This document shows positions 1 to 64,000 of a DNA stretch of 64,000 nt, in pieces (positions within the stretch are counted from its first letter, which is position 1; every line of letters begins with the position of its first letter). The notes under the pieces are model-generated. The model saw only the letters and a list, made by a program, of their open reading frames with translations. It did not search any database and was not told where the DNA came from. The DNA comes from Paludibacter sp. (GTDB lineage Bacteria > Bacteroidota > Bacteroidia > Bacteroidales > Paludibacteraceae): the NCBI GenBank assembly GCA_019163375.1, contig JAFLKK010000006.1, positions 1-64,000 of the forward strand. Reading direction: 5' to 3'. Position numbers and translations under genes: made by a program.

Positions 1-2
1 TG

Positions 3-77
3 TCGGGGTAGCGGGATTCGAACCCACGACCCCCTGCTCCCAAAGCAGGTGCGCTAACCGGACTGCGCTACACCCCG
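3..77 (-). tRNA. tRNA-Pro (anticodon TGG)
   Basis: Read on the minus strand, this folds as a cloverleaf. The 7-bp acceptor stem is CGGGGTG/TACCCCG with one G-T pair, the T-loop is TTCGAAT, and the anticodon arm is CCTGC-TTTGGGA-GCAGG, which places TGG at positions 34-36 (proline). The 3' CCA is not encoded; ACA follows the stem. It lies divergently upstream of hemW. Confidence 0.95.
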
Positions 78-175
78 AAATTGTCATTCCAATTGGTCAA
101 CTTTAATTGTGTTGTTGTTTCTCAATTGCGAGTGCAAAGATACGCGCTTTTTCCGATTATACAAACTATTTGTAG

Positions 176-183
176 TAAATTTG
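176..183 (+). promoter_or_regulatory. Bacteroidota-type -7 box upstream of hemW
   Basis: TAAATTTG matches the Bacteroidota sigma-ABfr -7 consensus TAnnTTTG. It lies 63 bases before the hemW start codon. No clear TTG -33 element is visible at the usual spacing, so the call rests on the -7 box alone. Confidence 0.4.
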
Positions 184-246
184 TAGAAAAAATAAGCACT
201 TTTTTTCGCCTTATTAGACAAACATCTGAAACTTAAAAACTTAAAA

Positions 247-1374
247 ATGGCAGGTATTTATATTCATATTCCTTTTTGCAAGAAAAGATGTACATATTGC
301 GACTTTTACACAGAAGTTGAACCCCAATTAATTCCAAATTTGATTGATTCTATCGTTAAAGAACTACAAATTCGTAAAGATTATCTGCAAAACGAGATAA
401 TTCACACCATTTATTTCGGTGGTGGAACACCAAGTATATTGAATAAAAGTCAATTTGAACTGATTTTTGACGCAATTTACAAAATGTACAACGTAGCCGA
501 CGATGCTGAAATCACATTCGAAGCCAATCCGGATGATCTGACAACAGATTTTCTTGCTTCTGTCCGCCCGCTACCGTTCAACCGAATGAGCATCGGCATA
601 CAATCTTTTGATGATACGGATTTGAAACGAATAAATCGCAGGCATTCGGGCAAAGAAGCCATCGATGCCGTAAAAAATGCTCAAAATGCGGGATTCAGTA
701 ACATCAGTATCGATTTGATCTACGGCTTGCCGAATCAAACACTGACTGCCTGGGAAAAACAGATAGACACAGCTTTCACCCTGAATGTTCAACATATCTC
801 GGCGTATGGTTTAACCTACGAGGAAGGAACTGCGTTGTGGAAACAGCGTGAAAAAGGGCTCGTGAAAACGGTTGATGATGATAGTATGAATGATATGTAC
901 CTGCTTTTAATCGAAAAAGTAAAACAAAATGGTTTTGAGGCCTACGAAATCTCCAATTTCTCACTTCCAAACCATCGGTCGCAACACAATACCTCCTACT
1001 GGAAGCAGCAACCCTATATCGGCATTGGCCCTTCAGCTCATTCTTACAATCTGACTTCGCGCCAATGGAATGTATCGTCCATCACAACTTATAATAAAGC
1101 AATAGCGGAAAACGGGATATTTTTCGAAAGTGAGACCTTAAGTACGAATGATAGATACAATGATTTCATAATGGTTTCATTGCGGACATCTGACGGTATC
1201 GATCTAAGACTGCTCGAAAATGAATTTGGGGTTGAATTTAAGGACTATTGCTTACAAAATGTACAAAAATTCATAAAAACGAATAAAGTAGATTATTCAA
1301 ATGGCAGACTGTGTTTAAGCTCACAAGGAGTACAGATTTCGAACCTCATTATTATGGATTTAATGAGGGTATAA
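247..1374 (+). CDS. hemW: Radical SAM heme chaperone HemW
   Basis: 375 aa, cytoplasmic. HemW delivers heme to haem proteins and was long misnamed coproporphyrinogen III oxidase. The N-terminus carries the radical SAM CX3CX2C motif (C11, C15, C18) followed by Asp-Phe, as in HemN/HemW proteins, and a YFGGGTPS motif near residue 57 for SAM binding. The length matches HemW and is shorter than true HemN (about 450 aa), and the C-terminal part fits the HemW-type domain. The ATG start follows an A-rich leader. The penicillin-binding protein gene follows after 48 bases but has its own promoter overlapping that gap. HemW versus an anaerobic HemN is decided from length and motif context only. Confidence 0.92.
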   Translation: MAGIYIHIPFCKKRCTYCDFYTEVEPQLIPNLIDSIVKELQIRKDYLQNEIIHTIYFGGGTPSILNKSQFELIFDAIYKMYNVADDAEITFEANPDDLTTDFLASVRPLPFNRMSIGIQSFDDTDLKRINRRHSGKEAIDAVKNAQNAGFSNISIDLIYGLPNQTLTAWEKQIDTAFTLNVQHISAYGLTYEEGTALWKQREKGLVKTVDDDSMNDMYLLLIEKVKQNGFEAYEISNFSLPNHRSQHNTSYWKQQPYIGIGPSAHSYNLTSRQWNVSSITTYNKAIAENGIFFESETLSTNDRYNDFIMVSLRTSDGIDLRLLENEFGVEFKDYCLQNVQKFIKTNKVDYSNGRLCLSSQGVQISNLIIMDLMRV

Positions 1375-1390
1375 TTATCAAAAAAAGTAG

Positions 1391-1398
1391 TACTTTTG
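1391..1398 (+). promoter_or_regulatory. -7 box TACTTTTG that fixes the start of the PBP gene
   Basis: A perfect TAnnTTTG match lies between hemW and the next gene. A possible TTG codon at 1396 falls inside this box and therefore upstream of the expected transcription start. The ATG at 1423 is thus the likely translation start, with a leader of about 15-20 bases. Confidence 0.55.
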
Positions 1399-1422
1399 TG
1401 GTCTTATTACGCAACTCAAATT

Positions 1423-3735
1423 ATGGAAAAAACAACTGAAAAAAGAGGTATTCGCTCTAAATTTTTACGCATATTTTGGCAATTATTTGCATTCGGAATT
1501 CTTTGTATCGTTTTAATATTCGTTTTTATAAATATAGGTTGGATAGGTTATTTACCTCCTATTGATGAGTTGCAAAACCCCAAAAGTAAGTATGCTACAG
1601 AAATATATTCGTCAGATTTACAATTAATTGGAAGTTATTTCAGAAAAGAAAACCGCGTAGGTGTTCAATACAATGAAATATCTGAAAACGTTGTAAATGC
1701 ACTTATAGCCACTGAGGATGTACGGTATTACGACCATTCGGGTATTGACGGTTGGGCTTTGGCAAGATCTGCTATTAAACGGGGAATTTTTCAAATGAAA
1801 AGCTCCGGTGGAGGAAGTACCATAACTCAACAGTTAGCAAAACAACTCTATTCGCCACAAGCCGAAAATTTTATTGAACGCGCATTGCAAAAGCCTATTG
1901 AGTGGGTTATTTCGGTAAAACTTGAAAAATTATATACCAAAGAGGAAATCCTTACCATGTACCTCAATCAGTTTGGATTTTTGAATAATGCGGTTGGGAT
2001 TAAATCGGCTGCACATATTTATTTCAGCACCACTCCTGCCAAATTAAAAATCGAAGAAGCAGCTACACTTATCGGGATGTGTAAGAACCCATCATACTTT
2101 AACCCGGTGAGATTCAATGAACGCACCCGCGAACGCAGAAATGTGGTAATGAATCAGATGCGAAAAGCCGATTTCTTAACCGACGAACAATACGACTCAC
2201 TAAAAGTGCTGCCATTAACTCTTAAATACAATAAAGTTGACCATAAGCTTGGATTAGCAGCCTATTTCAGAGAATACCTTCGAATACTACTTACTGCAAA
2301 AGAACCGAGCAGAAGCGACTATGCCAGTTGGCAACAAGATAAATTCGAAGAAGACCGTTGGTCGTGGGATAATAATCCGCTTTATGGATTTTGCCACAAA
2401 AACAAAAAGGCGGATGGTTCACCCTATAATATCTACAGTGATGGGCTTAAAATTTACACCACCATCGACTCGCGAATGCAAACTTATGCTGAATCTGCTG
2501 TAAGTGAGCATATTCATTCCTTGCAAAAAACATTTTTCAAGGAAAAAAGGAATCGCAGCTATGCTCCGTTTTCACGAAAAATGACACCGGCTCAAATAGA
2601 AAGTAGTATGAGAACTGCTATGAAACAGTCTGATCGTTACATGAGAATGCGAGCTGCAGGCGAAAGCGATTCTGAAATTGAAAGAGCATTCAAAACTAAA
2701 ATCGAAATGTCGGTTTTCTCTTATAACGGTGATATTGATACATTAATGTCGCCTATGGACTCAATTCGCTACCATAAACACTTCCTACGCTGTGGATTTA
2801 TGTCGATGGATCCACACAATGGAAATGTAAAAGCGTACGTCGGCGGACCGGATTTCAGCCAATTTCAGTATGATATGGTAAACGTGGGTAAACGTCAGGT
2901 AGGTTCTACTGTAAAACCATATTTGTACACCCTGGCAATGGAAGAAGGAATGTGGCCTTGTGATAAAACAACCTGGCAACCAATATCTTTGCCCGATGGA
3001 ACCGGAAGAATGTGGACACCAAAAACGACTACTAAAGGAAAAAACATCGGTGATATTGTTCCACTACGTTGGGGTTTAGCTAACTCCGATAACTGGATTT
3101 CGGGATATTTAATGAGTTTATTTACACCTGACGCTTTAATAAAACTCATGCGTTCATTTGGTATTAAAGGTAATTTACCAAATGTAGTTTCATTGTGTTT
3201 AGGACCTTGCGAAATATCAGTAGCAGAAATGGTAGATGCTTACACCGCCTTTGCCAACAAAGGTATTCGGGTAGAACCGGTGTATGTAACCCGCATTGAA
3301 GATGCAAACGGAAATGTGATTGGTAAATTCACTCCTCAAATGCATGAGATATTTAGCGAGACCACTGCCTACAAAATGATTTACATGATGCGCGCCGTAG
3401 TAGACGGTGGTACGGGTAGTAGAATTCGTAACAGATTCGGTTTAACTATGCCAATGGGTGGAAAAACGGGTACAACTCAGAATAACTCTGATGGTTGGTT
3501 TATGGGCTACACGCCTTCGCTTGTTTCGGGAGTATGGGTAGGTGGCGAAGACCGCTCTATTCACTTCGATAATATCGGCGAAGGACAAGGTGCCAGCATG
3601 GCTTTACCCATTTGGGCATTGTACATGAAAAAAGTACTGGCCGATCCGGACTTAGGATATTCATCCTCCGAACAATTTGACATTCCAAGTTCATTTAATG
3701 CAAATGAAGGCTGTGATGTAGTTGTTGAAGAATAA
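1423..3735 (+). CDS. Class A penicillin-binding protein (transglycosylase/transpeptidase, PBP1A type)
   Basis: 770 aa inner-membrane enzyme that polymerises and cross-links peptidoglycan in the periplasm. After a short basic cytoplasmic tail there is one membrane anchor (about residues 17-40). The GT51 glycosyltransferase domain follows, with catalytic Glu98 in the ATEDVRYYDHSG motif and then GGSTITQQLAKQLY. The transpeptidase domain has SxxK with Ser495 in GSTVKP, SxN at 555-557 (SDN) and KTG at 681-683. All catalytic motifs are intact and the length is normal for the family. The start was moved to the ATG at 1423 because the earlier TTG lies within the promoter. Confidence 0.93.
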   Translation: MEKTTEKRGIRSKFLRIFWQLFAFGILCIVLIFVFINIGWIGYLPPIDELQNPKSKYATEIYSSDLQLIGSYFRKENRVGVQYNEISENVVNALIATEDVRYYDHSGIDGWALARSAIKRGIFQMKSSGGGSTITQQLAKQLYSPQAENFIERALQKPIEWVISVKLEKLYTKEEILTMYLNQFGFLNNAVGIKSAAHIYFSTTPAKLKIEEAATLIGMCKNPSYFNPVRFNERTRERRNVVMNQMRKADFLTDEQYDSLKVLPLTLKYNKVDHKLGLAAYFREYLRILLTAKEPSRSDYASWQQDKFEEDRWSWDNNPLYGFCHKNKKADGSPYNIYSDGLKIYTTIDSRMQTYAESAVSEHIHSLQKTFFKEKRNRSYAPFSRKMTPAQIESSMRTAMKQSDRYMRMRAAGESDSEIERAFKTKIEMSVFSYNGDIDTLMSPMDSIRYHKHFLRCGFMSMDPHNGNVKAYVGGPDFSQFQYDMVNVGKRQVGSTVKPYLYTLAMEEGMWPCDKTTWQPISLPDGTGRMWTPKTTTKGKNIGDIVPLRWGLANSDNWISGYLMSLFTPDALIKLMRSFGIKGNLPNVVSLCLGPCEISVAEMVDAYTAFANKGIRVEPVYVTRIEDANGNVIGKFTPQMHEIFSETTAYKMIYMMRAVVDGGTGSRIRNRFGLTMPMGGKTGTTQNNSDGWFMGYTPSLVSGVWVGGEDRSIHFDNIGEGQGASMALPIWALYMKKVLADPDLGYSSSEQFDIPSSFNANEGCDVVVEE

Positions 3736-3807
3736 TAATTTTGACCTCAATTTATCTCTATATAAACAAAAAACCTATAAAGGCTGTAAATATAATTAAA
3801 TAGAATA

Positions 3808-3835
3808 TTGAGTTTTAAAAAGTTAACTATCTTTG
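3808..3835 (+). promoter_or_regulatory. Promoter (TTG -33 / TATCTTTG -7) of the TPR gene
   Basis: TATCTTTG at 3828-3835 matches TAnnTTTG, and a TTG lies 17 bases upstream at 3808-3810, slightly closer than the usual 19-21. The TPR coding region starts 35 bases downstream. Confidence 0.5.
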
Positions 3836-3870
3836 TTGTGTCATTTTAAATTCTATCAAATTTTAAGCAC

Positions 3871-5910
3871 TTGAAAAGATTTTTCCTCATAGCCTTTTAT
3901 CTGTTGAGCCAGCTTACAGCTATGGCTCAATGGAACACCGACCGCATTATGGATATGGGGCAGAATGCCATGTATTTCAGCGATTATGTTATTTCAATAC
4001 AATATTTCAACCAGGTAATTGCTATAAAACCACACTTAGCCGAGCCCTACCTGTTACGTGCCCATGCAAAGTATTTCCTTGGCGATTTTGAAGGTGCCGA
4101 ACAAGATTGCACTGAGGCAATAAACCGCAATCCTTTTGTTCCCAGAGCATATTACATTCGTGGTTTTTTGAGAAATCAGCTGAAGTTTCACAAGGAAGCT
4201 GCCGTCGATTTTTCCAAAGCATTAGAATTCAGCCCCAACGACACTACATTCATAAGAGGAAGAGCTGAAGCGTATGAAAGAGATAGAAACTATACTGCAG
4301 CGCTAAACGATGTAAACCAACTCTTACATATTAACCCAAAATCGTACGGTTTGCTGTATGAAAAAGGGAGATACTACTTAGAACTAAAAGATACGGTTGA
4401 AGCAGAAAAAGCCTTTGATAAATTTATTGATGTCGATAAAAAGAGCAGCTTGGGTTGGAGTGCCCGTGCTTTACTTAAAATGCAAAAAAAGGATAAAGAT
4501 GGAGCGCTCAAGGATTATAATGAAGCAATAAAACGCAATTCGACCTTTGCGGGCGATTATATCAACAGAGGAATACTTAACAACGACAAGAAAAACTACA
4601 AACAGGCGCTGAGCGACTATGATCGCGCTATCAAGCTTGACAGTACCGAAAGCCTGGGATACTACAACAGAGGGTTTTTACGTGGATTTCTGGGAGATAG
4701 TAACAATGCTTTGGCCGATTTTACAAGAGTGCTCGATATGGATTCTACCAACACCGAGGCAAGACTAAAAAAAGCAATTCTGGAATATACAATTGGTAAA
4801 TATAAAAATGCTATTGCTGATTACAAAATAATTATCAGCAAATACTCCTTCTACATTCCTGCTTATCATGGCATAGCTGAATGCGAGGACAAACTTGGAA
4901 ATGCCAAGAATGCCTTCAGATACAGACAAATGGCTCAGAATATTGAAGCAAACAAGGATTATTACAAACGAAAAGCGAAAGAAATTCTTCTTGCAGAAAA
5001 TAAAATAGCTACTGAAAAACAAAAAGTAGGTGCAGCCGGAAACAAACGTAACTTATTTAATCAGAATAAAGCACAAAACACAACTGACAACGAACCTAAG
5101 TCGCAATATGGAAATGCGCTGTGGGGAAATATACAAAACAAATATGCTGACGTAACTACAGAAGGTAACTTTGTGATCAGTCACATCACACTTATTGATA
5201 AAATTCGCCGAACAAACCTCTTCCACCCTTTGATTGAGAAGTACAACAAAGAAAATTACCCATCCTCATTAAGAATTTCGAACAGGGAAATACCACTCAC
5301 TTCCGAATTGCTCGGAGCATATTTCGATGCAATAAATAAGACAACCGACTCCATTGCTAAAATAACACCTACAGCAGATGTGCTTTTTTCGAGGGCTTTG
5401 CAGTTTGCCTCCGTGCAGGATTATATTGGTGCCATCGATGATTTGGACAAAGCCATTGAACTTCGTCCCGATTTTATGATTGCCTATTTTACGCGCGCTA
5501 ATGTTCGATACAGATTGTTAGATGCTAAAAAAAATGAGCAGAAAAAGGTGGTTGACGAAGAACCGGGATTATATAAAAATAATCTACCGGTAGTTGAAAA
5601 CAGGAGTTACAATATTGATTTAACAATGATAGTGCAGGATTTGGATAAAGCTGCTGAGTTGACTCCTGATTTTTCGTTCTCCTACTTCAACAAAGCCAAC
5701 ATTTTAAGCACCAATAAAGACTTTAAAACTGCTATTGCATTATATACCAGATCTATAGAGGTTGACAATGAATTTGCAGAAGCATATTTCAACCGTGGTC
5801 TCATCTATCTATTTATAGGTGAAGACAATAAAGGCTTATCCGATCTAAGTAAAGCCGGCGAATTAGGGATTATCAAATCCTACAATTTGATTCAACGTTT
5901 TAAAAATTGA
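3871..5910 (+). CDS. Secreted tetratricopeptide-repeat protein, TTG start
   Basis: 679 aa. The N-terminus is a signal peptide (basic MKR, hydrophobic core, cleavage near the AMA-Q at residue 19), so the protein is exported. The rest is largely TPR units, recognisable by repeated AY.NRG..., A..DY..AI.L and YF.RA patterns: one block at roughly residues 20-350 and a second at about 490-670. They are separated by a charged Asn/Lys-rich linker. TPR superhelices bind partner proteins; no catalytic motif is visible. The start must be TTG, because the first in-frame ATG falls inside the signal peptide near the cleavage site. It probably scaffolds an envelope or secretion complex, but the partner cannot be named. 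It is a single-gene unit with its own promoter. Confidence 0.8.
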   Translation: MKRFFLIAFYLLSQLTAMAQWNTDRIMDMGQNAMYFSDYVISIQYFNQVIAIKPHLAEPYLLRAHAKYFLGDFEGAEQDCTEAINRNPFVPRAYYIRGFLRNQLKFHKEAAVDFSKALEFSPNDTTFIRGRAEAYERDRNYTAALNDVNQLLHINPKSYGLLYEKGRYYLELKDTVEAEKAFDKFIDVDKKSSLGWSARALLKMQKKDKDGALKDYNEAIKRNSTFAGDYINRGILNNDKKNYKQALSDYDRAIKLDSTESLGYYNRGFLRGFLGDSNNALADFTRVLDMDSTNTEARLKKAILEYTIGKYKNAIADYKIIISKYSFYIPAYHGIAECEDKLGNAKNAFRYRQMAQNIEANKDYYKRKAKEILLAENKIATEKQKVGAAGNKRNLFNQNKAQNTTDNEPKSQYGNALWGNIQNKYADVTTEGNFVISHITLIDKIRRTNLFHPLIEKYNKENYPSSLRISNREIPLTSELLGAYFDAINKTTDSIAKITPTADVLFSRALQFASVQDYIGAIDDLDKAIELRPDFMIAYFTRANVRYRLLDAKKNEQKKVVDEEPGLYKNNLPVVENRSYNIDLTMIVQDLDKAAELTPDFSFSYFNKANILSTNKDFKTAIALYTRSIEVDNEFAEAYFNRGLIYLFIGEDNKGLSDLSKAGELGIIKSYNLIQRFKN

Positions 5911-6013
5911 TTACATTTTCAATACTCCAGAACTTCATTCGTCATTTCTTGTTTACTTTGTAATTCATCATTTTTGAAATAAGCATTCATTTTGCTACAC
6001 ATTAAATATCTAT

Positions 6014-7666
6014 ATGATACAAACTACAAAACGTTTTCGAGTAATTTTACTCTGCCTCATTGTCTCTACTTCATTATTTGCTCAAAAAAAAACCGCCCAA
6101 AACACAACTCTAGAACGACCAAAACTGGTAGTAGGTATTGTTGTCGACCAAATGCGCTGGGATTATCTGTATCGTTATTACAATAAATATGAAAACGGAG
6201 GTTTTAAACGATTGCTCAAAGAAGGTTTTTCGTGCGAAAACACCATGATTAACTATATCCCAACAGTAACGGCTATTGGTCATACTACCATTTTCACGGG
6301 TTCGGTTCCTTCTATTCATGGTATAGCCGGTAACAACTGGATAGATAAAACCGGAAAATCCATATATTGTACCGACGATTCGACCGTACAAACAATCGGT
6401 GCAAAAGGCAATGCCGGGAAAATGTCGCCACGCAAATTATTGACAACAACCATTACCGATGAACTTCGATTGGCTACGAATTTTCAATCGAAAGTAGTGG
6501 GCGTTTCGCTCAAAGACAGAGCATCCATTCTGCCGGCCGGCCATAATCCAACTGCGGCATTTTGGATAGATGATGCTTCGGGGAAATTTATCAGCAGTTC
6601 TTATTATATGTCGCTTTTACCGCAATGGGTGAACGATTTCAACGATGCAAAACCTATCGACAAACTGATTGATAATGGTTGGAATACGTTATTGCCTATC
6701 GAACAATATACAGAAAGTACGGCGGATAATGTGAGCTGGGAAGGCACACTGAAAGGTGCATCACAACCTGTTTTTCCTTACGACACAAAAAAAGCATACG
6801 CGTTGGATCATGGTTCGTTACGCCAAATGCCTTTCGGAAATACGCTTACACTTCAGTTTGCTCAGGCTGCAGTAGATGGATATAAATTGGGACAAGAAAA
6901 AAGTTGTGATTTTCTAACGATAAATTGTGCTTCCACTGATTATTCGGGACATTTAGTTGGCCCAAATGCTATTGAGGTAGAAGATGTATATTTACGACTG
7001 GATAAAGATCTAGCTAACTTCTTTTCATATCTCGATCAAAAACTAGGCAAAGGTAATTACCTGGTTTTCCTTACTGCCGATCATGGAGCTGCTCATGCCG
7101 AAGGGTTTATGCAAACTAACAAAATGCCGACAGGTTTGCTCGATGCTGATTTGTTTGCTAATCTGGACAAGAAGCTTACAAAACAATTCGGTTACAGCAA
7201 GTTGGCTTACGAAATTGAAAATTTTCAGGTATTTTTCAACCGATCCAAAATTGATAGTTTGAACTTAGATTTTGGAAAAATAAAAGAATCTACCATCGAT
7301 TATTTGAAAGCATCAAAAGGCATACAATATGTCGTAGATCAGGACAAAATAGTGGAAGCCTCTATCCCATCTCCATTAAAAGAAATGATGATAAACGGAT
7401 ACAACCACCAACGAAGCGGAAATGTAGTGCTGGCTACTTTGCCCGGCTGGCTACCCCACTATTGCAACAAAGGTTGCACACACAGTGTTTGGAATCCTTA
7501 TGATGCACATATTCCACTTGTTTTTATGGGTTGGAAGATAGACCATGGCACAACGAACCGAACAACTTCAATGACTGATATCTCAGCAACACTGGCAGCT
7601 TTGTTACATATTCAAATGCCAAGCGGATGTATTGGAACTCCAATTGTAGAAGTAATTAAGAAGTAG
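6014..7666 (+). CDS. PafA-like alkaline phosphatase superfamily protein
   Basis: 550 aa with a signal peptide (cleavage near LFA-Q, residue 23), so periplasmic or outer-membrane facing. The first metal-site Asp is in VVGIVVDQMRWD (Asp45). The nucleophile region is YIPTVTAIGH (Thr84 or Thr86), followed by TGSVPSIHGIAGN with the phosphate-contacting Asn. SLKDR at 165-169 supplies the Lys/Arg pair (K167, R169) that defines phosphate-irrepressible PafA monoesterases. TADHGA near residue 356 gives further metal ligands. From these motifs I infer a phosphate-insensitive phosphomonoesterase, not a phosphodiesterase. It is monocistronic, ending at a strong bidirectional terminator. Confidence 0.82.
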   Translation: MIQTTKRFRVILLCLIVSTSLFAQKKTAQNTTLERPKLVVGIVVDQMRWDYLYRYYNKYENGGFKRLLKEGFSCENTMINYIPTVTAIGHTTIFTGSVPSIHGIAGNNWIDKTGKSIYCTDDSTVQTIGAKGNAGKMSPRKLLTTTITDELRLATNFQSKVVGVSLKDRASILPAGHNPTAAFWIDDASGKFISSSYYMSLLPQWVNDFNDAKPIDKLIDNGWNTLLPIEQYTESTADNVSWEGTLKGASQPVFPYDTKKAYALDHGSLRQMPFGNTLTLQFAQAAVDGYKLGQEKSCDFLTINCASTDYSGHLVGPNAIEVEDVYLRLDKDLANFFSYLDQKLGKGNYLVFLTADHGAAHAEGFMQTNKMPTGLLDADLFANLDKKLTKQFGYSKLAYEIENFQVFFNRSKIDSLNLDFGKIKESTIDYLKASKGIQYVVDQDKIVEASIPSPLKEMMINGYNHQRSGNVVLATLPGWLPHYCNKGCTHSVWNPYDAHIPLVFMGWKIDHGTTNRTTSMTDISATLAALLHIQMPSGCIGTPIVEVIKK

Positions 7667-7726
7667 ATAGCACAAGCACCTCTACCTGCAAAGAATAGTC
7701 GAGGTTTCACGCCCATTTCTATAATC

Positions 7727-7768
7727 AAAAAAGAGACCTTGCAAAAGTTGCAAGGTCTCTTTTTTTTA
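7727..7768. terminator. Bidirectional intrinsic terminator between convergent genes
   Basis: GAGACCTTGCAA (7733-7744) and TTGCAAGGTCTC (7748-7759) form a perfect 12-bp stem with a 3-base loop. An A-run lies on the left and a T-run on the right, so it can terminate both the phosphatase gene (+) and the carboxyltransferase gene (-). Confidence 0.9.
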
Positions 7769-7789
7769 TACCAAGGTATTAATGATTTC

Positions 7790-9547
7790 TCAGTCTTTTT
7801 CTACATAGGCCAATACTTCGCCTTTGCGTACTATATCGCCTTGTTTCTTCTCTATACCAACAATACGACCATTACAGAAACTACCAATGTGTTCCAGACC
7901 ATAGTTTGTTTGAATAGTACAAAGTGTATCGAACTCTTTCACTATTTTTCCGTGAACTGGCTCTACTGATACTTCATTGAAATCAAGTTCCCATAATACA
8001 CGTCCTGTTGCGTTAGAAACAACCGGTTCAGCATTTGGATATTTCAATGCGCGTAAATCAGGCAATTCGATGGTGCTTGTTGCAAATTTTTCTTTGATTG
8101 CAGTTTCAAGTTCTTTTTCGAATCGTTTTTTAGCTTCGCCCGATTTGAAATCGCGGTATTGTTTTTCGTGCATTGCAAATTCGAACAATTCTTCGTCATC
8201 CTGCCCTCTATCCCATCCAAGCTCTTTCATTTCGGCAATGAAACGTGGCAATTCGTTAGGATAATTAGATTGAGGATTACCTTCGAAGAACTCAAATTTA
8301 TTCTTTTCAGCTAAAGCAATAATTTCAGCATCCAATTTTCCAGGTAGCTTACCAGCTTTACCCAGAATCATATCCCAGCTGTTTTTATCAATCATGCTCC
8401 AACGTGGTTGTCCTTTTACAAGGAACATAACGTTCATTAAAGCGATATTTTTTACATATTGGCTAAATGGAGTTACCAATGGTGGATTGCCTAGTTTAGG
8501 CCAAATATATTTAACTTCATCGAACAACATTACCAACAACTCATCTGTTGAAAGTTCTTTCTTGTTAGCACCTTTCAGGTAAGAGTTGATACCAGCGTGA
8601 ACACCTTTTAGGTCGGCCATCAAAGACCCCATCATACCACCCGGAAGTCCACAACCAACAAGCAATGAAGTCATGAATTTATTGCGATCATCGATAAAAT
8701 AGCCCAAGAAATCATCTACGAAGCTTTGAGTCAAACGACGAGCTTCCATATATGCATTCATGTTGATTTCAGCTACTTTAAAGCCTGCATCTTTCAACAT
8801 CGCCTGAATGGTAATTACGTCAGGGTGAACCATACCCCATGAAAGAGGCTCCATTGCAACGTCAATATAGTCAATACCAGCTTTGGCTACTTCTAGCATT
8901 GAAGCTACCGAGAAGCCGGGTCCTGAGTGACCATGGTATTGCATAATAATATGAGGGTGAGCTGTTTTTACAGCACTTACGATTTTACCCAATAGTATAG
9001 GACGACCAATACCTGCCATATCTTTCAAACAAATTTCATCAGCACCTGCTTCGATCAATTGTTCAGCCATATTGATATAATACTCAGCAGTATGAATTTC
9101 CGAGTATGTAATACACATAGTAGCCTGAGCTATCATTCCTGCTGCTTTCGCGTAGTGAATAGATGGGATAATGTTAGTTACATCATTCAATCCACAAAAA
9201 ATACGGGTAATATCAACTCCCTGAGCTTTCTTTACTTTGTACATCAATTCACGTACATCGGCGGGAACCGGATTCATACGCAAGCCGTTCAAACCACGGT
9301 CGAGCATGTGTGTTTGAATACCTACTTCGTTAAACGGTTTGGTAAATGTACGAACTGCATCGTTTGGATTTTCACCGTACAGGAGGTTTACTTGTTCAGA
9401 AGCACCACCATTTGTTTCAACACGGGCAAAACATCCCATTTCGATGATAACCGGGGCAATTTTAGCTAATTGGTCTTTGCGAGGTACATATTTACCCGAT
9501 GATTGCCACATGTCACGGTAAACAAGACTGAATTTAATTTCTTTCAT
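7790..9547 (-). CDS. Carboxyltransferase (5S / OadA / PycB-like) with a biotinyl-like tail lacking the biotin lysine
   Basis: 585 aa, cytoplasmic. The N-terminal TIM barrel belongs to the carboxyltransferase family of transcarboxylase 5S, oxaloacetate decarboxylase alpha and pyruvate carboxylase. It starts with YRDMWQSS, contains ICLKDMAG with the Lys that is carbamoylated in the family, and has QYHGHSG in place of the metal-binding HTH segment. A conserved carboxylase domain follows. The last 60 residues have a biotinyl-domain fold signature, but where AMKM should stand the sequence reads TNYG (547-550), so Tyr549 replaces the biotinylated Lys. A separate biotin carrier must be used; one is encoded at 55438-55881. 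Likely role: moving CO2 between biotin and pyruvate/oxaloacetate in the propionate pathway. Monocistronic here. Confidence 0.85.
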   Translation of the reverse strand: MKEIKFSLVYRDMWQSSGKYVPRKDQLAKIAPVIIEMGCFARVETNGGASEQVNLLYGENPNDAVRTFTKPFNEVGIQTHMLDRGLNGLRMNPVPADVRELMYKVKKAQGVDITRIFCGLNDVTNIIPSIHYAKAAGMIAQATMCITYSEIHTAEYYINMAEQLIEAGADEICLKDMAGIGRPILLGKIVSAVKTAHPHIIMQYHGHSGPGFSVASMLEVAKAGIDYIDVAMEPLSWGMVHPDVITIQAMLKDAGFKVAEINMNAYMEARRLTQSFVDDFLGYFIDDRNKFMTSLLVGCGLPGGMMGSLMADLKGVHAGINSYLKGANKKELSTDELLVMLFDEVKYIWPKLGNPPLVTPFSQYVKNIALMNVMFLVKGQPRWSMIDKNSWDMILGKAGKLPGKLDAEIIALAEKNKFEFFEGNPQSNYPNELPRFIAEMKELGWDRGQDDEELFEFAMHEKQYRDFKSGEAKKRFEKELETAIKEKFATSTIELPDLRALKYPNAEPVVSNATGRVLWELDFNEVSVEPVHGKIVKEFDTLCTIQTNYGLEHIGSFCNGRIVGIEKKQGDIVRKGEVLAYVEKD

Positions 9548-9959
9548 TTTATAATTCGTATGATTGATTGTTTTTTATCAAAAAATAATTCACTTATCAA
9601 ATTTCAACTAGCTATATTTCAGTTTGTTGAGTCGCATTCTTAAAAATTCAATTTGAAGTACAAATATCCGATTTTTTTTTCGAATATCAAGCGAATTAAA
9701 GAAATAATTCTTTAATTATTTTGTATGAATTTTGCCAGTTAAAATCTATTTGAAAGTATTTTGAACGAAAAACGAAGAAACCTGCAGTTGATGATTTGAT
9801 TAATTTACAAAAAGAAGAAAAAAGGTATATTTTTAATCAAATAATAAGTTTACCTTTCCTATAAAATAATTGCGCCGCTTGCATAACAGGGTTGAAAATA
9901 GTCCAACAAAAACCGAATCACTTTTACCGGTTCTATTCAGCATTCTGAAAAAGGGGATT
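9548..9959. other. Gene-free stretch, 412 bases
   Basis: An AT-rich spacer between two minus-strand genes. It must hold the promoter of the carboxyltransferase gene, but I see no convincing TAnnTTTG box on the minus strand. No open frame, tRNA or strong hairpin is apparent. Confidence 0.5.
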
Positions 9960-10436
9960 TCAACGCTTTATTTCGCCGCTAAAAGTAATCATGTCACGTT
10001 GTTGTGAAGTTACTGAAAATGTGGCATTGCCATTGTTGAAGATATTCATAAATATCTCGTAAGTATCTCCTTTTGATCTGATTTTGAAGTGTATATCCCA
10101 ACCATTTAATTTTTTATTGGAAGAGATAACATAATCGGTCATCGGTTCTGCAAATTTAATTCCACCTTCGGAACTTCTGTAAGGTGCTGTATGAGCTACC
10201 CCAAAATAAGGTAAATAGGCAAAAGCTGAGTCATTATTTATTCGCAAATCATACTCTGAAGTCAGTATAACCTGCCTCATTCTTAACGGACTAGCATACC
10301 GAACAGTTACAGTAAAATCTTTCGATTCTACTTTTCGGGTCACTTCGCTGATTGTTTCAGTGGTTGTTTTGGTGGATGAGCAAGCCGTCATGAACAACAC
10401 CAAAACAAATGTTGAGTACATCAATTGTGTTTTCAT
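9960..10436 (-). CDS. DUF4251 lipoprotein
   Basis: 158 aa from the ATG at 10436. The N-terminus is a lipoprotein signal ending at Cys19 in LFMTAC-SS, so it is anchored in the envelope after processing. The remainder resembles the DUF4251 family of Bacteroidota: a MRxxxLTSEYDLRI motif, then AYLPYFGVAHTAPY and SSEGGIKF, and a beta-rich C-terminus (I recognise these motifs, but no search was run). The function of the family is unknown. The frame extends 19 codons upstream to another ATG, but that extension lacks signal-peptide logic, so the inner ATG directly before MKTQ was chosen. Confidence 0.8.
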   Translation of the reverse strand: MKTQLMYSTFVLVLFMTACSSTKTTTETISEVTRKVESKDFTVTVRYASPLRMRQVILTSEYDLRINNDSAFAYLPYFGVAHTAPYRSSEGGIKFAEPMTDYVISSNKKLNGWDIHFKIRSKGDTYEIFMNIFNNGNATFSVTSQQRDMITFSGEIKR

Positions 10437-10524
10437 TTTTATAATTAAAATTTTAATATTTCGAAATAATAAAGATTCAATTATTGTCAACAATTAAGCA
10501 CAACACACAAACTAACAGCTTTAT

Positions 10525-12207
10525 TTAGCTTTTAGTTAATTTGAGAATAAAGCCTTTCCATGGTGGCATATGGAGTGCAAAAGGTTCTTTCGAACTTAAT
10601 GTAAGTAAAGGAAATTTATCGGTTTCATCAAGCAAATTGACGACACTATAGGTTTGCCCCTCTTTCATTTCCAGATATTGAAAAGCTTCTAATGGAAAAC
10701 AAACATCTGTATCCAAATGTTTATCATCAAAATTAAGTACTATCAGCAATAATTCATCTTCGAACTTACGAAAATAAGCATATTGCTCGTGAGTATTGAA
10801 TTTAGGGTTCTCAAAGTTAGCAAACTCCAAATCGTACATCAGACCACTGGTTATTGCTTTTTCGGCGAGTGTAACATTCAACAACTTTTGATAAAATGCA
10901 CGTAAGGCTTTCTGATCACGAGTCAACTTTCCTCCATCATATTTACCTCCATTTGCCCATGTTTGTATTGTTTTTACTCCCCAATAGTCGAAAATAGTAG
11001 TACGCCCATCAACTCCGCTGAAACCTTCACTTTCCATGCCATGTTCGCCTAATTCCTGTCCAAAATAAATCATTACAGGTGCTTGAGTAAGCGTGGCAGC
11101 AACAATCATGGCCGGTTGAGCGTACACTCCGTTGCCCGAAAAGAAACCGGATCCAATGCGCTGTTCGTCATGATTTTCGAGAAAGTTGAGCATTTGGTTT
11201 TCCAAACCACCCAGAGCCTGCCATGCATTGGTAATATCGCGCACAGCAAAATTCCGACTGGTAACATCGCGAAGCATATCGTACAAGCCTACTTTGTCGT
11301 ACAGATAATCGAACTTACCATTGCAAATATAATTGCGATACTCTGCAGGATTGTATACTTCGGCAATAAATAATATTTCGGGGTACTGCAATTTGACTTC
11401 CGAAATAGCCCAGCCCCAAAATTCAACCGGCACCATTTCAGCCATATCGCATCTGAAACCATCTATTTTTTTAGAAGCCCAAAACAGTAATATATCCCGC
11501 ATTTTGAACCAGGTATCCGGAATCGGGTCAAACTGCTTTTGACCACCTTCAACGTAATTAACGCCGTAATTCAGCTTTACAGTTTCGTACCAGTCGCTAC
11601 GCGTCGGTGAAGCTGTAAATTGATCATTGCCGGTTGCTTTTGCCGGAAATTCAGTATAGCCTTGCGCATCAAAATCAGGTGTAAAAGACTGGTTAGGCAG
11701 GTAGTAGAAGTTATTGAGCGGTGAAAAAGCCCAGTCGGAATGATCATTTTCCCCTAAATCGACAACACCTGCCGGTTTTGCATCCGAACGATACTGACGT
11801 GCCACATGATTTGGCACAAAGTCAATAATGACTTTCATATCGGCATTGTGTGTTCGTTTTACCATATCCTCGAACTCCACCATGCGGTTGTCCACATTCT
11901 CTGCCAGATCAGGATCTACATCGTAATAATCCTTGATAGCATAAGCCGAACCTGCTTTGCCTTTTACAACGCCCGGGTGATCCTGAGCAATTCCGTGAGC
12001 CGAATAATTGGTTTGAGTAGCATGCTCTATAACACCGGTGTACCAAACGTGAGTGATACCGAGCGATTTAATGGCTTCTAAAGCCTTTGGAGTAAAGCTA
12101 TTGAACTTTCCACAGCCATTTTCTTCTATTGAACCGTTTTGTATATTTGTAGTTTTGAAATTGCCAAAAAGGCGTGGAAGAACTTGATAGATAACAAATT
12201 TAGACAT
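10525..12207 (-). CDS. GH13-family alpha-amylase-type glycoside hydrolase
   Basis: 560 aa without a signal peptide, so cytoplasmic. All GH13 core motifs are present: region I VIIDFVPNHV, region II GFRCDMAEM with the nucleophile Asp, region III IAEVY with the acid/base Glu, and region IV FLENHDEQR with the transition-state Asp. A beta-rich C-terminal domain follows the (beta/alpha)8 barrel. Intracellular GH13 enzymes in this phylum degrade maltodextrin or glycogen-derived oligosaccharides; exact specificity cannot be read from sequence. The upstream gene ends 72 bases away and a hairpin separates them, so this is probably its own transcript. No neighbouring glycan-uptake genes are present. Confidence 0.9.
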   Translation of the reverse strand: MSKFVIYQVLPRLFGNFKTTNIQNGSIEENGCGKFNSFTPKALEAIKSLGITHVWYTGVIEHATQTNYSAHGIAQDHPGVVKGKAGSAYAIKDYYDVDPDLAENVDNRMVEFEDMVKRTHNADMKVIIDFVPNHVARQYRSDAKPAGVVDLGENDHSDWAFSPLNNFYYLPNQSFTPDFDAQGYTEFPAKATGNDQFTASPTRSDWYETVKLNYGVNYVEGGQKQFDPIPDTWFKMRDILLFWASKKIDGFRCDMAEMVPVEFWGWAISEVKLQYPEILFIAEVYNPAEYRNYICNGKFDYLYDKVGLYDMLRDVTSRNFAVRDITNAWQALGGLENQMLNFLENHDEQRIGSGFFSGNGVYAQPAMIVAATLTQAPVMIYFGQELGEHGMESEGFSGVDGRTTIFDYWGVKTIQTWANGGKYDGGKLTRDQKALRAFYQKLLNVTLAEKAITSGLMYDLEFANFENPKFNTHEQYAYFRKFEDELLLIVLNFDDKHLDTDVCFPLEAFQYLEMKEGQTYSVVNLLDETDKFPLLTLSSKEPFALHMPPWKGFILKLTKS

Positions 12208-12223
12208 GAATTAAATTAAAGTG

Positions 12224-12251
12224 ACCGGTTGATTATTCAAAAACAACCGGT
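12224..12251 (-). terminator. Hairpin downstream of the HExxH lipoprotein gene
   Basis: ACCGGTTG (12224-12231) pairs with CAACCGGT (12244-12251). On the minus strand it sits 29 bases after the lipoprotein stop codon and is followed by a moderately T-rich run, consistent with a weak intrinsic terminator. Confidence 0.55.
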
Positions 12252-12279
12252 GAAGATTATTGAAATAAAAATTGAGACA

Positions 12280-13482
12280 TTATTGATTCAGAACAGTATT
12301 TTGAGTAGTTGAACCAATAGGAGTAATTTCAAACTGAAGAGGCTGAGACTGCTTAACCCTAGTCGGAGCTCCTGAAATTTTGGGTTGAGAAATGATGAAA
12401 TTATCAACCAAAACCGTTCCCTGAGCAGGCACCATAAAGCCAAATTTATTTAAGCTTGCCGTTGTAACTATTTCTGAACAGTATACATAACTATTATTAA
12501 TGAAGTAATAAATCATGCTACCAATTTTAAATACTTTCAGTTTATTCTTTCCGGCAGGCAGAATTTTCAATTCATCCAATTCTGTAAAAAAGCTATAGCA
12601 GGTTCGATTGCCCATAAACATTTTCTTACCGTTACTAATATTAAAATATTCGATCGGAGCATTATTTGCAGTTGAACCTGCAGGAATAACACCAAAAATT
12701 ATTCCATACTGATCAGCCGCGTTTCCTGCAAGATTTTCAATGGTCAGTTCGTAAGAAAAGTTAGAACTGAAAGTGGTCGGTGTATCTAGAGAAACTAAAT
12801 ATGATTGATTGATTTTTGATTTAAAGTTCAATTTACCATCAGTGGTAATTGTTGTAGAATAATCGGTGGTCTCTTTAATGTCCCAGCCAGCATCCGCTTT
12901 CAATGCTGTATTAAAATTCAATCGGTATAAAACATTAGTATAACCAGTAGTATCTGCTAGCAATTGAAGACTAGAATAAGTGGGTGCAACAGTACTTTCA
13001 TTAAACAATTCATCAACATAATAAGCGCGACGAACACCATGATAATTTATATTCCAGCTTCTATCATTTATTTTATCGCCTCCACACATAATCGATTTCC
13101 AATCGCCATTTTCGAGTGTTGAATTCAAGTGTTTTCGACCCAGAAATCCGTGCCCAAGCTCGTGAAACAGCAAATTCTCTTTCATTAAGTCGGCATCGGC
13201 ATATTTACTTATTGCATCCCAATACGTTTTATCAATTTCTATCCTGATTGGCTTTTCGTAATGACACAAACCGGCCACACCATCCTTCAGGTCTGCGAAT
13301 TCTACAATTAAACCTCCATTTATCAAATCGAGATTTTTACCATGTTTTGCTGCTTCATCCTGAAATCGTTGTATATATTCAGTAAATTTAGCATCAACTT
13401 TATGTTCATCTGAATTACCACAAGAAACAAGTCCAAGAGTGACTACAAGTAGTCCGAAATAAGCTGTTCTAAGTTTGTTCAT
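12280..13482 (-). CDS. Putative zinc metallopeptidase lipoprotein with C-terminal lectin-like domain
   Basis: 400 aa. The signal peptide ends in a lipobox at Cys21 (LGLVSC-G). Residues 107-118 read HELGHGFLGRKH, an HExxH zinc site with a third His at +11 from the first. That is one residue further than the metzincin HExxHxxGxxH spacing. I infer a gluzincin- or metzincin-like peptidase of an undescribed subgroup. The C-terminal half (about 190-380) has beta-rich repeats such as YLVSLDTPTTFSSNF, NKLKVFKIG and ILVDNFIIS-like strands, resembling concanavalin/laminin-G jelly rolls. It may bind a surface substrate. Activity is unproven: the conserved Met-turn of metzincins is not obvious (an SIMCGG follows at about 130). 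A TATATTTG promoter box lies 26 bases upstream. Confidence 0.68.
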   Translation of the reverse strand: MNKLRTAYFGLLVVTLGLVSCGNSDEHKVDAKFTEYIQRFQDEAAKHGKNLDLINGGLIVEFADLKDGVAGLCHYEKPIRIEIDKTYWDAISKYADADLMKENLLFHELGHGFLGRKHLNSTLENGDWKSIMCGGDKINDRSWNINYHGVRRAYYVDELFNESTVAPTYSSLQLLADTTGYTNVLYRLNFNTALKADAGWDIKETTDYSTTITTDGKLNFKSKINQSYLVSLDTPTTFSSNFSYELTIENLAGNAADQYGIIFGVIPAGSTANNAPIEYFNISNGKKMFMGNRTCYSFFTELDELKILPAGKNKLKVFKIGSMIYYFINNSYVYCSEIVTTASLNKFGFMVPAQGTVLVDNFIISQPKISGAPTRVKQSQPLQFEITPIGSTTQNTVLNQ

Positions 13483-13507
13483 AATGTATTTTTCAAAAAT
13501 TGTTCTG

Positions 13508-13515
13508 CAAATATA
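13508..13515 (-). promoter_or_regulatory. -7 box TATATTTG of the HExxH lipoprotein gene
   Basis: The plus strand shows CAAATATA, so the minus strand reads TATATTTG, a full TAnnTTTG match 26 bases before the start codon. Confidence 0.5.
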
Positions 13516-13585
13516 AACAAAATTCCAACTAAGGCTGTTATTAGACTACAAACGAAATTATTTTTAAACTTAATTATAAAATTAG

Positions 13586-14077
13586 ATGGCAACAGTAAAA
13601 TTTAAAGGAACCGATGTACAGACAAGCGGTCAGTTACCGGTAGTAGGAGCTCAAGCACCCGATTTCACATTAGTAGGTGGTGGTTTGAATGAAATTCATT
13701 TAAGCGATTACAAAGGGAAACGCGTATTACTTAACATTTTTCCAAGTTTAGACACAGGCACATGTGCTTCCTCGGTTCGTAAATTCAACAAATGGGTTTC
13801 CGAAAAAGAAAATGTAGTTGTTATCTGCATTTCAAAAGATTTACCTTTTGCACAAAGCCGTTTTTGCGGTGCTGAAGGATTGGACAATGTAATTACTGCT
13901 TCAGATTTTCGTTACAATTCATTTGCTACGGATTATGGTGTATTGTTTGCTGATGGTCCACTTAAGGGATTGATGGCTCGCTCAGTTGTAGCTGTTGATG
14001 AAAATGGAAAAGTGCTTTATACCGAATTAGTTTCTGAAACAGTTGACGAACCTAATTACGATATCAACGTATTTTAA
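13586..14077 (+). CDS. tpx: Thiol peroxidase Tpx (peroxiredoxin)
   Basis: 163 aa, the normal length for atypical 2-Cys Tpx. It reduces hydroperoxides using thioredoxin. The peroxidatic Cys lies in [15 protein letters not shown] and the resolving Cys in [12 protein letters not shown]. The N-terminal [11 protein letters not shown] segment is typical of Tpx. It is monocistronic with a terminator 70 bases downstream. OxyR, encoded elsewhere in this window, is the expected type of regulator, but no site is recognisable here. Confidence 0.95.
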
Positions 14078-14147
14078 ATGAAAACTGTGTTTGTTTTGTA
14101 GCAAACACTTTTAATGTGTGTAAATAAGAACGTTATCTACAAATGAT

Positions 14148-14184
14148 AACCTCTCCTTGCTGTGAAGCTCGGAGAGGTTTTTTT
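14148..14184 (+). terminator. Intrinsic terminator of tpx
   Basis: AACCTCTCC (14148-14156) pairs with GGAGAGGTT (14171-14179), and a T7 run follows directly. It is placed just before the convergent exonuclease gene. Confidence 0.85.
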
Positions 14185-14190
14185 ATGCAT

Positions 14191-14739
14191 CTACAATCGC
14201 TTTAACCCTATTCCCAATTTAGAAAGTCCGTCTTCGACACTTGAGGCATTTACAGTTTCGAAAGCTTTGAGCGCAATTAGTGCACATGCATGCGCATCAT
14301 CACCTGCACGATGATGGTTAAACTTTATTTGATGATAGTCGCATACCACACCTAAGGAATGGCTCGAGAGCTGCTTCCATGTTTTGCGCGACAAACTTAC
14401 GCTACAAAAATAATCGGTATACGGAATGGCCAAATCGTAATGGGCCAATGCAGCTCGCAACACACGCATATCAAAAGCAGCATTGTGAGCTACCAACGTT
14501 CTATCATCAATCCATGGCTTCAACTCGCTCCAAAGATCCTCGAAAGTAGCAGCACCGGCAACTTTAGCAGCCGAGATGCCATGAACTCTTTCGTTCCATG
14601 GATTCATATATGGAAAACATGCCGGCTTGATTAACCATGATTTAGATTCAAGTATCACCCCATCTTCAACCCGGGTTAATCCTATTTCGCAAGGATAATT
14701 AGCATGTGCTGTTTCAAAATCGATAGCTGTATAAGTCAT
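14191..14739 (-). CDS. DEDDh 3'-5' exonuclease (DNA polymerase III epsilon-like)
   Basis: 182 aa, cytoplasmic. ExoI is AIDFETAH (Asp and Glu metal ligands), ExoII is VAHNAAFDMRVL, and ExoIII is HHRAGDDAHACA with the catalytic His five residues before Asp. This is the DnaQ-like DEDDh arrangement. At this size it is a stand-alone exonuclease lacking polymerase-binding or helicase extensions, so it is more probably a repair/trimming nuclease than the replicative proofreading subunit. Its minus-strand promoter box TACCTTTG lies 42 bases upstream. Confidence 0.88.
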   Translation of the reverse strand: MTYTAIDFETAHANYPCEIGLTRVEDGVILESKSWLIKPACFPYMNPWNERVHGISAAKVAGAATFEDLWSELKPWIDDRTLVAHNAAFDMRVLRAALAHYDLAIPYTDYFCSVSLSRKTWKQLSSHSLGVVCDYHQIKFNHHRAGDDAHACALIALKAFETVNASSVEDGLSKLGIGLKRL

Positions 14740-14780
14740 TTGACAGTAGTATTTTCATTCTTATTCTATGTTTTCGATGT

Positions 14781-14788
14781 CAAAGGTA
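14781..14788 (-). promoter_or_regulatory. -7 box TACCTTTG of the exonuclease gene
   Basis: CAAAGGTA on the plus strand gives TACCTTTG on the minus strand, matching TAnnTTTG, 42 bases before the exonuclease ATG. Confidence 0.5.
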
Positions 14789-15007
14789 GTAATTCTTGAA
14801 GAAATTACAACCATTTAAGTTTAACTGACAAGTAATAACTATTGTTAAATCAAACTACACATAACAGTCTAATTATCATCAAATTAAACCAGTACAAACG
14901 CTTAATATTTAAGAGAAATATGAAAATAAACTATTTATATGAAACACAAATACCGTTAAAAACATTTTAACCAATAATAAATCTGCTTGTAATTAGCCAA
15001 AATTGCG

Positions 15008-15015
15008 TACTTTTG
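15008..15015 (+). promoter_or_regulatory. -7 box TACTTTTG of the nitronate monooxygenase gene
   Basis: A full TAnnTTTG match, 17 bases before the first ATG (15032) and 26 before the second (15041). The spacing slightly favours the second ATG. Confidence 0.5.
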
Positions 15016-15031
15016 CACAATAATCGTTTAA

Positions 15032-16123
15032 ATGTGCAATATGAATAATTTAAAAATCGGAAATCTTACAGCTCGTATCCCCATTATACAAGGTGGAATG
15101 GGTGTTGGAATTTCCATGTCTAGTTTAGCGTCTGCTGTTGCAAATGAGGGTGGTGTAGGCGTTATTTCTTGTGCAGGTCTTGGTTTGATATATCGTAATT
15201 CAGCCAAAGACTATATGGAAGCATGTATAATTGGGTTGAGAGAGGAAATTAAAAAGGCAAGAGAAAAATCGAATGGACTGATTGGTGTCAACATTATGAT
15301 GGCGTTGACTAACTTCGGCGACATGGTTAAGACTTCGATTGCAGAAAAAGTAGATGTCATCTTTGCTGGTGCAGGTCTTCCAATGGATTTGCCTAAATAC
15401 ATTACTGCTGATTGTACCACGAAACTGGTTCCTATTGTATCTTCGGCAAGAGCTGCCAAAATAATTTGTGAAAAGTGGAAAACACTTTACAATTATTTAC
15501 CTGATCTAGTAGTGGTTGAAGGTCCAAAAGCCGGTGGTCACTTAGGCTTCAAAGCAAATCAAATTGAAGATGAGAACTTTTCTATCCAAAAATTGATCCC
15601 GGAAGTAGTAAGAGAAATTGCTATTTTTGAAGAAAAATACAATCAGGAAATTCCGGTAATTGCAGCCGGTGGTATTTATACAGGCGAAGACATGTACAAT
15701 ATTATGCAGTTAGGTGCTAAAGGTGTACAAATGTCGAGTCGGTTTGTTCCTACAGATGAGTGCGATGCTGATATTAAATTCAAAGAAACGTATATTAATG
15801 CCAACGAAAATGATGTCGAAATCATTCAAAGTCCGGTTGGAATGCCGGGTCGTGCATTGAAAGGGGAATTTTTGGAAAAAGTAAAAAAAGGTCTTACCGC
15901 TCCAAAATCATGCCCGTACAACTGTTTGCATACCTGCGACTACAAGAAAGTACCTTATTGTATTATTGTTACGCTATATAACGCCTATCAGGGAAAAATG
16001 GACAAAGGATATGCCTTTGCAGGTAGTAATGCCTACCGTTCCACTAAAATATCTTCGGTAAAAGAGGTGGTCGATAGCATAACTTCAGAATACAATCAAG
16101 CCGAAAAAGAAGCAAAGAACTAG
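15032..16123 (+). CDS. Nitronate monooxygenase / 2-nitropropane dioxygenase family flavoprotein
   Basis: 363 aa TIM-barrel FMN protein. Family hallmarks are IPIIQGGMGVGIS at the N-terminus (phosphate loop), VVVEGPKAGGHLG around residue 170 with the catalytic-type His, and IAAGGIYTGEDMYN plus GAKGVQMSSRF for FMN phosphate binding. The C-terminus adds a Cys-rich segment (CPYNCLHTCDYKKVPYC) seen in the FabK-like/anaerobe branch of the family. The reaction is probably nitronate oxidation or an enoyl-ACP-reductase-like activity; sequence does not separate these. Two in-frame ATGs (15032, 15041) are possible starts. It is monocistronic and ends at a strong terminator. Confidence 0.85.
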   Translation: MCNMNNLKIGNLTARIPIIQGGMGVGISMSSLASAVANEGGVGVISCAGLGLIYRNSAKDYMEACIIGLREEIKKAREKSNGLIGVNIMMALTNFGDMVKTSIAEKVDVIFAGAGLPMDLPKYITADCTTKLVPIVSSARAAKIICEKWKTLYNYLPDLVVVEGPKAGGHLGFKANQIEDENFSIQKLIPEVVREIAIFEEKYNQEIPVIAAGGIYTGEDMYNIMQLGAKGVQMSSRFVPTDECDADIKFKETYINANENDVEIIQSPVGMPGRALKGEFLEKVKKGLTAPKSCPYNCLHTCDYKKVPYCIIVTLYNAYQGKMDKGYAFAGSNAYRSTKISSVKEVVDSITSEYNQAEKEAKN

Positions 16124-16149
16124 AGTAATCTAAGTTTCTGCCAATTAAG

Positions 16150-16186
16150 AGGACAAGTCAATTATTATATTGACTTGTCCTTTTTT
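16150..16186 (+). terminator. Intrinsic terminator of the nitronate monooxygenase gene
   Basis: AGGACAAGTCAAT (16150-16162) pairs perfectly with ATTGACTTGTCCT (16169-16181), followed by a T-run. Confidence 0.92.
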
Positions 16187-16337
16187 ATTGCAAATTCTAA
16201 ACTATTTTAAAATTCAAAATGTTATACCAATGAAATAACGATAAGAAAAAATAGTTACATTTCTACACATATTTCCATATATCTATTTCATTTTATAAAA
16301 ATATTGATTAATATTGCAGTAGATTACAAATAAAAAT

Positions 16338-16988
16338 ATGAAACAGATTAAAATTTTATATAACGACGCCCTGGATGATATAGAATTAGAGGCTGCATCC
16401 GAATTGATGGATGGTTTTGGGCATCGCGATTTGGTTGAAAACTTGAACTGGAGAGAAAGTTATCCATATCGTCCGATCACTTTATTCAATATTGCGCGTT
16501 CGAATGACAGCATATTTATCAAATATTCTGTCAGAGGAAGTATGCTTCGTGCCATTTATTCCAATGATTTGGATCCGGTAAATGAGGATAGCTGTGTTGA
16601 ATTCTTTTGCAAGCTGCCCGAAAGTGAAGGCTATATGAATTTCGAATTCAATTGCATAGGTACTTGCAACGCTGCTAAGCGTAAAAGTAAAGCAGAAGGT
16701 GTGGTACGTTATACACTGGACGAATTGGCTCAAATAAAACGCTATCCATCCATTGGACGTCGCGCTTTTAATGAAATGGAAGGTATGTTTGAATGGGAAT
16801 TAACTGTGAAAATACCATTTACGTTGATGGGGATCGACCCCAACAATTTACCCGAAAAATTGATGGGCAATTTTTATAAATGTGCAGATGGTACTGATTC
16901 TCCTCATTATGTAAGCTGGAGCCCTATCAAAACCGAAAAACCGAATTTTCATTGCCCGGAGTTTTTTGGCGAACTTATATTTGAATAA
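16338..16988 (+). CDS. Carbohydrate-binding-like (CBM9-type beta-sandwich) protein
   Basis: 216 aa with no signal peptide. Pattern points to a family 9-like carbohydrate-binding/sugar-processing module: WRESYPYRP near residue 40, then SIFIKYSVRG, DSCVEFFCKLPE, YMNFEFNCIGTC, FEWELTVKIP, and a closing SWSPIKTEKPNFHCPEFFGEL. These Trp/Phe-rich strand motifs occur in Bacteroidota CBM9-like proteins. No catalytic residues are identifiable, and it is odd that a sugar-binding domain is not exported. Its transcription seems separate from the radical SAM gene that follows, which has its own -7 box. Function is inferred from fold only. Confidence 0.62.
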   Translation: MKQIKILYNDALDDIELEAASELMDGFGHRDLVENLNWRESYPYRPITLFNIARSNDSIFIKYSVRGSMLRAIYSNDLDPVNEDSCVEFFCKLPESEGYMNFEFNCIGTCNAAKRKSKAEGVVRYTLDELAQIKRYPSIGRRAFNEMEGMFEWELTVKIPFTLMGIDPNNLPEKLMGNFYKCADGTDSPHYVSWSPIKTEKPNFHCPEFFGELIFE

Positions 16989-17071
16989 TCATTAAGCATA
17001 CATTGCAACATTTCATAGGCACAATAGCTTACTATCTATCGTGCCTATCGTGGTTTTAAAAGAAATATTCG

Positions 17072-17079
17072 TAAGTTTG
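17072..17079 (+). promoter_or_regulatory. -7 box TAAGTTTG of the B12-binding radical SAM gene
   Basis: A full TAnnTTTG match, 17 bases before the ATG at 17096. Confidence 0.45.
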
Positions 17080-17095
17080 CAGAAAAATAAACTGC

Positions 17096-18880
17096 ATGAA
17101 AATTCTGTTGGTCACTCCCCCACTTACACAACTAAATACACCCTACCCTGCCACTTGTCATCTGGTGGGATTTTTACGCTTACAGGGGCTTGCTGCCGAA
17201 CAAATGGATCTGAGCATTGAGTTGATTAATGCGTTGTTTACCAGTCAAAAACTAGAGGAAATATTCAAACTTGCCTCCACTCACTCAAAACTATCAAAAC
17301 CCAACAGAATACTTCTTCAGAATGCCGATTTCTATGCTAAAACAATAGAGCCGGTGATGCGTTTTTTGGGTGGAAAAGACAGTAGTTTGGCGCAACGATT
17401 CTGTTCGCTGGAATTTTGGCCGCAAAGTAAACGTTTGCCCAATGATGATGACTTGGAATGGGGATTCGGAATGATAGGCAATCACGACCGTGCAACGCAT
17501 CTCTGCACCCTTTTTCTGAAGGATTTGTGCGATTTTATCAACCAAACCATTGATTCTCGTTTTGAACTGATACGGTATGCCGAGTCGCTTTGCCTGCGGT
17601 TGCCCGAATTTGAACCGCTTCAACAAGAGTTGAACAAACCACTCTCGCTTATTGACGAGTTAATGCTGGAGCTTTTTTCAAAACGAATGGTTGACAGTAA
17701 ACCCGATATGGTAGGATTTACCATTCCATTTCCGGGGAATTTATACAGTGCACTACGCTGCGCGCAATGGCTAAAGCAACACCACCCAAACATAAAAATA
17801 GTATTGGGCGGTGGATATGTAAACACCGAGTTGCGAAGCATTTCCGATTCAACGATTTTTGATTACACAGATTATATTACGTTTGATGATGGTGAACTGC
17901 CCTTATTGAGACTGCTTACCGGCGGCGAACTCATCCGCACTCTTTATCGCTCCGAAACTGGCGAGATTGTGCGCGTAAATATCGACAGCAAAGAGAATGT
18001 TAGGTTTGCTGAGATTGGCGCACCCGATTACGATGGATTGGTGCAAAATAATTACATCAATATGATTGAATTCACCAACCCCATGCACGCACTGTGGAGC
18101 AACGGGCGTTGGAACAAGATGATGCTGGCACACGGCTGCTACTGGGGTAAATGTGCATTTTGCGACGGCGGTCTGGATTATATAAACCGCTATGAATCGG
18201 CACCTATCCAACTGATTGTGGATAGAATGGAAACGATTATGCAGCAAACCGGACAGTCGGGATTTCATTTTGTAGACGAAGCAGCTCCTCCCGCCCTACT
18301 CCGAAAATTGGCTGAAGAAATTATTCGTCGCAAACTCACTCTAAGTTATTGGACAAATGTCCGGTTCGAAAAATCATTTACGCCGGAACTTTGTTACTTG
18401 ATGGCACAGTCGGGCTGCATAGCTATTTCAGGCGGATTGGAGGTGGCTTCGCCTCGCATTCTAAAGCTTATCAATAAAGGGATAACCATAGAAACTGCTC
18501 GCGAAAGCATGAAAAACTTTGCCGAAGCAGGTATTATGACACATGCCTACCTGATGTACGGTTTCCCTACCGAAACAGCCAAAGAAACTATTGATTCACT
18601 GGAAGTTGTAAGGGGATTGTTTGAGGAAGGCTTTATTCAATCGGCTTTCTGGCACAGATATGCCATGACCATTCACAGTCCTTCAGGACAATGCCCCGAA
18701 AACGTGGGCGCCAAACGAATTGATATTCCAATGGGCAGATTTGCCAACAACGAAATTCCATTTAGCACCCCTAGCGAGATTGATTTGGAGTGTTACGGTA
18801 AAGGTCTGAATCTGGCAACTTACAATTATATGCAGGGCGCCGGCTATGATATAAACGTGCGTGAATGGTTTAAACAGTGA
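17096..18880 (+). CDS. B12-binding-domain radical SAM protein
   Basis: 594 aa, cytoplasmic. The N-terminal region opens with KILLVTPPLTQLNTPYPA and continues to a B12-binding Rossmann-like segment (KPDMVGFTIPFPGNLYSA and IKIVLGGGYVNTEL, about residues 203-245). The radical SAM barrel follows, with cluster Cys348, Cys353 and Cys356 in GCYWGKCAFC. The first spacing is CX4C, not the textbook CX3C; related B12-radical SAM groups also show a GC.WG.C form. Such enzymes methylate or rearrange unactivated carbons, or mature peptides; the substrate is not inferable. No RiPP-like small gene is seen next to it. It would depend on the cobalamin uptake encoded at 40-52 kb. Confidence 0.82.
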   Translation: MKILLVTPPLTQLNTPYPATCHLVGFLRLQGLAAEQMDLSIELINALFTSQKLEEIFKLASTHSKLSKPNRILLQNADFYAKTIEPVMRFLGGKDSSLAQRFCSLEFWPQSKRLPNDDDLEWGFGMIGNHDRATHLCTLFLKDLCDFINQTIDSRFELIRYAESLCLRLPEFEPLQQELNKPLSLIDELMLELFSKRMVDSKPDMVGFTIPFPGNLYSALRCAQWLKQHHPNIKIVLGGGYVNTELRSISDSTIFDYTDYITFDDGELPLLRLLTGGELIRTLYRSETGEIVRVNIDSKENVRFAEIGAPDYDGLVQNNYINMIEFTNPMHALWSNGRWNKMMLAHGCYWGKCAFCDGGLDYINRYESAPIQLIVDRMETIMQQTGQSGFHFVDEAAPPALLRKLAEEIIRRKLTLSYWTNVRFEKSFTPELCYLMAQSGCIAISGGLEVASPRILKLINKGITIETARESMKNFAEAGIMTHAYLMYGFPTETAKETIDSLEVVRGLFEEGFIQSAFWHRYAMTIHSPSGQCPENVGAKRIDIPMGRFANNEIPFSTPSEIDLECYGKGLNLATYNYMQGAGYDINVREWFKQ

Positions 18881-18950
18881 TTAAGACATTACCCCCAAAA
18901 AAAAACGAACTGTTCTACATCGAATTTGTTAGACTATTTAAAACCTCAAT

Positions 18951-19850
18951 ATGGCACACGATCATCAACATAATCATCACGATCATACCGACGTAAAAAA
19001 TATAAAAGTAGCATTCTTTATCAATGTAGCTTTCACCTTAATTGAGATTGTGGGTGGATTTCTTACCAATAGTATTGCTATTCTGTCGGATGCGGTACAC
19101 GACTTGGGCGATTCGCTTTCGCTTGGACTGGCATGGTATTTCCAAAAAATGGCCAAGCGGGGTAGCGACAAATCCTTTTCCTATGGTTACAAACGTTTTT
19201 CGCTGCTGGGAGCCGTTATCAATTCTATTGTTTTGATAGTGGGAAGTATTTTTGTGCTCTCAGCTGCCATTCCACGTATTTTTCATCCGCAAGCTACGCA
19301 TGCCGGTGGTATGTTTCTTTTGGCTATTATTGGAATATTGGCAAATGGAGCAGCTGTTTTCAGACTGAAAAAAGGTCATTCCATCAACGAAAAAGTAGTA
19401 TCGCTCCATATGCTCGAAGATGTACTTGGTTGGACAGCTATTCTGGTGGGTTCAGTAGTTATGTATTTCTTCGATTTGCCGATCATTGATCCTATAATGT
19501 CTATCGCCATTGCCATTTTTGTATTATCTAATGTTTATAAAAACCTTCGTCAAACCTTGCACATTATACTTCAGGGCATACCTGAAGAAGTGAGTTTGGC
19601 TGAAATATCCACTCATCTTCAAAAGTTTGATGGCGTAGAAGATGTGCACGATTTGCATGTTTGGACAGTGGACGGAACATACAATGTACTGACGGTGCAT
19701 GTGGTACTCAGCAATGCATTGACGATGGAAAAACTAGCTGAACTAAAAGAAGAAATACGCGAAACTCTTCACAAGGAAGGCATTGAACATGTTACCATCG
19801 AATTTGAAACAGCTGATGAAAAATGTAGTTTCGAGAAGTGTTGTCAATAA
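18951..19850 (+). CDS. Cation diffusion facilitator (Zn2+/Co2+/Cd2+ exporter)
   Basis: 299 aa inner-membrane protein with about six membrane segments. A His-rich N-terminus (HDHQHNHHDHTD) can collect metal. The transmembrane metal site is in SDAVHDLGDSLSL (HxxxD in TM2) with a matching site in HMLEDVLGW (TM5). A cytoplasmic C-terminal domain of the family (VEDVHDLHVWTVDG) ends in CSFEKCCQ, an added Cys cluster. Metal export by proton antiport is the family role. Sequence resembles the CzcD/ZitB branch. It lies 70 bases after the radical SAM gene on the same strand and ends near a terminator. Confidence 0.92.
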   Translation: MAHDHQHNHHDHTDVKNIKVAFFINVAFTLIEIVGGFLTNSIAILSDAVHDLGDSLSLGLAWYFQKMAKRGSDKSFSYGYKRFSLLGAVINSIVLIVGSIFVLSAAIPRIFHPQATHAGGMFLLAIIGILANGAAVFRLKKGHSINEKVVSLHMLEDVLGWTAILVGSVVMYFFDLPIIDPIMSIAIAIFVLSNVYKNLRQTLHIILQGIPEEVSLAEISTHLQKFDGVEDVHDLHVWTVDGTYNVLTVHVVLSNALTMEKLAELKEEIRETLHKEGIEHVTIEFETADEKCSFEKCCQ

Positions 19851-19939
19851 AACTGAATCAAATGATACAATTATCCACAAAAGAACCCAAGAAATAGAGG
19901 TATTTACATTCATCAATACTATAAAGACATTCGGAATTC

Positions 19940-19971
19940 AACCTGGCAGGTAACTGCCAGGTTGTTTTTTT
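19940..19971 (+). terminator. Intrinsic terminator after the CDF gene
   Basis: AACCTGGCAG (19940-19949) and CTGCCAGGTT (19954-19963) form a 10-bp stem with a GTAA loop, followed by G and seven T residues. Confidence 0.92.
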
Positions 19972-20134
19972 ATTCGCTAATTTTAAATTATTTAATGTAA
20001 ATATTTGTCGGTTAAAAAACTATTCGTATATTTACACACTTAAAGTTAACTATCTATTCTATTAGCGAATCAGTTCGATAAATTTCTTACCAGGAGATTA
20101 ATGTAAGTTGTAATCATGTAAAATGACAGAGATC

Positions 20135-20776
20135 ATGAAAAAAACAGTTTCAATTGTCGCTATTGTGCTTCTTAGTTCAATATATTCGTTTGGACAGGAA
20201 GTTGTTGTACCAAATTTCAACGACAAATACTCTGAATATGTACAGAAACTTGAATCCGGACAAACAAATATCGACTACAAAGCTTTTAGGTTTAGCTTTA
20301 TTGAAAGTAAACAATTTATACTTGCTCGCGAGCAATCATCAGTCTTAGACAGTCTGAGAAGAGATATGTATGATCAAATCAGCAAGTCGGATTATCAAAA
20401 AATTATTAAAGTTACAAAGGAGATGTTGAGCATTGATTACACCAGTTTGATAGCGCACAAAATATTAAGACAGACCTACAGAATTATTGGCGATAGTATA
20501 AATGCAAAGAAATATAAAACTATTCAGTTTGGGCTATTACGTTCAATAACTGATAATGGAAATGGAAAGTCGTGTGAGACTGCCTGGCAGGTTATTCAAA
20601 TTGAAGAAGAATACTTTATGCTTAACATGTTGGATGCAAGACTTTTAAAACAAAGTGTATGCAATAAAAAAGGGTGTTATGATAAACTGGAAGTAAACAC
20701 AGATGAAGGGAACAAAACCTATTACTTCGAAACAAGCAAAGTATTTGAGGGATACAATAAAATTGAACAGAAGTGA
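20135..20776 (+). CDS. DUF4919 exported protein
   Basis: 213 aa from the ATG at 20135, which begins a clear signal peptide (MKKTVSIVAIVLLSS, cleavage near SFG-Q). An ATG four codons earlier would put acidic residues before the basic start and is less likely. The mature part resembles DUF4919 (YKAFRFSFIESKQF, SLIAHKILRQTYR, NGKSCETAWQVIQIEEEY). The function of the family is unknown. It contains a helical TPR-like central region and a small beta C-terminus with two Cys. Monocistronic. Confidence 0.75.
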   Translation: MKKTVSIVAIVLLSSIYSFGQEVVVPNFNDKYSEYVQKLESGQTNIDYKAFRFSFIESKQFILAREQSSVLDSLRRDMYDQISKSDYQKIIKVTKEMLSIDYTSLIAHKILRQTYRIIGDSINAKKYKTIQFGLLRSITDNGNGKSCETAWQVIQIEEEYFMLNMLDARLLKQSVCNKKGCYDKLEVNTDEGNKTYYFETSKVFEGYNKIEQK

Positions 20777-20802
20777 ACTTAAAATAATAATCGGCTACTA
20801 AT

Positions 20803-20840
20803 AAAAAAGAGTTTCTTCCTTTCGGAAAAAACTCTTTTTT
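20803..20840. terminator. Bidirectional terminator between the DUF4919 gene and tRNA-Leu
   Basis: AAAAAAGAGTTTCTTCC pairs with GGAAAAAACTCTTTTTT around a TTTC loop with a small internal mismatch. A-run and T-run on the two sides allow termination of the plus-strand gene and the minus-strand tRNA. Confidence 0.8.
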
Positions 20841-20843
20841 CGT

Positions 20844-20930
20844 TGGTGCGCTGAATGAGATTCGAACTCACACGCCGGAACCGGCACTACCCCCTCAAAG
20901 TAGCATGTCTACCAATTTCACCATCAGCGC
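20844..20930 (-). tRNA. tRNA-Leu (anticodon GAG)
   Basis: An 87-nt class II tRNA on the minus strand with encoded CCA. The acceptor stem is GCGCTGA/TCAGCGC and the T-loop TTCGAAT. The anticodon arm is CTACT-TTGAGGG-GGTAG, giving GAG (Leu, CUY codons), and a long variable arm GCCGGTTCCGGC supports Leu. Confidence 0.95.
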
Positions 20931-20958
20931 ATAATTTTTAAATAGTGAGGGAAAACCT

Positions 20959-21045
20959 TGGTGCCCAAAACAAGACTCGAACTTGCACAGCCTTTCGACC
21001 ACTAGTACCTGAAACTAGCGTGTATACCAATTTCACCATTTGGGC
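20959..21045 (-). tRNA. tRNA-Leu (anticodon CAG)
   Basis: An 87-nt class II tRNA with encoded CCA. The acceptor stem is GCCCAAA/TTTGGGC. The anticodon arm CTAGT-TTCAGGT-ACTAG gives CAG (Leu, CUG), with a long variable arm. The 28-base spacing to the GAG isoacceptor suggests one transcript. Confidence 0.95.
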
Positions 21046-21063
21046 ATACTTTATTGTAAAGAG

Positions 21064-21091
21064 AAAAAAAGCGAAACTCACTCGTTTCGCT
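21064..21091 (-). terminator. Hairpin between tRNA-Gly and tRNA-Leu
   Basis: AGCGAAAC (21070-21077) pairs with GTTTCGCT (21084-21091). On the minus strand the stem is followed by a T7 run, so it looks like an intrinsic terminator inside the tRNA cluster, after tRNA-Gly and before the two tRNA-Leu genes. It could uncouple their expression. Confidence 0.7.
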
Positions 21092-21109
21092 TAGACTTTT
21101 TTTCTTATG

Positions 21110-21182
<73 letters not shown>

Positions 21183-21411
21183 AATATTTTTAAAAATTAG
21201 AGCTCTACGAGAAGAGCTATCCGCAATTGCAGTGCAAAGATAGTTTCTTTTTGATAAATTGCAAATACCTGAGTAAAAAAAATGCAGGTTTTTCTACTCA
21301 TTTCAGACCAACACAATGCTAACAATAATAAAAACAGAATCTTAGAAAAGATATTTTTTTATTGAAAACAAATATATTTTCCATTATCGGCATAATTCCG
21401 TGTGTTTATAG

Positions 21412-21419
21412 TAATTTTG
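21412..21419 (+). promoter_or_regulatory. -7 box TAATTTTG of the TtcA-like gene
   Basis: A full TAnnTTTG match only 11 bases before the first ATG (21430). That ATG would be almost leaderless, so the second ATG (21439) is a realistic start. Confidence 0.5.
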
Positions 21420-21429
21420 CAGCTCAAAA

Positions 21430-22218
21430 ATGACAAACATGACAGAAGAATTAAGCAAAACGGATAAAAAAATACTCCAGAAAATACAATCGAAAGTAAA
21501 AAAAGCAATCAATGACTACCAGCTAATAGACAACGATGACCATATTTTGATCGGACTTTCGGGCGGCAAAGACTCTTTAGCCCTGGTGGAACTGCTGGGC
21601 GAACGCATGAAAATCTTTGTACCGCGCTTTAAACTTACGGCTGTTCATATTTCTGTCGAAAATATTTCGTATCAATCGGATTTAGAATACCTTAAAAATT
21701 ATGCTGCTCAGTTTGGTATTCCATTTGTACACCACACCACCAAATTCGACGATACTACCGACACTCGCAAATCCACTTGTTTTCTGTGCTCGTGGCATCG
21801 ACGGAAAGCACTATTCGATGTTGCAAAAACACTTAATTGTAACAAGATAGCACTAGGCCATCATCTTGATGATATAGCTGAGACCCTGCTACTGAATTTG
21901 GTTTATCAAGGTTCATTCGGCACTATGCCTCCAAAACTAAAAATGGACAAATTTGATATGACCATTATTCGTCCATTGGCTTTGGTGACTGAAAAAGAGA
22001 TGAAAGAGATGGAGCAAATCAGATCTTACCACAAACAAGTGAAGAATTGCCCGCACGAAAAAGACTCATCCAGACGCGATGCTAAAAATCTGCTTACAGA
22101 ACTGGAAAAATGGAATCCGGATGTTCGTCAAAGTATTTGGGGAGCAATGGAAAATATCAAAAAAGAATATTTGCCTAAAAAAATAGACCGCAGATTTACA
22201 AAACATGTTGAAGAATAA
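21430..22218 (+). CDS. TtcA/TilS-type ATP pyrophosphatase (tRNA 2-thiolation-like)
   Basis: 262 aa cytoplasmic PP-loop enzyme. LIGLSGGKDSLALVE (about residues 41-55) is the ATP-binding PP-loop. CFLCSWHRRKALF holds the CxxC that in TtcA/TtuA proteins helps bind a [4Fe-4S] cluster, and GHHLDDIAETLLLN is the second family motif. These point to tRNA 2-thiocytidine synthesis at position 32 or a related tRNA sulfuration. A third Cys occurs in KNCPHEKDSSRRD. The start is either the ATG at 21430 or that at 21439; the promoter position favours the latter. The DUF486 gene follows 25 bases downstream and is probably cotranscribed. Confidence 0.87.
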   Translation: MTNMTEELSKTDKKILQKIQSKVKKAINDYQLIDNDDHILIGLSGGKDSLALVELLGERMKIFVPRFKLTAVHISVENISYQSDLEYLKNYAAQFGIPFVHHTTKFDDTTDTRKSTCFLCSWHRRKALFDVAKTLNCNKIALGHHLDDIAETLLLNLVYQGSFGTMPPKLKMDKFDMTIIRPLALVTEKEMKEMEQIRSYHKQVKNCPHEKDSSRRDAKNLLTELEKWNPDVRQSIWGAMENIKKEYLPKKIDRRFTKHVEE

Positions 22219-22243
22219 GATATAGTATTACAAATATCAGTTT

Positions 22244-22612
22244 ATGAATGCTTTATATACCATTTTACTTTTAATAGTTTCGAATATTTTTATGACCTTT
22301 GCGTGGTATGGTCACCTAAAACTACAACAGACCGGATCAATTACCAATTGGCCATTGTATGGAGTTGTATTGTTCTCGTGGATAATTGCGCTTGTAGAAT
22401 ATTCATTTCAGGTTCCAGCCAATAGAATTGGATTTATTGGCAACGGTGGTTCGTTTACACTCATGCAGCTAAAAGTCATTCAAGAAGTAATTACGCTGAT
22501 CGTTTTTATTGTATTCTCCACCGTGGCATTCAACACCGGAGGTTTGCACTGGAATCATTTAGCTGCTTGTATCTGTTTAATACTGGCAGTATATTTTGTA
22601 TTTATGAAATAA
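22244..22612 (+). CDS. DUF486 small membrane protein
   Basis: 122 aa with four predicted membrane helices and hardly any soluble sequence. Conserved motifs are FMTFAWYGHLK in helix 1, FSWIIALVEYSFQVPANRIGF in the middle and FTLMQLKVIQEVITL, all characteristic of DUF486 (distantly related to EamA/SMR-type transporters). The transported substrate, if any, is unknown. It sits 25 bases after the TtcA-like gene in the same direction. Confidence 0.88.
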   Translation: MNALYTILLLIVSNIFMTFAWYGHLKLQQTGSITNWPLYGVVLFSWIIALVEYSFQVPANRIGFIGNGGSFTLMQLKVIQEVITLIVFIVFSTVAFNTGGLHWNHLAACICLILAVYFVFMK

Positions 22613-22782
22613 ACACGTTTTTTGCTTTACACCAAACAGACTTAGTGCTAAATCTGACCTTCAATTAGAACTATCCTGTAAGTTGAATGTTTCAAATCTA
22701 ATCTATCTTCATTTCATGCTATATAAAAGTCTAATTTAACTGCTTAATTATTGTTAAACGGCCTTCACATTTCCTTTTTTAT

Positions 22783-22790
22783 TATCTTTG
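22783..22790 (+). promoter_or_regulatory. -7 box TATCTTTG of the M6 protease gene
   Basis: A full TAnnTTTG match, 21 bases before the ATG at 22811. A TTG exists further upstream (22751-22753) but at non-ideal spacing. Confidence 0.5.
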
Positions 22791-22810
22791 TCAGCTAAAG
22801 CACTTTAAGT

Positions 22811-25654
22811 ATGAAGAAATCTTTACTCCGTTTATTCGTTATTTCGGTTACAACAATACTATCGCTATCCAAATTATATGCAGTACCGGCTACACCAAAT
22901 CCAATAATAGTTAAGCAGGCCGACGGAACTGAAATTACGATTCGATTACGAGGTGATGAATTCTTTAACTACAAAACAACTTTGGATGGATACACTCTCA
23001 TTGCTGACGATAAGGGAATTCTGACCTATGCTCAATCGGACACGAAAGGAAGATTGTACAGTTCCAGAGTCAAAGCAAACAATGCAGAAAAACGTAATCT
23101 TAGCGAAAAAGTGTTCGTGCAGGGATTGAGACGAAACATTAGTTATACCAAACAAAATATTGCAAGCCGAGTTAAACGTGTAGCTAGCTCGACATCAACT
23201 ACTTCAGCACAATTTAGTTACCCTTTAAAAGGAACACCAAGATCGCTCGTCATTCTTGTAAATTTTTCTGATTTAAATTTTGTTGTTCCTGCCCCTAAAA
23301 CGGCCTTTTCTAATTTATTGACGCAGACTGGATACAGTGCAAATGGTGGAACCGGATCGGCTCGCGATTATTTTAAAGATAACTCGATGGGAGTATTTGA
23401 CCCACAGTTTGATGTTGTTGGCCCATTCACTCTTCCACAGTTAATGTCTTTTTACGGTGAAAATGATGCATCTGGACTTGATAAAAATCCCCAACAAATG
23501 GTTATAGATGCCTGTAAATTAGCATACGACAATGGAGTGAATTTTGCACAATATGATACGGATGGTAACGGAGTTGTGGACAATGTATTTATTTACTACG
23601 CAGGCTATAATGAAGCTGAAGGTGCGCCAAAAAATACAGTATGGCCTCATCGTTGGACATTGACAAATTATAATACAAAATTCAATGGTGTGGCTGTTTA
23701 CGATTATGCCTGTACTTCGGAACTTCAGCGTACTTCAGGTTCGTTGATGTGTGGAATTGGAACATTTTGTCATGAATTTGGGCATGTACTTGGATTGCCG
23801 GACTATTATGCAACTAACGATGCATCGCATCAAACGCTTTCCTATTGGAATATTATGGATTACGGCCCTTATCTAAACTCTGGAAGAACACCTCCATCTT
23901 ATTCTGCATTTGACCGTTTTTATTTGAACTGGCTCGTTCCTACCGAAATAAAAGCCTCCGGAGAATACTCTCTCGATAATTTGAATACTACAAATAAAGC
24001 TTATATTTTCACTCAAAGTGGTAATCACAATCTTGATGGAGCCAACCCCACACCTGCCGAATTTTTTTCGATTGAAAACAGACAAAAAACGGGTTGGGAT
24101 AGTTTTTTACCCGGACATGGTATGTTGCTATCACATATATATTATAACGCTACAGATTGGGCTGATAATAGCCCAAATAATAATGCGTTAGCAATGGGAT
24201 ATGATATTATTGAGGCTGACGGAATAGCAAGTGATGCTACACTTTCGGGGGATCCGTTTCCCGGAACACAAAACATCAAGTCGTACACCCCATTACTTCG
24301 CAACAAAACAGACATACGAAAACCGCTAACGAATATTACAGAAACAAATGGGATTATTCAATTCCACTTTGCCACTAATATTGTTTTGAAAGAAAGTTTA
24401 AATGACTTTAAAACTGTTCAGGGAACGCCTTCGCAGGTTCAGACTGTGACTACCAATGGAAGTAATTTAAAAGGTAATATTGATATTTCTTTTAATATTG
24501 GGAATCATTTTGAAATGAAAAAAGAAACCGACCCAGAAACAGCCTGGGGAAAAACAATTACATTAGTTCCGGATATAGATTCAATTGTAAACAATACGAA
24601 TATTCAAATAAGATACAATCCTACATTACCATCCTACACAGCTACGCACGAGGATAAATTAGTCTTAAGATCAGGCGTAAACGACTATGCCGACGCACTT
24701 CTTTCCGGTCAATCGAGCAGAAAAGTATATGTTGTACCACCTGTAGCAGTTCAGTCTTCCGATGTTACATTTTCGGGCTTTATCGCCAATTGGAACAATG
24801 TATTTGATGCATCCGGCTATTACCTAACTGTCTATAACCTTACTGATGGAGAATCATCATTAACTGAAGGGTTTAACAATGGAGTGCAGGCTCCTACCAA
24901 CTGGACAATTACGCCTGTAAATGTTTCAAATTCCACTATTTACAGTGGTTTGGCAGTTCCTTCATTACAGTTTGCAAATAATGGTGAGAAAGTTGTAACA
25001 GAAAAGTATATGACACCTGTTGTAAAACTTAGTTTTTATCTCCGTTCGATGGGAGGCACAAGTGGAGGCTTCAAAGTGGAAGCACAAAAAGAACAAGGTG
25101 GTTGGTATAAAATCGATAGCATCCCCGTAACTACTACATTAAACGAGAAAAACAAAGCTTATTCTTTTCTGGAAACAGATAATTATACACAGTTCAGATT
25201 TACCTACATCAAAGGAACGGGTTCTGTGACTCTTGATGATGTAACGACTGATTTTGCAAAAAAGATTTCTTATATTAAACGTGATAAGTGGTTAACCACA
25301 ACCTCCGATTCTATCGTAAATTTGGCACCATTATCGGAATATATTGTAAAAGTGAGAGCCAGCGATAAAAATACAGCGTTGAGCTACGAAAACATTACTG
25401 ATTTTTCAAATGCTATTAGTACTTATACATTAAAATACCCATTAGAGAAAAAGCTTTTAGCTGTTGCAGATGCATCCGGGAATATAAAAGTATTTTTTCC
25501 TGATTTAGAAAACACATTGTATATTTACACCTTAACCGGTAAATGTATGCGCGTTATTATTCCAGACTCGAACATTATTGAAATAACCGATTTGCCGCGA
25601 ACACAAACCTATATTCTTAAAGCTTCCGGCAGAGCTATTAAAATCACCATTTAA
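22811..25654 (+). CDS. Secreted M6-family metalloprotease with type IX-like C-terminal sorting domain
   Basis: 947 aa. Signal peptide (cleavage near LYAVPA). An M6/immune-inhibitor-A-like catalytic domain at about 140-520 has the zinc site HEFGHVLGLPDYY (His321, His325, Asp as third ligand), preceded by YDTDGNGVVDNVFIYYAG, a Ca2+-binding-type motif. A linker with beta-sandwich and FN3-like segments at about 530-880 ends with a roughly 70-residue region (VYTLTGK-like, then DLPRTQTYILKASGRAIKITI). That tail resembles the C-terminal domain that routes proteins through the type IX system. The predicted role is an extracellular protease for protein degradation. Monocistronic with its own promoter and terminator. 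Confidence 0.88.
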   Translation: MKKSLLRLFVISVTTILSLSKLYAVPATPNPIIVKQADGTEITIRLRGDEFFNYKTTLDGYTLIADDKGILTYAQSDTKGRLYSSRVKANNAEKRNLSEKVFVQGLRRNISYTKQNIASRVKRVASSTSTTSAQFSYPLKGTPRSLVILVNFSDLNFVVPAPKTAFSNLLTQTGYSANGGTGSARDYFKDNSMGVFDPQFDVVGPFTLPQLMSFYGENDASGLDKNPQQMVIDACKLAYDNGVNFAQYDTDGNGVVDNVFIYYAGYNEAEGAPKNTVWPHRWTLTNYNTKFNGVAVYDYACTSELQRTSGSLMCGIGTFCHEFGHVLGLPDYYATNDASHQTLSYWNIMDYGPYLNSGRTPPSYSAFDRFYLNWLVPTEIKASGEYSLDNLNTTNKAYIFTQSGNHNLDGANPTPAEFFSIENRQKTGWDSFLPGHGMLLSHIYYNATDWADNSPNNNALAMGYDIIEADGIASDATLSGDPFPGTQNIKSYTPLLRNKTDIRKPLTNITETNGIIQFHFATNIVLKESLNDFKTVQGTPSQVQTVTTNGSNLKGNIDISFNIGNHFEMKKETDPETAWGKTITLVPDIDSIVNNTNIQIRYNPTLPSYTATHEDKLVLRSGVNDYADALLSGQSSRKVYVVPPVAVQSSDVTFSGFIANWNNVFDASGYYLTVYNLTDGESSLTEGFNNGVQAPTNWTITPVNVSNSTIYSGLAVPSLQFANNGEKVVTEKYMTPVVKLSFYLRSMGGTSGGFKVEAQKEQGGWYKIDSIPVTTTLNEKNKAYSFLETDNYTQFRFTYIKGTGSVTLDDVTTDFAKKISYIKRDKWLTTTSDSIVNLAPLSEYIVKVRASDKNTALSYENITDFSNAISTYTLKYPLEKKLLAVADASGNIKVFFPDLENTLYIYTLTGKCMRVIIPDSNIIEITDLPRTQTYILKASGRAIKITI

Positions 25655-25671
25655 AAGTATTAAAAACAAAA

Positions 25672-25713
25672 AAAATGCTGATCTGATGAATTTCAGGTCG
25701 GCATTTTATTTTT
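25672..25713 (+). terminator. Intrinsic terminator after the M6 protease gene
   Basis: AATGCTGATCTGA and TTCAGGTCGGCATT form an imperfect stem around a short loop, preceded by an A-run and followed by a T-rich tract. Confidence 0.75.
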
Positions 25714-25772
25714 CAATCTGTTTCTTTATTCTAGTTAGAATCAGTTTATAAGATTTGTTTGTAGAAAAGCAG

Positions 25773-26702
25773 TTAGAAAATTTTCCGATAAATATGGCAA
25801 TAGGGCGAGCCTTGTTTTTTGTCATAATATTCCTGATGATAATCCTCGGCAGCCCAAAACACCGGAGCCTTTTCTAATAGTGTAGCTACCTTGTATCCTT
25901 TTTCAGTTAGGATTGCAATGTATTTTTCCGCTAGACTTTTTTGCTCATCAGAAGTATAAAATATTACCGAACGATATTGATCACCAATATCGGGTCCCTG
26001 CCCTCCTACTTGCGTAAAATCGTGCGTCTCGAAATATAATTTCAACATATCTTCATAGCTTGTTTTTGTTGCATCAAAAACCACTTCAGTAGTTTCGGCA
26101 TGCCCCGTCTCACCCGTACATACTTCTTTGTAGGTCGGAGAGGTCGTATGTCCACCCATGTAACCAACTGTAGTGCTTATCACGCCTTTTGCTTTCATAA
26201 AATGATATTCAGTACCCCAGAAACAGCCCGACGCAAAATAGGCCTTTTCGATGACCTTTTTTGTAGCCGGAATAAATTTCATGGAAATTGAATTGACACA
26301 ATGACGGGTATTTTTTTCGGTAAAGCCTTCACCTAAAAATACGTGACCCAAATGTGCTCCGCAATTTTTACAGGTAATCTCAGTTCTTCGTCCATCAGCA
26401 TCGGTATGCCTGTTTACTGCACCCGGGATTTCATCATCAAAACTCGGCCATCCACAATGCGAATCAAATTTATCTTCCGAATGATAAAGCGGAGCATCAC
26501 ATTGTCGGCAAATGTAAGTGCCTGTTGCTTTGTTGTCAACATATTCGCCGGTAAAAGGGCGTTCAGTACCTTTATTAAGAATCACTGCTTGTTCTTCAGG
26601 GGTAAGTGGATTGTATTTCATCGTTTTTTTGGGTTGAGTGCATGCTGTTTGCGTAAATAACAAAAGCATGCCTGTTAGCATGAATGTATATGTTGCTTTC
26701 AT
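25773..26702 (-). CDS. msrBA: Bifunctional MsrB-MsrA methionine sulfoxide reductase lipoprotein
   Basis: 309 aa. A lipoprotein signal ends near Cys21 (QTAC-TQ), so the enzyme is exported. MsrB comes first (about 30-145), with zinc cysteines C65, C68, C111 and C114 and catalytic C135 in RHCVNSISMKF. MsrA follows (about 150-309), with catalytic C160 in GCFWGTEYHF and the conserved DFTQVGGQGPDIGDQYRS. Together they reduce both R- and S-methionine sulfoxide, presumably repairing oxidised envelope proteins. The B-then-A order is opposite to the well-known MsrAB fusions of Neisseria. Ser/Thr-rich resolving residues are not clearly visible. Its minus-strand neighbours belong to a separate run. Confidence 0.93.
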   Translation of the reverse strand: MKATYTFMLTGMLLLFTQTACTQPKKTMKYNPLTPEEQAVILNKGTERPFTGEYVDNKATGTYICRQCDAPLYHSEDKFDSHCGWPSFDDEIPGAVNRHTDADGRRTEITCKNCGAHLGHVFLGEGFTEKNTRHCVNSISMKFIPATKKVIEKAYFASGCFWGTEYHFMKAKGVISTTVGYMGGHTTSPTYKEVCTGETGHAETTEVVFDATKTSYEDMLKLYFETHDFTQVGGQGPDIGDQYRSVIFYTSDEQKSLAEKYIAILTEKGYKVATLLEKAPVFWAAEDYHQEYYDKKQGSPYCHIYRKIF

Positions 26703-26765
26703 CTGTTATATTTTGGTGATTAGAACAGATGAAGTCATTTCTTTGTTCAGAAAGGTGCTGAAACT

Positions 26766-26795
26766 ACAAACGCTTCCATTTCTGAAAGCGTTTGT
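26766..26795 (-). terminator. Hairpin after the DUF4293 gene
   Basis: ACAAACGCTT (26766-26775) is a perfect complement of AAGCGTTTGT (26786-26795) with a 10-base loop, 21 bases after the DUF4293 stop. No long T-run follows, so termination strength is doubtful, but it ends the long minus-strand gene run. Confidence 0.5.
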
Positions 26796-26816
26796 GTATT
26801 GAGATGTAACAATTAC

Positions 26817-27284
26817 TTATCTGATTCTATCAGTTGATTTTACCAAAGCTTCATCTTTTCCAATAGCTCCAATAGCTAAATAGTTAAGAACCATACAAAC
26901 TAAAGGCAATGCAGTAACAAAACGCAAATGCCATTCTGTATTAAGTCGGTTACTTATTAACCATATATTAATAAATAGAACTGCATAATAGCCAAGCATA
27001 AACAGCATATTGATGACAGATAATCGAATTTGTTTTACCCGGTTCTTATATTGAAAAATAGTAAATAAAGCAATAGTAGGTATAACGGCAGAAACTGATG
27101 TTAATCCCCATACAGTTGAATCCCATACATTTCCCTTTGCTTGAACAAGGTATACTCCTTTAAAATCAATAATATAGTGGAGTGCACTTTTAATATTGAT
27201 TAAATCGACTGTAGGTAAATAAAAAGTAATACACGAAAGTACAACTATTAACAACAAGTATACTGTTTGAATTCTTTGTAACAT
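26817..27284 (-). CDS. DUF4293 membrane protein
   Basis: 155 aa with four membrane helices. The N-terminus MLQRIQTVYLLLI and the segments YKNRVKQIRLSVINMLF and LPLVCMVLNYLAIGAIGKDEALVKSTDRIR match the Bacteroidota family DUF4293. Function is unknown. It is the last gene of the minus-strand series that begins at nusB, 29 bases after the wbpB-like gene. It has no obvious link to sugar synthesis, so cotranscription may be incidental. Confidence 0.85.
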   Translation of the reverse strand: MLQRIQTVYLLLIVVLSCITFYLPTVDLINIKSALHYIIDFKGVYLVQAKGNVWDSTVWGLTSVSAVIPTIALFTIFQYKNRVKQIRLSVINMLFMLGYYAVLFINIWLISNRLNTEWHLRFVTALPLVCMVLNYLAIGAIGKDEALVKSTDRIR

Positions 27285-27313
27285 ATTTTCGATTTTTATT
27301 ATTTATCTATAAA

Positions 27314-28339
27314 TCAAGCATTTTTCTTCCACTGATTATCACGAACGTTGTAAATACGCTCGATAATGTCCACCACTTTTAATCCTTCAAGTACATTGGT
27401 GGTGATGGTTCCTTTATCAGTGAGTTTTTCAACTACATTTTCGATCACATAATGGTGATTTTGGGCAGAACCTTTGTACAATCCATAGTCATTGGGCGGA
27501 TTAGAAGGTGCCAATTCCGGCATAACATAATCTTTTATATGACAATACGCTACTTCGTTCATATATTGTCCGGCAACTTTCACAGTTCCTTTTGAGCCAA
27601 GAATAGTGATACTACTTTCCAGATTTTTATCCCAAACTGCAGTAGAGTAATTCAAACTTCCCATTCCACCGTTTATAAAGTCGAAGGTAACAACTCCACT
27701 ATCCTCAAAATCGGTCAAATCTTTATGTGAGAAATCGGCAAAGTTTCCGCGGATATTTTGAATATCTCCGAACAGCCAATACATAATGTCTACAAAGTGT
27801 GAGAACTGGGTAAACAGAGTACCACCATCCAGTTTCGCATCACCATGCCAGTTGCCTTTTTTATAATAACGTTCGTCGCGGTTCCAATAACAATCCAACT
27901 TTACGGTAAAAATATCTCCAAGCGTTTTATTATCAATAATTTCTTTCAACCAAACCGAAGGTGGAGAATAACGGTTTTGCATCACGCAGAATACGTGGCG
28001 AGACATTTCCAACGATTTAAAAAGAATCTGTTCAGCGTCAGTTTTAGTCAGCGCAATTGGCTTTTCAAGTACAACATGCTTCTTTGCTTGTAACGCTTTG
28101 ATAGCATATTCGGAGTGAAAACCATTTGGAGTACAGATATTTATAACGTCTATATCCAGATCGGATGCTAATAACTCTTCGTAACTTGTGAAGTATGCTT
28201 CCTTTATATCCGTTAACCCGATTTGGTCTTTGGCCAATACATCGCAAACTGCTACTAACTGAGAATCAAGATTCAAACGAATCATTTCTGCATGGCGTTT
28301 TCCAATATGCCCCTGTCCTATTACTGCAAATTTAATCAT
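27314..28339 (-). CDS. wbpB: WbpB-like UDP-GlcNAcA 3-dehydrogenase (Gfo/Idh/MocA)
   Basis: 341 aa. A Rossmann fold opens with KFAVIGQGHIGKRHAEMI (NAD-binding GxGxxG), and the family motif VVLEKPIALTKTDAE supplies the catalytic-type Lys. The C-terminal half contains RYSPPSVWLKEII, CYWNRDERYY and WHGDAKLDGGTLFTQFSHFVD, which resemble WbpB/WlbA enzymes oxidising the 3-OH of UDP-N-acetylglucosaminuronic acid. That assignment is strengthened by the adjacent WbpD- and WbpE-like genes, which catalyse the next two steps to UDP-2,3-diacetamido-2,3-dideoxy-glucuronate for O-antigen or capsule. It lies 19 bases after the wbpD gene. The first enzyme of the pathway (WbpA) is not in the window. Confidence 0.83.
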   Translation of the reverse strand: MIKFAVIGQGHIGKRHAEMIRLNLDSQLVAVCDVLAKDQIGLTDIKEAYFTSYEELLASDLDIDVINICTPNGFHSEYAIKALQAKKHVVLEKPIALTKTDAEQILFKSLEMSRHVFCVMQNRYSPPSVWLKEIIDNKTLGDIFTVKLDCYWNRDERYYKKGNWHGDAKLDGGTLFTQFSHFVDIMYWLFGDIQNIRGNFADFSHKDLTDFEDSGVVTFDFINGGMGSLNYSTAVWDKNLESSITILGSKGTVKVAGQYMNEVAYCHIKDYVMPELAPSNPPNDYGLYKGSAQNHHYVIENVVEKLTDKGTITTNVLEGLKVVDIIERIYNVRDNQWKKNA

Positions 28340-28358
28340 TTATTCTTTTCTTATGTGG

Positions 28359-28934
28359 TTATTTTACTCGTTTCACTTCATCATTCAGCAACTCATATTC
28401 TTGTCCGGTTTCAGTGCAGCTTGCCATTCCGGCAGCGTTGAAAACCAGTTTATGACCGTTTTCACTCACCCAACCTATTTGCTTAGCCGGATTACCCACA
28501 ACCAGCGCAAAGGCCTTTACAGGCTTTGTAATGACCGCTCCTGCACCTATTAATGCATACGCACCTATTTCATTTCCGCACACGACAGTGGCATTAGCTC
28601 CAATACTGGCACCTTTACGCACAAGAGTTTGCGCATACTCACTTTTGCGGTTTACATGGCTGCGCGGATTAATGACATTGGTAAACACCATAGAGGGTCC
28701 CAGAAAAACATCATCTTCGCAAATCACACCTGTATAGACAGATACATTGTTTTGTATCTTTACATTTTTACCTAAAATTACGGAAGGCGAAATTACTACA
28801 TTTTGTCCGATATTACAACCTTCGCCAATAACACATCCCGACATAATATGTGAAAAATGCCAAATTTTGGTATCTTTTCCAATACTGCAATTATCGTCAA
28901 CAATCGCTGTTTCGTGTGCAAAATATTCGTTCAT
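28359..28934 (-). CDS. wbpD: WbpD-like UDP-sugar N-acetyltransferase
   Basis: 191 aa left-handed beta-helix protein. Hexapeptide repeats are visible throughout ([69 protein letters not shown]). It begins [10 protein letters not shown], as in WbpD/WlbB acetyltransferases, which acetylate the 3-amino group formed by WbpE. The motif [17 protein letters not shown] near the C-terminus is the acetyl-CoA-contacting region. Genes for the preceding and following steps flank it, apart from one unrelated membrane protein gene upstream. Confidence 0.87.
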
Positions 28935-28962
28935 AGTTTGATTTATTTACAACGGTTTAAAA

Positions 28963-29514
28963 TCACTTCCTTTGGCTATTGAAATGTTTTACAAAATCTT
29001 TATCAGCATTAAAAAAATAAAAAAGATAAATACCGAAAAGTACACTAGCAATATCACTAATGATATTTACTAAAGAAGCATCAGTATTTGAACCCAGACT
29101 TACCATATCTGAAAATAAACCGCATAAAATTCCGAAGTTCATAATTAGTTTTGCCCATCTTTTTCCTTTATATATTGCTAGATATAAACCTAATGAAATA
29201 ACTAATAATCCTAAGGATAAAAACAAAGAAAATAAATCATCTAATTTATACATCAGTATAATTATTCCAAACAACAGTATTATTCCTAAAATAGTAAATA
29301 CTATTTGTACCTTTCTAAGCGAATATTCCGATTTATCTCTAAATTTTAAATAGTCTTTGTTTTCATAAGTAGTTTCTGAGCTATAATCATTACAGAAAAA
29401 CATAACATTATTACTATCAAGGCCTTTTCTACAATACAATTCCTTTTCATTTGTATACAATCTGTGTATACAAGTGCTGCAAATTTGCGAATCATTTTGC
29501 TGAATTGGACTCAT
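28963..29514 (-). CDS. Hypothetical zinc-ribbon plus four-helix membrane protein
   Basis: 183 aa, not recognised. The first 40 residues have cysteines at 12 and 15 (CSTC), 28 and 41, a plausible small zinc ribbon. After a charged stretch come about four hydrophobic helices (roughly 70-90, 95-115, 122-140, 148-168) and a basic tail. The gene is inserted between wbpE and wbpD-like genes with short gaps (18 and 28 bases), so it is probably cotranscribed, yet it is not part of the known sugar pathway. Its coding sequence is visibly more AT-rich than its neighbours, which suggests later acquisition. A regulatory or membrane-assembly role is possible but not supported by motif evidence. Confidence 0.6.
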   Translation of the reverse strand: MSPIQQNDSQICSTCIHRLYTNEKELYCRKGLDSNNVMFFCNDYSSETTYENKDYLKFRDKSEYSLRKVQIVFTILGIILLFGIIILMYKLDDLFSLFLSLGLLVISLGLYLAIYKGKRWAKLIMNFGILCGLFSDMVSLGSNTDASLVNIISDIASVLFGIYLFYFFNADKDFVKHFNSQRK

Positions 29515-29532
29515 AACATCTAGCTGATAAGA

Positions 29533-30660
29533 TTATCCAACTAATTCCAACACACTGGTTGTAACATATTTAAGTTGCTCTTCCGTCAATTCGGTATGCA
29601 TAGGAAGTGAAATGACACATTCACTCAATTTTTCGGCAACCGGAAAGTCACCGGCTTTGTAACGGTCATCCTGATATGCTTTTTGCAAATGCAAACAAAC
29701 CGGATAATAAATCATGGCCGGAATGCCTTTATCATTCAGATGTTTAATCAACTCTGCACGATTGACACCGTTTAGTTTCAATGTATACTGATGAAAAACA
29801 TGTGTGGAGTTAGCAGATTGAGCTGGGGTAATTATCTTATCATTACCATCAAACGCTGCATTATAATAGCTAGCTGCAGCAAATCTGGCGGCATTATAAT
29901 CATTCAGATAGTTCAGCTTCACACCTAGTACGGCTGCCTGAATGCTGTCCAAACGCGAATTAATACCCACCATGTCGTGATGATAACGAACCACCATACC
30001 ATGATTAGAGATAGCCCGCATTTTGGCTGCCAATTCATCGTTGTTCGTAAAAATGGCACCGCCATCGCCAAAGCACCCCAGATTTTTAGATGGAAAAAAG
30101 GAAGTACAGCCAATATCACCCATACAGCCCGAATGAGCCTGACGTCCGTCTTTAAACGTATATACCGAACCAATCGACTGACAAGCATCTTCCACTACGA
30201 AAAGATTGTGTTCTTTAGCCAATGCTAAAATAGCTTCCATATCAGCATTTTGTCCGAATAAATGAACCGGAACAATGGCTTTTGTTTTGGGAGTTATAGC
30301 TCTCTTTACTGATTCTAATGAAATATTGAACGTATCGAAGTCAACATCCACCACCACGGGGGTCAGACCCATTAAGGCCACTACCTCGGCAGTGGCAATA
30401 AACGTAAATGTTGGCGTAATCACCTCATCACCAGGCTTAAGCCCTAAAGCCATTAAGGCTATTTGAAGTGCATCTGTTCCGTTTCCAACAGGGATTACAT
30501 GCTTTACGTTCAGGTAATTTTCTAAATCACGTTGAAAATCAGTCACTTTTGCGCCTTTTATAAACGCGGTATTATCTATTACATCTTGGATGCCTGCATC
30601 AACAGCGTCTTTAATCTTGTCGTATTGACTGCGCAAGTCAACCATTTGAATTTTCTTCAT
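29533..30660 (-). CDS. wbpE: WbpE-like DegT/DnrJ/EryC1/StrS aminotransferase
   Basis: 375 aa PLP enzyme. The signature GTDALQIALMALGLKPGDEVITP marks the sugar-aminotransferase fold, VVEDACQSIGS contains the PLP-contacting Asp, and the SFFPSKNLGCFGDGGAI motif supplies the Schiff-base Lys. WbpE transfers an amino group from glutamate to the 3-keto sugar produced by WbpB. The gene starts 3 bases after the stop of the YbbR-like gene, so it is read from the nusB-yajC-ybbR transcript or has only an internal promoter. Specificity is inferred from gene order; similar enzymes make other amino sugars. Confidence 0.88.
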   Translation of the reverse strand: MKKIQMVDLRSQYDKIKDAVDAGIQDVIDNTAFIKGAKVTDFQRDLENYLNVKHVIPVGNGTDALQIALMALGLKPGDEVITPTFTFIATAEVVALMGLTPVVVDVDFDTFNISLESVKRAITPKTKAIVPVHLFGQNADMEAILALAKEHNLFVVEDACQSIGSVYTFKDGRQAHSGCMGDIGCTSFFPSKNLGCFGDGGAIFTNNDELAAKMRAISNHGMVVRYHHDMVGINSRLDSIQAAVLGVKLNYLNDYNAARFAAASYYNAAFDGNDKIITPAQSANSTHVFHQYTLKLNGVNRAELIKHLNDKGIPAMIYYPVCLHLQKAYQDDRYKAGDFPVAEKLSECVISLPMHTELTEEQLKYVTTSVLELVG

Positions 30661-30663
30661 ATC

Positions 30664-31650
30664 TTATTTCTGTTCCAAAATAAATTCTACCTCTTGTGGT
30701 ACAATTCTGATATTTGAAATGTGTGAACTTTTATTTGCAATTTTAAGTTTTTGTTTGGACGATTTCCCTACTTTCAACTCATTATAATCCAAATATACCG
30801 CCATATCGTCGGAACTCAATGAATTGAAATGACTTAACCCAACAATAAAGGTTGCGTTTACCACAGCCGGGAAAGTACGAATAAACAAGTTAGCCGGACA
30901 ATTAATTGATTTAATGGGTATTTGAATTTTCTTTTCGGTAAACTGTTCTACAAAAAGACTTAGTTTTATATCCGGACTCGAGAATCGAACCGCCGGGATA
31001 GATTTTAGTTTACAATTTAGAGAAATCGTATCACTCAGATTTTTAGCTTCAACCAACTCGGTCCTAATCGCTTTCAATTTATCAAGAATTCGTCTAGGTC
31101 CAAAAACAGTGACTTGGTTTGGTTCCAATCGAATATTCTCGGCCAACATGTATTGCGGAGCCAACTCAATGCTGGATACGAGCTCAATGGGCAATGTCTT
31201 TTGACTCAATTTTTCATATTTTATCAAAATTGAATCGGGCTTTATTTCCAATACCGAGGTAGTAGCCTGCAGACTTCGTCCGATTTTCGATCTTAGCTGA
31301 TCGGAAGTAATCAGAATTTCACCTTTTTGATAAAATGTACGGGATAAATCAATGGTCACCGGAGGTCGGTTTCCATTTGAATACGAAAACAATCGCAGTC
31401 CCTGATCCTTTACCGTGAGCGAAACATTTGTAGGCGTGTTGGCACCTAAGCCAATATACTGAGGTACACCTACATAGCGTATAGGAATATTGAGAATTGT
31501 TTCCCGTTCTTTACCCAATGCATTGATATACCAAAAAGCAGCTGAAAGGGCAAGAAAAAGCAAAAAGCTTAAAATATCTTTTGAAAAAAAGAATGATTTA
31601 AGCTTTTGCGAGTAATACTTTAAAAATTTTATGCCGCTGTTTTCAGCCAT
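30664..31650 (-). CDS. YbbR-domain (CdaR-like) membrane-anchored protein
   Basis: 328 aa from the ATG at 31650 (MAENSG); a TTG three codons earlier was rejected. One N-terminal membrane segment (SFLLFLALSAAFWYINA, about 27-43) anchors a periplasmic region made of YbbR repeats, recognisable by the alternating beta pattern ILNIPIRYVGVPQ, VSLTVKDQGLRLF and LKAIRTELVEAKNLSDTI. In Firmicutes, YbbR/CdaR regulates a c-di-AMP cyclase. In Bacteroidota it often stands near yajC and nusB and its role is unclear. Here wbpE follows after 3 bases, with no coaE in between. Confidence 0.84.
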   Translation of the reverse strand: MAENSGIKFLKYYSQKLKSFFFSKDILSFLLFLALSAAFWYINALGKERETILNIPIRYVGVPQYIGLGANTPTNVSLTVKDQGLRLFSYSNGNRPPVTIDLSRTFYQKGEILITSDQLRSKIGRSLQATTSVLEIKPDSILIKYEKLSQKTLPIELVSSIELAPQYMLAENIRLEPNQVTVFGPRRILDKLKAIRTELVEAKNLSDTISLNCKLKSIPAVRFSSPDIKLSLFVEQFTEKKIQIPIKSINCPANLFIRTFPAVVNATFIVGLSHFNSLSSDDMAVYLDYNELKVGKSSKQKLKIANKSSHISNIRIVPQEVEFILEQK

Positions 31651-31659
31651 AAAACCCAA

Positions 31660-31992
31660 TTATTTTGCTTGTGATTGAAGATCTTCAGCAGTGGCAAAAA
31701 CCGAGTTTTTGTCAATTTTAATACGAACATTATCAGCTATTTCAACAATAACAGTTGTGTCTTTAATGTCTTTTACTTTTCCATAAATTCCACCAGATGT
31801 TACAACTGAGTCGCCGGCTTTCATAGCTTCGCGTTGTTTTTTAATTTCTTTTTGACGTTTTGATTGTGGGCGAATCATGAAAAAATAGAAAACCACAAAA
31901 ATCAATACCATCATAAAAATACCTGAGTACTGGCTTAAACCATCAGCTGCAGGTGCTGCTTGTAACATAATGCTTAATAGATTCATATTCAT
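31660..31992 (-). CDS. yajC: Preprotein translocase subunit YajC
   Basis: 110 aa. One membrane helix (FMMVLIFVVFYFFMI, about 26-40) is followed by the conserved RPQSKRQKEIKKQREAMKAGDSVVTSGGIYGKV and a small beta domain. YajC associates with SecDF and supports the Sec translocon. It is followed after 9 bases by the YbbR-like gene and preceded by nusB (37 bases), with a TATTTTTG box in that gap. Confidence 0.93.
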   Translation of the reverse strand: MNMNLLSIMLQAAPAADGLSQYSGIFMMVLIFVVFYFFMIRPQSKRQKEIKKQREAMKAGDSVVTSGGIYGKVKDIKDTTVIVEIADNVRIKIDKNSVFATAEDLQSQAK

Positions 31993-32016
31993 TATTAATT
32001 TAAAAGTTTATACTTG

Positions 32017-32024
32017 CAAAAATA
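32017..32024 (-). promoter_or_regulatory. Possible internal promoter for yajC-ybbR
   Basis: CAAAAATA on the plus strand reads TATTTTTG on the minus strand (TAnnTTTG) in the 37-base gap between nusB and yajC. It could let yajC and following genes be expressed without nusB. Confidence 0.35.
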
Positions 32025-32029
32025 GTTTA

Positions 32030-32980
32030 TTATTTTTTATTGTCACTAAACATTACCACTTTTATCAACTTATTTTCTTTTTTTAGTTGTCCAACAATGT
32101 TATCGAGTACACCGTTGATAAAAGTTCCACTTTTTTCGGTGCTGTAATTTTTAGCAATCTCAATGTATTCGTTCAGTGTAACATTTACCGGTATAGTAGG
32201 GAAATCCATCAATTCGCACAATGCCACCTCCATAATTACAATGTCCATAAATGCGATACGATCCAACTCCCAGTTTTTGGTATTTAGATCAATCATTTCG
32301 CGAAGTTTCTCTCCTTTGGTTAGCACACTGCGTAACAGCTTGCGGGCAAATTCAGCGTCTTCTTCGTCTTTAAACATCGGCAACAACTCTTGTTCATCGC
32401 CTTTTGTGGCATCAAATCTTTTTATTGTTTTGATTATAAAGCTAATAACCATTTCAATATCATCTGTCCAATAAATATTCTGATCCTGGATAGAGTCATC
32501 AAGCGATTCGCTTTTCAACAAAATTTTAGTATATATTTTGCGCCAAATATCCTTATCTGCAGCATAATCTGCAGCCGGAGCATTCATATATTCTGAATAA
32601 TACTCTGAAGCAATTACTGATTCGAAAGTTTCTTTGATAATTTCAGAATCGTTTACCCACGACAGCTTATGCTCGTCCAGATATTCGTTAAATCGCACAT
32701 TTTTAGCTAGTTGGGCTACAAAAGAGTTATCAATGAAGCGGGTGTTAGGATTTAAATCTTCGGCAGAAGGACGAAGTCTATTACGTTTTGTTTCAATCAA
32801 ATTTGCAGCAAATCGTGTTACTTCAACTGACAAGTTCAACAAATGGAAATACAAATCGTAGGTTTTTTCAATACTATGAAACAACTCTTTTTCAGCGATA
32901 GGCAACGATTTGCTATCGCTTTTGTAGTAGGAATATAAGATTTGAACAATCTTAGTGCGTAATAATACTCGATTAATCAT
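32030..32980 (-). CDS. nusB: Transcription antitermination factor NusB
   Basis: 316 aa, about twice E. coli NusB, the usual length in Bacteroidota. The conserved NusB four-helix domain is the C-terminal part (about 190-305: LLRSVLTKGEKLREMIDLNTKNWELDRIAFMDIVIMEVALCELMDFPTIPVNVTLNEYIEIAKNYS..., followed by a GTFINGVLDNI core). The N-terminal 180 residues, beginning MINRVLLRTKIVQILYSYYK, are a Bacteroidota-type extension. NusB binds boxA RNA with NusE for rRNA antitermination. It is the first gene of the minus-strand series with a TACCTTTG box 33 bases upstream. Confidence 0.93.
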   Translation of the reverse strand: MINRVLLRTKIVQILYSYYKSDSKSLPIAEKELFHSIEKTYDLYFHLLNLSVEVTRFAANLIETKRNRLRPSAEDLNPNTRFIDNSFVAQLAKNVRFNEYLDEHKLSWVNDSEIIKETFESVIASEYYSEYMNAPAADYAADKDIWRKIYTKILLKSESLDDSIQDQNIYWTDDIEMVISFIIKTIKRFDATKGDEQELLPMFKDEEDAEFARKLLRSVLTKGEKLREMIDLNTKNWELDRIAFMDIVIMEVALCELMDFPTIPVNVTLNEYIEIAKNYSTEKSGTFINGVLDNIVGQLKKENKLIKVVMFSDNKK

Positions 32981-33337
32981 AAAATACAGTGAGCGCTTTT
33001 TTTATTTCGCTGCAAAGGTAGGATTTTTTTTTGTTACTACATCGTTTTAATACTTAAATGCTTTTGAAATTTAAAATATGATTTATTGTGTGATAATACG
33101 CTAACTCAAAAGAAGAATTTAATTTTTTGGAATAAAAAATATGTTTTTGTTTGATAAATTGGAAAAAAATACTGAAATTTGAGGACTCATTTTCAATTCG
33201 TAATAATAATAGAATATTTCTGATGAACTTGCAATTAATAATGAGCAATTTAATTGAACAATGTCAGTTTAAAAGTAAGAATAAGCAATTTTTTAAAGCA
33301 GTCATTTACAGCAGTTTGAAATAATAATCGTAACATT
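32981..33337. promoter_or_regulatory. Divergent intergenic region with the nusB -7 box
   Basis: 357 bases between nusB (-) and the PUR gene (+). TACCTTTG (minus strand, 33013-33020) is the probable nusB -7 box. The rest is very AT-rich with no credible gene; a 64-codon open frame on the minus strand (33054-33248) lacks any recognisable feature. No box of the TAnnTTTG type was found close to the PUR start. Confidence 0.5.
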
Positions 33338-33721
33338 ATGGAAGTAGAGAAAAGAAAAATTGAAATTGAGAAGAAAGACAACGAAATTATCTATTCAAAA
33401 GCAATTAAAGCTGGAAAGCGAATTTATTATTTAGATGTAAAAAAGAGTCGTAACGAAGATTTGTATCTGGCCATCACTGAAAGCAAGAAAAAAGTGGTCG
33501 GTTTTGACGAGGATGCTCAGGTAACTTACGAAAAACATAAGATATTCCTATACAAAGAGGATTTTGATAAATTTGTTGAGGGTCTGGAGGATGTGGTTGG
33601 ATTTATTAAACGTGAGCAGGGTGAAGCCCCACAACGCGAATACAAAGAGGCTGAGACTGTTGAAAGTGCTGTAGCAGAAGAATCTAAATCAAAAAGTTTC
33701 TTTGACAAATTTAAGTTTTAA
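33338..33721 (+). CDS. PUR-family DNA/RNA-binding protein (DUF3276)
   Basis: 127 aa. A single PUR repeat occupies residues 5-90 (IYSKAIKAGKRIYYLDVKKS, then DLYLAITESKK and KHKIFLYKEDFDKFVEGLEDVVGFI), followed by an acidic, Ser-rich disordered tail ending FFDKFKF. Bacterial PUR proteins resemble the eukaryotic Pur-alpha nucleic-acid binder and dimerise. The cellular role in Bacteroidota is not established. The stop TAA overlaps the ATG of the threonine aldolase gene by one base (TAATG), indicating translational coupling. Confidence 0.87.
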   Translation: MEVEKRKIEIEKKDNEIIYSKAIKAGKRIYYLDVKKSRNEDLYLAITESKKKVVGFDEDAQVTYEKHKIFLYKEDFDKFVEGLEDVVGFIKREQGEAPQREYKEAETVESAVAEESKSKSFFDKFKF

Positions 33722-34737
33722 TGAAGTCTTTCGCAAGTGATAATTATTCGGGAATTCATCCCGAAGTTTTTGAAGCCATTCAATCAGCCAATTCGCATCA
33801 CCAAATATCGTATGGTGATGACAAGTTTACCGCGGAAGCTGTTCAACTTTTTGAAAAAGAGTTTGGAAATGTAAGTGTTTTATTCTCTTTTAATGGAACA
33901 GGTGCAAATGTTATCTGCCTAAAATGTTGTACTTTACCATTTCAGGCAGTTATTTGTTCCGATTTAGCTCATATTCATGTGGATGAATGTGGTGCGCCTA
34001 CTCAAAGCATTGGATGCTCGCTCCTACCTATTCCAACTACTGATGGCAAATTAACTCCGGAACTCATACAACCATTGCTTTCGCGACTTGGAAATGTGCA
34101 TCATACCCAACCTAAAGTTATTTCAATAAGTCAAAGTACAGAAGTTGGGACAATATATTCTATCGACGAACTGAAAGCTTTGTGCCGGTTTGCGCACGAT
34201 AACGACATGTATGTTCATTTGGATGGTGCACGCATATCGAATGCAGTAGCTGCTTTGGGTGTTACACTAAAAGAAGCTACCGTGGATTGCGGCATAGATA
34301 TTATGAGCTTTGGTGGCACCAAAAACGGTTTAATGATGGGGGAAGCTGTTTTGGTTTTCAATGACGAATTGAAAGCTAATGCGCCCTATTTTCAAAAACA
34401 ATCGGCACAGCTTTTCTCAAAAAACAGATTTATTGCCGCACAATTCAAAGCTTTGTTAAGCAATGATTTATGGTTGCGAATGGCAACACATGCTAATAAG
34501 ATGGCACAGCTTCTATCAGCCGAAATTCAACAACTTCCAGGTGTAAAAATAACCCGCAAAGTACAGGCCAATGCCGTTTTTGCAATCATCCCCCAAAAGG
34601 CAATTGAACCATTGCAAGCTAAATATCCTTTTTATATTTGGGACGAAGAAACACTCGAACTTCGTTGGATGTGCTCATTCGATACTACTGAGGAAGATAT
34701 TGAAAACTTTGTAAGTACACTTAGAGACTTAGTATGA
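33721..34737 (+). CDS. ltaE: Low-specificity L-threonine aldolase
   Basis: 338 aa, PLP-dependent, fold type I. It cleaves threonine/allo-threonine to glycine and acetaldehyde. Key features are SFNGTGANVICLK near residue 57, HIHVDECGAPT, HLDGARISNA with the Asp that binds the PLP pyridine, and FGGTKNGLMMGE where Lys201 forms the Schiff base. It starts by one-base overlap with the PUR gene, so expression is coupled. The convergent OxyR gene ends 53 bases downstream. Confidence 0.9.
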   Translation: MKSFASDNYSGIHPEVFEAIQSANSHHQISYGDDKFTAEAVQLFEKEFGNVSVLFSFNGTGANVICLKCCTLPFQAVICSDLAHIHVDECGAPTQSIGCSLLPIPTTDGKLTPELIQPLLSRLGNVHHTQPKVISISQSTEVGTIYSIDELKALCRFAHDNDMYVHLDGARISNAVAALGVTLKEATVDCGIDIMSFGGTKNGLMMGEAVLVFNDELKANAPYFQKQSAQLFSKNRFIAAQFKALLSNDLWLRMATHANKMAQLLSAEIQQLPGVKITRKVQANAVFAIIPQKAIEPLQAKYPFYIWDEETLELRWMCSFDTTEEDIENFVSTLRDLV

Positions 34738-34790
34738 TATTTTTACATCTATCAGATATAAGTAACAAGTATTTTATCGTACTAGCTAAA

Positions 34791-35717
34791 TTACAGCCTA
34801 ATAGCAAACTTTTTTAAGCGGGCATCGAGCATATGTGCGGGTATAATTTGCTTCACACATTCGGCTACTGCATTCAGCATTCCTTCACGAACAAAATCGT
34901 GACGGATAATAACAGATATTTCGCGAGTTGCTTCGGGTTTCACTATTTCGCGTAGATTCATTTTTTGATTATCTGAAAGTAATTCGATATGCAACTCGGG
35001 AATAACCGTATAACCACCATTAATATCAACAATCTTCACTAAGGTATCTATACTTCCGGCTTCGTACGTGTGATTATGTTCCGGTTTTTCGTTGCAAAAA
35101 TTAAACACCTGATTGCGCAGACAGTGACCCTCTTCCAATACCCAAAGTTTATCCAAAGGCATGTCGTTTGCCGAAAGCTCTGTGCGCTCATAAATAGGTT
35201 CGCTGGGCGAAATATAGGCTGCAAATTTTTCGTAATAGAGCGGTACTTCCAATATTTTAGGATCGTCGAGTGGCGTAGAAAGAATGGCCATATCAATTTC
35301 GGCTATGCGCAATTTTTCCACAATGGTACTTGTGTGCATTTCGGTCACTTTCAACGAGATTTGAGGATATGCTTTTTTGAATGCCGCAATAAACTGTGGC
35401 AATAAATATGGTGCAATGGTTGGAATAATGGCAAGGTTCAATGTACCGGAGAGAGTATCCTTCTCATTCTGAACACTTTCTTTCAACTGATTGGCCTGGT
35501 AAATAATAACTTGTGCCTGACGGATAATTTTCTCCCCAATCTCTGTTGGTTCAATAGGTTGACGCGAACGATCAAATATTTTACAGTCCAACTCATCTTC
35601 CAGTTTTTGAATCATGGCGCTGAGAGTCGGTTGCGTTACGTTGCACAATTCGGCTGCACGTACAAAATGACGTGTTTTCTCCAATGCTAATACATACTCA
35701 AGTTGTTGTAATGTCAT
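34791..35717 (-). CDS. oxyR: OxyR hydrogen-peroxide sensing LysR regulator
   Basis: 308 aa. The LysR-type helix-turn-helix at about 18-37 (FVRAAELCNVTQPTLSAMIQKLE) is followed by a linker helix. The sensor domain has LEEGHCLRNQVFNFC with Cys199 and Cys208, exactly the positions of the redox pair in E. coli OxyR. This makes an OxyR identity much stronger than a generic LysR call. Oxidation to the disulfide switches it to activate peroxide-defence genes; tpx and msrBA in this window are plausible targets but not adjacent. Its -7 box TACCTTTG lies 27 bases upstream. Confidence 0.93.
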   Translation of the reverse strand: MTLQQLEYVLALEKTRHFVRAAELCNVTQPTLSAMIQKLEDELDCKIFDRSRQPIEPTEIGEKIIRQAQVIIYQANQLKESVQNEKDTLSGTLNLAIIPTIAPYLLPQFIAAFKKAYPQISLKVTEMHTSTIVEKLRIAEIDMAILSTPLDDPKILEVPLYYEKFAAYISPSEPIYERTELSANDMPLDKLWVLEEGHCLRNQVFNFCNEKPEHNHTYEAGSIDTLVKIVDINGGYTVIPELHIELLSDNQKMNLREIVKPEATREISVIIRHDFVREGMLNAVAECVKQIIPAHMLDARLKKFAIRL

Positions 35718-35744
35718 AATGATAATTTATAGATAAAACCTATG

Positions 35745-35752
35745 CAAAGGTA
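35745..35752 (-). promoter_or_regulatory. -7 box TACCTTTG of oxyR
   Basis: CAAAGGTA on the plus strand gives TACCTTTG on the minus strand, 27 bases before the oxyR start. Confidence 0.5.
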
Positions 35753-35880
35753 ATAATTATAGTATTAACAATAATACATTTTCAGGGATTAATTTCAATA
35801 TTTTTGATTAATTTAGCTTTGAAATTCATAAAATGTATTTTAATCAAAGCTCTGAATTATCTGATAGGAATGATTTTGGT

Positions 35881-35888
35881 TATCTTTG
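35881..35888 (+). promoter_or_regulatory. -7 box TATCTTTG of the TraB/GumN gene
   Basis: A full TAnnTTTG match, 19 bases before the ATG at 35908. Confidence 0.5.
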
Positions 35889-35907
35889 CGAAGAAAAAAA
35901 ATAAATT

Positions 35908-36780
35908 ATGAAAAAGAATATCCTTTTCGTTTGCCTGTTATTAAGCTTTTCGGCCACTCAAGCACAGCTCTTGTGGAAAGTGAGTGGAAACGGACTCAAG
36001 CATCCCTCCTATTTGTTTGGTACCCATCATTTAATTCCGATACAGTTTCTGGACAGCGTACCGGGCTTATACAAAGCATTTAATGCTTCGAGCGTAGTAG
36101 TTGGCGAAATGCTCACCAGCAACGTGGATGCAACTGCCAAGATACAACAAGCAGCCATGATGCCCGACCATATTAAAATGAGGGATTTGTTATCCGAAAC
36201 AGAATATGAACTGGTGGATAAAGAACTAAAATCGACCTTGAAAATAGGATTAAAGGAATTTAGTATAATGAATCCAACGCTAATAAACACCTTGTACGAA
36301 ATGGAAATATATAAAAAGCTGACCGGATTTACTGAAGATGTACAAACCGATTCCTATTTTCAGTTGGTGGCTGCCGAGCAGGACAAAAAAGTAGTGGGTC
36401 TTGAAACCGTTGAACAACAGATAAGCATATTATTTGGCAATGCAAGCTTACAACGACAAGCAGAGGTGTTGGTGGAAACTATAAAACAAAAAGACAGCGC
36501 ATTGGTTGAGCTGGTACACATGAACAAATTGTACAAAGCCGGCAAAATTGATGAACTAGTGCAACTTTCGAAGGGGAAAAACAAAAAGTCGGATATGACG
36601 CTTGAAGAATATGCGAAACTGGTGGACAATAGAAATACGGACTGGCTTATAAAACTTCCTCCATTATTTCAGGAATCATCCTGTTTTGTAGCTGTTGGTG
36701 CATTACATTTAGGTGGACAAAACGGATTGGTAAAACTTCTTCAGAAAAAGGGATATAAGGTCACTGCTGTTACCGATTAG
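35908..36780 (+). CDS. TraB/GumN-family exported protein
   Basis: 290 aa with a signal peptide (cleavage near TQA-Q, residue 19). The mature part opens with LLWKVSGNGLKHPSYLFGTHH, the family hallmark, whose first GxH motif pairs with the C-terminal SCFVAVGALHLGGQNGLVKLLQKKGYKV. These GxH motifs suggest a TIKI/TraB-type metalloprotease fold (TIKI proteins are Co/Mn-dependent); activity in bacterial members is not shown. It is monocistronic, ending at a bidirectional terminator. Confidence 0.85.
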   Translation: MKKNILFVCLLLSFSATQAQLLWKVSGNGLKHPSYLFGTHHLIPIQFLDSVPGLYKAFNASSVVVGEMLTSNVDATAKIQQAAMMPDHIKMRDLLSETEYELVDKELKSTLKIGLKEFSIMNPTLINTLYEMEIYKKLTGFTEDVQTDSYFQLVAAEQDKKVVGLETVEQQISILFGNASLQRQAEVLVETIKQKDSALVELVHMNKLYKAGKIDELVQLSKGKNKKSDMTLEEYAKLVDNRNTDWLIKLPPLFQESSCFVAVGALHLGGQNGLVKLLQKKGYKVTAVTD

Positions 36781-36818
36781 TTTAGATAAGAACATCACAC
36801 TTATTTAATAAAAACAAA

Positions 36819-36858
36819 AAGAGACACAAAGCAATTAATTGCACTTTGCGTCTCTTCT
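36819..36858. terminator. Bidirectional terminator
   Basis: AAGAGAC-CAAAG pairs with CTTTG-GTCTCTT (36819-36856) around an AT-rich inner hairpin, with an A-run on the left and pyrimidine-rich DNA on the right. It separates the convergent TraB and MBL-nuclease genes. Confidence 0.78.
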
Positions 36859-36881
36859 ATTTTTAGCTGTAAATGAAAGGC

Positions 36882-38291
36882 TTATTCATGTAATTCAAAC
36901 TCATCGCCCGCTTCGGGAATTTCTATATTGCTGAATCCGACTTTCTCTAATTCAGTTTTATAAAAAAGCTGAGTGTTGTATTCGCCATGTACCAAAAAAG
37001 TCTTTTTAACCTGACTGGCATCCTGACAGCTCAAAAATGTCATCATTTCATTATAATCACCATGACCTGAGAAGGCTTCAATTTTGGCAATTCGTGCATT
37101 TATCGGGTGAATAGTCCCAAAAATGGAGATTTCGCGCAACCCGGGTTCCTGTATGCGAGCTCCCAATGTTGCCGGAGCACAATAACCAACAATCAGAATG
37201 GTATTGTGTCGGTTCGAAATATTGTTGGCCACATGATGTTTTATACGTCCGGCCTCCATCATTCCTGAAGAAGATATAATGATACACGGCTTGTCATAAC
37301 TGTTCAGAGCTTTCGACTCTTCTAACTTTTTCACATAATGCAAAGAGTTGAATCCGAAAGGATCCGAATCGTATTTTAGTAATGCTTTTACTTCTTCATT
37401 CATGCCATCAGTGTGCATTCTAAAAATATCAGTGGCATTCACCGACAATGGACTATCAACAAATACGTCAATTTTGGGTAATCTACCCTTATTGAACAAA
37501 TCATTGAGCACGTATACTATTTCTTGCGTACGTCCAATGGCAAATGATGGGATAATTAGTTTACCCTTATTTTTCACACAGGTATCCACCACTATTTGCA
37601 ATAAATCATCCTCAATCTCTTTATCGGCAGGGTGTAAACGGTTACCGTAGGTAGACTCGGTAATCAGGTAATCGCACTGAGGGAAAGCGGTAGGCGGATG
37701 AAGAATACGGTTGTGTTGGCGACCAATATCACCTGTATAGGCCAGGTGCACTTTCTTGCCGTTTTCTAACAATTCAAGGTTCACAACAGCGCCTCCGAGC
37801 ATGTGTCCGGTGTTTGTGAATTTCACATTAATCTGGTCATTTATATAAAAACGTCGATCGAAAGCCAACGAAATAAATAGTTTCAAACTAGCTTCGGCTT
37901 CCACTTGGCTATACAACGGTTCAACGGTTGGTAAACCTTGCTTTACACGTCGCTCGTTGAAGTGCTGTACGTCTACTTCCTGAATATGAGCACTATCTGT
38001 CAACATGATAGAACACAGGTCTCGGGTAGCATTAGTACTGATAATAGAACCACGGAAACCACCTTTGTACAAGTACGGAATCAAACCTGAATGATCAATA
38101 TGTGCATGAGACAGAATTAGATAATCAATGGTTGCAGGATCAAAACCGAGGTTACGGTTCATTCCGTCTGTTTCCAACCCTTTACCCTGAAACATACCAC
38201 AATCGAGCAGAATGCGTTTTCCTTCGTTGGTAGTAATAATGTGCTTGCTGCCGGTTACTTCGCGGGCAGCTCCAATAAATTTAATTTTCAT
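36882..38291 (-). CDS. MBL-fold beta-CASP ribonuclease (YSH1/CPSF-like)
   Basis: 469 aa, cytoplasmic. The metallo-beta-lactamase core has SHAHIDHSG (HxHxDH zinc motif, about 61-69), DCGMFQG, a His in FTNTGHMLGG and an Asp in AYTGDIG. The beta-CASP region (IPSFAIGRTQEIVYVLNDL, IISSSGMMEAGRIKHH, FSGHGDY) supplies motifs A-C, and HGEY near the end is the final His. This is the mRNA 3'-end/RNA-processing nuclease family (CPSF73, RNase J relatives); no KH domains are present. Promoter box TACTTTTG on the minus strand is 49 bases upstream, overlapping the stop region of the helicase gene. Confidence 0.9.
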   Translation of the reverse strand: MKIKFIGAAREVTGSKHIITTNEGKRILLDCGMFQGKGLETDGMNRNLGFDPATIDYLILSHAHIDHSGLIPYLYKGGFRGSIISTNATRDLCSIMLTDSAHIQEVDVQHFNERRVKQGLPTVEPLYSQVEAEASLKLFISLAFDRRFYINDQINVKFTNTGHMLGGAVVNLELLENGKKVHLAYTGDIGRQHNRILHPPTAFPQCDYLITESTYGNRLHPADKEIEDDLLQIVVDTCVKNKGKLIIPSFAIGRTQEIVYVLNDLFNKGRLPKIDVFVDSPLSVNATDIFRMHTDGMNEEVKALLKYDSDPFGFNSLHYVKKLEESKALNSYDKPCIIISSSGMMEAGRIKHHVANNISNRHNTILIVGYCAPATLGARIQEPGLREISIFGTIHPINARIAKIEAFSGHGDYNEMMTFLSCQDASQVKKTFLVHGEYNTQLFYKTELEKVGFSNIEIPEAGDEFELHE

Positions 38292-38339
38292 GATATTGAT
38301 TTATTAGTTATTATGTTTTCAATAGTTATCCAATAGAAA

Positions 38340-38347
38340 CAAAAGTA
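38340..38347 (-). promoter_or_regulatory. -7 box TACTTTTG of the beta-CASP nuclease gene
   Basis: The plus strand shows CAAAAGTA, so the minus strand reads TACTTTTG. It lies directly after the helicase stop codon and 49 bases before the nuclease start. Confidence 0.45.
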
Positions 38348-39673
38348 CTACTCCGCCAATTCAATCCTCACCTTCATATTCTTTATCTTTTCATTGGCAA
38401 CCAATCGAAGTACTTCATTTACTTTCGACACTTTTATAGCTACAAATGAATAATATTCTTTTACTTCCACCATGCCCAGCTCATCTTTGGCCAGCTGTCC
38501 TTTTTTGAACATAAAGCCCACAATATCCATTTTACTCAACTTATCTTTTTTGCCTTTGCCTATATAAAGCGTTGCCCAATCGGGTTTTGGAGGCATAGAA
38601 GCCAGTGCCGGCAAAGCCATAGCAACCGGCTGTGGAGTAATAAATTCAGGCAATTCTTCTTTCTCTGTCAATAAAAGGAAAGCAGAACCTTCGGCTTCCA
38701 TACGAGCTGTACGCCCGTTGCGATGCACATATTCGTCTACCCGAACAGGAGCATCGAAATGGATAATATTTTTTATTTCCGGAATATCCAGTCCACGCGA
38801 AGCCAGATCGGTAGAAATAAAAACAGTACAACTACCGTTCCTAAATTTCGAAAGTGCACGTTCGCGGTCGGGTTGTTCCAGTTTTCCGTGAAAAAATTCA
38901 TTCGCCACTCGTCGCTCAGCCAGATAAGCACTTACTTTCTCCACCGTTTCGCGTTGATTGCAAAAAATCAAGGTAGAGTCATTGCCCAAATAACAAAGCA
39001 ACTGATAGACCAGGTCCATCTTATCGTTGTTTTTACCCTTTACTTGAAAGGTTTTAAGTCCTTTTAGTTTATTGTCTTTTTCGGAATAATCCAGTTTGAT
39101 TGGGTTTTGAATACCGGTAAAAGCAGGAATCGAAACCGCATCGGTAGCCGAAGTCAGTATCCGTTTTTTGAGGTTAGGAATGCGACTGATAATAGCTTCC
39201 ATTTGTTCGGTAAAACCCATTTCGAGCGATTTATCAAATTCGTCGAGCACCAACACCTTTATATCTGTCACATCAAAATTGCCACGCTCCACATGGTCTT
39301 GCAAACGTCCGGGAGTACCAATAAGTACAGCGGGAGGAACGGCCAAGTCGCGCTTTTCGCCATTGCTCGGACGACCGCCAAAGCAAGTATTTACCTTAAA
39401 ACCGGTACTCATGCTGCGCCAAACCTGCTCAATTTGTTGCGCCAACTCGCGAGATGGAGCCAAAATTAAAGCCTGCACCTTTGTGCATTCGGAATTCAGA
39501 CTCATAAGCACCGGCAACAGATAAGCCAATGTTTTTCCCGATCCTGTTGGCGACAAAAGAATCATATCTTTTTCTTTCTCGTTGGCATCAAGTGTGGCCA
39601 CTTGCATAGCATTCAGGGTCTCAATTCCCATGCTTTGCAGGGTATTTTCTATTTGTGTTGAATTATTTTTCAT
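38348..39673 (-). CDS. dbpA: DbpA-type DEAD-box RNA helicase
   Basis: 441 aa from the ATG at 39673; a 17-codon upstream extension was rejected because it reaches across the likely promoter. Motifs: Q motif MGIETLNAMQ, I SPTGSGKT, Ia PSRELAQQ, Ib TPGRLQDH, II VLDEFD (a DEFD variant of DEAD), III SAT, V STDLASRGLD, VI HRNGRTAR. The last 75 residues (DWATLYIGKGKKDKLSKMDI to the end) form a DbpA RNA-binding domain, which in E. coli DbpA directs the enzyme to 23S rRNA helix 92 during 50S assembly. The beta-CASP RNase gene follows in the same direction; both act on RNA. Confidence 0.9.
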   Translation of the reverse strand: MKNNSTQIENTLQSMGIETLNAMQVATLDANEKEKDMILLSPTGSGKTLAYLLPVLMSLNSECTKVQALILAPSRELAQQIEQVWRSMSTGFKVNTCFGGRPSNGEKRDLAVPPAVLIGTPGRLQDHVERGNFDVTDIKVLVLDEFDKSLEMGFTEQMEAIISRIPNLKKRILTSATDAVSIPAFTGIQNPIKLDYSEKDNKLKGLKTFQVKGKNNDKMDLVYQLLCYLGNDSTLIFCNQRETVEKVSAYLAERRVANEFFHGKLEQPDRERALSKFRNGSCTVFISTDLASRGLDIPEIKNIIHFDAPVRVDEYVHRNGRTARMEAEGSAFLLLTEKEELPEFITPQPVAMALPALASMPPKPDWATLYIGKGKKDKLSKMDIVGFMFKKGQLAKDELGMVEVKEYYSFVAIKVSKVNEVLRLVANEKIKNMKVRIELAE

Positions 39674-39924
39674 CTTGTAAAGATAGTAGAAATTTTGATG
39701 ACAATGTACAACCGGATAGATCAATAAATAGATAATCTACAAATCCACTTATAATATACCGATTGATGTTACGAGATAGCAAATCGAATTTCAGAGTATA
39801 TGTAAATTTATTATATATTAATTTTCAATTACTTACAACAAAGCTTTTCAATATACAAGTTTCAGTTTCAGCTTTTTTTTCAAAAAAACACACCGACTCT
39901 ATTTTCAGGTTCAGAAAAAAGCAT

Positions 39925-39932
39925 TACTTTTG
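39925..39932 (+). promoter_or_regulatory. Promoter -7 box TACTTTTG of the cobalamin locus
   Basis: A full TAnnTTTG match immediately upstream of the cobalamin riboswitch. Transcription is expected to start at about 39938, at the first base of the aptamer. Confidence 0.6.
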
Positions 39933-39939
39933 CAGCGCT

Positions 39940-40230
39940 TTGGTTCACTACTTCGCCGTTCCGCGGAGAGTGATTAAAAGGGAAACAGGTGTAATTCCTG
40001 TACAGTCCCGCTGCTGTAAGCTCCTTTGATAATTGACAGTTGATAATTCACAGTTGACAGTTATTAAATTAAACGTTTTGAACAACACTTTTGCCACTGG
40101 TTTTTTCAGTGAACAGTAAACAGTAAACAGTAAACAGTCCTAAAAAAACTGATAACTGATAACTGATAACTGTCAACTGATTTCGGGAAGGCGTTCAGAA
40201 ACGGGAGTAAGTCAGAAGACCTGCCGAGCA
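39940..40230 (+). ncRNA. Cobalamin (B12) riboswitch with two expanded, complementary loops
   Basis: Conserved aptamer blocks occur in order: GGTTC (39952), ATTAAAAGGGAA-AC-AGGTGTAATTCCTGTACAGTCCCGCTGCTGTAA (39972-40019, cited by position), GCCACTGG (40093-40100), GGGAAGGCG (40185-40193) and the B12 box AGTCAGAAGACCTGCC (40210-40225). It regulates the downstream BtuB/BtuG and salvage genes by binding adenosylcobalamin. Unusually, the loop before GCCACTGG and the loop before GGGAAGGCG are filled with heptamer repeats. Positions 40051-40064 are a perfect complement of 40166-40179, so the loops can pair. A later hairpin GCAAAAG/CTTTTTGC (about 40275-40297) may be the expression platform. Confidence 0.93.
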
Positions 40231-40359
40231 TAGTTAATTTCAGAAGCTTTCGAGGAAAAAGCGACGAACACATCAGCAAAAGTCATTATCTTTTTGCCTT
40301 TGTCAGGTCATTTTCGGGAGCTATTTGAGCGGTTTATTCATCGTCAAATAGTTACAACT

Positions 40360-42411
40360 GTGTTTAAAAATTCAGGTTTTCATTTTCATTCATCCATCAG
40401 ATCATTTCTGTTTTTCAGTGTTTTATTTTGTAGTTCGACGGCCGTAGCTGACGAGTTTCAAACCGATACGCTTCACACCCGCAAACTCAAAACTGTAACC
40501 GTAAACGGCCAGCGACTTCAAGTAGCTCGTGCTGCCATGCCTGTACAGATATTTGCAGAAAAAGAAATTGCCACTTTAAATGCAGTGAACATTACCGATG
40601 TAGCCAAATACTTTTCTGGCGTTATTATCAAAGACTATGGCGGCATTGGCGGTATGAAAACCGTTTCGTTGCGCGGCATGGGTGCACAATACACCGGCGT
40701 AAGCTACGATGGCACCATGATGAGCGACATCCAATCGGGACAAATCGATTTAGGTCGATTTTCGCTCGACAATATTGCCGAAATCTCATTATCCAATGGT
40801 CAACCCAATGATATATTTCAATCGGCACGTATGTTTTCGTCAGGTGGTGTGCTTTGTTTGAAAACAAAATTGCTTGATTACGACAAAAACAAATCTTTCG
40901 AAGGAAAAGCATCTTTTAAAGCCGGTTCATTTGGGTTCCTTAACCCATCGCTTTTTATTGCTAAAAATTTCGGTAAAAAATGGGCATTCAATTTATCTAC
41001 CGATGCCCAAATGGCAAATGGGAAATATACCTTTCTTCAATACTATGGTTCGTCAACAGACAATCTTTCGGCTGAACTTAAACGTTCCAATACCGACATA
41101 ACATCCATTAGATCAGAAATTAATGCTTTATACCGTATCAAAGAAAAAGAAAGTATTGCTTTGAAATCCAACTTCTTTGGCTCCGAACGAGGATTACCGG
41201 GCAGTATTACTTTCTACAATACAGACGATTCGCAGCAACGATTGAAAGACCGAACATTCTTCACGCAAATACACTACCTGAATAAAGTTTCCGACAAGTT
41301 TCAACATCAATACTTTGCTAAGTTTAATCTTTCCGACAACTATTTTACGGATATAGATTCTAAATACATTAGCACTAATGGCGTTCTGAACGATCATTAT
41401 TTGCAAAAAGAATATTATGTATCGGCATCGTTTCAGTATAAATTGCTAGAACCTTTATTTATATCAGCTTCAACAGACTGGTGGTACAACGACTTGACTA
41501 TAAATTCGAATGTCAACTTCAAAGACTTTAATTATCCTACCAGAAATACCGGATTGGCTAACTTAGCTACAAAATATCTAACCGAAAGACTAACATTAGG
41601 TGCGAATTTACTGTATACACTCACACGTGAAAACGTGCGTACAGGGGTTGCATCTCCCGATAGAGATAAACTTTCGCCTAGCGTAAGTGCATCCTACAAA
41701 TTACTAGAAGACAAAGAGTTCAGAATAAGAGCATTTTACAAGAATATCTACCGGTTACCCACGTTCAACGATCTCTATTATCAAGAAATGGGCAACAAAA
41801 ATCTTCGTCCAGAAGACGCTAACCAATACAACATTGGATTTACCTATTTAGAAACCGAAATTCCGTTTCTATCTGAGTTTATATTGTCAGCAGATGGATA
41901 TTACAATCAGGTAACTGATAAAATCATTGCCATTCCACGCGACATGTTCCATTGGAGTATGACAAATAAAGGAAATGTGAAAATAAAAGGTTTGGATGTC
42001 AATTTAAAAATGAATATCAAAGCAGGGAAATCAGACCTAATCAAAACGAAAGTGAACTACTCATTGCAAAGTGCAAAAGATGCCACTTTAGGAAGTGATA
42101 ACTTTGGTGAACAAATTCCATACACTCCGGTACATTCAGGTTCGGGTTCAATATCTTACGAGCATGGGAAATGGGAAGCGGGGTATAACATGATATTTTC
42201 GGGCGTAAGGTGGATAGGACAAATGACCGACAAAACAAACAAAATGAATGGTTATGCTATGCATTCGATCTTTGTATCAACAAGCTATAAACGTTGGAAG
42301 GTAAATGCAGAAATCATTGACTTATTCAATACTCAGTACGAGGTAGTAAAATTTTACCCCATGCCACGGCGTAATTTCAGAATTTCCCTGTCAATGGATT
42401 TAGGCAAATAA
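40360..42411 (+). CDS. btuB: BtuB-like TonB-dependent cobalamin receptor
   Basis: About 683 aa from GTG at 40360; no ATG exists near the N-terminus. From that GTG the protein starts with a signal peptide (hydrophobic FLFFSVLFCSS, cleavage after AVA-DE). An earlier TTG at 40294 would add 22 residues overlapping the riboswitch platform hairpin. The mature part has a TonB-box-like LKTVTVNGQ, the plug domain (VTDVAKYFSGVIIKDYGGIGGMKTVSLRGMG-type, cited in part) and a 22-strand barrel rich in aromatic residues, ending RRNFRISLSMDLGK with a C-terminal hydrophobic residue pattern. It imports cobalamin across the outer membrane using TonB energy. The upstream riboswitch and the following BtuG gene support this assignment. 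Confidence 0.88.
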   Translation: MFKNSGFHFHSSIRSFLFFSVLFCSSTAVADEFQTDTLHTRKLKTVTVNGQRLQVARAAMPVQIFAEKEIATLNAVNITDVAKYFSGVIIKDYGGIGGMKTVSLRGMGAQYTGVSYDGTMMSDIQSGQIDLGRFSLDNIAEISLSNGQPNDIFQSARMFSSGGVLCLKTKLLDYDKNKSFEGKASFKAGSFGFLNPSLFIAKNFGKKWAFNLSTDAQMANGKYTFLQYYGSSTDNLSAELKRSNTDITSIRSEINALYRIKEKESIALKSNFFGSERGLPGSITFYNTDDSQQRLKDRTFFTQIHYLNKVSDKFQHQYFAKFNLSDNYFTDIDSKYISTNGVLNDHYLQKEYYVSASFQYKLLEPLFISASTDWWYNDLTINSNVNFKDFNYPTRNTGLANLATKYLTERLTLGANLLYTLTRENVRTGVASPDRDKLSPSVSASYKLLEDKEFRIRAFYKNIYRLPTFNDLYYQEMGNKNLRPEDANQYNIGFTYLETEIPFLSEFILSADGYYNQVTDKIIAIPRDMFHWSMTNKGNVKIKGLDVNLKMNIKAGKSDLIKTKVNYSLQSAKDATLGSDNFGEQIPYTPVHSGSGSISYEHGKWEAGYNMIFSGVRWIGQMTDKTNKMNGYAMHSIFVSTSYKRWKVNAEIIDLFNTQYEVVKFYPMPRRNFRISLSMDLGK

Positions 42412-42454
42412 CAATCAACTCAAAAACAATAATTTAAACAATAATATTCCATTT

Positions 42455-43534
42455 ATGAAAACAACAAAAATCATTACAACTCTATTATTAACAGTACTTT
42501 CTACACCAATATTCATTTCTTGTAATTCGAAGGATGAAGCGTCATCAACAACAGAAGTTAGCACTGGAGTTTTTGTCTTAAACCAAGGGAAATACAACTC
42601 AAACAATGCTAGTTTAACTTATTATGACTTTGCCACTAGCTTTGCTTCAGCTGATTTATTCTTAGATAAAAATAACAGAGGTCTCGGTGATACCGGACAA
42701 GACATGATAAAATATGGTTCTAAAATTTATATTGCGATGTATAAATCAAGCTTAATTGAAGTCATTAATGCTCAAACAGGCGTTAGTGTGAAATCAATCC
42801 CAATGAAAAATGGTGCAGGGACTTCAAGTTCTCCCAGATCATTGACTTCTGCCAATGGTAAAGTGTACGTTGTACTTTACGATGGACATGTATCACAATT
42901 GGATACTGTTTCGTTAGCAGTGGAAAAGACAATAGCTGTAGGTGCCAATCCGGATGCGAGTGTGATTACAAACAATAAATTGTACGTTGCTAACACCGGC
43001 GGAATGGCTGCTGTGATGGATAGTACAGTTTCTGTCATCAACTTATCTACATTTACCGAAACGAAAAAAATTAAAATAAACTTGAATCCTGGCACTATTA
43101 AAGCCGACAGCTATGGTGATGTTTATGTAGCTTCAAAAGGCGACTACAATCTAATTCCCGGAAAATTCCAACGAATTGCTGCAGGAACTGATGTAGTTAC
43201 AGACATAGCTGTTGCTGTTAAGAATTTCGATATTATTGGAGACAATGCTTACATTTCGAATTTCGATTACGATGCTACCTGGCAAGCTGCCCACAAAACA
43301 ATAGCTGTGTATGATGTAAAGAACGAAAAGCTAGTCAGTGCGAATATCGTTACAACTGACATTATCAAAACACCTTATTGTATTAATGTTGATCCAACTA
43401 CAAAAAATATTTATTTAGGGGTTAGCGATTACGTGAACAATGGAAAAATGTATTGTTTTGGACAAGACGGTGCACTTAAATTTACGTTCACAACAGGATT
43501 AAACCCTACAAAAGTGGTATTTATCACAAAATAA
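42455..43534 (+). CDS. btuG: BtuG-like surface beta-propeller lipoprotein
   Basis: 359 aa. The lipoprotein signal ends at Cys23 (PIFISC-NS). The mature protein is a YncE/40-residue-repeat beta-propeller: GVFVLNQGKYN, KIYIAMYKSSLIEVINAQTGV, NGKVYVVLYDGHVSQLDT, NKLYVANTGG and SYGDVYVASKGDY are successive blades. In Bacteroides, BtuG sits on BtuB and binds B12 with extremely high affinity. This protein has the matching start motif, size and position 43 bases after btuB under the same riboswitch. I infer the function by these features; direct B12 contact residues cannot be verified here. Confidence 0.8.
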   Translation: MKTTKIITTLLLTVLSTPIFISCNSKDEASSTTEVSTGVFVLNQGKYNSNNASLTYYDFATSFASADLFLDKNNRGLGDTGQDMIKYGSKIYIAMYKSSLIEVINAQTGVSVKSIPMKNGAGTSSSPRSLTSANGKVYVVLYDGHVSQLDTVSLAVEKTIAVGANPDASVITNNKLYVANTGGMAAVMDSTVSVINLSTFTETKKIKINLNPGTIKADSYGDVYVASKGDYNLIPGKFQRIAAGTDVVTDIAVAVKNFDIIGDNAYISNFDYDATWQAAHKTIAVYDVKNEKLVSANIVTTDIIKTPYCINVDPTTKNIYLGVSDYVNNGKMYCFGQDGALKFTFTTGLNPTKVVFITK

Positions 43535-43648
43535 ATAACAAACACAGGCATTAATTTCTAAGCAAAACAAAATGCATGTATGGAATAATTGAAGATAAGA
43601 TGCTGCCATATTTTATTTTCAGTTATTCCTCTTTTAATTCAAACAAAA

Positions 43649-44164
43649 ATGAAAGGATACGTTCAAGTCTACACAGGAAACGGCAAGGGAAAAACCACTG
43701 CTGCATTGGGTTTATCAATCAGAGCTTTGGGAGCCGGAAAGAAAGTATTTATCGGGCAGTTTGCAAAGAGCAAATATTATTCTGAACTTGAAACAATTGA
43801 AAAACTGCTCAAAAATATTACTATTAAGCAATTTGGAATGGGTTGTTTCATTTTTGAAAAGCCAAAAGATGAAGATATACAAGCAGCACAAAAAGGACTG
43901 AAAGAAATTACGTCCATTATCGAATCTGATGAGTATGACGTGATTATTCTGGACGAAGCAAACATTGCAGTTCATTACAATCTAATCACTGCAGATGAGC
44001 TAATAAGTGCTATAAATAAGAGAAGCGAACGCACCGAAATTATCATTACCGGACGTTATGCTAAACAGGAAATAATGGATGTTGCCGATTTGGTCACTGA
44101 AATGAAAGAAATAAAACATTACTACCAACAAGGTGTACAAGCCAGAGTTGGGATAGAAAAATAG
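43649..44164 (+). CDS. cobO: Cob(I)yrinic acid a,c-diamide adenosyltransferase
   Basis: 171 aa from the ATG at 43649 (MKGYVQVYTGNGKGKTTAALG). A 20-codon N-terminal extension from 43589 looks spurious because the Walker A loop belongs near residue 10. The P-loop is GNGKGKTT at 10-17, Walker B-like YDVIILDEAN, then ITGRYAKQEIMDVADLVTEM. CobO/BtuR attaches the 5'-deoxyadenosyl group to cob(I)alamin and precursors, producing the riboswitch effector and the mutase cofactor. Gap to btuG about 114 bases; the start of cobQ follows a hairpin. Confidence 0.93.
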   Translation: MKGYVQVYTGNGKGKTTAALGLSIRALGAGKKVFIGQFAKSKYYSELETIEKLLKNITIKQFGMGCFIFEKPKDEDIQAAQKGLKEITSIIESDEYDVIILDEANIAVHYNLITADELISAINKRSERTEIIITGRYAKQEIMDVADLVTEMKEIKHYYQQGVQARVGIEK

Positions 44165-44170
44165 TAAATT

Positions 44171-44227
44171 TAATTCACAATGCATAATTGTGGATATGTA
44201 TTAGTATGTATTAGGCATTGTGAATTA
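44171..44227 (+). promoter_or_regulatory. Inverted repeat ending at the cobQ start codon
   Basis: TAATTCACAATGC (44171-44183) is a perfect complement of GCATTGTGAATTA (44215-44227). The right arm ends on the first base of the cobQ ATG. The loop holds a tandem 10-mer, TATGTATTAG twice (44195-44214). When paired it would bury the translation start region, so it may control cobQ translation or bind a regulator; it could also be the remnant of a simple-repeat insertion. Confidence 0.5.
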
Positions 44228-45705
44228 TGAATTATAAACTCTCCCCTCTCATGTTTGCCGGAACAGGCAGCGATGTAGGCAAAAGCGTAATTGCTGCAGC
44301 CTTTTGTCGGATCTTCAAGCAAGACGGCTACTCTCCCGCCCCATTCAAAGCCCAAAACATGGCACTGAACTCCTTTGCCACCCCCGAAGGATTGGAAATT
44401 GGTCGCGCACAAGCCGTCCAGGCCGAAGCTGCAGGAATCCCTTGCCATACCGACATGAATCCGCTCTTATTAAAACCCTCAGCCGACACCATTTGCCAGG
44501 TAGTGCTGAATGGAAAATCCATTGGAAACCAACATGCTATCGATTATTTTACGTCGAATAACAAGGCTGTACTACGCAAAGAGGTCTGTTCGGCATTCGA
44601 TAGATTGGAAAAGCGCTACAATCCCATTGTGCTCGAAGGAGCTGGAAGCATATCCGAAATTAATCTGCGCGAAGTGGATTTGGTCAATATGCCCATGGCT
44701 GCACACGCCAACGCTTCGGTTATTTTAGTCGCTGACATCGACCGCGGAGGGGTTTTCGCGTCGGTGTATGGTTCCATATTACTTCTCAACGAAAGTGAAC
44801 GTAAACTGGTAAAAGGTATATTAATCAATAAGTTTCGTGGCGATTTACGCCTATTCGAATCGGGCATTAAAATGCTGGAAGATTTATGCAAGATACCGGT
44901 TATAGGTGTAGTGCCTTATTACAAAGATATTCACATCGAGGAAGAAGACTCGGTGATGTTGCACACCAAAAACCGTGGTTCGATGCAAGGAAAAGTGAAC
45001 ATTGCAGTGGTGTTGTTGCAACACATGTCCAACTTCACCGATTTTAATCCACTTGAACACGATAAGCGGGTACATCTTTATTACACAAATGAATCGTCGG
45101 AAATTGCCGATGCTGATATCATTATCATTCCCGGCACAAAAAACACACTTCACGACCTGCAGATACTGCGCAAAAACGGAACTGCACAAGCCATTCTTCA
45201 AGCACATGTCAGTGGCAAGACAATACTTGGCATCTGTGGTGGTTACCAAATGCTCGGCAAAGAATTACTCGATCCAACCGGCATTGAGAGCGATTTGAAA
45301 CAACTGCCCGGTTTGAATTTATTACCCATCAGAACCGAAATGGAAGGTGAGAAAATCACCAAACAGGTAAACTTCTCCATTGTTGGAGGAAAAACAAGTT
45401 GTACCGGTTACGAGATTCACAACGGCAGAACGGAAATATTGTCGAGAATACAACCGTTGAATAAAATGGAAAATGGCTTTACTGACGGCTGTTTCACTGA
45501 GAATTGCTATGGCACGTATATACATGGTATACTGGACAATGCGGAATTTGTGGATATGATTATTGCACCATTTCTAATTGAGAAAGCACAACACCCGTCG
45601 TTCGACTATTTCAAATTTAAAGAAGAGCAATTCGACAAACTGGCCGATCATGTTCGCAAACATGTGGATATGGATTTAGTTTACAAGATAATGCACAATT
45701 CATAA
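44227..45705 (+). CDS. cobQ: Cobyric acid synthase (glutamine-hydrolysing)
   Basis: 492 aa. An N-terminal dethiobiotin-synthetase-like ATPase domain has FAGTGSDVGKSVIAAA (P-loop) and APFKAQNMALNS. The C-terminal class I glutamine amidotransferase has the nucleophile in TILGICGGYQMLG and the catalytic His in GTYIHGILDN. It amidates four side chains of adenosylcobyrinic a,c-diamide. The preceding corrin-ring enzymes, including CobB/CbiA, are not present in this window, so it may act within salvage. The final bases are followed by an AT-rich simple repeat of the same kind as upstream. Confidence 0.93.
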   Translation: MNYKLSPLMFAGTGSDVGKSVIAAAFCRIFKQDGYSPAPFKAQNMALNSFATPEGLEIGRAQAVQAEAAGIPCHTDMNPLLLKPSADTICQVVLNGKSIGNQHAIDYFTSNNKAVLRKEVCSAFDRLEKRYNPIVLEGAGSISEINLREVDLVNMPMAAHANASVILVADIDRGGVFASVYGSILLLNESERKLVKGILINKFRGDLRLFESGIKMLEDLCKIPVIGVVPYYKDIHIEEEDSVMLHTKNRGSMQGKVNIAVVLLQHMSNFTDFNPLEHDKRVHLYYTNESSEIADADIIIIPGTKNTLHDLQILRKNGTAQAILQAHVSGKTILGICGGYQMLGKELLDPTGIESDLKQLPGLNLLPIRTEMEGEKITKQVNFSIVGGKTSCTGYEIHNGRTEILSRIQPLNKMENGFTDGCFTENCYGTYIHGILDNAEFVDMIIAPFLIEKAQHPSFDYFKFKEEQFDKLADHVRKHVDMDLVYKIMHNS

Positions 45706-45722
45706 TTCATAATTCACAATTA
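45688..45722 (+). repeat. AT-rich ATAATTC simple repeat at the end of cobQ
   Basis: Short tandem ATAATTC/ACAATTC-type heptamers overlap the last codons of cobQ (CACAATTCATAATTCATAATTCACAATT). Related sequence lies just before cobQ, so the gene is bracketed by similar simple-repeat tracts. Confidence 0.55.
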
Positions 45723-45786
45723 AGATTCTATAGCTGCACAGTAATATATAAGAAATGAGTTTTAAATATCCACTACTAATTAAAAA

Positions 45787-46809
45787 ATGATAAACGGGCA
45801 CGGTGATGAATATGTTGGTGAACTGGTAGCCAATTTCAGTTCGAATGTATGGTATGGTGCTGATAATTCGGCATTGTACAAGCATTTGTACTCCCAAATG
45901 TACACCATCGAGCGTTATCCCGACACGGAAGCCGGTTCATTAAAGCAAGTATTGGCTGATAAAAACAAAATAGCTGCAAGCCAGATAGTAGTTTGCAACG
46001 GTTCAACTGAAGCATTTTACCTGATTGCGAATGCATTTTCAGGCTCACAATCTTTAATCGTGTCGCCTACCTTTTCGGAATATGCCGATGCGTGCCGAAT
46101 GTATAATCACAACGTTCGACATACCGACTGCAAAAATTTAAATACCGACATTGAAACTTTAAAACCCGATTTAGTTTGGATTTGCAACCCCAATAACCCG
46201 GATGGAAATTGTTTCGAGGCAACCGAAATAAAACAACTACTCACCAACTATCCGGATTCAATCTTTGTGATTGATCAGGCTTATATTCACTTTACACAAC
46301 GTGAGATTTGTGTTGTGAATGAAATTCAGAAATACCCTAATCTGATTATCGTTCAATCACTTACCAAACGGCATGCTATTCCGGGACTGAGACTTGGATA
46401 CCTGATGGCGTCCGGAACAATAATTACTCGAATAAGCCAATTCAGAATGCCCTGGAGTGTCAACAGCTTAGCCATTGAGGCTGGAAAATATATTTTAAAA
46501 AATGAAAAAGATGGATTTCAATTGCACAACTGGCTCTGCGAATGTGAGATATTAAGAAACAAAATAGATTCGTTCGACTGTTTCAAAAGCATTCCAAGTG
46601 AAACTCCCTATTTTCTTGTAAAACTAAACAAAGGAAAAGCAAGTGATTTGAAAACTTTTTTATTGAGTCATAAAATATTAATTCGTCAAGCCACAAATTT
46701 CGAAGGTTTAGACGGCGAACACATCCGCATTTGCACTTTATCAAGAGAAAAAAACGATTTATTAATCAACAAATTGAACGAATGGAACCGATCTGTTACA
46801 CTATCATAG
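45787..46809 (+). CDS. cobD: Threonine-phosphate decarboxylase-like PLP enzyme (aminopropanol branch)
   Basis: 340 aa, aminotransferase class I/II fold. HGDEYVGELVANFSSNVWYG at the N-terminus is typical of Salmonella-type CobD; then CNGSTEAFYLIAN, WICNPNNPDGN, FVIDQAYIHFT and SLTKRHAIPGLRLGY where Lys194 binds PLP. CobD makes (R)-1-aminopropan-2-ol phosphate, which links corrin to the lower ligand. Histidinol-phosphate aminotransferases look alike; the B12 operon context decides. It overlaps the next gene (cbiB) by 28 bases, suggesting coupled translation. Confidence 0.88.
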   Translation: MINGHGDEYVGELVANFSSNVWYGADNSALYKHLYSQMYTIERYPDTEAGSLKQVLADKNKIAASQIVVCNGSTEAFYLIANAFSGSQSLIVSPTFSEYADACRMYNHNVRHTDCKNLNTDIETLKPDLVWICNPNNPDGNCFEATEIKQLLTNYPDSIFVIDQAYIHFTQREICVVNEIQKYPNLIIVQSLTKRHAIPGLRLGYLMASGTIITRISQFRMPWSVNSLAIEAGKYILKNEKDGFQLHNWLCECEILRNKIDSFDCFKSIPSETPYFLVKLNKGKASDLKTFLLSHKILIRQATNFEGLDGEHIRICTLSREKNDLLINKLNEWNRSVTLS

Positions 46810-47717
46810 GATTACTCGTTGGTTTTATATTTGACCAACTGTTTGGCGATCCGGAGAAATTACCACATCCCATTGTTGGCTTTGGTCATATCATTTCGTT
46901 TGGCGAGAAACGTCTGAACAAAGGTAAATCCGTGTTTGCAAAGGGCGCTTTAATGACCATATTCCTGACTGGATCTATCTATTTTGTATCATATTTATTT
47001 ATATATATAACAATAAATTACAACTACATATTTAATCTATTACTTACGGCAATTATTGTCTTCTATTGTTTATCCGCTCGAACTCTTCGCAGCGAAGTAC
47101 GGCAGGTGTTTGAAGCACTGGAACAATCGACCGAAGCCGGGAGAAAGCAGCTATCGCGCATTGTAGGTCGAGATACGGCAACACTCGAACCACAACACAT
47201 CCGGTCGGCAGCATTAGAGACCTTGGCTGAGAATTTAAGTGACGGCGTTATCGCTCCTTTATTTTGGTTTGGCTTGTTGGGAGCACCGGGCATGCTGGCT
47301 TATAAAATGATAAACACGCTCGATTCGATGATTGGATATAAAAACGATCGATATTTTTATTTTGGAAAGTTTGCAGCCAGACTGGACGATGTGGCCAACT
47401 ATATTCCTGCACGAATCACTGCATTACTTATGCTATTGGTAACAGCTAATTTGTCAAAAACAGCTTTTGTTTTGAAAAATGGCAGTCAGCATTCCAGCCC
47501 CAACTCCGGTTATCCAGAAGCAGCTTTGGCAGCCATTCTCAACTGTTGCTTTGGTGGGCCGAACAGTTATTTTGGAAAAATCGTCGATAAACCGTTTATC
47601 GGAAGCAATATAAAAGTATTTCAACTAGCAGATATGAAAAATGCAGCGCGAGTGAATGCAGCCTGCGAATGGTTGATGGTGGCAATTGTTGCTGTTTTGA
47701 TGTACACTTTAAATTAA
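46782..47717 (+). CDS. cbiB: Adenosylcobinamide-phosphate synthase
   Basis: 311 aa from the ATG at 46782 (MEPICYTIIG). An ATG 17 codons earlier would increase the overlap with cobD to 79 bases and add a basic tail; it was rejected. Family motifs: FDQLFGDPEKLPHPIVGFGH, TLEPQHIRSAALETLAENLSDGVIAPLFW, and MINTLDSMIGYKNDRY. About four to five membrane helices. The enzyme attaches aminopropanol phosphate, made by the preceding CobD, to cobyric acid. Also called CobD in Pseudomonas nomenclature; here I use cbiB to avoid confusion. Confidence 0.93.
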   Translation: MEPICYTIIGLLVGFIFDQLFGDPEKLPHPIVGFGHIISFGEKRLNKGKSVFAKGALMTIFLTGSIYFVSYLFIYITINYNYIFNLLLTAIIVFYCLSARTLRSEVRQVFEALEQSTEAGRKQLSRIVGRDTATLEPQHIRSAALETLAENLSDGVIAPLFWFGLLGAPGMLAYKMINTLDSMIGYKNDRYFYFGKFAARLDDVANYIPARITALLMLLVTANLSKTAFVLKNGSQHSSPNSGYPEAALAAILNCCFGGPNSYFGKIVDKPFIGSNIKVFQLADMKNAARVNAACEWLMVAIVAVLMYTLN

Positions 47718-47735
47718 GCATAAAATAAAACATAC

Positions 47736-48872
47736 ATGAAATTTAAATTATTAGCAGTTTCGTTCTTTTTTGCCTTTCTATTTGTGGCTTGTGCTCCCAC
47801 TCCTAAAAAACAGGAAAGTAAACAGGAAAATAAAGAAGTAAAAACAAAAATTCGCTATGCAAAAGGCTTTTCAATCAGTCATTTTGCCAATTATACTCAA
47901 ATAATTGTTCGCAATCCCTGGGATTCGATTCATATACTTGAAAAATATATTTTGGTAGATAGAAATGCCGAAATGCCCGCTAACCTACCCGAAGGTGTCA
48001 TTGTAAAAGTTCCGGTACAAAGAGCTGCTATCTGCTCGTCGGTACACATTGGGATGTGGAACCAACTGGGCAAGATAAATGATGTGGTGGCTGTTTGCGA
48101 ACCAAAGTACATTGATTTTGATGTGATAAAAAAAGGATTGGACTCGGGTAAAATTATTGATTTAGGAATGGCTACGTCGATAAATATCGAGAAATTAGTG
48201 GCTGTTTCACCCGATGTACTGGTTGTTTCACCTTACGAGAACAATACACACGACAGATTCAAAAACTCCGGCATTGCTGTGATAAAAGACGCTTCATACA
48301 TGGAAGAGTCTCCGCTGGGTCGGTCGGAATGGATTAAATTCGAAGCAGCTTTTACTGGCGAAGATGCCTTGGCCGAAAAGATCTTCAACGATATAGAAAA
48401 ACGTTATCAGTCGCTTTGCACTCAAGTGCTGCGAACTAAAAATCGTCCAACAGTTTTTACCGAAAAGAAATTTGGTGACTCCTGGTATATTTCGGGAGGC
48501 AATAGCTATATCGGTCGTTTTCTGAAAGATGCAGGAGCAAATTATATGTGGGCGGATATGAAAAATGCAGGATCTGTGCCTCTGTCTTTTGAAAAAGTAT
48601 TTACCAAAGCTATTAATGCAGACTATTGGTTGATTAAATACAACGATTCACAATCAAATTTGACCTACAAGCAACTGGCAACCGAGTACGAACTTTATGC
48701 CAATTTCAAAGCATATAAAAAGAAAAATATTTTTGCAATGAATTCGGCTACTTGTCCTTTTTACGAAGAAAGTCCAATGGAACCTGATGTGGTTCTAGCA
48801 GACCTGGTAAGTATTTTTCACCCCGAAATTATACTTGACTATAAACCTAAATATTATTTCAAAATTCAATAA
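47736..48872 (+). CDS. BtuF-like ABC-transporter substrate-binding lipoprotein
   Basis: 378 aa. The signal peptide ends at Cys19 (LFVAC-AP). A class III periplasmic binding fold follows with the family pattern RAAICSSVHIGMWNQLGKINDVVAVCEP, SINIEKLVAVSPDVLVVSPY and NRPTVFTEKKFGDSWYISGG. Such proteins carry siderophores or cobalamin to a BtuCD-type permease. Placement inside the cobamide operon makes cobamide/cobinamide the likely ligand. No permease or ATPase genes of the transporter are in this window. Confidence 0.83.
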   Translation: MKFKLLAVSFFFAFLFVACAPTPKKQESKQENKEVKTKIRYAKGFSISHFANYTQIIVRNPWDSIHILEKYILVDRNAEMPANLPEGVIVKVPVQRAAICSSVHIGMWNQLGKINDVVAVCEPKYIDFDVIKKGLDSGKIIDLGMATSINIEKLVAVSPDVLVVSPYENNTHDRFKNSGIAVIKDASYMEESPLGRSEWIKFEAAFTGEDALAEKIFNDIEKRYQSLCTQVLRTKNRPTVFTEKKFGDSWYISGGNSYIGRFLKDAGANYMWADMKNAGSVPLSFEKVFTKAINADYWLIKYNDSQSNLTYKQLATEYELYANFKAYKKKNIFAMNSATCPFYEESPMEPDVVLADLVSIFHPEIILDYKPKYYFKIQ

Positions 48873-48884
48873 ATAGAAACTGAT

Positions 48885-49526
48885 ATGAAAAATGTATTGT
48901 GCTCATGGAGCGGTGGAAAGGATTGTTGTTATGCACTGTTAGAAGCAAAACGAATGGGATATAATCCTGTTTTATTGCTCAATATGATGGATGTAGATGG
49001 AAAAACGTCACGGTCACATGGATTACCGGTTGAAATGCTAAAGAGGCAAGCCACAGCAATGAATATGGAGTTGATGGCCATTCCTACATTGCGCGAGAAC
49101 TATGAAGAAAACTTCATCAATGCTCTCAATAAAGCTAAGGTTGACTACAATATTGAAGGTATAGTGTATGGAGATATTGATTTATGGGCACATCGTGAAT
49201 GGCAAGAGCGCGTTTGCAACATTGTAGGCCTTGAGCCGATTATACCCTTGTGGGAACGCAAACGAACCACATTGGCCAAAGAGATTGTTGAGTCAGGCAT
49301 TGAAAGCGTTGTTGTGGCTTGTAACGAGGCAATGGGTGCTTCGTTTTTAGGTAAAACGTACAATCTCGATATGATTCAGCAACTTATCGAAATGAATGTA
49401 TGCAGCTGTGGCGAAGATGGCGAGTTCCATTCGTTTGTGGTGAATAGTCCGTTGCATCAATCTAAAGTTGAGATTCCCGAATATTCAACCGGCTTAAGAG
49501 ACGGCTTTCATTTTATCAACTGGTAA
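48885..49526 (+). CDS. DUF71 ATP pyrophosphatase of the B12-associated subgroup
   Basis: 213 aa. PP-loop motif CSWSGGKDCCYALLEAKRMGY at the N-terminus, then YGDIDLWAHREWQERVCNIVGLEPIIPLW and VVACNEAMGASFLGKTY, ending CSCGEDGEFHSFVVNSP. These match the DUF71/COG2102 family, whose eukaryotic/archaeal members make diphthamide. Bacteria lack diphthamide; published comparative genomics assigns a separate DUF71 clade to B12 salvage because of gene clustering. The start is 12 bases after the btuF-like gene and 21 before cobU, inside the operon, which supports the B12 role. The substrate remains unknown; an amidation or ligation at the corrin side chain would suit ATP-PPase chemistry. Confidence 0.85.
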   Translation: MKNVLCSWSGGKDCCYALLEAKRMGYNPVLLLNMMDVDGKTSRSHGLPVEMLKRQATAMNMELMAIPTLRENYEENFINALNKAKVDYNIEGIVYGDIDLWAHREWQERVCNIVGLEPIIPLWERKRTTLAKEIVESGIESVVVACNEAMGASFLGKTYNLDMIQQLIEMNVCSCGEDGEFHSFVVNSPLHQSKVEIPEYSTGLRDGFHFINW

Positions 49527-49547
49527 TAAATTGTTTACATTAAAAAC

Positions 49548-50057
49548 ATGCGTAGAATAGTATTAATCACCGGCGGACAGCGCTCAGGAAAAAGCAGTTA
49601 TGCACAGAAACTTGCACTAACACTTTCACCCAACCCGGTATATGCAGCAACTTCGGCTGTGTGGGACGAAGAGCACCGACAGCGCATTGAACGGCATAAA
49701 GCCGACCGTGGTGCGGAGTGGACGAATATCGAGGAACTAAAAGAGTTGCAAAATATAAACGTTGAAGGTCGCGTGGTGGTAATTGACTGCGTTACACTAT
49801 GGAGCACAAATTTTTTTACCGATTTCGAAGGTGACACTCAGCAATCGCTCGAAGCCATCATTTCCCGTTTCGACCAATTCGTGCAGCAAGATGCGCATTT
49901 CATCTTTGTCACGAATGAAATAGGCCTGGGTGGCATATCTGCCAACGATTTACAACGCCGTTTTACCGACCTCATAGGTTGGGTAAACCAGTATATCGCT
50001 TCAAAATCGGATGAAGTCATCTTAATGGTATCATCTATTCCAATGAAAATCAAATAA
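49548..50057 (+). CDS. cobU: Adenosylcobinamide kinase / guanylyltransferase
   Basis: 169 aa. P-loop ITGGQRSGKSSYAQ at residues 6-19, the guanylylated His region RIERHKADRGAEWTNIEE, VIDCVTLWSTN and TNEIGLGGISANDLQRRFTDLIG. CobU phosphorylates adenosylcobinamide and transfers GMP to it, the step before ligand joining by CobS. Its bifunctional activity also enables salvage of imported cobinamide. The length is normal. Confidence 0.95.
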   Translation: MRRIVLITGGQRSGKSSYAQKLALTLSPNPVYAATSAVWDEEHRQRIERHKADRGAEWTNIEELKELQNINVEGRVVVIDCVTLWSTNFFTDFEGDTQQSLEAIISRFDQFVQQDAHFIFVTNEIGLGGISANDLQRRFTDLIGWVNQYIASKSDEVILMVSSIPMKIK

Positions 50058-50084
50058 TTGATAAATATATAAAACCAAAAGACT

Positions 50085-51158
50085 ATGCTTAACTACAAAT
50101 TCAAAATCGAAAAACCTAAACAAGGCATTGTACCACATCTGATTGACAAAATAGACAACCTCACCAAACCGAAAGGATCACTCGGACGATTGGAAGAACT
50201 GGCACTGCAGATTGGGACTATCCAACAAACACTTACGCCTGAACTGAAAAAGCCTTACCATATTATTTTTGGAGGTGATCATGGCATCGTGGCCGAAGGA
50301 GTGAGTTATTCGCCTGCCGAAGTTACCCCGCAAATGGTTTTCAACTTTATGGAAGGTGGTGCAGGTATCAACTTCCTGGCCCGTCAACACAACTTCAACA
50401 TGAAAGTGGTAGATGCGGGTATTAATTACGACTTTGAGGGTCTTGATAAACTCATCGACCTAAAAGTGCGTAAAGGCACACGCAATTACCTTCACGAACG
50501 TGCTATCACGCAGGACGAATTTGATCTTTGCATTGAGCGTGGAGCAAAAGTGGTAGAAGATTGCTTCAACGAAGGTTGTAATATCATTAGCTTTGGCGAA
50601 ATGGGTATCGGCAACACCTCATCTTCATCTCTGTGGATGAATTGCTTAACCGGCATTCCGCTCGAAATTTGCGTTGGAGCCGGTAGCGGATTCGATAGCG
50701 AAGGTGTAAAGCGCAAATATAGCATACTCAAAAAATCATTGGATAACTATAATTTTAAACGGGCTATGAACAACTACGACGGTAATGGTTCGATTGTAGA
50801 TATGCTCGGCTATTTTGGTGGTTACGAAATGGTTATGACTATTGGCGGTATGCTCAAAGCAGCAGAACTAAAAATTGCAATTCTTGTCGATGGATTTATC
50901 ATGACTAATTGTGTATTAGCGGCTTCAAAGATTGACAGCAACATGCTCGATTATTGTATATTTGCTCATCAGGGCGATGAGGCGGGACATAAATTTGTGC
51001 TTACTCACCTAAATGCAAAGCCATTATTAAACTTTGGGATGCGACTTGGCGAAGGAACCGGTGCATTATGTGCGTATCCATTAATTGACTCTGCTGTGCG
51101 CATGATTAACGAAATGAATTCCTTCAAAAAAGCAAGCGTTACCAAGTATTTCGATTAA
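50085..51158 (+). CDS. cobT: Nicotinate-nucleotide:dimethylbenzimidazole phosphoribosyltransferase
   Basis: 357 aa. N-terminal [19 protein letters not shown] and [16 protein letters not shown], then [12 protein letters not shown], and [14 protein letters not shown] with the catalytic Glu (Glu317 in Salmonella). It activates the lower-ligand base to alpha-ribazole phosphate. The base itself could be dimethylbenzimidazole or another benzimidazole or purine; no base synthesis gene (bluB, bza) is seen here. It is followed by a hairpin and cobS. Confidence 0.95.
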
Positions 51159-51184
51159 TTACAGGAACTGTAAAATAAATATAT

Positions 51185-51214
51185 CATTTTGTCCTTCGGA
51201 TGATGGACAAAATG
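51185..51214 (+). promoter_or_regulatory. 10-bp perfect hairpin in the cobT-cobS gap
   Basis: CATTTTGTCC (51185-51194) is perfectly complementary to GGACAAAATG (51205-51214) with a 10-base loop. It lies just before the preferred cobS start (51227). No T-run follows, so it is more likely an mRNA-stability or translation element than a terminator. Confidence 0.5.
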
Positions 51215-51226
51215 ACAAGTAAAGAT

Positions 51227-51985
51227 ATGAAGAAAATCCTATATCAATTGGCGGCAGCCATTACCTTTTTCACTCGCTTACCACTGTGGAAAGTACTGGA
51301 AATTCCATCCGAAAGTTTTAAAAAAATCATCTGCTTATGGCCACTAAGCGGCTGGATAACAGCTGGTTTTACAGCTTTAGCATGGTTGGCATTTTCAATG
51401 ATCTTCCCTCCTATTCTTGCTGTAATCCTGGCTTTTGGCTGTAAAGTGTTGCTCACAGGTGGGCTGCACGAAGATGGGTTGGGCGATTTCTTCGATGGTT
51501 TCGGTGGTGGACGAACCAAAGAAGACGTGCTGCGCATCATGAAAGATTCACATGTGGGTAGCTATGCACTTATCGGAATGATTTTCTATTATTTACTATT
51601 AATCAATACAGTAGTTAGTATTCCGAAAGAAATGACTGCAATAGTTATTTTTGCTGCCGATCCATTCTCTAAAATGCTCACAGCACTGATGATGAACCTG
51701 CTACCCTATGCGCGCACGGAACAAGAAAGCAAAAGCAAGACACTTTTCGAAAAATTGAGTTCCGGTAGACTCATCACTATCCTTATTTTCGGATTATTGC
51801 CCATTATTCTATTATTGGAAGTTAAACTTTGGTTGACGGTTTTGCTGCCCATTGCCACAGTTTGCTTTGTATTCTTTCTTGCAAAAAAACGTATTGGTGG
51901 TTATACAGGCGATATTTGCGGAGCAACAGCTTTACTTTGTGAGCTAAGCTTTTATCTGTCATTTTATATAACCCTTCAGCTATAA
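51227..51985 (+). CDS. cobS: Cobalamin synthase (adenosylcobinamide-GDP ribazoletransferase)
   Basis: 252 aa from the ATG at 51227 (MKKILYQLAAAITFFTRLP). Earlier ATGs (51200, 51203, 51212) lie in or next to the hairpin and give an unusual polar N-terminus. Membrane protein with about six helices; HEDGLGDFFDGFGGGRTKEDVLRIMKDSHVGSYA (cited by motif) contains the acidic metal-binding pair of the family. It joins the nucleotide loop to the corrin. It completes the last step of the pathway together with CobC. Confidence 0.93.
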   Translation: MKKILYQLAAAITFFTRLPLWKVLEIPSESFKKIICLWPLSGWITAGFTALAWLAFSMIFPPILAVILAFGCKVLLTGGLHEDGLGDFFDGFGGGRTKEDVLRIMKDSHVGSYALIGMIFYYLLLINTVVSIPKEMTAIVIFAADPFSKMLTALMMNLLPYARTEQESKSKTLFEKLSSGRLITILIFGLLPIILLLEVKLWLTVLLPIATVCFVFFLAKKRIGGYTGDICGATALLCELSFYLSFYITLQL

Positions 51986-52132
51986 ATTAACTTTAATTTT
52001 ACGTATATCATTACATTTTAATTAATCATATCCATACAAAAACGGTTATGGCAAAGGGTTTTATAGATTCTTAATCTTCTCGATTTCGCGAAATTTATAA
52101 ATTTTTCGTTTCAATAATCTGATCCTATTTTG

Positions 52133-52140
52133 TACTTTTG
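52133..52140 (+). promoter_or_regulatory. -7 box TACTTTTG of cobC
   Basis: A full TAnnTTTG match, 35 bases before the cobC start. It indicates separate transcription of cobC from the preceding B12 genes, which end 147 bases upstream of it. Confidence 0.5.
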
Positions 52141-52175
52141 CAGGAAAGACAATAAAAAAACGAGCACAATTTAAT

Positions 52176-52706
52176 ATGACTATCACTTTAATTAGACACA
52201 CTTCAGTAAATGTACCCTCTGGAATATGTTATGGACAAAGTGATGTAGACGTTTCGGGAAATTTTGAATTTGAAGCACCAAGTGTAAAAGCAAAACTGGC
52301 ATCCAAAACCTTTGATGCAGTTTACTCCAGCCCCTTACAACGCTGCGAGAAATTAGCCCGTTATTGCGGTTTTGAAAACCCAACCCTCGACAATCGATTG
52401 ATGGAGATTAACTTCGGCAACTGGGAAATGCAAGCCTGGGAAGATATTACTGATCCGCAACTGAACCGTTGGTATCAGAATTGGGTAACTGAAACACCTA
52501 CCAGAGGAGAATCGCTAATGGATCTGATCTGCAGGGTAGATTCATTTATTGTAGAGCTAAAAAAACAGAATCACGAGCATGTTGCAATTTTCACACATGC
52601 AGGGGTTATTCGCTCTTTTGGAGTGATTATCGAAAAATTCTCTGCCGAAAAGTATTTTGATTTAAAAGTGGATTACGGCGACAGTGTACAATTTAGAATC
52701 CAATAA
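52176..52706 (+). CDS. cobC: Alpha-ribazole-5'-phosphate phosphatase (histidine phosphatase family)
   Basis: 176 aa. LIRHTSVNVPSGICYGQSDVDV carries the RHxxx phospho-acceptor His8 and the CobC-type PxGxCYGQ extension. YSSPLQRCEKLARYCG supplies the second Arg, and the second catalytic His is in AIFTHAGVIRSFG. It dephosphorylates alpha-ribazole phosphate or cobalamin-5'-phosphate. The promoter suggests it is expressed on its own. The phosphoglycerate mutase superfamily is wide; the specific CobC motif and location argue for this assignment. Confidence 0.9.
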   Translation: MTITLIRHTSVNVPSGICYGQSDVDVSGNFEFEAPSVKAKLASKTFDAVYSSPLQRCEKLARYCGFENPTLDNRLMEINFGNWEMQAWEDITDPQLNRWYQNWVTETPTRGESLMDLICRVDSFIVELKKQNHEHVAIFTHAGVIRSFGVIIEKFSAEKYFDLKVDYGDSVQFRIQ

Positions 52707-53151
52707 ACTGCTTTTCAATTTTCCCTCCCCAATTCCGGTACTTTCAATCTGACACATTACTCCTCTGCACATCACCGTTAAATCCCTTTTTCGCAAATAT
52801 TTGGTTACAAATAGTCCCACGACAAGAGATTTCTATCGCACTTTGTTCACCCACTTTTATCCTCAACTTACGATTTTTTCTCAACATTGCTCATTTTTGT
52901 CTTATTTGCGCAGTTTTTTTGCATATTAATGCTATCTTTCTGATAATCAAAATATAAAAAAAAGATGAAAAATTATTGTGTATTTCGTTGATAATGAAGA
53001 ATTATTGATGTAAATTTGCACGAAATTTGAAATACGGAAAAATTTCTGTAATTAAAATTATTTCAAATTGTAATTACGTTGAAATATAAATCATACACCG
53101 CTGTTTATCAGAGCATTATAATTAAATTCAATCTTTTTAAAATATATATTT
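52707..53151. other. Gene-free spacer ahead of the propionate genes
   Basis: 445 bases. It holds the strong promoter 52988-53018 and then a 130-base AT-rich leader before mce. No tRNA, repeat or open frame is seen; the left part is mostly pyrimidine-rich. Confidence 0.5.
52988..53018 (+). promoter_or_regulatory. Promoter (TTG -33, N20, TAAATTTG -7) of the mce operon
   Basis: TTG at 52988-52990 and TAAATTTG at 53011-53018, 20 bases apart, is the best complete match to the Bacteroidota promoter consensus in the window. It drives mce and the following three genes. Confidence 0.65.
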
Positions 53152-53562
53152 ATGAAACCGACTCATATTGAGCACTTAGGCATTGCAGTGAAAAGCCTCG
53201 AAACTGCCATTCCCTACTACGAAAATGTATTGGGATTAACTTGTTATGCTGTGGAAGAAGTTCCGGAACAAAAAGTGAAAACCGCTTTTTTCAAAGTAGG
53301 TCAAACCAAAATTGAACTATTGGAATCGACCGATCCGGAAGGACCAGTTGGAAAATTTCTTGAAAAGAAAGGCGAAGGCGTACACCACATCGCATTTGCT
53401 GTTGAAGGTTTACAAGCAAAATTAGACTTAGCTGCAGAACGTGGCGTAGCTTTAATTGACAAAACTCCTCGTAAAGGTGCTGAAGGCCTAAACATAGCTT
53501 TCCTTCACCCAAAATCAACTTTTGGAGTGTTGACAGAATTGTGTGAAGATCCAAACAAATAA
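53152..53562 (+). CDS. mce: Methylmalonyl-CoA epimerase
   Basis: 136 aa VOC/glyoxalase fold. HIEHLGIAVKSLETAIPYYENVLGL at the N-terminus, KIELLESTDPEGPVGKFLEKKGEGVHHIAFAV in the middle, ending FGVLTELCE. The two His and terminal Glu are the metal ligands. It interconverts (R)- and (S)-methylmalonyl-CoA, between the B12-dependent mutase and the decarboxylating/transcarboxylating step. First gene of a four-gene operon. Confidence 0.95.
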   Translation: MKPTHIEHLGIAVKSLETAIPYYENVLGLTCYAVEEVPEQKVKTAFFKVGQTKIELLESTDPEGPVGKFLEKKGEGVHHIAFAVEGLQAKLDLAAERGVALIDKTPRKGAEGLNIAFLHPKSTFGVLTELCEDPNK

Positions 53563-53638
53563 ATAGTCACTTGGTTGATTGGCACTTACACGTGATTTTG
53601 TGTCAATAAACAACAACCAAAACTTCATATATAACAAA

Positions 53639-55198
53639 ATGGAAAATCAACAAAAAGTAAAAAACCTTATCGATTTGCGCGTTCAGGCCAAATTGGGAGG
53701 TGGTGAAAAAAGAATTGCTTCACAACATGCCAAAGGAAAATTCACAGCTCGTGAGCGTTTGGAAATGTTGTTGGACGAAGGTAGCTTCGAAGAACTGGAC
53801 ATGTTTGTTACTCACCGTTGTAACAACTTCGGTCTTGAAAAAGAAAAATACCTTGGCGATGGTGTAATCACCGGTCATGGTACTATCGATGGGCGTACCG
53901 TGTATGTTTTTGCACAAGATTTTACGGTTTTCGGAGGTTCATTGTCAGAAACAATGGCACTTAAAATTTGTAAGGTAATGGATATGGCCATGAAAATGGG
54001 TTGTCCGATGATTGGTATCAACGATTCGGGTGGTGCCCGTATTCAGGAAGGTGTTACTTCATTGGCCGGTTACGCTGAAATTTTCCAACGTAACATTATG
54101 GCTTCGGGAGTTATTCCTCAAATCTCAGCTATCTTCGGACCTTGTGCCGGTGGTGCTGTGTATTCTCCTGCTCTTACTGACTTTGTATTGATGACAGAAG
54201 AAAACAGCTATATGTTCGTAACCGGACCTAAAGTTGTAAAATCGGTAACAGGTGAAGATATTTCGACAGAAGATCTAGGTGGTGCCGATGTTCACTCTCG
54301 TAAGTCGGGTGTTTCGCACTTCAAAGCTGAAAACGAAGAAGAGGGTATGATGCTTATCCGCAAATTGCTTTCTTATTTACCTTCCAACAACCTGGAAGAA
54401 GCTCCATTGTTCGAAAATACCGATCCGATCATTCGTTTGGACGACAAATTAAATTCTATCGTTCCTGATAATCCGAACATGCCTTACGACATGAAGGATG
54501 TTATTCACGGAATTGTAGATAACGATGAATTCCTTGAAGTTCACCGTCACTATGCACGTAATATTATTGTTGGTTTTGCTCGTTTCAACGGTGCTCCTAC
54601 AGGAATTGTGGCTAATCAGCCTAATTTCCTTGCCGGTGTGCTTGACTGTGATGCTTCGCGCAAAGCAGCCCGTTTCGTTCGTTTCTGCGATGCCTTCAAC
54701 ATTCCTGTATTGACCTTGGTTGATGTACCTGGATTCTTACCGGGATCTGGACAAGAATATGCAGGTATCATTTCGCATGGTGCTAAATTGATGTTTGCTT
54801 ATGGCGAAGCTACTGTTCCTAAAGTAACGGTAACCATTCGTAAATCGTACGGTGGTGCTCACGACGTAATGAGTTGTAAACAACTTCGTGGTGATTTCAA
54901 CTACGCATGGCCAACAGCTGAAATTGCCGTAATGGGTGCAGCAGGTGCTATCGAAGTATTAGAAGGACGCGCTATTTCAAAAATTACCGATCCGGAAGAA
55001 AAAGCAGCTTTCGTAAGTGAAAAAGTGAATGAATACAAAGAAAAATTCGCTAATCCGTACCAAGCCGCCTCTTATGGTTATATCGATGATATTATTGAAC
55101 CCCGTAATACACGTTTCCGTGTGATTCGTGCATTCCAAGCTCTTGAAACCAAGAAAGTGGTTAATCCGCCTAAGAAACACTCTAACATACCTTTATAA
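53639..55198 (+). CDS. mmdA: Methylmalonyl/propionyl-CoA carboxyltransferase subunit (12S / MmdA / PccB)
   Basis: 519 aa from the ATG at 53639 ([14 protein letters not shown]); a 20-codon upstream extension with a non-family sequence was rejected. Crotonase-type carboxyltransferase: [31 protein letters not shown] at the start, [51 protein letters not shown] and [13 protein letters not shown] as acyl-CoA and biotin-site motifs. It transfers CO2 between methylmalonyl-CoA and a biotin carrier. Could work as methylmalonyl-CoA decarboxylase alpha, propionyl-CoA carboxylase beta, or transcarboxylase 12S. Gene context (no OadB-type pump, no biotin carboxylase) leans to transcarboxylase. Confidence 0.92.
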
Positions 55199-55206
55199 TT
55201 AATCCT

Positions 55207-55431
55207 ATGATATTTGAAAAACTATTTGGAAAAAAATCCAAATCTCCTTCAACTGAAAAGGATGAAACTGAAGTGCCTAAAAATGATATAGTGGCTATAG
55301 CTATGGCTTTGCACCTTTATTACGATGAGGTTCATGATGATGAAAGTAATGTTATTACGATCAAACGTATCGAAAGACGTTATTCGCCCTGGAGTTCAAA
55401 AATTTATGGTGTAAACAATAATATCAGATAA
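55207..55431 (+). CDS. OadG-like small protein lacking the membrane anchor
   Basis: 74 aa. The C-terminal half (VAIAMALHLYYDEVHDDESNVITIKRIERRYSPWSSKIYG, cited in parts) matches the soluble tail of the OadG gamma subunit of Na+-pumping decarboxylases, including the SPWSSK end. The N-terminal membrane helix usual in OadG is absent and replaced with a short basic, polar stretch. It starts 8 bases after mmdA and ends 6 bases before the biotin carrier. I infer an assembly or scaffold role between these two subunits. Confidence 0.75.
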   Translation: MIFEKLFGKKSKSPSTEKDETEVPKNDIVAIAMALHLYYDEVHDDESNVITIKRIERRYSPWSSKIYGVNNNIR

Positions 55432-55437
55432 GAGAAT

Positions 55438-55881
55438 ATGAAGAAATTCAAATTTATAATAGATGGGGCTTCATATAGTGTGAATGTCAAATCGGTAGAA
55501 GGCAATAAAGCTGAGATTGAAGTAAACGGTCAATCGTATGCAGTAGGATTGGAACAAGAGGTGAATACCTTGAAAACTCCTATTTTGGTTCGTAAGGAAG
55601 TGCAAACAAAACCGGGCGAAAACAAAATTACTGTAGCTGCTGCACCTAAATCGGCAGGAAAACCAAGTGCAAACAGTCTAAAAGCTCCACTTCCGGGAAG
55701 CATTATACGTGTGGAAGTAAAAGTTGGTGACACTGTAAAACAAGGTGACTTGCTTTTGGTAATGGAATCTATGAAAATGGAAAACAATATCCTTTCTGAA
55801 AAGAACGGTGTGGTTAGAAACATTACTGTAGCAGCGGGACAAGCCGTATTGCAAGATGACATTTTGATTGAATTCGAATAA
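55438..55881 (+). CDS. Biotin carboxyl carrier protein (1.3S / MmdC-like)
   Basis: 147 aa. N-terminal IIDGASYSVNVKSVEGNKAEIEVNGQSYAV domain, an Ala/Pro/Lys-rich linker (about 62-82), and a C-terminal biotinyl domain with VMESMKMENN. Lys113 is the biotinylation site. It shuttles CO2 between carboxyltransferases. It is the only intact biotin acceptor visible in the window, and thus the probable partner of both MmdA here and the biotin-site-less carboxyltransferase at 7790-9547. A strong terminator follows. Confidence 0.94.
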   Translation: MKKFKFIIDGASYSVNVKSVEGNKAEIEVNGQSYAVGLEQEVNTLKTPILVRKEVQTKPGENKITVAAAPKSAGKPSANSLKAPLPGSIIRVEVKVGDTVKQGDLLLVMESMKMENNILSEKNGVVRNITVAAGQAVLQDDILIEFE

Positions 55882-55907
55882 GAATTAATCTTTATAGATA
55901 ATTAAAG

Positions 55908-55942
55908 AGAAAGCCCGACAATGAAAATTGCCGGGCTTTCTT
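55908..55942. terminator. Terminator between the biotin carrier and TolC genes
   Basis: GAAAGCCCG-CAA pairs with TTG-CGGGCTTTC around a short A-rich loop, with an A/G-rich left side and a short T/pyrimidine right side. Likely serves both converging transcripts. Confidence 0.8.
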
Positions 55943-55971
55943 ATATCTACTTAGTACAGTAGTTGAGATAT

Positions 55972-57264
55972 TTACAAACCGGAAACCATTTGTTTGAGCT
56001 TCGTTTCTGCCAGCTTGAGAGCATAACGAAAGTTGATAAGGCGTGTAGAGGATTGAACATAGTCGTCTTGCGCACGTCGTACTTCGAGCGAAGTGGTTTG
56101 TCCGTGTTTCAGGCGATCGATGCTAATTTGCAGGTTTTCCTTGGCTAATTCATTGTTCTCTGTCTCAATTTTCAACAACTCCTGTTGATTTTCAAATTCA
56201 GTCAGGGTATTTAGTAATTGAGTGTTTACCTGTAACTTGATATTTTGTAAGTCATACTCGGCAGTCTGTGCCTGAATCCTGGCTACGTTTTCTTTTCGCT
56301 TGTTCTCACCGGCACTATAAATAGGTACTACAAGCGTCCCTCCTATTTGAGGTCCCAATGAACTGCTGCGCAAAGTACTTCCGGCTGAATTGACTGTTTG
56401 CGAGGCGTAATATCCGGCTTTGAGACTGAAGGTAGGCAGATAGGCGGTACGACTTTCTTTCAAGGCCAGTTGCGCAATATCTATCTGTTTCTGAAAGCTA
56501 AGAATACTGGTATTCGAGCTGTTGAGTTTTTGAAATAAGTCGGCCTTATCGGGCGTGTAGTTCAGAGGAATGGAATCGGCAATGGAGAGCTGATCTTCGG
56601 CACTCTTTCCCAATAGCTGGTTGAAGTATTTCAAGCCTGCTTCAATAGCGTATTGCTGACTGATACGACTCTCGGTAGTGAGGTTTAAATCCATCCTGGC
56701 TTGTAGCAAATCCGACTTCATCATCGAACCGGCATTGAAGCCCGCCTGCGCAATAGTTACCCTGTCGCGATTGTAATTCAGTGCTTCATTAATCGAGTTG
56801 AGCTGTTGCTTTTGCTTTACCACATCGTAATAGGCGGCAATGACTTCGAAAAGTGTTTGCATTACTTTGTCTTTGTACTGAATCTCGCCCAGCGCTTGTA
56901 TCTCGTTCAACTTGTTTTTAGTAACAAACATCTTACCGCCATCGAACAAGTTCCAGTTAAGTTGTGCACCTGCACTCAGTGCGGTAGTGGACACCGAATT
57001 ATTGGTGTTTTCAACTCCAGAAGAAAGCTTTTGAGTGGTGTTATTCAGGCCGTAGTTGCCCGTACCGGTAATGGCTACAGTTGGTAACATGCCGGCATTT
57101 CCGGCAGTGTTATTTACTTTGGCAACATCTGCATCATTGCGCGAAACAAGGATGTCAAAGTTATTTTTCAGGGCAATGCTAATGGCATCGTCTACCGTGA
57201 TGGCTTTTTGAGCATGGACGGTAGTGCATAGGAATGCTAAGAATATTATTGGAAGTCGCTTCAT
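55972..57264 (-). CDS. TolC-family outer-membrane efflux protein
   Basis: 430 aa with a signal peptide (cleavage near VHA-Q). Two repeats of long alpha-helical hairpins typical of TolC: AISIALKNNFDILVSRNDADVAKV and ITIAQAGFNAGSMMKSDLLQARMDL in the first half, then SLKAGYYASQTV and VRRAQDDYVQSSTRLINF in the second. It forms the exit duct for the RND pump encoded upstream. It is the last gene of an adaptor-pump-TolC set, 338 bases after the pump gene; hairpins and a palindrome fill that gap. Confidence 0.92.
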   Translation of the reverse strand: MKRLPIIFLAFLCTTVHAQKAITVDDAISIALKNNFDILVSRNDADVAKVNNTAGNAGMLPTVAITGTGNYGLNNTTQKLSSGVENTNNSVSTTALSAGAQLNWNLFDGGKMFVTKNKLNEIQALGEIQYKDKVMQTLFEVIAAYYDVVKQKQQLNSINEALNYNRDRVTIAQAGFNAGSMMKSDLLQARMDLNLTTESRISQQYAIEAGLKYFNQLLGKSAEDQLSIADSIPLNYTPDKADLFQKLNSSNTSILSFQKQIDIAQLALKESRTAYLPTFSLKAGYYASQTVNSAGSTLRSSSLGPQIGGTLVVPIYSAGENKRKENVARIQAQTAEYDLQNIKLQVNTQLLNTLTEFENQQELLKIETENNELAKENLQISIDRLKHGQTTSLEVRRAQDDYVQSSTRLINFRYALKLAETKLKQMVSGL

Positions 57265-57285
57265 AATCGTTTTTATTATTGGTTC

Positions 57286-57376
57286 AACCCCTTCGGGGTT
57301 CGGTGCATCGGGTTATTATCATCCCCCGGTTTCGCTTCGCTTACCGGGGGTTATTCACATTTAGCCCCTTTGGGGC
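57286..57376. repeat. Three GC-rich hairpins in the pump-TolC gap
   Basis: AACCCCTTCGGGGTT (57286-57300), CCCCCGGT with ACCGGGGG (57323-57330/57343-57350) and GCCCCTTTGGGGC (57364-57376). They are far more GC-rich than the surroundings and resemble extragenic palindromes. They sit between cotranscribed genes, where they might stabilise the mRNA or reduce TolC expression relative to the pump. Confidence 0.75.
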
Positions 57377-57477
57377 AAAAGATAGATTTGAGTTTTCTAA
57401 AGGTAATAGTACTAGAAGTTTCTCATATTTTATCGTTAAATCAACATCTATATTCTGACAAATAGACAGATTCTATT

Positions 57478-57551
57478 GAGGCGGGTTTCGCGATTTCCAA
57501 ATCGCGTTAATTACTATTTGACCGCGATTTGGAAATCGCGAAACCCACCTC
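57478..57551. repeat. 74-bp near-perfect palindrome (29-bp arms)
   Basis: The left arm 57478-57506 and right arm 57523-57551 are complementary over 29 bases with a single C-A mismatch; the inner 24 bases pair perfectly. Each arm also contains CGCGATTT-CC-AAATCGCG, a smaller palindrome, so the element can form a double-hairpin cruciform. It resembles a REPIN/MITE-type element rather than a terminator, since no T-run follows. Confidence 0.9.
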
Positions 57552-57602
57552 CACTTAGTCTAATCAATAATATAGATACGTTAGGATATTGCGAATCATC
57601 AT

Positions 57603-60600
57603 TTACCCAACTACCTTCTTTGTTTTTTTAGATAATACCATATACGTTACCGGAATGATAAATAATGTAAGTACTAATGAGAAGAGTAAACCTCCTACCA
57701 CCACAATCCCGAGTGATACACGGCTGGTGGCTCCTGCACCTAAGGCTAACGCGATAGGTAATGCACCAAAGATGGTGGCCAGCGAAGTCATTAAGATGGG
57801 ACGAAAACGGGCAGCCGCTGCTTCGAAAGCAGCTACTCTCCTATTCATGCCCAGTTTACGTTTCTGGTTGGCAAATTCTACAATCAGAATACCGTTTTTG
57901 GTTACGATACCAATCAACAGAATCATCCCGATTTCGGAGAAGATATTCAATGTTTGTCCAAATATCCACAACGAGAGCATAGCCCCCGCTATGGCCATTG
58001 GCACAGTAAGCATAATGATAAACGGATCGCGGAAACTCTCGAACTGCGCTGCCAGGATTAAATATATAAGCAACAATGCCAAAATAAGTGCAAAGGATAT
58101 ATTGGAATTACTCTCGGCAAAGTCGCGCGACGGTCCGGCCAGCGCGGTGGCAAACGAGGTATCCAATAACTTGGTGGATATACGCTGCATTTCCTCAATA
58201 CCTTCACCCAGCGTTTTTCCTTCGGCAAGATTGGCCGAGACGGTGGCCGATTTATATCGATTAAAGTGATACAACATGGGCGGATTACTGTTTTCTTTAA
58301 TGCTTACCAGATTATCCAATTGAATCATATTGCCGGTTTTGGAACGAACATATAAAGATGAAATGTCGCCCGGCGCACTTCTATCGGTACGAGCTACCTG
58401 ACCAATAATGTAGTATTGCATATTGTTTTGCAGGAAATATCCATAGCGGCTACCACTGTACGCCAAATTCAGCGCATCGGACACATCCTTTTCGTTTATT
58501 CCCAGACTGGTGGCTTTTTGACGATCGACCGCTATATTCAGCTCCGGTTTGTTGAATTTCAAATCCACATCCACATTGCTAAACACCGTACTATTTCCGG
58601 CTTCCTCCAAAAATTTAGGAAGAACGGTTTTCAGTTTCTCGAAGTCGAGATTTTGTAATACAAATTGTACCGGTAAACCTCTGGAACTTGATGTGGTTAT
58701 GGTTGGCTCCTGACTGGCAATGATTCGCGCATCAGGGATAGAGTCGTATCTCTTTGTCAGCTTTTGATATATCGCCTTTTGTGTCATTTTCCTTTCGTCG
58801 GGTTGCGAGAGAAAAGTGATAACAAACCCTGAGTTAGCGCTTGAGTTGAACCCACCACCAAAACGGGCAAGTGTGTACTTCGCCTGGGGCAGTTTCATAC
58901 TCATATCTGCTACGCGGGTCACCACTTTATTGGTTGTGGTATATTCTGCACCCTCGGGAGTAGTGATAGAAGTACGGATATAGCTATGGTCTTCGAGAGG
59001 CGCAAGTTCCGATTTGAGTGTTGTAACCAAACTACCGATAATAACGATACACAAACCAATGATGGAAAATGAAATCCATCGATTAAGGATAAAGAAGCTG
59101 AGGAAACGTTTATATTTTTTCTCCATTCCCAAAAAGAAAGGTTCGGAAGCTGTGTAAAACTTAGAATGGTGTGTTGCCGAACCGCCAAGAATCACATTGA
59201 GCACCGGAGTAAGTGTAAGCGATACAAGTGCAGAGATTAATACGGCACTGGCCACCACGATACCAAACTCGCGGAACAGTCGACCTGTGAATCCTTCCAG
59301 AAAGACAACCGGGATAAACACAATAGCCAATGTAAGTGAAGTAGAGATAACGGCAAAGAATATCTCGCGTGTACCTTCCACTGCCGCTTTCATCTTGTCC
59401 ATGCCCTGCTCTATCCGTTTAAAAATATTCTCGGTAACCACAATTCCATCGTCCACCACCAAGCCTGTAGCCAGCACTATACCCAGCAGCGTAAGTACAT
59501 TGATGGAATATCCGAAGATATACATGATAAAGAAGGTACCAACAAGCGAAACGGGAATATCGATAAGCGGACGTAAAGCAATGATCCAGTTACGGAAAAA
59601 CAGGAAGATAATCATTACCACCAGTGAGATGGAAATCAACAAAGTATCCAACACATCGGTAACGGATTGACGAACGAAAATAGATTTATCGCGTGCAATG
59701 TTCAGCTCCATACCTTTCGGTGCGTTGAGCTTTATCTGATCGAGGCGCTTGTAAAACTCATCGGCAATCTGAATATCGTTGGCACCCGGCAGTGGCACTA
59801 AAGCAAGCATTACGCCGGTAGTACCGTTTACCAATGCCCCCGACTCTTCGTTTTGCGCTCCGAGGATTGCCTCACCAATATCGCTGAACCGAATGATCTG
59901 ATTATCGTCCTGACGAATGATGAGGTTATTGAAATCATCCTCGGTAATAAGTCGACCACGTGTTTTCACGGTCAATTCGGTAGCATTGCCTCTGATTTTT
60001 CCACCCGGCATTTCCACATTCTCTTTGCTCAAAGCCTGCTGTACATCCGAAGCTGTGATCTTATAAGCCGACATCTTGGTGGGATTGAGCCACAAACGCA
60101 TGGCCGGCTTTTGTTGTCCGTAAATGCCTATGGAACTAACACCGGGAATGGTCTGCAATTTTTCGAGCAATACATTCTCGGCATAATCACTTAATTGAAT
60201 AGCATTCATGGCACTACTCTGCACTGCCAACATAATAATGGGTTCTCCACTTGCATCGGCTTTGGTTACCGTTGGTGGTGCATCAATATCCTGCGGTAAG
60301 CTGCGCATGGCCTGCGAAGTCTTATCACGAACGTCGTTGGCAGCTTTCTCCAGGTCGGCACCCAGTTCGAACTCTACCGTAATATTACTCGACCCAATGG
60401 CCGAACGCGAAGAAAGTGATTTCACTCCTTCGATACCGTTGAGCGATTTCTCGAGCGGCTCGGTTATCTGCGATTCTATGATTTCGGCGTTGGCACCTGT
60501 GTAGCTGGCCTGAACCGTAATAACTGGCGGATCGATGGCCGGGAACAAGCGAACACCCAGGAAATTAAACCCAACCACGCCCATTAGTATGATAATCAAA

Positions 60601-60653
60601 CTAAGTACTATGGAGCCTATGGGGCGTTTGAGGGCAATATCGGATATACTCAT
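57603..60653 (-). CDS. RND multidrug efflux permease (AcrB/HAE1 type)
   Basis: 1016 aa, 12 membrane helices with two large periplasmic loops. MSISDIALKRPIGSIVLSLIIILMGVVGF at the N-terminus, then FPAIDPPVITVQASYTGANAEIIE of the HAE1 family, GIVLATGLVVDDGIVVTENI with the proton-relay aspartates in TM4, and LLIGIVTKNGILIVEFANQKR. It exports drugs, bile salts or other amphiphiles across both membranes with the adaptor and TolC proteins. A short duplicated heptamer repeat separates it from the adaptor gene. Confidence 0.95.
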   Translation of the reverse strand: MSISDIALKRPIGSIVLSLIIILMGVVGFNFLGVRLFPAIDPPVITVQASYTGANAEIIESQITEPLEKSLNGIEGVKSLSSRSAIGSSNITVEFELGADLEKAANDVRDKTSQAMRSLPQDIDAPPTVTKADASGEPIIMLAVQSSAMNAIQLSDYAENVLLEKLQTIPGVSSIGIYGQQKPAMRLWLNPTKMSAYKITASDVQQALSKENVEMPGGKIRGNATELTVKTRGRLITEDDFNNLIIRQDDNQIIRFSDIGEAILGAQNEESGALVNGTTGVMLALVPLPGANDIQIADEFYKRLDQIKLNAPKGMELNIARDKSIFVRQSVTDVLDTLLISISLVVMIIFLFFRNWIIALRPLIDIPVSLVGTFFIMYIFGYSINVLTLLGIVLATGLVVDDGIVVTENIFKRIEQGMDKMKAAVEGTREIFFAVISTSLTLAIVFIPVVFLEGFTGRLFREFGIVVASAVLISALVSLTLTPVLNVILGGSATHHSKFYTASEPFFLGMEKKYKRFLSFFILNRWISFSIIGLCIVIIGSLVTTLKSELAPLEDHSYIRTSITTPEGAEYTTTNKVVTRVADMSMKLPQAKYTLARFGGGFNSSANSGFVITFLSQPDERKMTQKAIYQKLTKRYDSIPDARIIASQEPTITTSSSRGLPVQFVLQNLDFEKLKTVLPKFLEEAGNSTVFSNVDVDLKFNKPELNIAVDRQKATSLGINEKDVSDALNLAYSGSRYGYFLQNNMQYYIIGQVARTDRSAPGDISSLYVRSKTGNMIQLDNLVSIKENSNPPMLYHFNRYKSATVSANLAEGKTLGEGIEEMQRISTKLLDTSFATALAGPSRDFAESNSNISFALILALLLIYLILAAQFESFRDPFIIMLTVPMAIAGAMLSLWIFGQTLNIFSEIGMILLIGIVTKNGILIVEFANQKRKLGMNRRVAAFEAAAARFRPILMTSLATIFGALPIALALGAGATSRVSLGIVVVGGLLFSLVLTLFIIPVTYMVLSKKTKKVVG

Positions 60654-60738
60654 GAGTTGATAGTTGATAGTTATTAGTTGACAGTTCTTTTATTGATAAC
60701 TGATTACTGATTACTGATTACTGCTGACTGTTGACTGA
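60654..60738. repeat. Heptamer repeat block (GTTGATA/TGATTAC)
   Basis: The left side shows GTTGATA twice, GTTATTA and GTTGACA; the right side shows TGATAAC, TGATTAC three times, TGCTGAC, TGTTGAC and TGATTAC. The two sides are roughly complementary, so the block can fold. The same heptamer family fills the cobalamin riboswitch loops at 40026-40182, and a short tract occurs near 61950. Confidence 0.8.
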
Positions 60739-61800
60739 TTACTTCTTTATTGTTGCATATTGTAGTTTTCCACCTTCTTTGAGGAACAACAGGCCGGTGG
60801 TGATAACGGTATCACCGGGTTGTAATCCGTCGGTGATTTCAATGTCCGAAGCTTTACGAATGCCGGTTTGTACGGTTATGAAATGAGCTTTGCCATGACG
60901 AGCCACAATTACACTTTTGTTTTCTTCCTCGGGTATAATGGTTTGAGTAGGAATCATCAGGGCATTTTTGTTTTCGCTCAGGCGAAGTGTTACGTTGGCA
61001 AAGGATCCCGACACCAATTCGCGGGCAGAACTGTTGACAAGTGCTCTTACTTTCAGGCTACGGGTGCCCACGTTGATGCCTTGCTCGGTAGCAATTACGG
61101 TAGCATCGTATACTTTATCGTTGTTGGACATTCTGAATTTCACTTTCATGCCTGTGCTAATCACCGAACTGTATTTTTCGGGAACGCTAAAGTCGAGTTT
61201 GATTTTGTTGGCAGTGCGAATAGTAGATAGCAGGGTGGCCGGGGTAACGATGGCACCAATGCTTATGTTGCGCAACCCGATAACCCCATCAAATGGTGCG
61301 AGTACTTCGGTTTTACGAATCAGGGTTTTCTCTACTTCAATATCGGCTTTCAGCGAGTTCAGCAGCAAGCCCGTTTGGTCATAATCGTTCTGGCTTATAC
61401 CGCTGACTTTCAACAATTCGGACTGACGGTTGTAAATCTTTTGTTGAATAGCCAGTTGGGTGGTTAGTTTGTGTAGAGATGATTGTAAATCGTCGTCGAA
61501 AAGCTTCACCAACAAGGTGCCTTTCTTTACAAATTTACCTTCGGGCAAATTGATCTTTACCACGCGGCCCGCCACTTCGTTCTTCAGTTCCACTTCTTCG
61601 AAAGCCAGCAACGATCCCGAAACAGAAATTTCATTGATCAGCAGGGTTGGTTTTACAATAATGGCATCTACTTTCTTTTCCACCTTTCCTTTGTCGCCAC
61701 GTTTGTCTTTTTCATTAGACTTTGTAAAGGCGAGTTTCAGAAAGAAGGCAACTAATGCCAGCATCACTATGGCAATCCATAAGGTCGATTTCTTTTTCAT
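60739..61800 (-). CDS. RND efflux periplasmic adaptor (membrane fusion protein)
   Basis: 353 aa from the ATG at 61800 (MKKKSTLWIAIVMLALVAF, signal anchor). Barrel-sandwich lipoyl motif GRVVKINLPEGKFVKKGTLLVKLFD, an alpha-hairpin (about 105-150), the second lipoyl half VLAPFDGVIGLRNISIGAIVTPAT, and a beta-barrel with LKVRALVNSSARELVSGSFANVTL. It links the RND pump to TolC. The frame extends 11 codons upstream but the extension would precede the basic signal anchor and is unlikely. First gene of the efflux operon. Confidence 0.93.
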   Translation of the reverse strand: MKKKSTLWIAIVMLALVAFFLKLAFTKSNEKDKRGDKGKVEKKVDAIIVKPTLLINEISVSGSLLAFEEVELKNEVAGRVVKINLPEGKFVKKGTLLVKLFDDDLQSSLHKLTTQLAIQQKIYNRQSELLKVSGISQNDYDQTGLLLNSLKADIEVEKTLIRKTEVLAPFDGVIGLRNISIGAIVTPATLLSTIRTANKIKLDFSVPEKYSSVISTGMKVKFRMSNNDKVYDATVIATEQGINVGTRSLKVRALVNSSARELVSGSFANVTLRLSENKNALMIPTQTIIPEEENKSVIVARHGKAHFITVQTGIRKASDIEITDGLQPGDTVITTGLLFLKEGGKLQYATIKK

Positions 61801-61838
61801 TGAACTATTTTTGAATATGTATATTTTGACCACCCCAA

Positions 61839-61855
61839 CCCCTCCAAAGGAGGGG
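61839..61855. repeat. GC-rich palindrome CCCCTCCAAAGGAGGGG
   Basis: A perfect 7-bp stem with an AAA loop, 39 bases before the adaptor gene start on its minus strand. Same style as the GCCCCTTTGGGGC hairpin at 57364. Confidence 0.7.
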
Positions 61856-62108
61856 CTAAAGACGAAGTTAGTTTTGTCTCTTATAAACTGAGCTATGAAT
61901 GGTGACTACTATTATAAAATAACGGTGCGCTGCACTTATTTATGCTGCTCACCGATTACTGATAACTGCTATAGACGCTTTTATAGGCAAAAGGTTTAAT
62001 GAGAACGACAAATTTAGCTATAAAATTTAAAGATATTGATTTAAACCTTTTTTTTTAGTTGAAAATTAATACGGGGAGACAACAATTATCGTATATTTTT
62101 ATTTACAA

Positions 62109-62598
62109 TATCGCATTGTGCAGTAGCTATATCGCACCATGCAGTAACTATATCGCATCATGCAGTATCTATATTGCATCATGCAGTATCTATATTGCAC
62201 TATGCAGCAACTATATCGCATCATGCAGTATCTATATCGCACTATGCAGCAACTATATCGCACAAAGCAGTATCAATATCGCACTATGCAGCAACTATAT
62301 CGCACTATGCAGTATCAATATCGCACCAATACCATCTTATATCGCATGACCGCCATCCAATATCGCACGGATACCATTCCATATCGCATGACAACCAAAC
62401 AACATCGCATCACATCCATCTCATATCGCATCACAACCAAACAATATCGCACCACATCCATCTCATATCGCATGACAACCATCCAACATCGCATCACATC
62501 CATCTCATATCGCATGACAACCAAGCAATATCGCACCACATCCAAACCGTATCGCATGACATCCAAACCATATCGCATGACAACCATCCAACATCGCA
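62109..62598. repeat. Exact-period 21-bp tandem array, 24 copies of a TATCGCA core
   Basis: Reading the cores, TATCGCA (19 copies), CATCGCA (3) and TATTGCA (2) recur every 21 bases without a single phase break from 62109 to 62592-62598. The 14 bases in between differ by half: the left half (to about 62321) has ATGCAG plus AACTA/TATCTA; the right half has CATGACAACCA/CACATCCATCTC types. Units are themselves multiples of 7. Because 21 is divisible by three, several reading frames on both strands are open, but none looks like a real protein. It is not a CRISPR: unit and spacer lengths do not fit. Confidence 0.95.
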
Positions 62599-62816
62599 AC
62601 AATCCCCAATCCCACGCACGATATGCCAGCATTGGTTATGGGGTTGAAAACCGGTAACAACTTAGATTTCTCAACCTAATTTATAGCAAATAATAAGTTC
62701 GACAAACAATCTGAATTAATTTAAAAAAAACATATCGTTAATATAGAATAATATTTTTATCTTTGGAGTCGAAAATTAAGAAACTATTATTTAAGCAGGA
62801 CATATAGCTGGGCAGT

Positions 62817-62833
62817 CAGCGAATGCTCCCTCC
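62817..62833 (+). repeat. 17-bp direct repeat, copy 1
   Basis: CAGCGAATGCTCCCTCC occurs identically at 63662-63678. The two copies lie on opposite sides of the hypothetical gene 62901-63527. Confidence 0.85.
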
Positions 62834-62900
62834 TATGCGCTGTTGTAAGATATACGTATAGATTTTGGGGTTAGGTGGCAGCTTAAAAAAGAAAGATACA

Positions 62901-63527
62901 ATGAGTGCAAGAATACTGACAAATACACCAACCTCTGGAGAATTTCCCGAATTCTACTTCGGAGAACATTTTAGAAAATCTCTATGGGTGGAATTTGTTG
63001 ACAAAAAGTACGAGAAATGGATTGGTTGTTTTGAGTGTAACTATCCAAACGTATTAAACGAAGTGCTCGTTGACAAGGATAACAAATCTGCATTTGTCGT
63101 TTCTGGTGGAATTGGATACTTAATTGACATTGAAAACAGGAAACTTAAATATAAGACTGAGGAAAATCCACTTATAGAAAGCGTTATTTTGACGACAAAC
63201 CCAGACTTTTTTATCGCGGGAACTTTTTATTGTGTTTACATTTTCGACAACGAAAAACTGATAAAAGAAGTCTTGGCAGACGATTTAGTTGATGGAATTT
63301 ACTTTAAACGTCAAGTTGACAGGAAAGCTGCTGGAGACTTAGCTTCAATTGAAAATCAATTTGAATTCAATCTTGATTTCGAACTCGACTTAGACACATT
63401 TGAACTGACAGTAGACAGGAGTGTGATTACGAAACATAATGACACCGTGAAAAAGACCAAACAAGACGAGAAAAACTCAGAAACGAAGCAAAGTATATTT
63501 AGACGACTTATAAATAAACTGAAATAA
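62901..63527 (+). CDS. Hypothetical protein in an accessory region
   Basis: 208 aa from the ATG at 62901 (MSARILTNTPTSGEF); a GTTAGGTGGC stretch and a 12-codon upstream extension precede it. No family is recognised. Composition: acidic, rich in aspartate and glutamate, with pairs of beta strands and a Lys-rich tail (TVKKTKQDEKNSETKQSIFRRLINKLK, shown here only in part). No membrane segment or signal peptide. Codon use (many GAC, GGA) differs from neighbours, and repeated 17-mers and palindromes flank it, so it was probably acquired. It could be an immunity or cassette-type protein, but that is a guess. Confidence 0.6.
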   Translation: MSARILTNTPTSGEFPEFYFGEHFRKSLWVEFVDKKYEKWIGCFECNYPNVLNEVLVDKDNKSAFVVSGGIGYLIDIENRKLKYKTEENPLIESVILTTNPDFFIAGTFYCVYIFDNEKLIKEVLADDLVDGIYFKRQVDRKAAGDLASIENQFEFNLDFELDLDTFELTVDRSVITKHNDTVKKTKQDEKNSETKQSIFRRLINKLK

Positions 63528-63569
63528 AAGGTATGCTGCTGACACGCCTCTGTTCATTGGCTGGTTGAC

Positions 63570-63694
63570 CCCGATAAATCGGGACAAGCTGTGCATTCCG
63601 GTAGTTTTGCTCCTGCCTGCCGCAGGCAAGCCCGCATTCACCTTGTCCGTCAGCCGACGGACAGCGAATGCTCCCTCCGTCAGCTGACGGACAA
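63570..63694. repeat. Cluster of palindromes downstream of the hypothetical gene
   Basis: CCCGATAAATCGGG (63570-63583), TGCCTGCCGCAGGCA (63614-63628), TGTCCGTCAGCCGACGGACA (63644-63663) and TCCGTCAGCTGACGGA (63676-63691, self-complementary). TTGTCCGTCAGC (63643-63654) and GCTGACGGACAA (63683-63694) also form a larger inverted repeat around them. GC-rich against an AT-rich background. Confidence 0.85.
63662..63678 (+). repeat. 17-bp direct repeat, copy 2
   Basis: Identical to 62817-62833. It sits inside the palindrome cluster, between the inverted-repeat arms. Confidence 0.85.
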
Positions 63695-63847
63695 ATGCCC
63701 ATAGCCTCGGTCGTCAGACTGCGCAAAAACATCAGAGGATGTTTTTTAGAGATAATAACTGATTTGCTAATGAATAAGTAGTTGAAAGGTTGCTTATGTG
63801 CTGACTATTTTGTAAATTTATGGCATAAAACATTCAATTACAGAATT

Positions 63848-64000
63848 ATGCAACACATACAAGGCGAAGAACGAAATCAGTTAAAAATGTACTGTTTGGA
63901 ACAAATGATATCGCCCGATAGTTTTGTTCGGGCGATTGATTTCTTTGTAGATGCTATCGATTTAGCCAGTTTCGGGTTTAAAAACATTACGTTGAAGGAA
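63848..64000 (+). mobile_element. IS1182-type transposase, 5' part only (cut by window end)
   Basis: An ATG at 63848 opens a frame that runs to the window edge (51 codons). The start reads MQHIQGEERNQLKMY, and later FVRAIDFFVDAIDLASFGFKN; the HIQGE..RNQ..L and VR.ID.FVD..DL..LGF patterns are those of IS1182/IS5-like transposases. No inverted repeat can be assigned because the other end is missing. It marks the right border of the accessory region. Confidence 0.82.

Follow-up and report, generated by a model that had tools for sequence, protein, structure and literature searches.

Bacterial intergenic minisatellites (VNTRs) are tandem and non-coding, differ in copy number by whole units, and contain homogenised blocks as well as higher-order units. 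The direct repeats of plasmid iterons and partition sites measure ~20-22 bp and lie on one helical face, whereas REP/BIME elements, which are associated with RAYT transposases, are intergenic, repeated and dispersed within one genome. A further kind of intergenic array, built of the heptamer TAACTGA, has been described in Beggiatoaceae, Cyanobacteria and five Bacteroidetes, including Paludibacter propionicigenes WB4 (MacGregor, 2015; PMC4679880). Some heptamer arrays of other Bacteroidetes are missing from close relatives that have the same gene order.

Here we analyse a 64,000-nucleotide stretch of Paludibacter DNA (the window) on contig C13 of a genome of 4.66 Mb in 29 contigs (G000), which contains an array of 21-bp units. 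The array keeps a 21-bp register, is organised in 42-bp higher-order units, differs from its paralogues by whole units and has copies at other loci. A sequence-only reading of the window had seen in it a protein-binding array and had named an expanded minisatellite as the alternative; the alternative fits more of the data than does a dedicated binding array.

Results

The array occupies 62109-62612 and consists of 24 units of 21 bp, with the register unbroken throughout. It falls into two blocks, and Tandem Repeats Finder (TRF) at period 42 scores the two halves of the array at 312 and 332.

62109..62318, + strand: array block A, 10 units of 21 bp, TATCGCA then a GCAG-type spacer, in 42-bp alternation (unit sequences, Tandem Repeats Finder)
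62319..62612, + strand: array block B, 14 units of 21 bp, TATCGCA then CCATC- or ACCAA-type spacers, in 42-bp alternation

The sequence-only reading had described 24 units with an exact 21-bp period and two spacer families. Cutting the array into units bears out the count and the absence of any register break, and the two families are blocks A (10 units) and B (14 units). Its start coordinate was right, but the last unit ends 14 bases beyond the 62598 that it gave. It had also placed TATCGCA in every unit; what recurs every 21 bp in all 24 units is ATNGCA, whereas the exact heptamer stands in 19 of 24, with TATTGCA in two and CATCGCA in three. A 28-bp two-core pattern (up to two mismatches) has 23 matches in the window, every one inside the array, against a mean of 0.5 and a maximum of 2 in 100 dinucleotide shuffles. 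The 21-bp unit is within the 10-100 bp of non-coding bacterial minisatellites, and its direct tandem repetition exceeds what chance would give.

The array lies between divergent genes, upstream of hlyD:

57603..60653, − strand: RND efflux pump gene, AcrB/AcrD/AcrF family (Pfam PF00873)
60739..61833, − strand: HlyD-type membrane-fusion protein gene (hlyD), left neighbour of the array (Pfam PF16576, PF13437)
62009..62016, − strand: putative TAnnTTTG promoter-like box pointing to hlyD (consensus match)
62758..62765, + strand: putative TAnnTTTG promoter-like box pointing to the right-hand ORF (consensus match)
62865..63527, + strand: right-hand ORF of at most 220 aa, alternative ATG at 62901, without a Pfam or NCBIfam family

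We take TAnnTTTG to be a promoter consensus and the two boxes that flank the array to be putative promoters. The motif occurs 8 times in 3.5 kb against 3.9 expected, and 7 of 200 shuffles reach at least 8, so that the assignment of the boxes as promoters is only suggestive. If the boxes are real, the array lies outside both transcripts. Beyond the right-hand ORF is a DUF772/DDE transposase gene that continues past the window end. The families identified by Pfam near the array are HlyD, RND pump, DUF772/DDE transposase, Kelch, fn3 and GH43, and two ORFs, the right-hand one included, have no family. Among named genomes, the best matches of the pump gene are in Paludibacter and other Bacteroidales MAGs. 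A 7-bp TTACTGA array at 60690-60743 covers the end of hlyD and the spacer between it and the pump gene.

Three further loci of the same genome carry related arrays:

C3:383116-383660: C3 paralogue, cut into 26 units of which the last is degenerate; identity to the window array 86% across 471 bp
C2 around 539651-539867: C2 paralogue, 12 units
C1:567398-567450: C1 paralogue, 2.5 copies by TRF

BLAST among the four loci with their flanks finds similarity confined to the arrays. The settings differ: the intergenic regions that contain the arrays are divergent in the window, tandem at C3 and convergent at C2. By Pfam, the C3 array adjoins a GH30 glycosidase and a GntR/FCD regulator; the neighbours of the C2 array are an NtrC-type response regulator and an esterase-like protein. 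A Pfam search of 12 proteins beside the window, C3 and C2 arrays found no Rep or Par family, left the right-hand ORF and one other protein without a family, and found no gene family common to the tested neighbours of the three arrays. The order of block A then block B is also present in the C3 paralogue. Aligned unit by unit, the window and C3 arrays form 23 pairs with four whole units unpaired, three in C3 and one in the window, and 12 of their 79 substitutions fall in the degenerate last unit pair. A gapped alignment of the same two arrays instead has four one-base gaps and 63 substitutions, though both stand in 21-bp register; the C2 array aligns to each of them without gaps. Whole-unit copy-number variation, a mark of minisatellites, is therefore seen among the paralogues of one genome (24, 26, 12 and ~2.5 units). 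At least three or four loci have the array sequence in common but not the flanks, and this array-limited similarity, together with the whole-unit differences, indicates that the arrays vary by whole units and were copied between loci. Differing periods or random length changes in related strains had been named in the sequence-only reading as counting against it, and part of this is seen: among the paralogues the lengths do differ, by whole units, but the period of the TATCGCA family is constant.

In the stretches examined upstream of hlyD, relatives do not share the array. Among 13 relatives with the pump operon (L064 was left out of 14), L061 has an unrelated 21-bp array directly upstream of hlyD, and L051 has another ~1.5 kb upstream. 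Eleven of the 13 have no 21-bp array upstream of hlyD, L053 and L057 having been examined over fewer than 700 bases, and three further relatives have none in fewer than 460 bases upstream. Over these stretches, we reject conservation in place at hlyD. The search for the same 21-bp phase and core that the sequence-only reading had proposed was extended to genomes of the genus and the phylum. Four in-phase ATNGCA copies occur in 5 of 48 genus genomes (G000 included; reversed control, 4 of 48), and three ATCGCA copies in 2 of 296 phylum genomes, G000 and one whose match is a 7-bp array (reversed control, 1). Outside G000, the ATNGCA matches are a CGCA-n9-TGCG-type run in G061 and one match each in G015, G016 and G064, that of G016 lying in the heptad-coding stretch L148. 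Chance two-core matches in L023, L024, L025 and L038 were discarded; they lie inside open frames with a CxxxCxxC motif, presumably QueE genes. The array had no blastn match among phages and plasmids at E 1e-5, and one array pattern had none in viral contigs; with no relative found by either route, we reject a phage or plasmid origin.

Set against permuted columns, the TATCGCA units show a similarity to the CGCA-n9-TGCG hairpin arrays found in congeners, in a test that is biased because most of these loci were found with a pattern containing ATCGCA and to which we give no weight. The exact hairpin-pair pattern is present in 4 of 48 genus genomes, G000 included. Two 21-bp CGCA-n9-TGCG hairpin arrays of G000 stand between inverted AACCCTGACA repeats, at L019 3290-3625 (C3:211 kb) and L233 1255-1600 (C1:501 kb); their flanks match by eye, and they resemble a non-autonomous mobile element.

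Two frames are open across the window array, over 157 and 165 codons. Long open frames through it come easily because the period is divisible by three, and a Pfam search of both gave no match. The 79 substitutions between the window array and its C3 paralogue are spread 27/25/27 across codon positions, so no frame is under visible codon constraint; the array thus accumulates substitutions without codon-position bias, as a non-coding minisatellite does. The earlier judgement that no frame makes a plausible protein agrees with both results, even with two frames open. Nor is a structured RNA supported, because on both strands its predicted fold is no better than that of shuffles (z = 0.04 and 0.49) and Rfam has no family there at gathering score. 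A 42-bp array in G016 (L148 10230-10557) has an open frame of 133 codons with the heptapeptide repeat SK-x-IA-x-x and is a possible coding counterpart with the same pitch.

Core conservation was assessed from parsimony changes per column on a tree of the units, taking the best 7-column stretch and 20,000 simulations. The best seven columns of the window array carry 4 of 53 changes (p = 0.0003). In the comparison of paralogues, the core columns (7 of 21) carry 12 of 79 substitutions (p = 0.0002). The same test on 11 further arrays gave no significant core in nine, while C3, which belongs to the same family (p = 0.02), and L051 (p = 0.03) point towards one. The core thus seems genuine in the family of the window and C3 arrays, without being general to the class. 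A 10.5-bp component of conservation is weak, with a combined p = 0.024 over 13 arrays and 0.096 for the window alone. The C2 array has TATCNCA in 11 of 12 units and TATCGCA in only four; in seven of the 11 core-keeping units, the variant is TATCTCA or TATCACA.

Periods were surveyed by ungapped autocorrelation in 1.89 Mb of genus samples (G000 864 kb, G016 320 kb, G002 100 kb, G005 124 kb, G034 100 kb, others 384 kb). The survey excluded the array of the window itself; loci chosen because of a pattern, DNA or family match (L001-L016, L023-L050, L085, L092, L095, L096, L098, L100, L101, L105-L139, L219, L220); the hlyD relatives L051-L064; the stretches around paralogues and weak matches (L017-L022); L099, dropped inadvertently, with an 8-bp array; and L177 (422 bases). 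Two stretches with a pattern match known beforehand, L102 and L148, were kept. The census contains 23 non-coding arrays of period 12-60: one each at 13, 16, 17, 20, 39 and 51 bp, five at 21, three at 22, three at 41 and six at 42. Bins of 20-22 or 40-44 bp hold 18 of the 23 (17 of 22 without L148), for which uniform periods give p ~1e-10, a value to be read with bins chosen after seeing the data and a small sample of 23 arrays. Open frames run through several of the arrays of 21 and 42 bp, and some of these arrays may encode heptapeptide repeats, as L148, which reads as SK-heptads, appears to do. When all multiples of three are dropped for this reason, 10 arrays are left, and 7 of them lie in the bins (uniform periods, p = 0.0006). 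When the samples were block-shuffled, at a slightly lower threshold, four arrays arose across all 11 groups, and the 20-22 and 40-44 bp bins stayed empty. A less strict TRF scan that tolerates gaps, run without a noise control, placed 32 of 65 non-coding genus arrays (period 12-60) in the bins, with 21 bp the commonest period (15 arrays) and six arrays at 26 bp.

Outside the genus, 440 kb held six arrays of period 12-60, three of them at 22 bp, and 250 kb of E. coli K-12 held no non-coding array. Within it, G005 is an unusually rich congener with 20 non-coding arrays in 124 kb, 16 of which have periods of 7, 9 or 11 bp; G034 has no non-coding array in 100 kb, and the other genus samples have only two in 384 kb. 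These three sets of samples speak against a genus-wide pitch rule. The single-contig genome G016 has 21-, 22-, 41- and 42-bp arrays, which argues against an assembly artefact. Array sequences mostly differ between loci, and some families recur, such as the GGGGAG family at C1:190 kb (L074) and C2:255 kb (L191). At the level of these samples, then, arrays of the genus prefer periods of ~21 or ~42 bp, equal to two or four helical turns, regardless of sequence: it is the pitch that recurs and not the sequence. A search of a limited literature collection gave nothing on bacterial satellites with a two-turn pitch.

Discussion

The array could be a functional binding array, in which a sequence-specific DNA-binding protein or a nucleoid protein would bind TATCGCA once per two turns, always from the same side, and would polymerise along the array or loop it, as in iterons, centromeres or nucleoid-protein sites. 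This proposal draws on a core that has changed less often than expected by chance both within the window array and between paralogues, on the retention of TATCNCA in 11 of 12 C2 units, on the weak 10.5-bp component, and on a location outside the two promoter-like boxes. A DNA-binding regulator lies next to the C3 array and another, of a different family, next to the C2 array (GntR/FCD and NtrC-type), and the right-hand ORF, having no known family, could encode anything. What survives of the sequence-only reading is the strict 21-bp register, the constrained core, the non-coding character and a pitch of ~two or four turns that recurs in the genus. The idea of a single dedicated binding site fares worse: no Rep or Par family is among the neighbours tested, the paralogues sit by other genes and differ in copy number by whole units, the tested neighbours of the three arrays have no gene family in common, the array is absent from the stretches examined upstream of hlyD in relatives, TATCTCA or TATCACA replaces the core in seven of 11 C2 units, and nine of 11 other arrays have no significant core. 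On balance, we regard such a binding array as rather unlikely, at something like one chance in four.

Two explanations start from the number seven. A gene for a heptapeptide-repeat protein, intact or recently decayed, would have a unit of 7 codons (21 bp) and would account for the open frames of the window array, one of which has 0 stops here and 1 stop in C3, and for the 102-codon ORF that spans the C2 array; some other 21-bp arrays (L066, L148) do look like heptapeptide coding. The even spread of the paralogue substitutions over codon positions does not support it for this array, the frames have no Pfam family, and the same pitch is found as 20, 22 and 41 bp, lengths that are unable to keep frame; a coding origin is very improbable. 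The array might instead be heptamer-based (3 x 7 bp) and akin to TAACTGA-type repeats, given the TAACTGA-like 7-bp arrays in the window (40107-40181 and 60690-60743), the frequency of 7-bp arrays in the genome samples, and slightly raised self-similarity of the TATCGCA family at lags 7 and 14 (z 1.2 to 2.0). Across 15 arrays, however, the mean z at these lags is ~ -0.1, arrays of 20, 22 and 41 bp are not multiples of 7, and fundamental periods of 28 or 35 bp are missing from the genus census (two and one in the looser scan). With a period of 21/42 and a small lag-7 signal in place of a 7-bp unit, the array is improbable as a member of that class, if less so than as a gene. By their sequence, the window's 7-bp arrays look like the TAACTGA kind and the 21-bp array does not. 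At 40026-40181, such heptamer arrays (CAGTAAA, AACTGAT) lie inside an Rfam cobalamin riboswitch match (39924-40241, + strand); they are mutually complementary by eye and may form an expanded hairpin arm of the cobalamin aptamer.

We favour, with a probability of roughly 0.6, a lineage-specific intergenic non-coding satellite whose unit is set by helical pitch, which gains and loses whole units and which is copied between loci. Such a satellite could have started when an intergenic stretch of roughly two turns was tandemly duplicated. Unequal exchange or slippage of whole units would then have made it grow, and ectopic recombination would have copied it to other loci. Helical pitch would matter because duplication or retention may be favoured if an insert does not alter how the flanks or bound proteins are phased around the helix. 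A neutral satellite would not predict the conserved core of this array, and this counts against our reading. The array may bind protein, and we conjecture that the TATCGCA core of this family may serve as a contact for a general DNA-binding or nucleoid protein.

The proposal of a pitch-set satellite can be carried further, into speculation that we hold doubtful. Paludibacter-like bacteria might keep dozens of chromosomal 'phased satellites', free in sequence and with a pitch of two or four turns, that an architectural DNA-binding protein coats or wraps on one face. If so, they would be for bacteria what satellite chromatin is elsewhere, with selection acting on periodicity and not on sequence. 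Bacterial minisatellites are usually viewed as isolated typing markers; here, mostly unrelated arrays of one genus have a common unit of ~two or four turns. This shared pitch points to a duplication mechanism that measures helical turns, or to selection on phase.

Compared with the described systems, the array has likenesses to several. It shares with plasmid iterons and partition sites the direct repeats of ~20-22 bp on one face, but it differs in having several copies on other contigs by other genes and no adjoining Rep or Par family: no Rep gene is among the adjoining families identified, where two ORFs have no family, and no ParA/ParM with ParB/ParR is among the window-side neighbours tested by Pfam (to contig position 71.3 kb). 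In a CRISPR, long identical repeats would separate unique spacers; in this array the conserved part is 7 bp and the 14-bp intervals recur within blocks. Like REP/BIME elements, the array is intergenic, repeated and dispersed; unlike them, it has a 21-bp unit that is not a clear palindrome (dyad score 0.50 vs 0.41 +- 0.04, p ~0.02, weak), and a search for Y1 transposase genes gave two, on C2 and C1, and none on the contig of the array, so that neither a palindromic unit nor an accompanying RAYT gene marks it as REP/BIME. One of those genes, a Y1 (RAYT-like) transposase gene at L219 1247-2230 (G000 C2:646.9 kb), is flanked by five exact copies of the palindrome-like GGTGCTACGCACC or its complement GGTGCGTAGCACC and looks like a REP/RAYT pair; a 42-bp array lies ~750 bp upstream of it. 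TAACTGA repeats are likewise intergenic direct repeats of Bacteroidetes, Paludibacter included, that are missing in some relatives with the same gene neighbourhood; theirs, however, is one fixed heptamer of 7 bp, whereas here the unit is 21 bp and degenerate and there are many sequence families.

The array is likewise close to VNTR minisatellites, in being tandem, non-coding and variable by whole units, with homogenised blocks and higher-order units. It departs from them in two respects: in arrays of unrelated sequence the unit lengths here cluster around two and four helical turns, and the array sequence recurs at other loci without its flanks.
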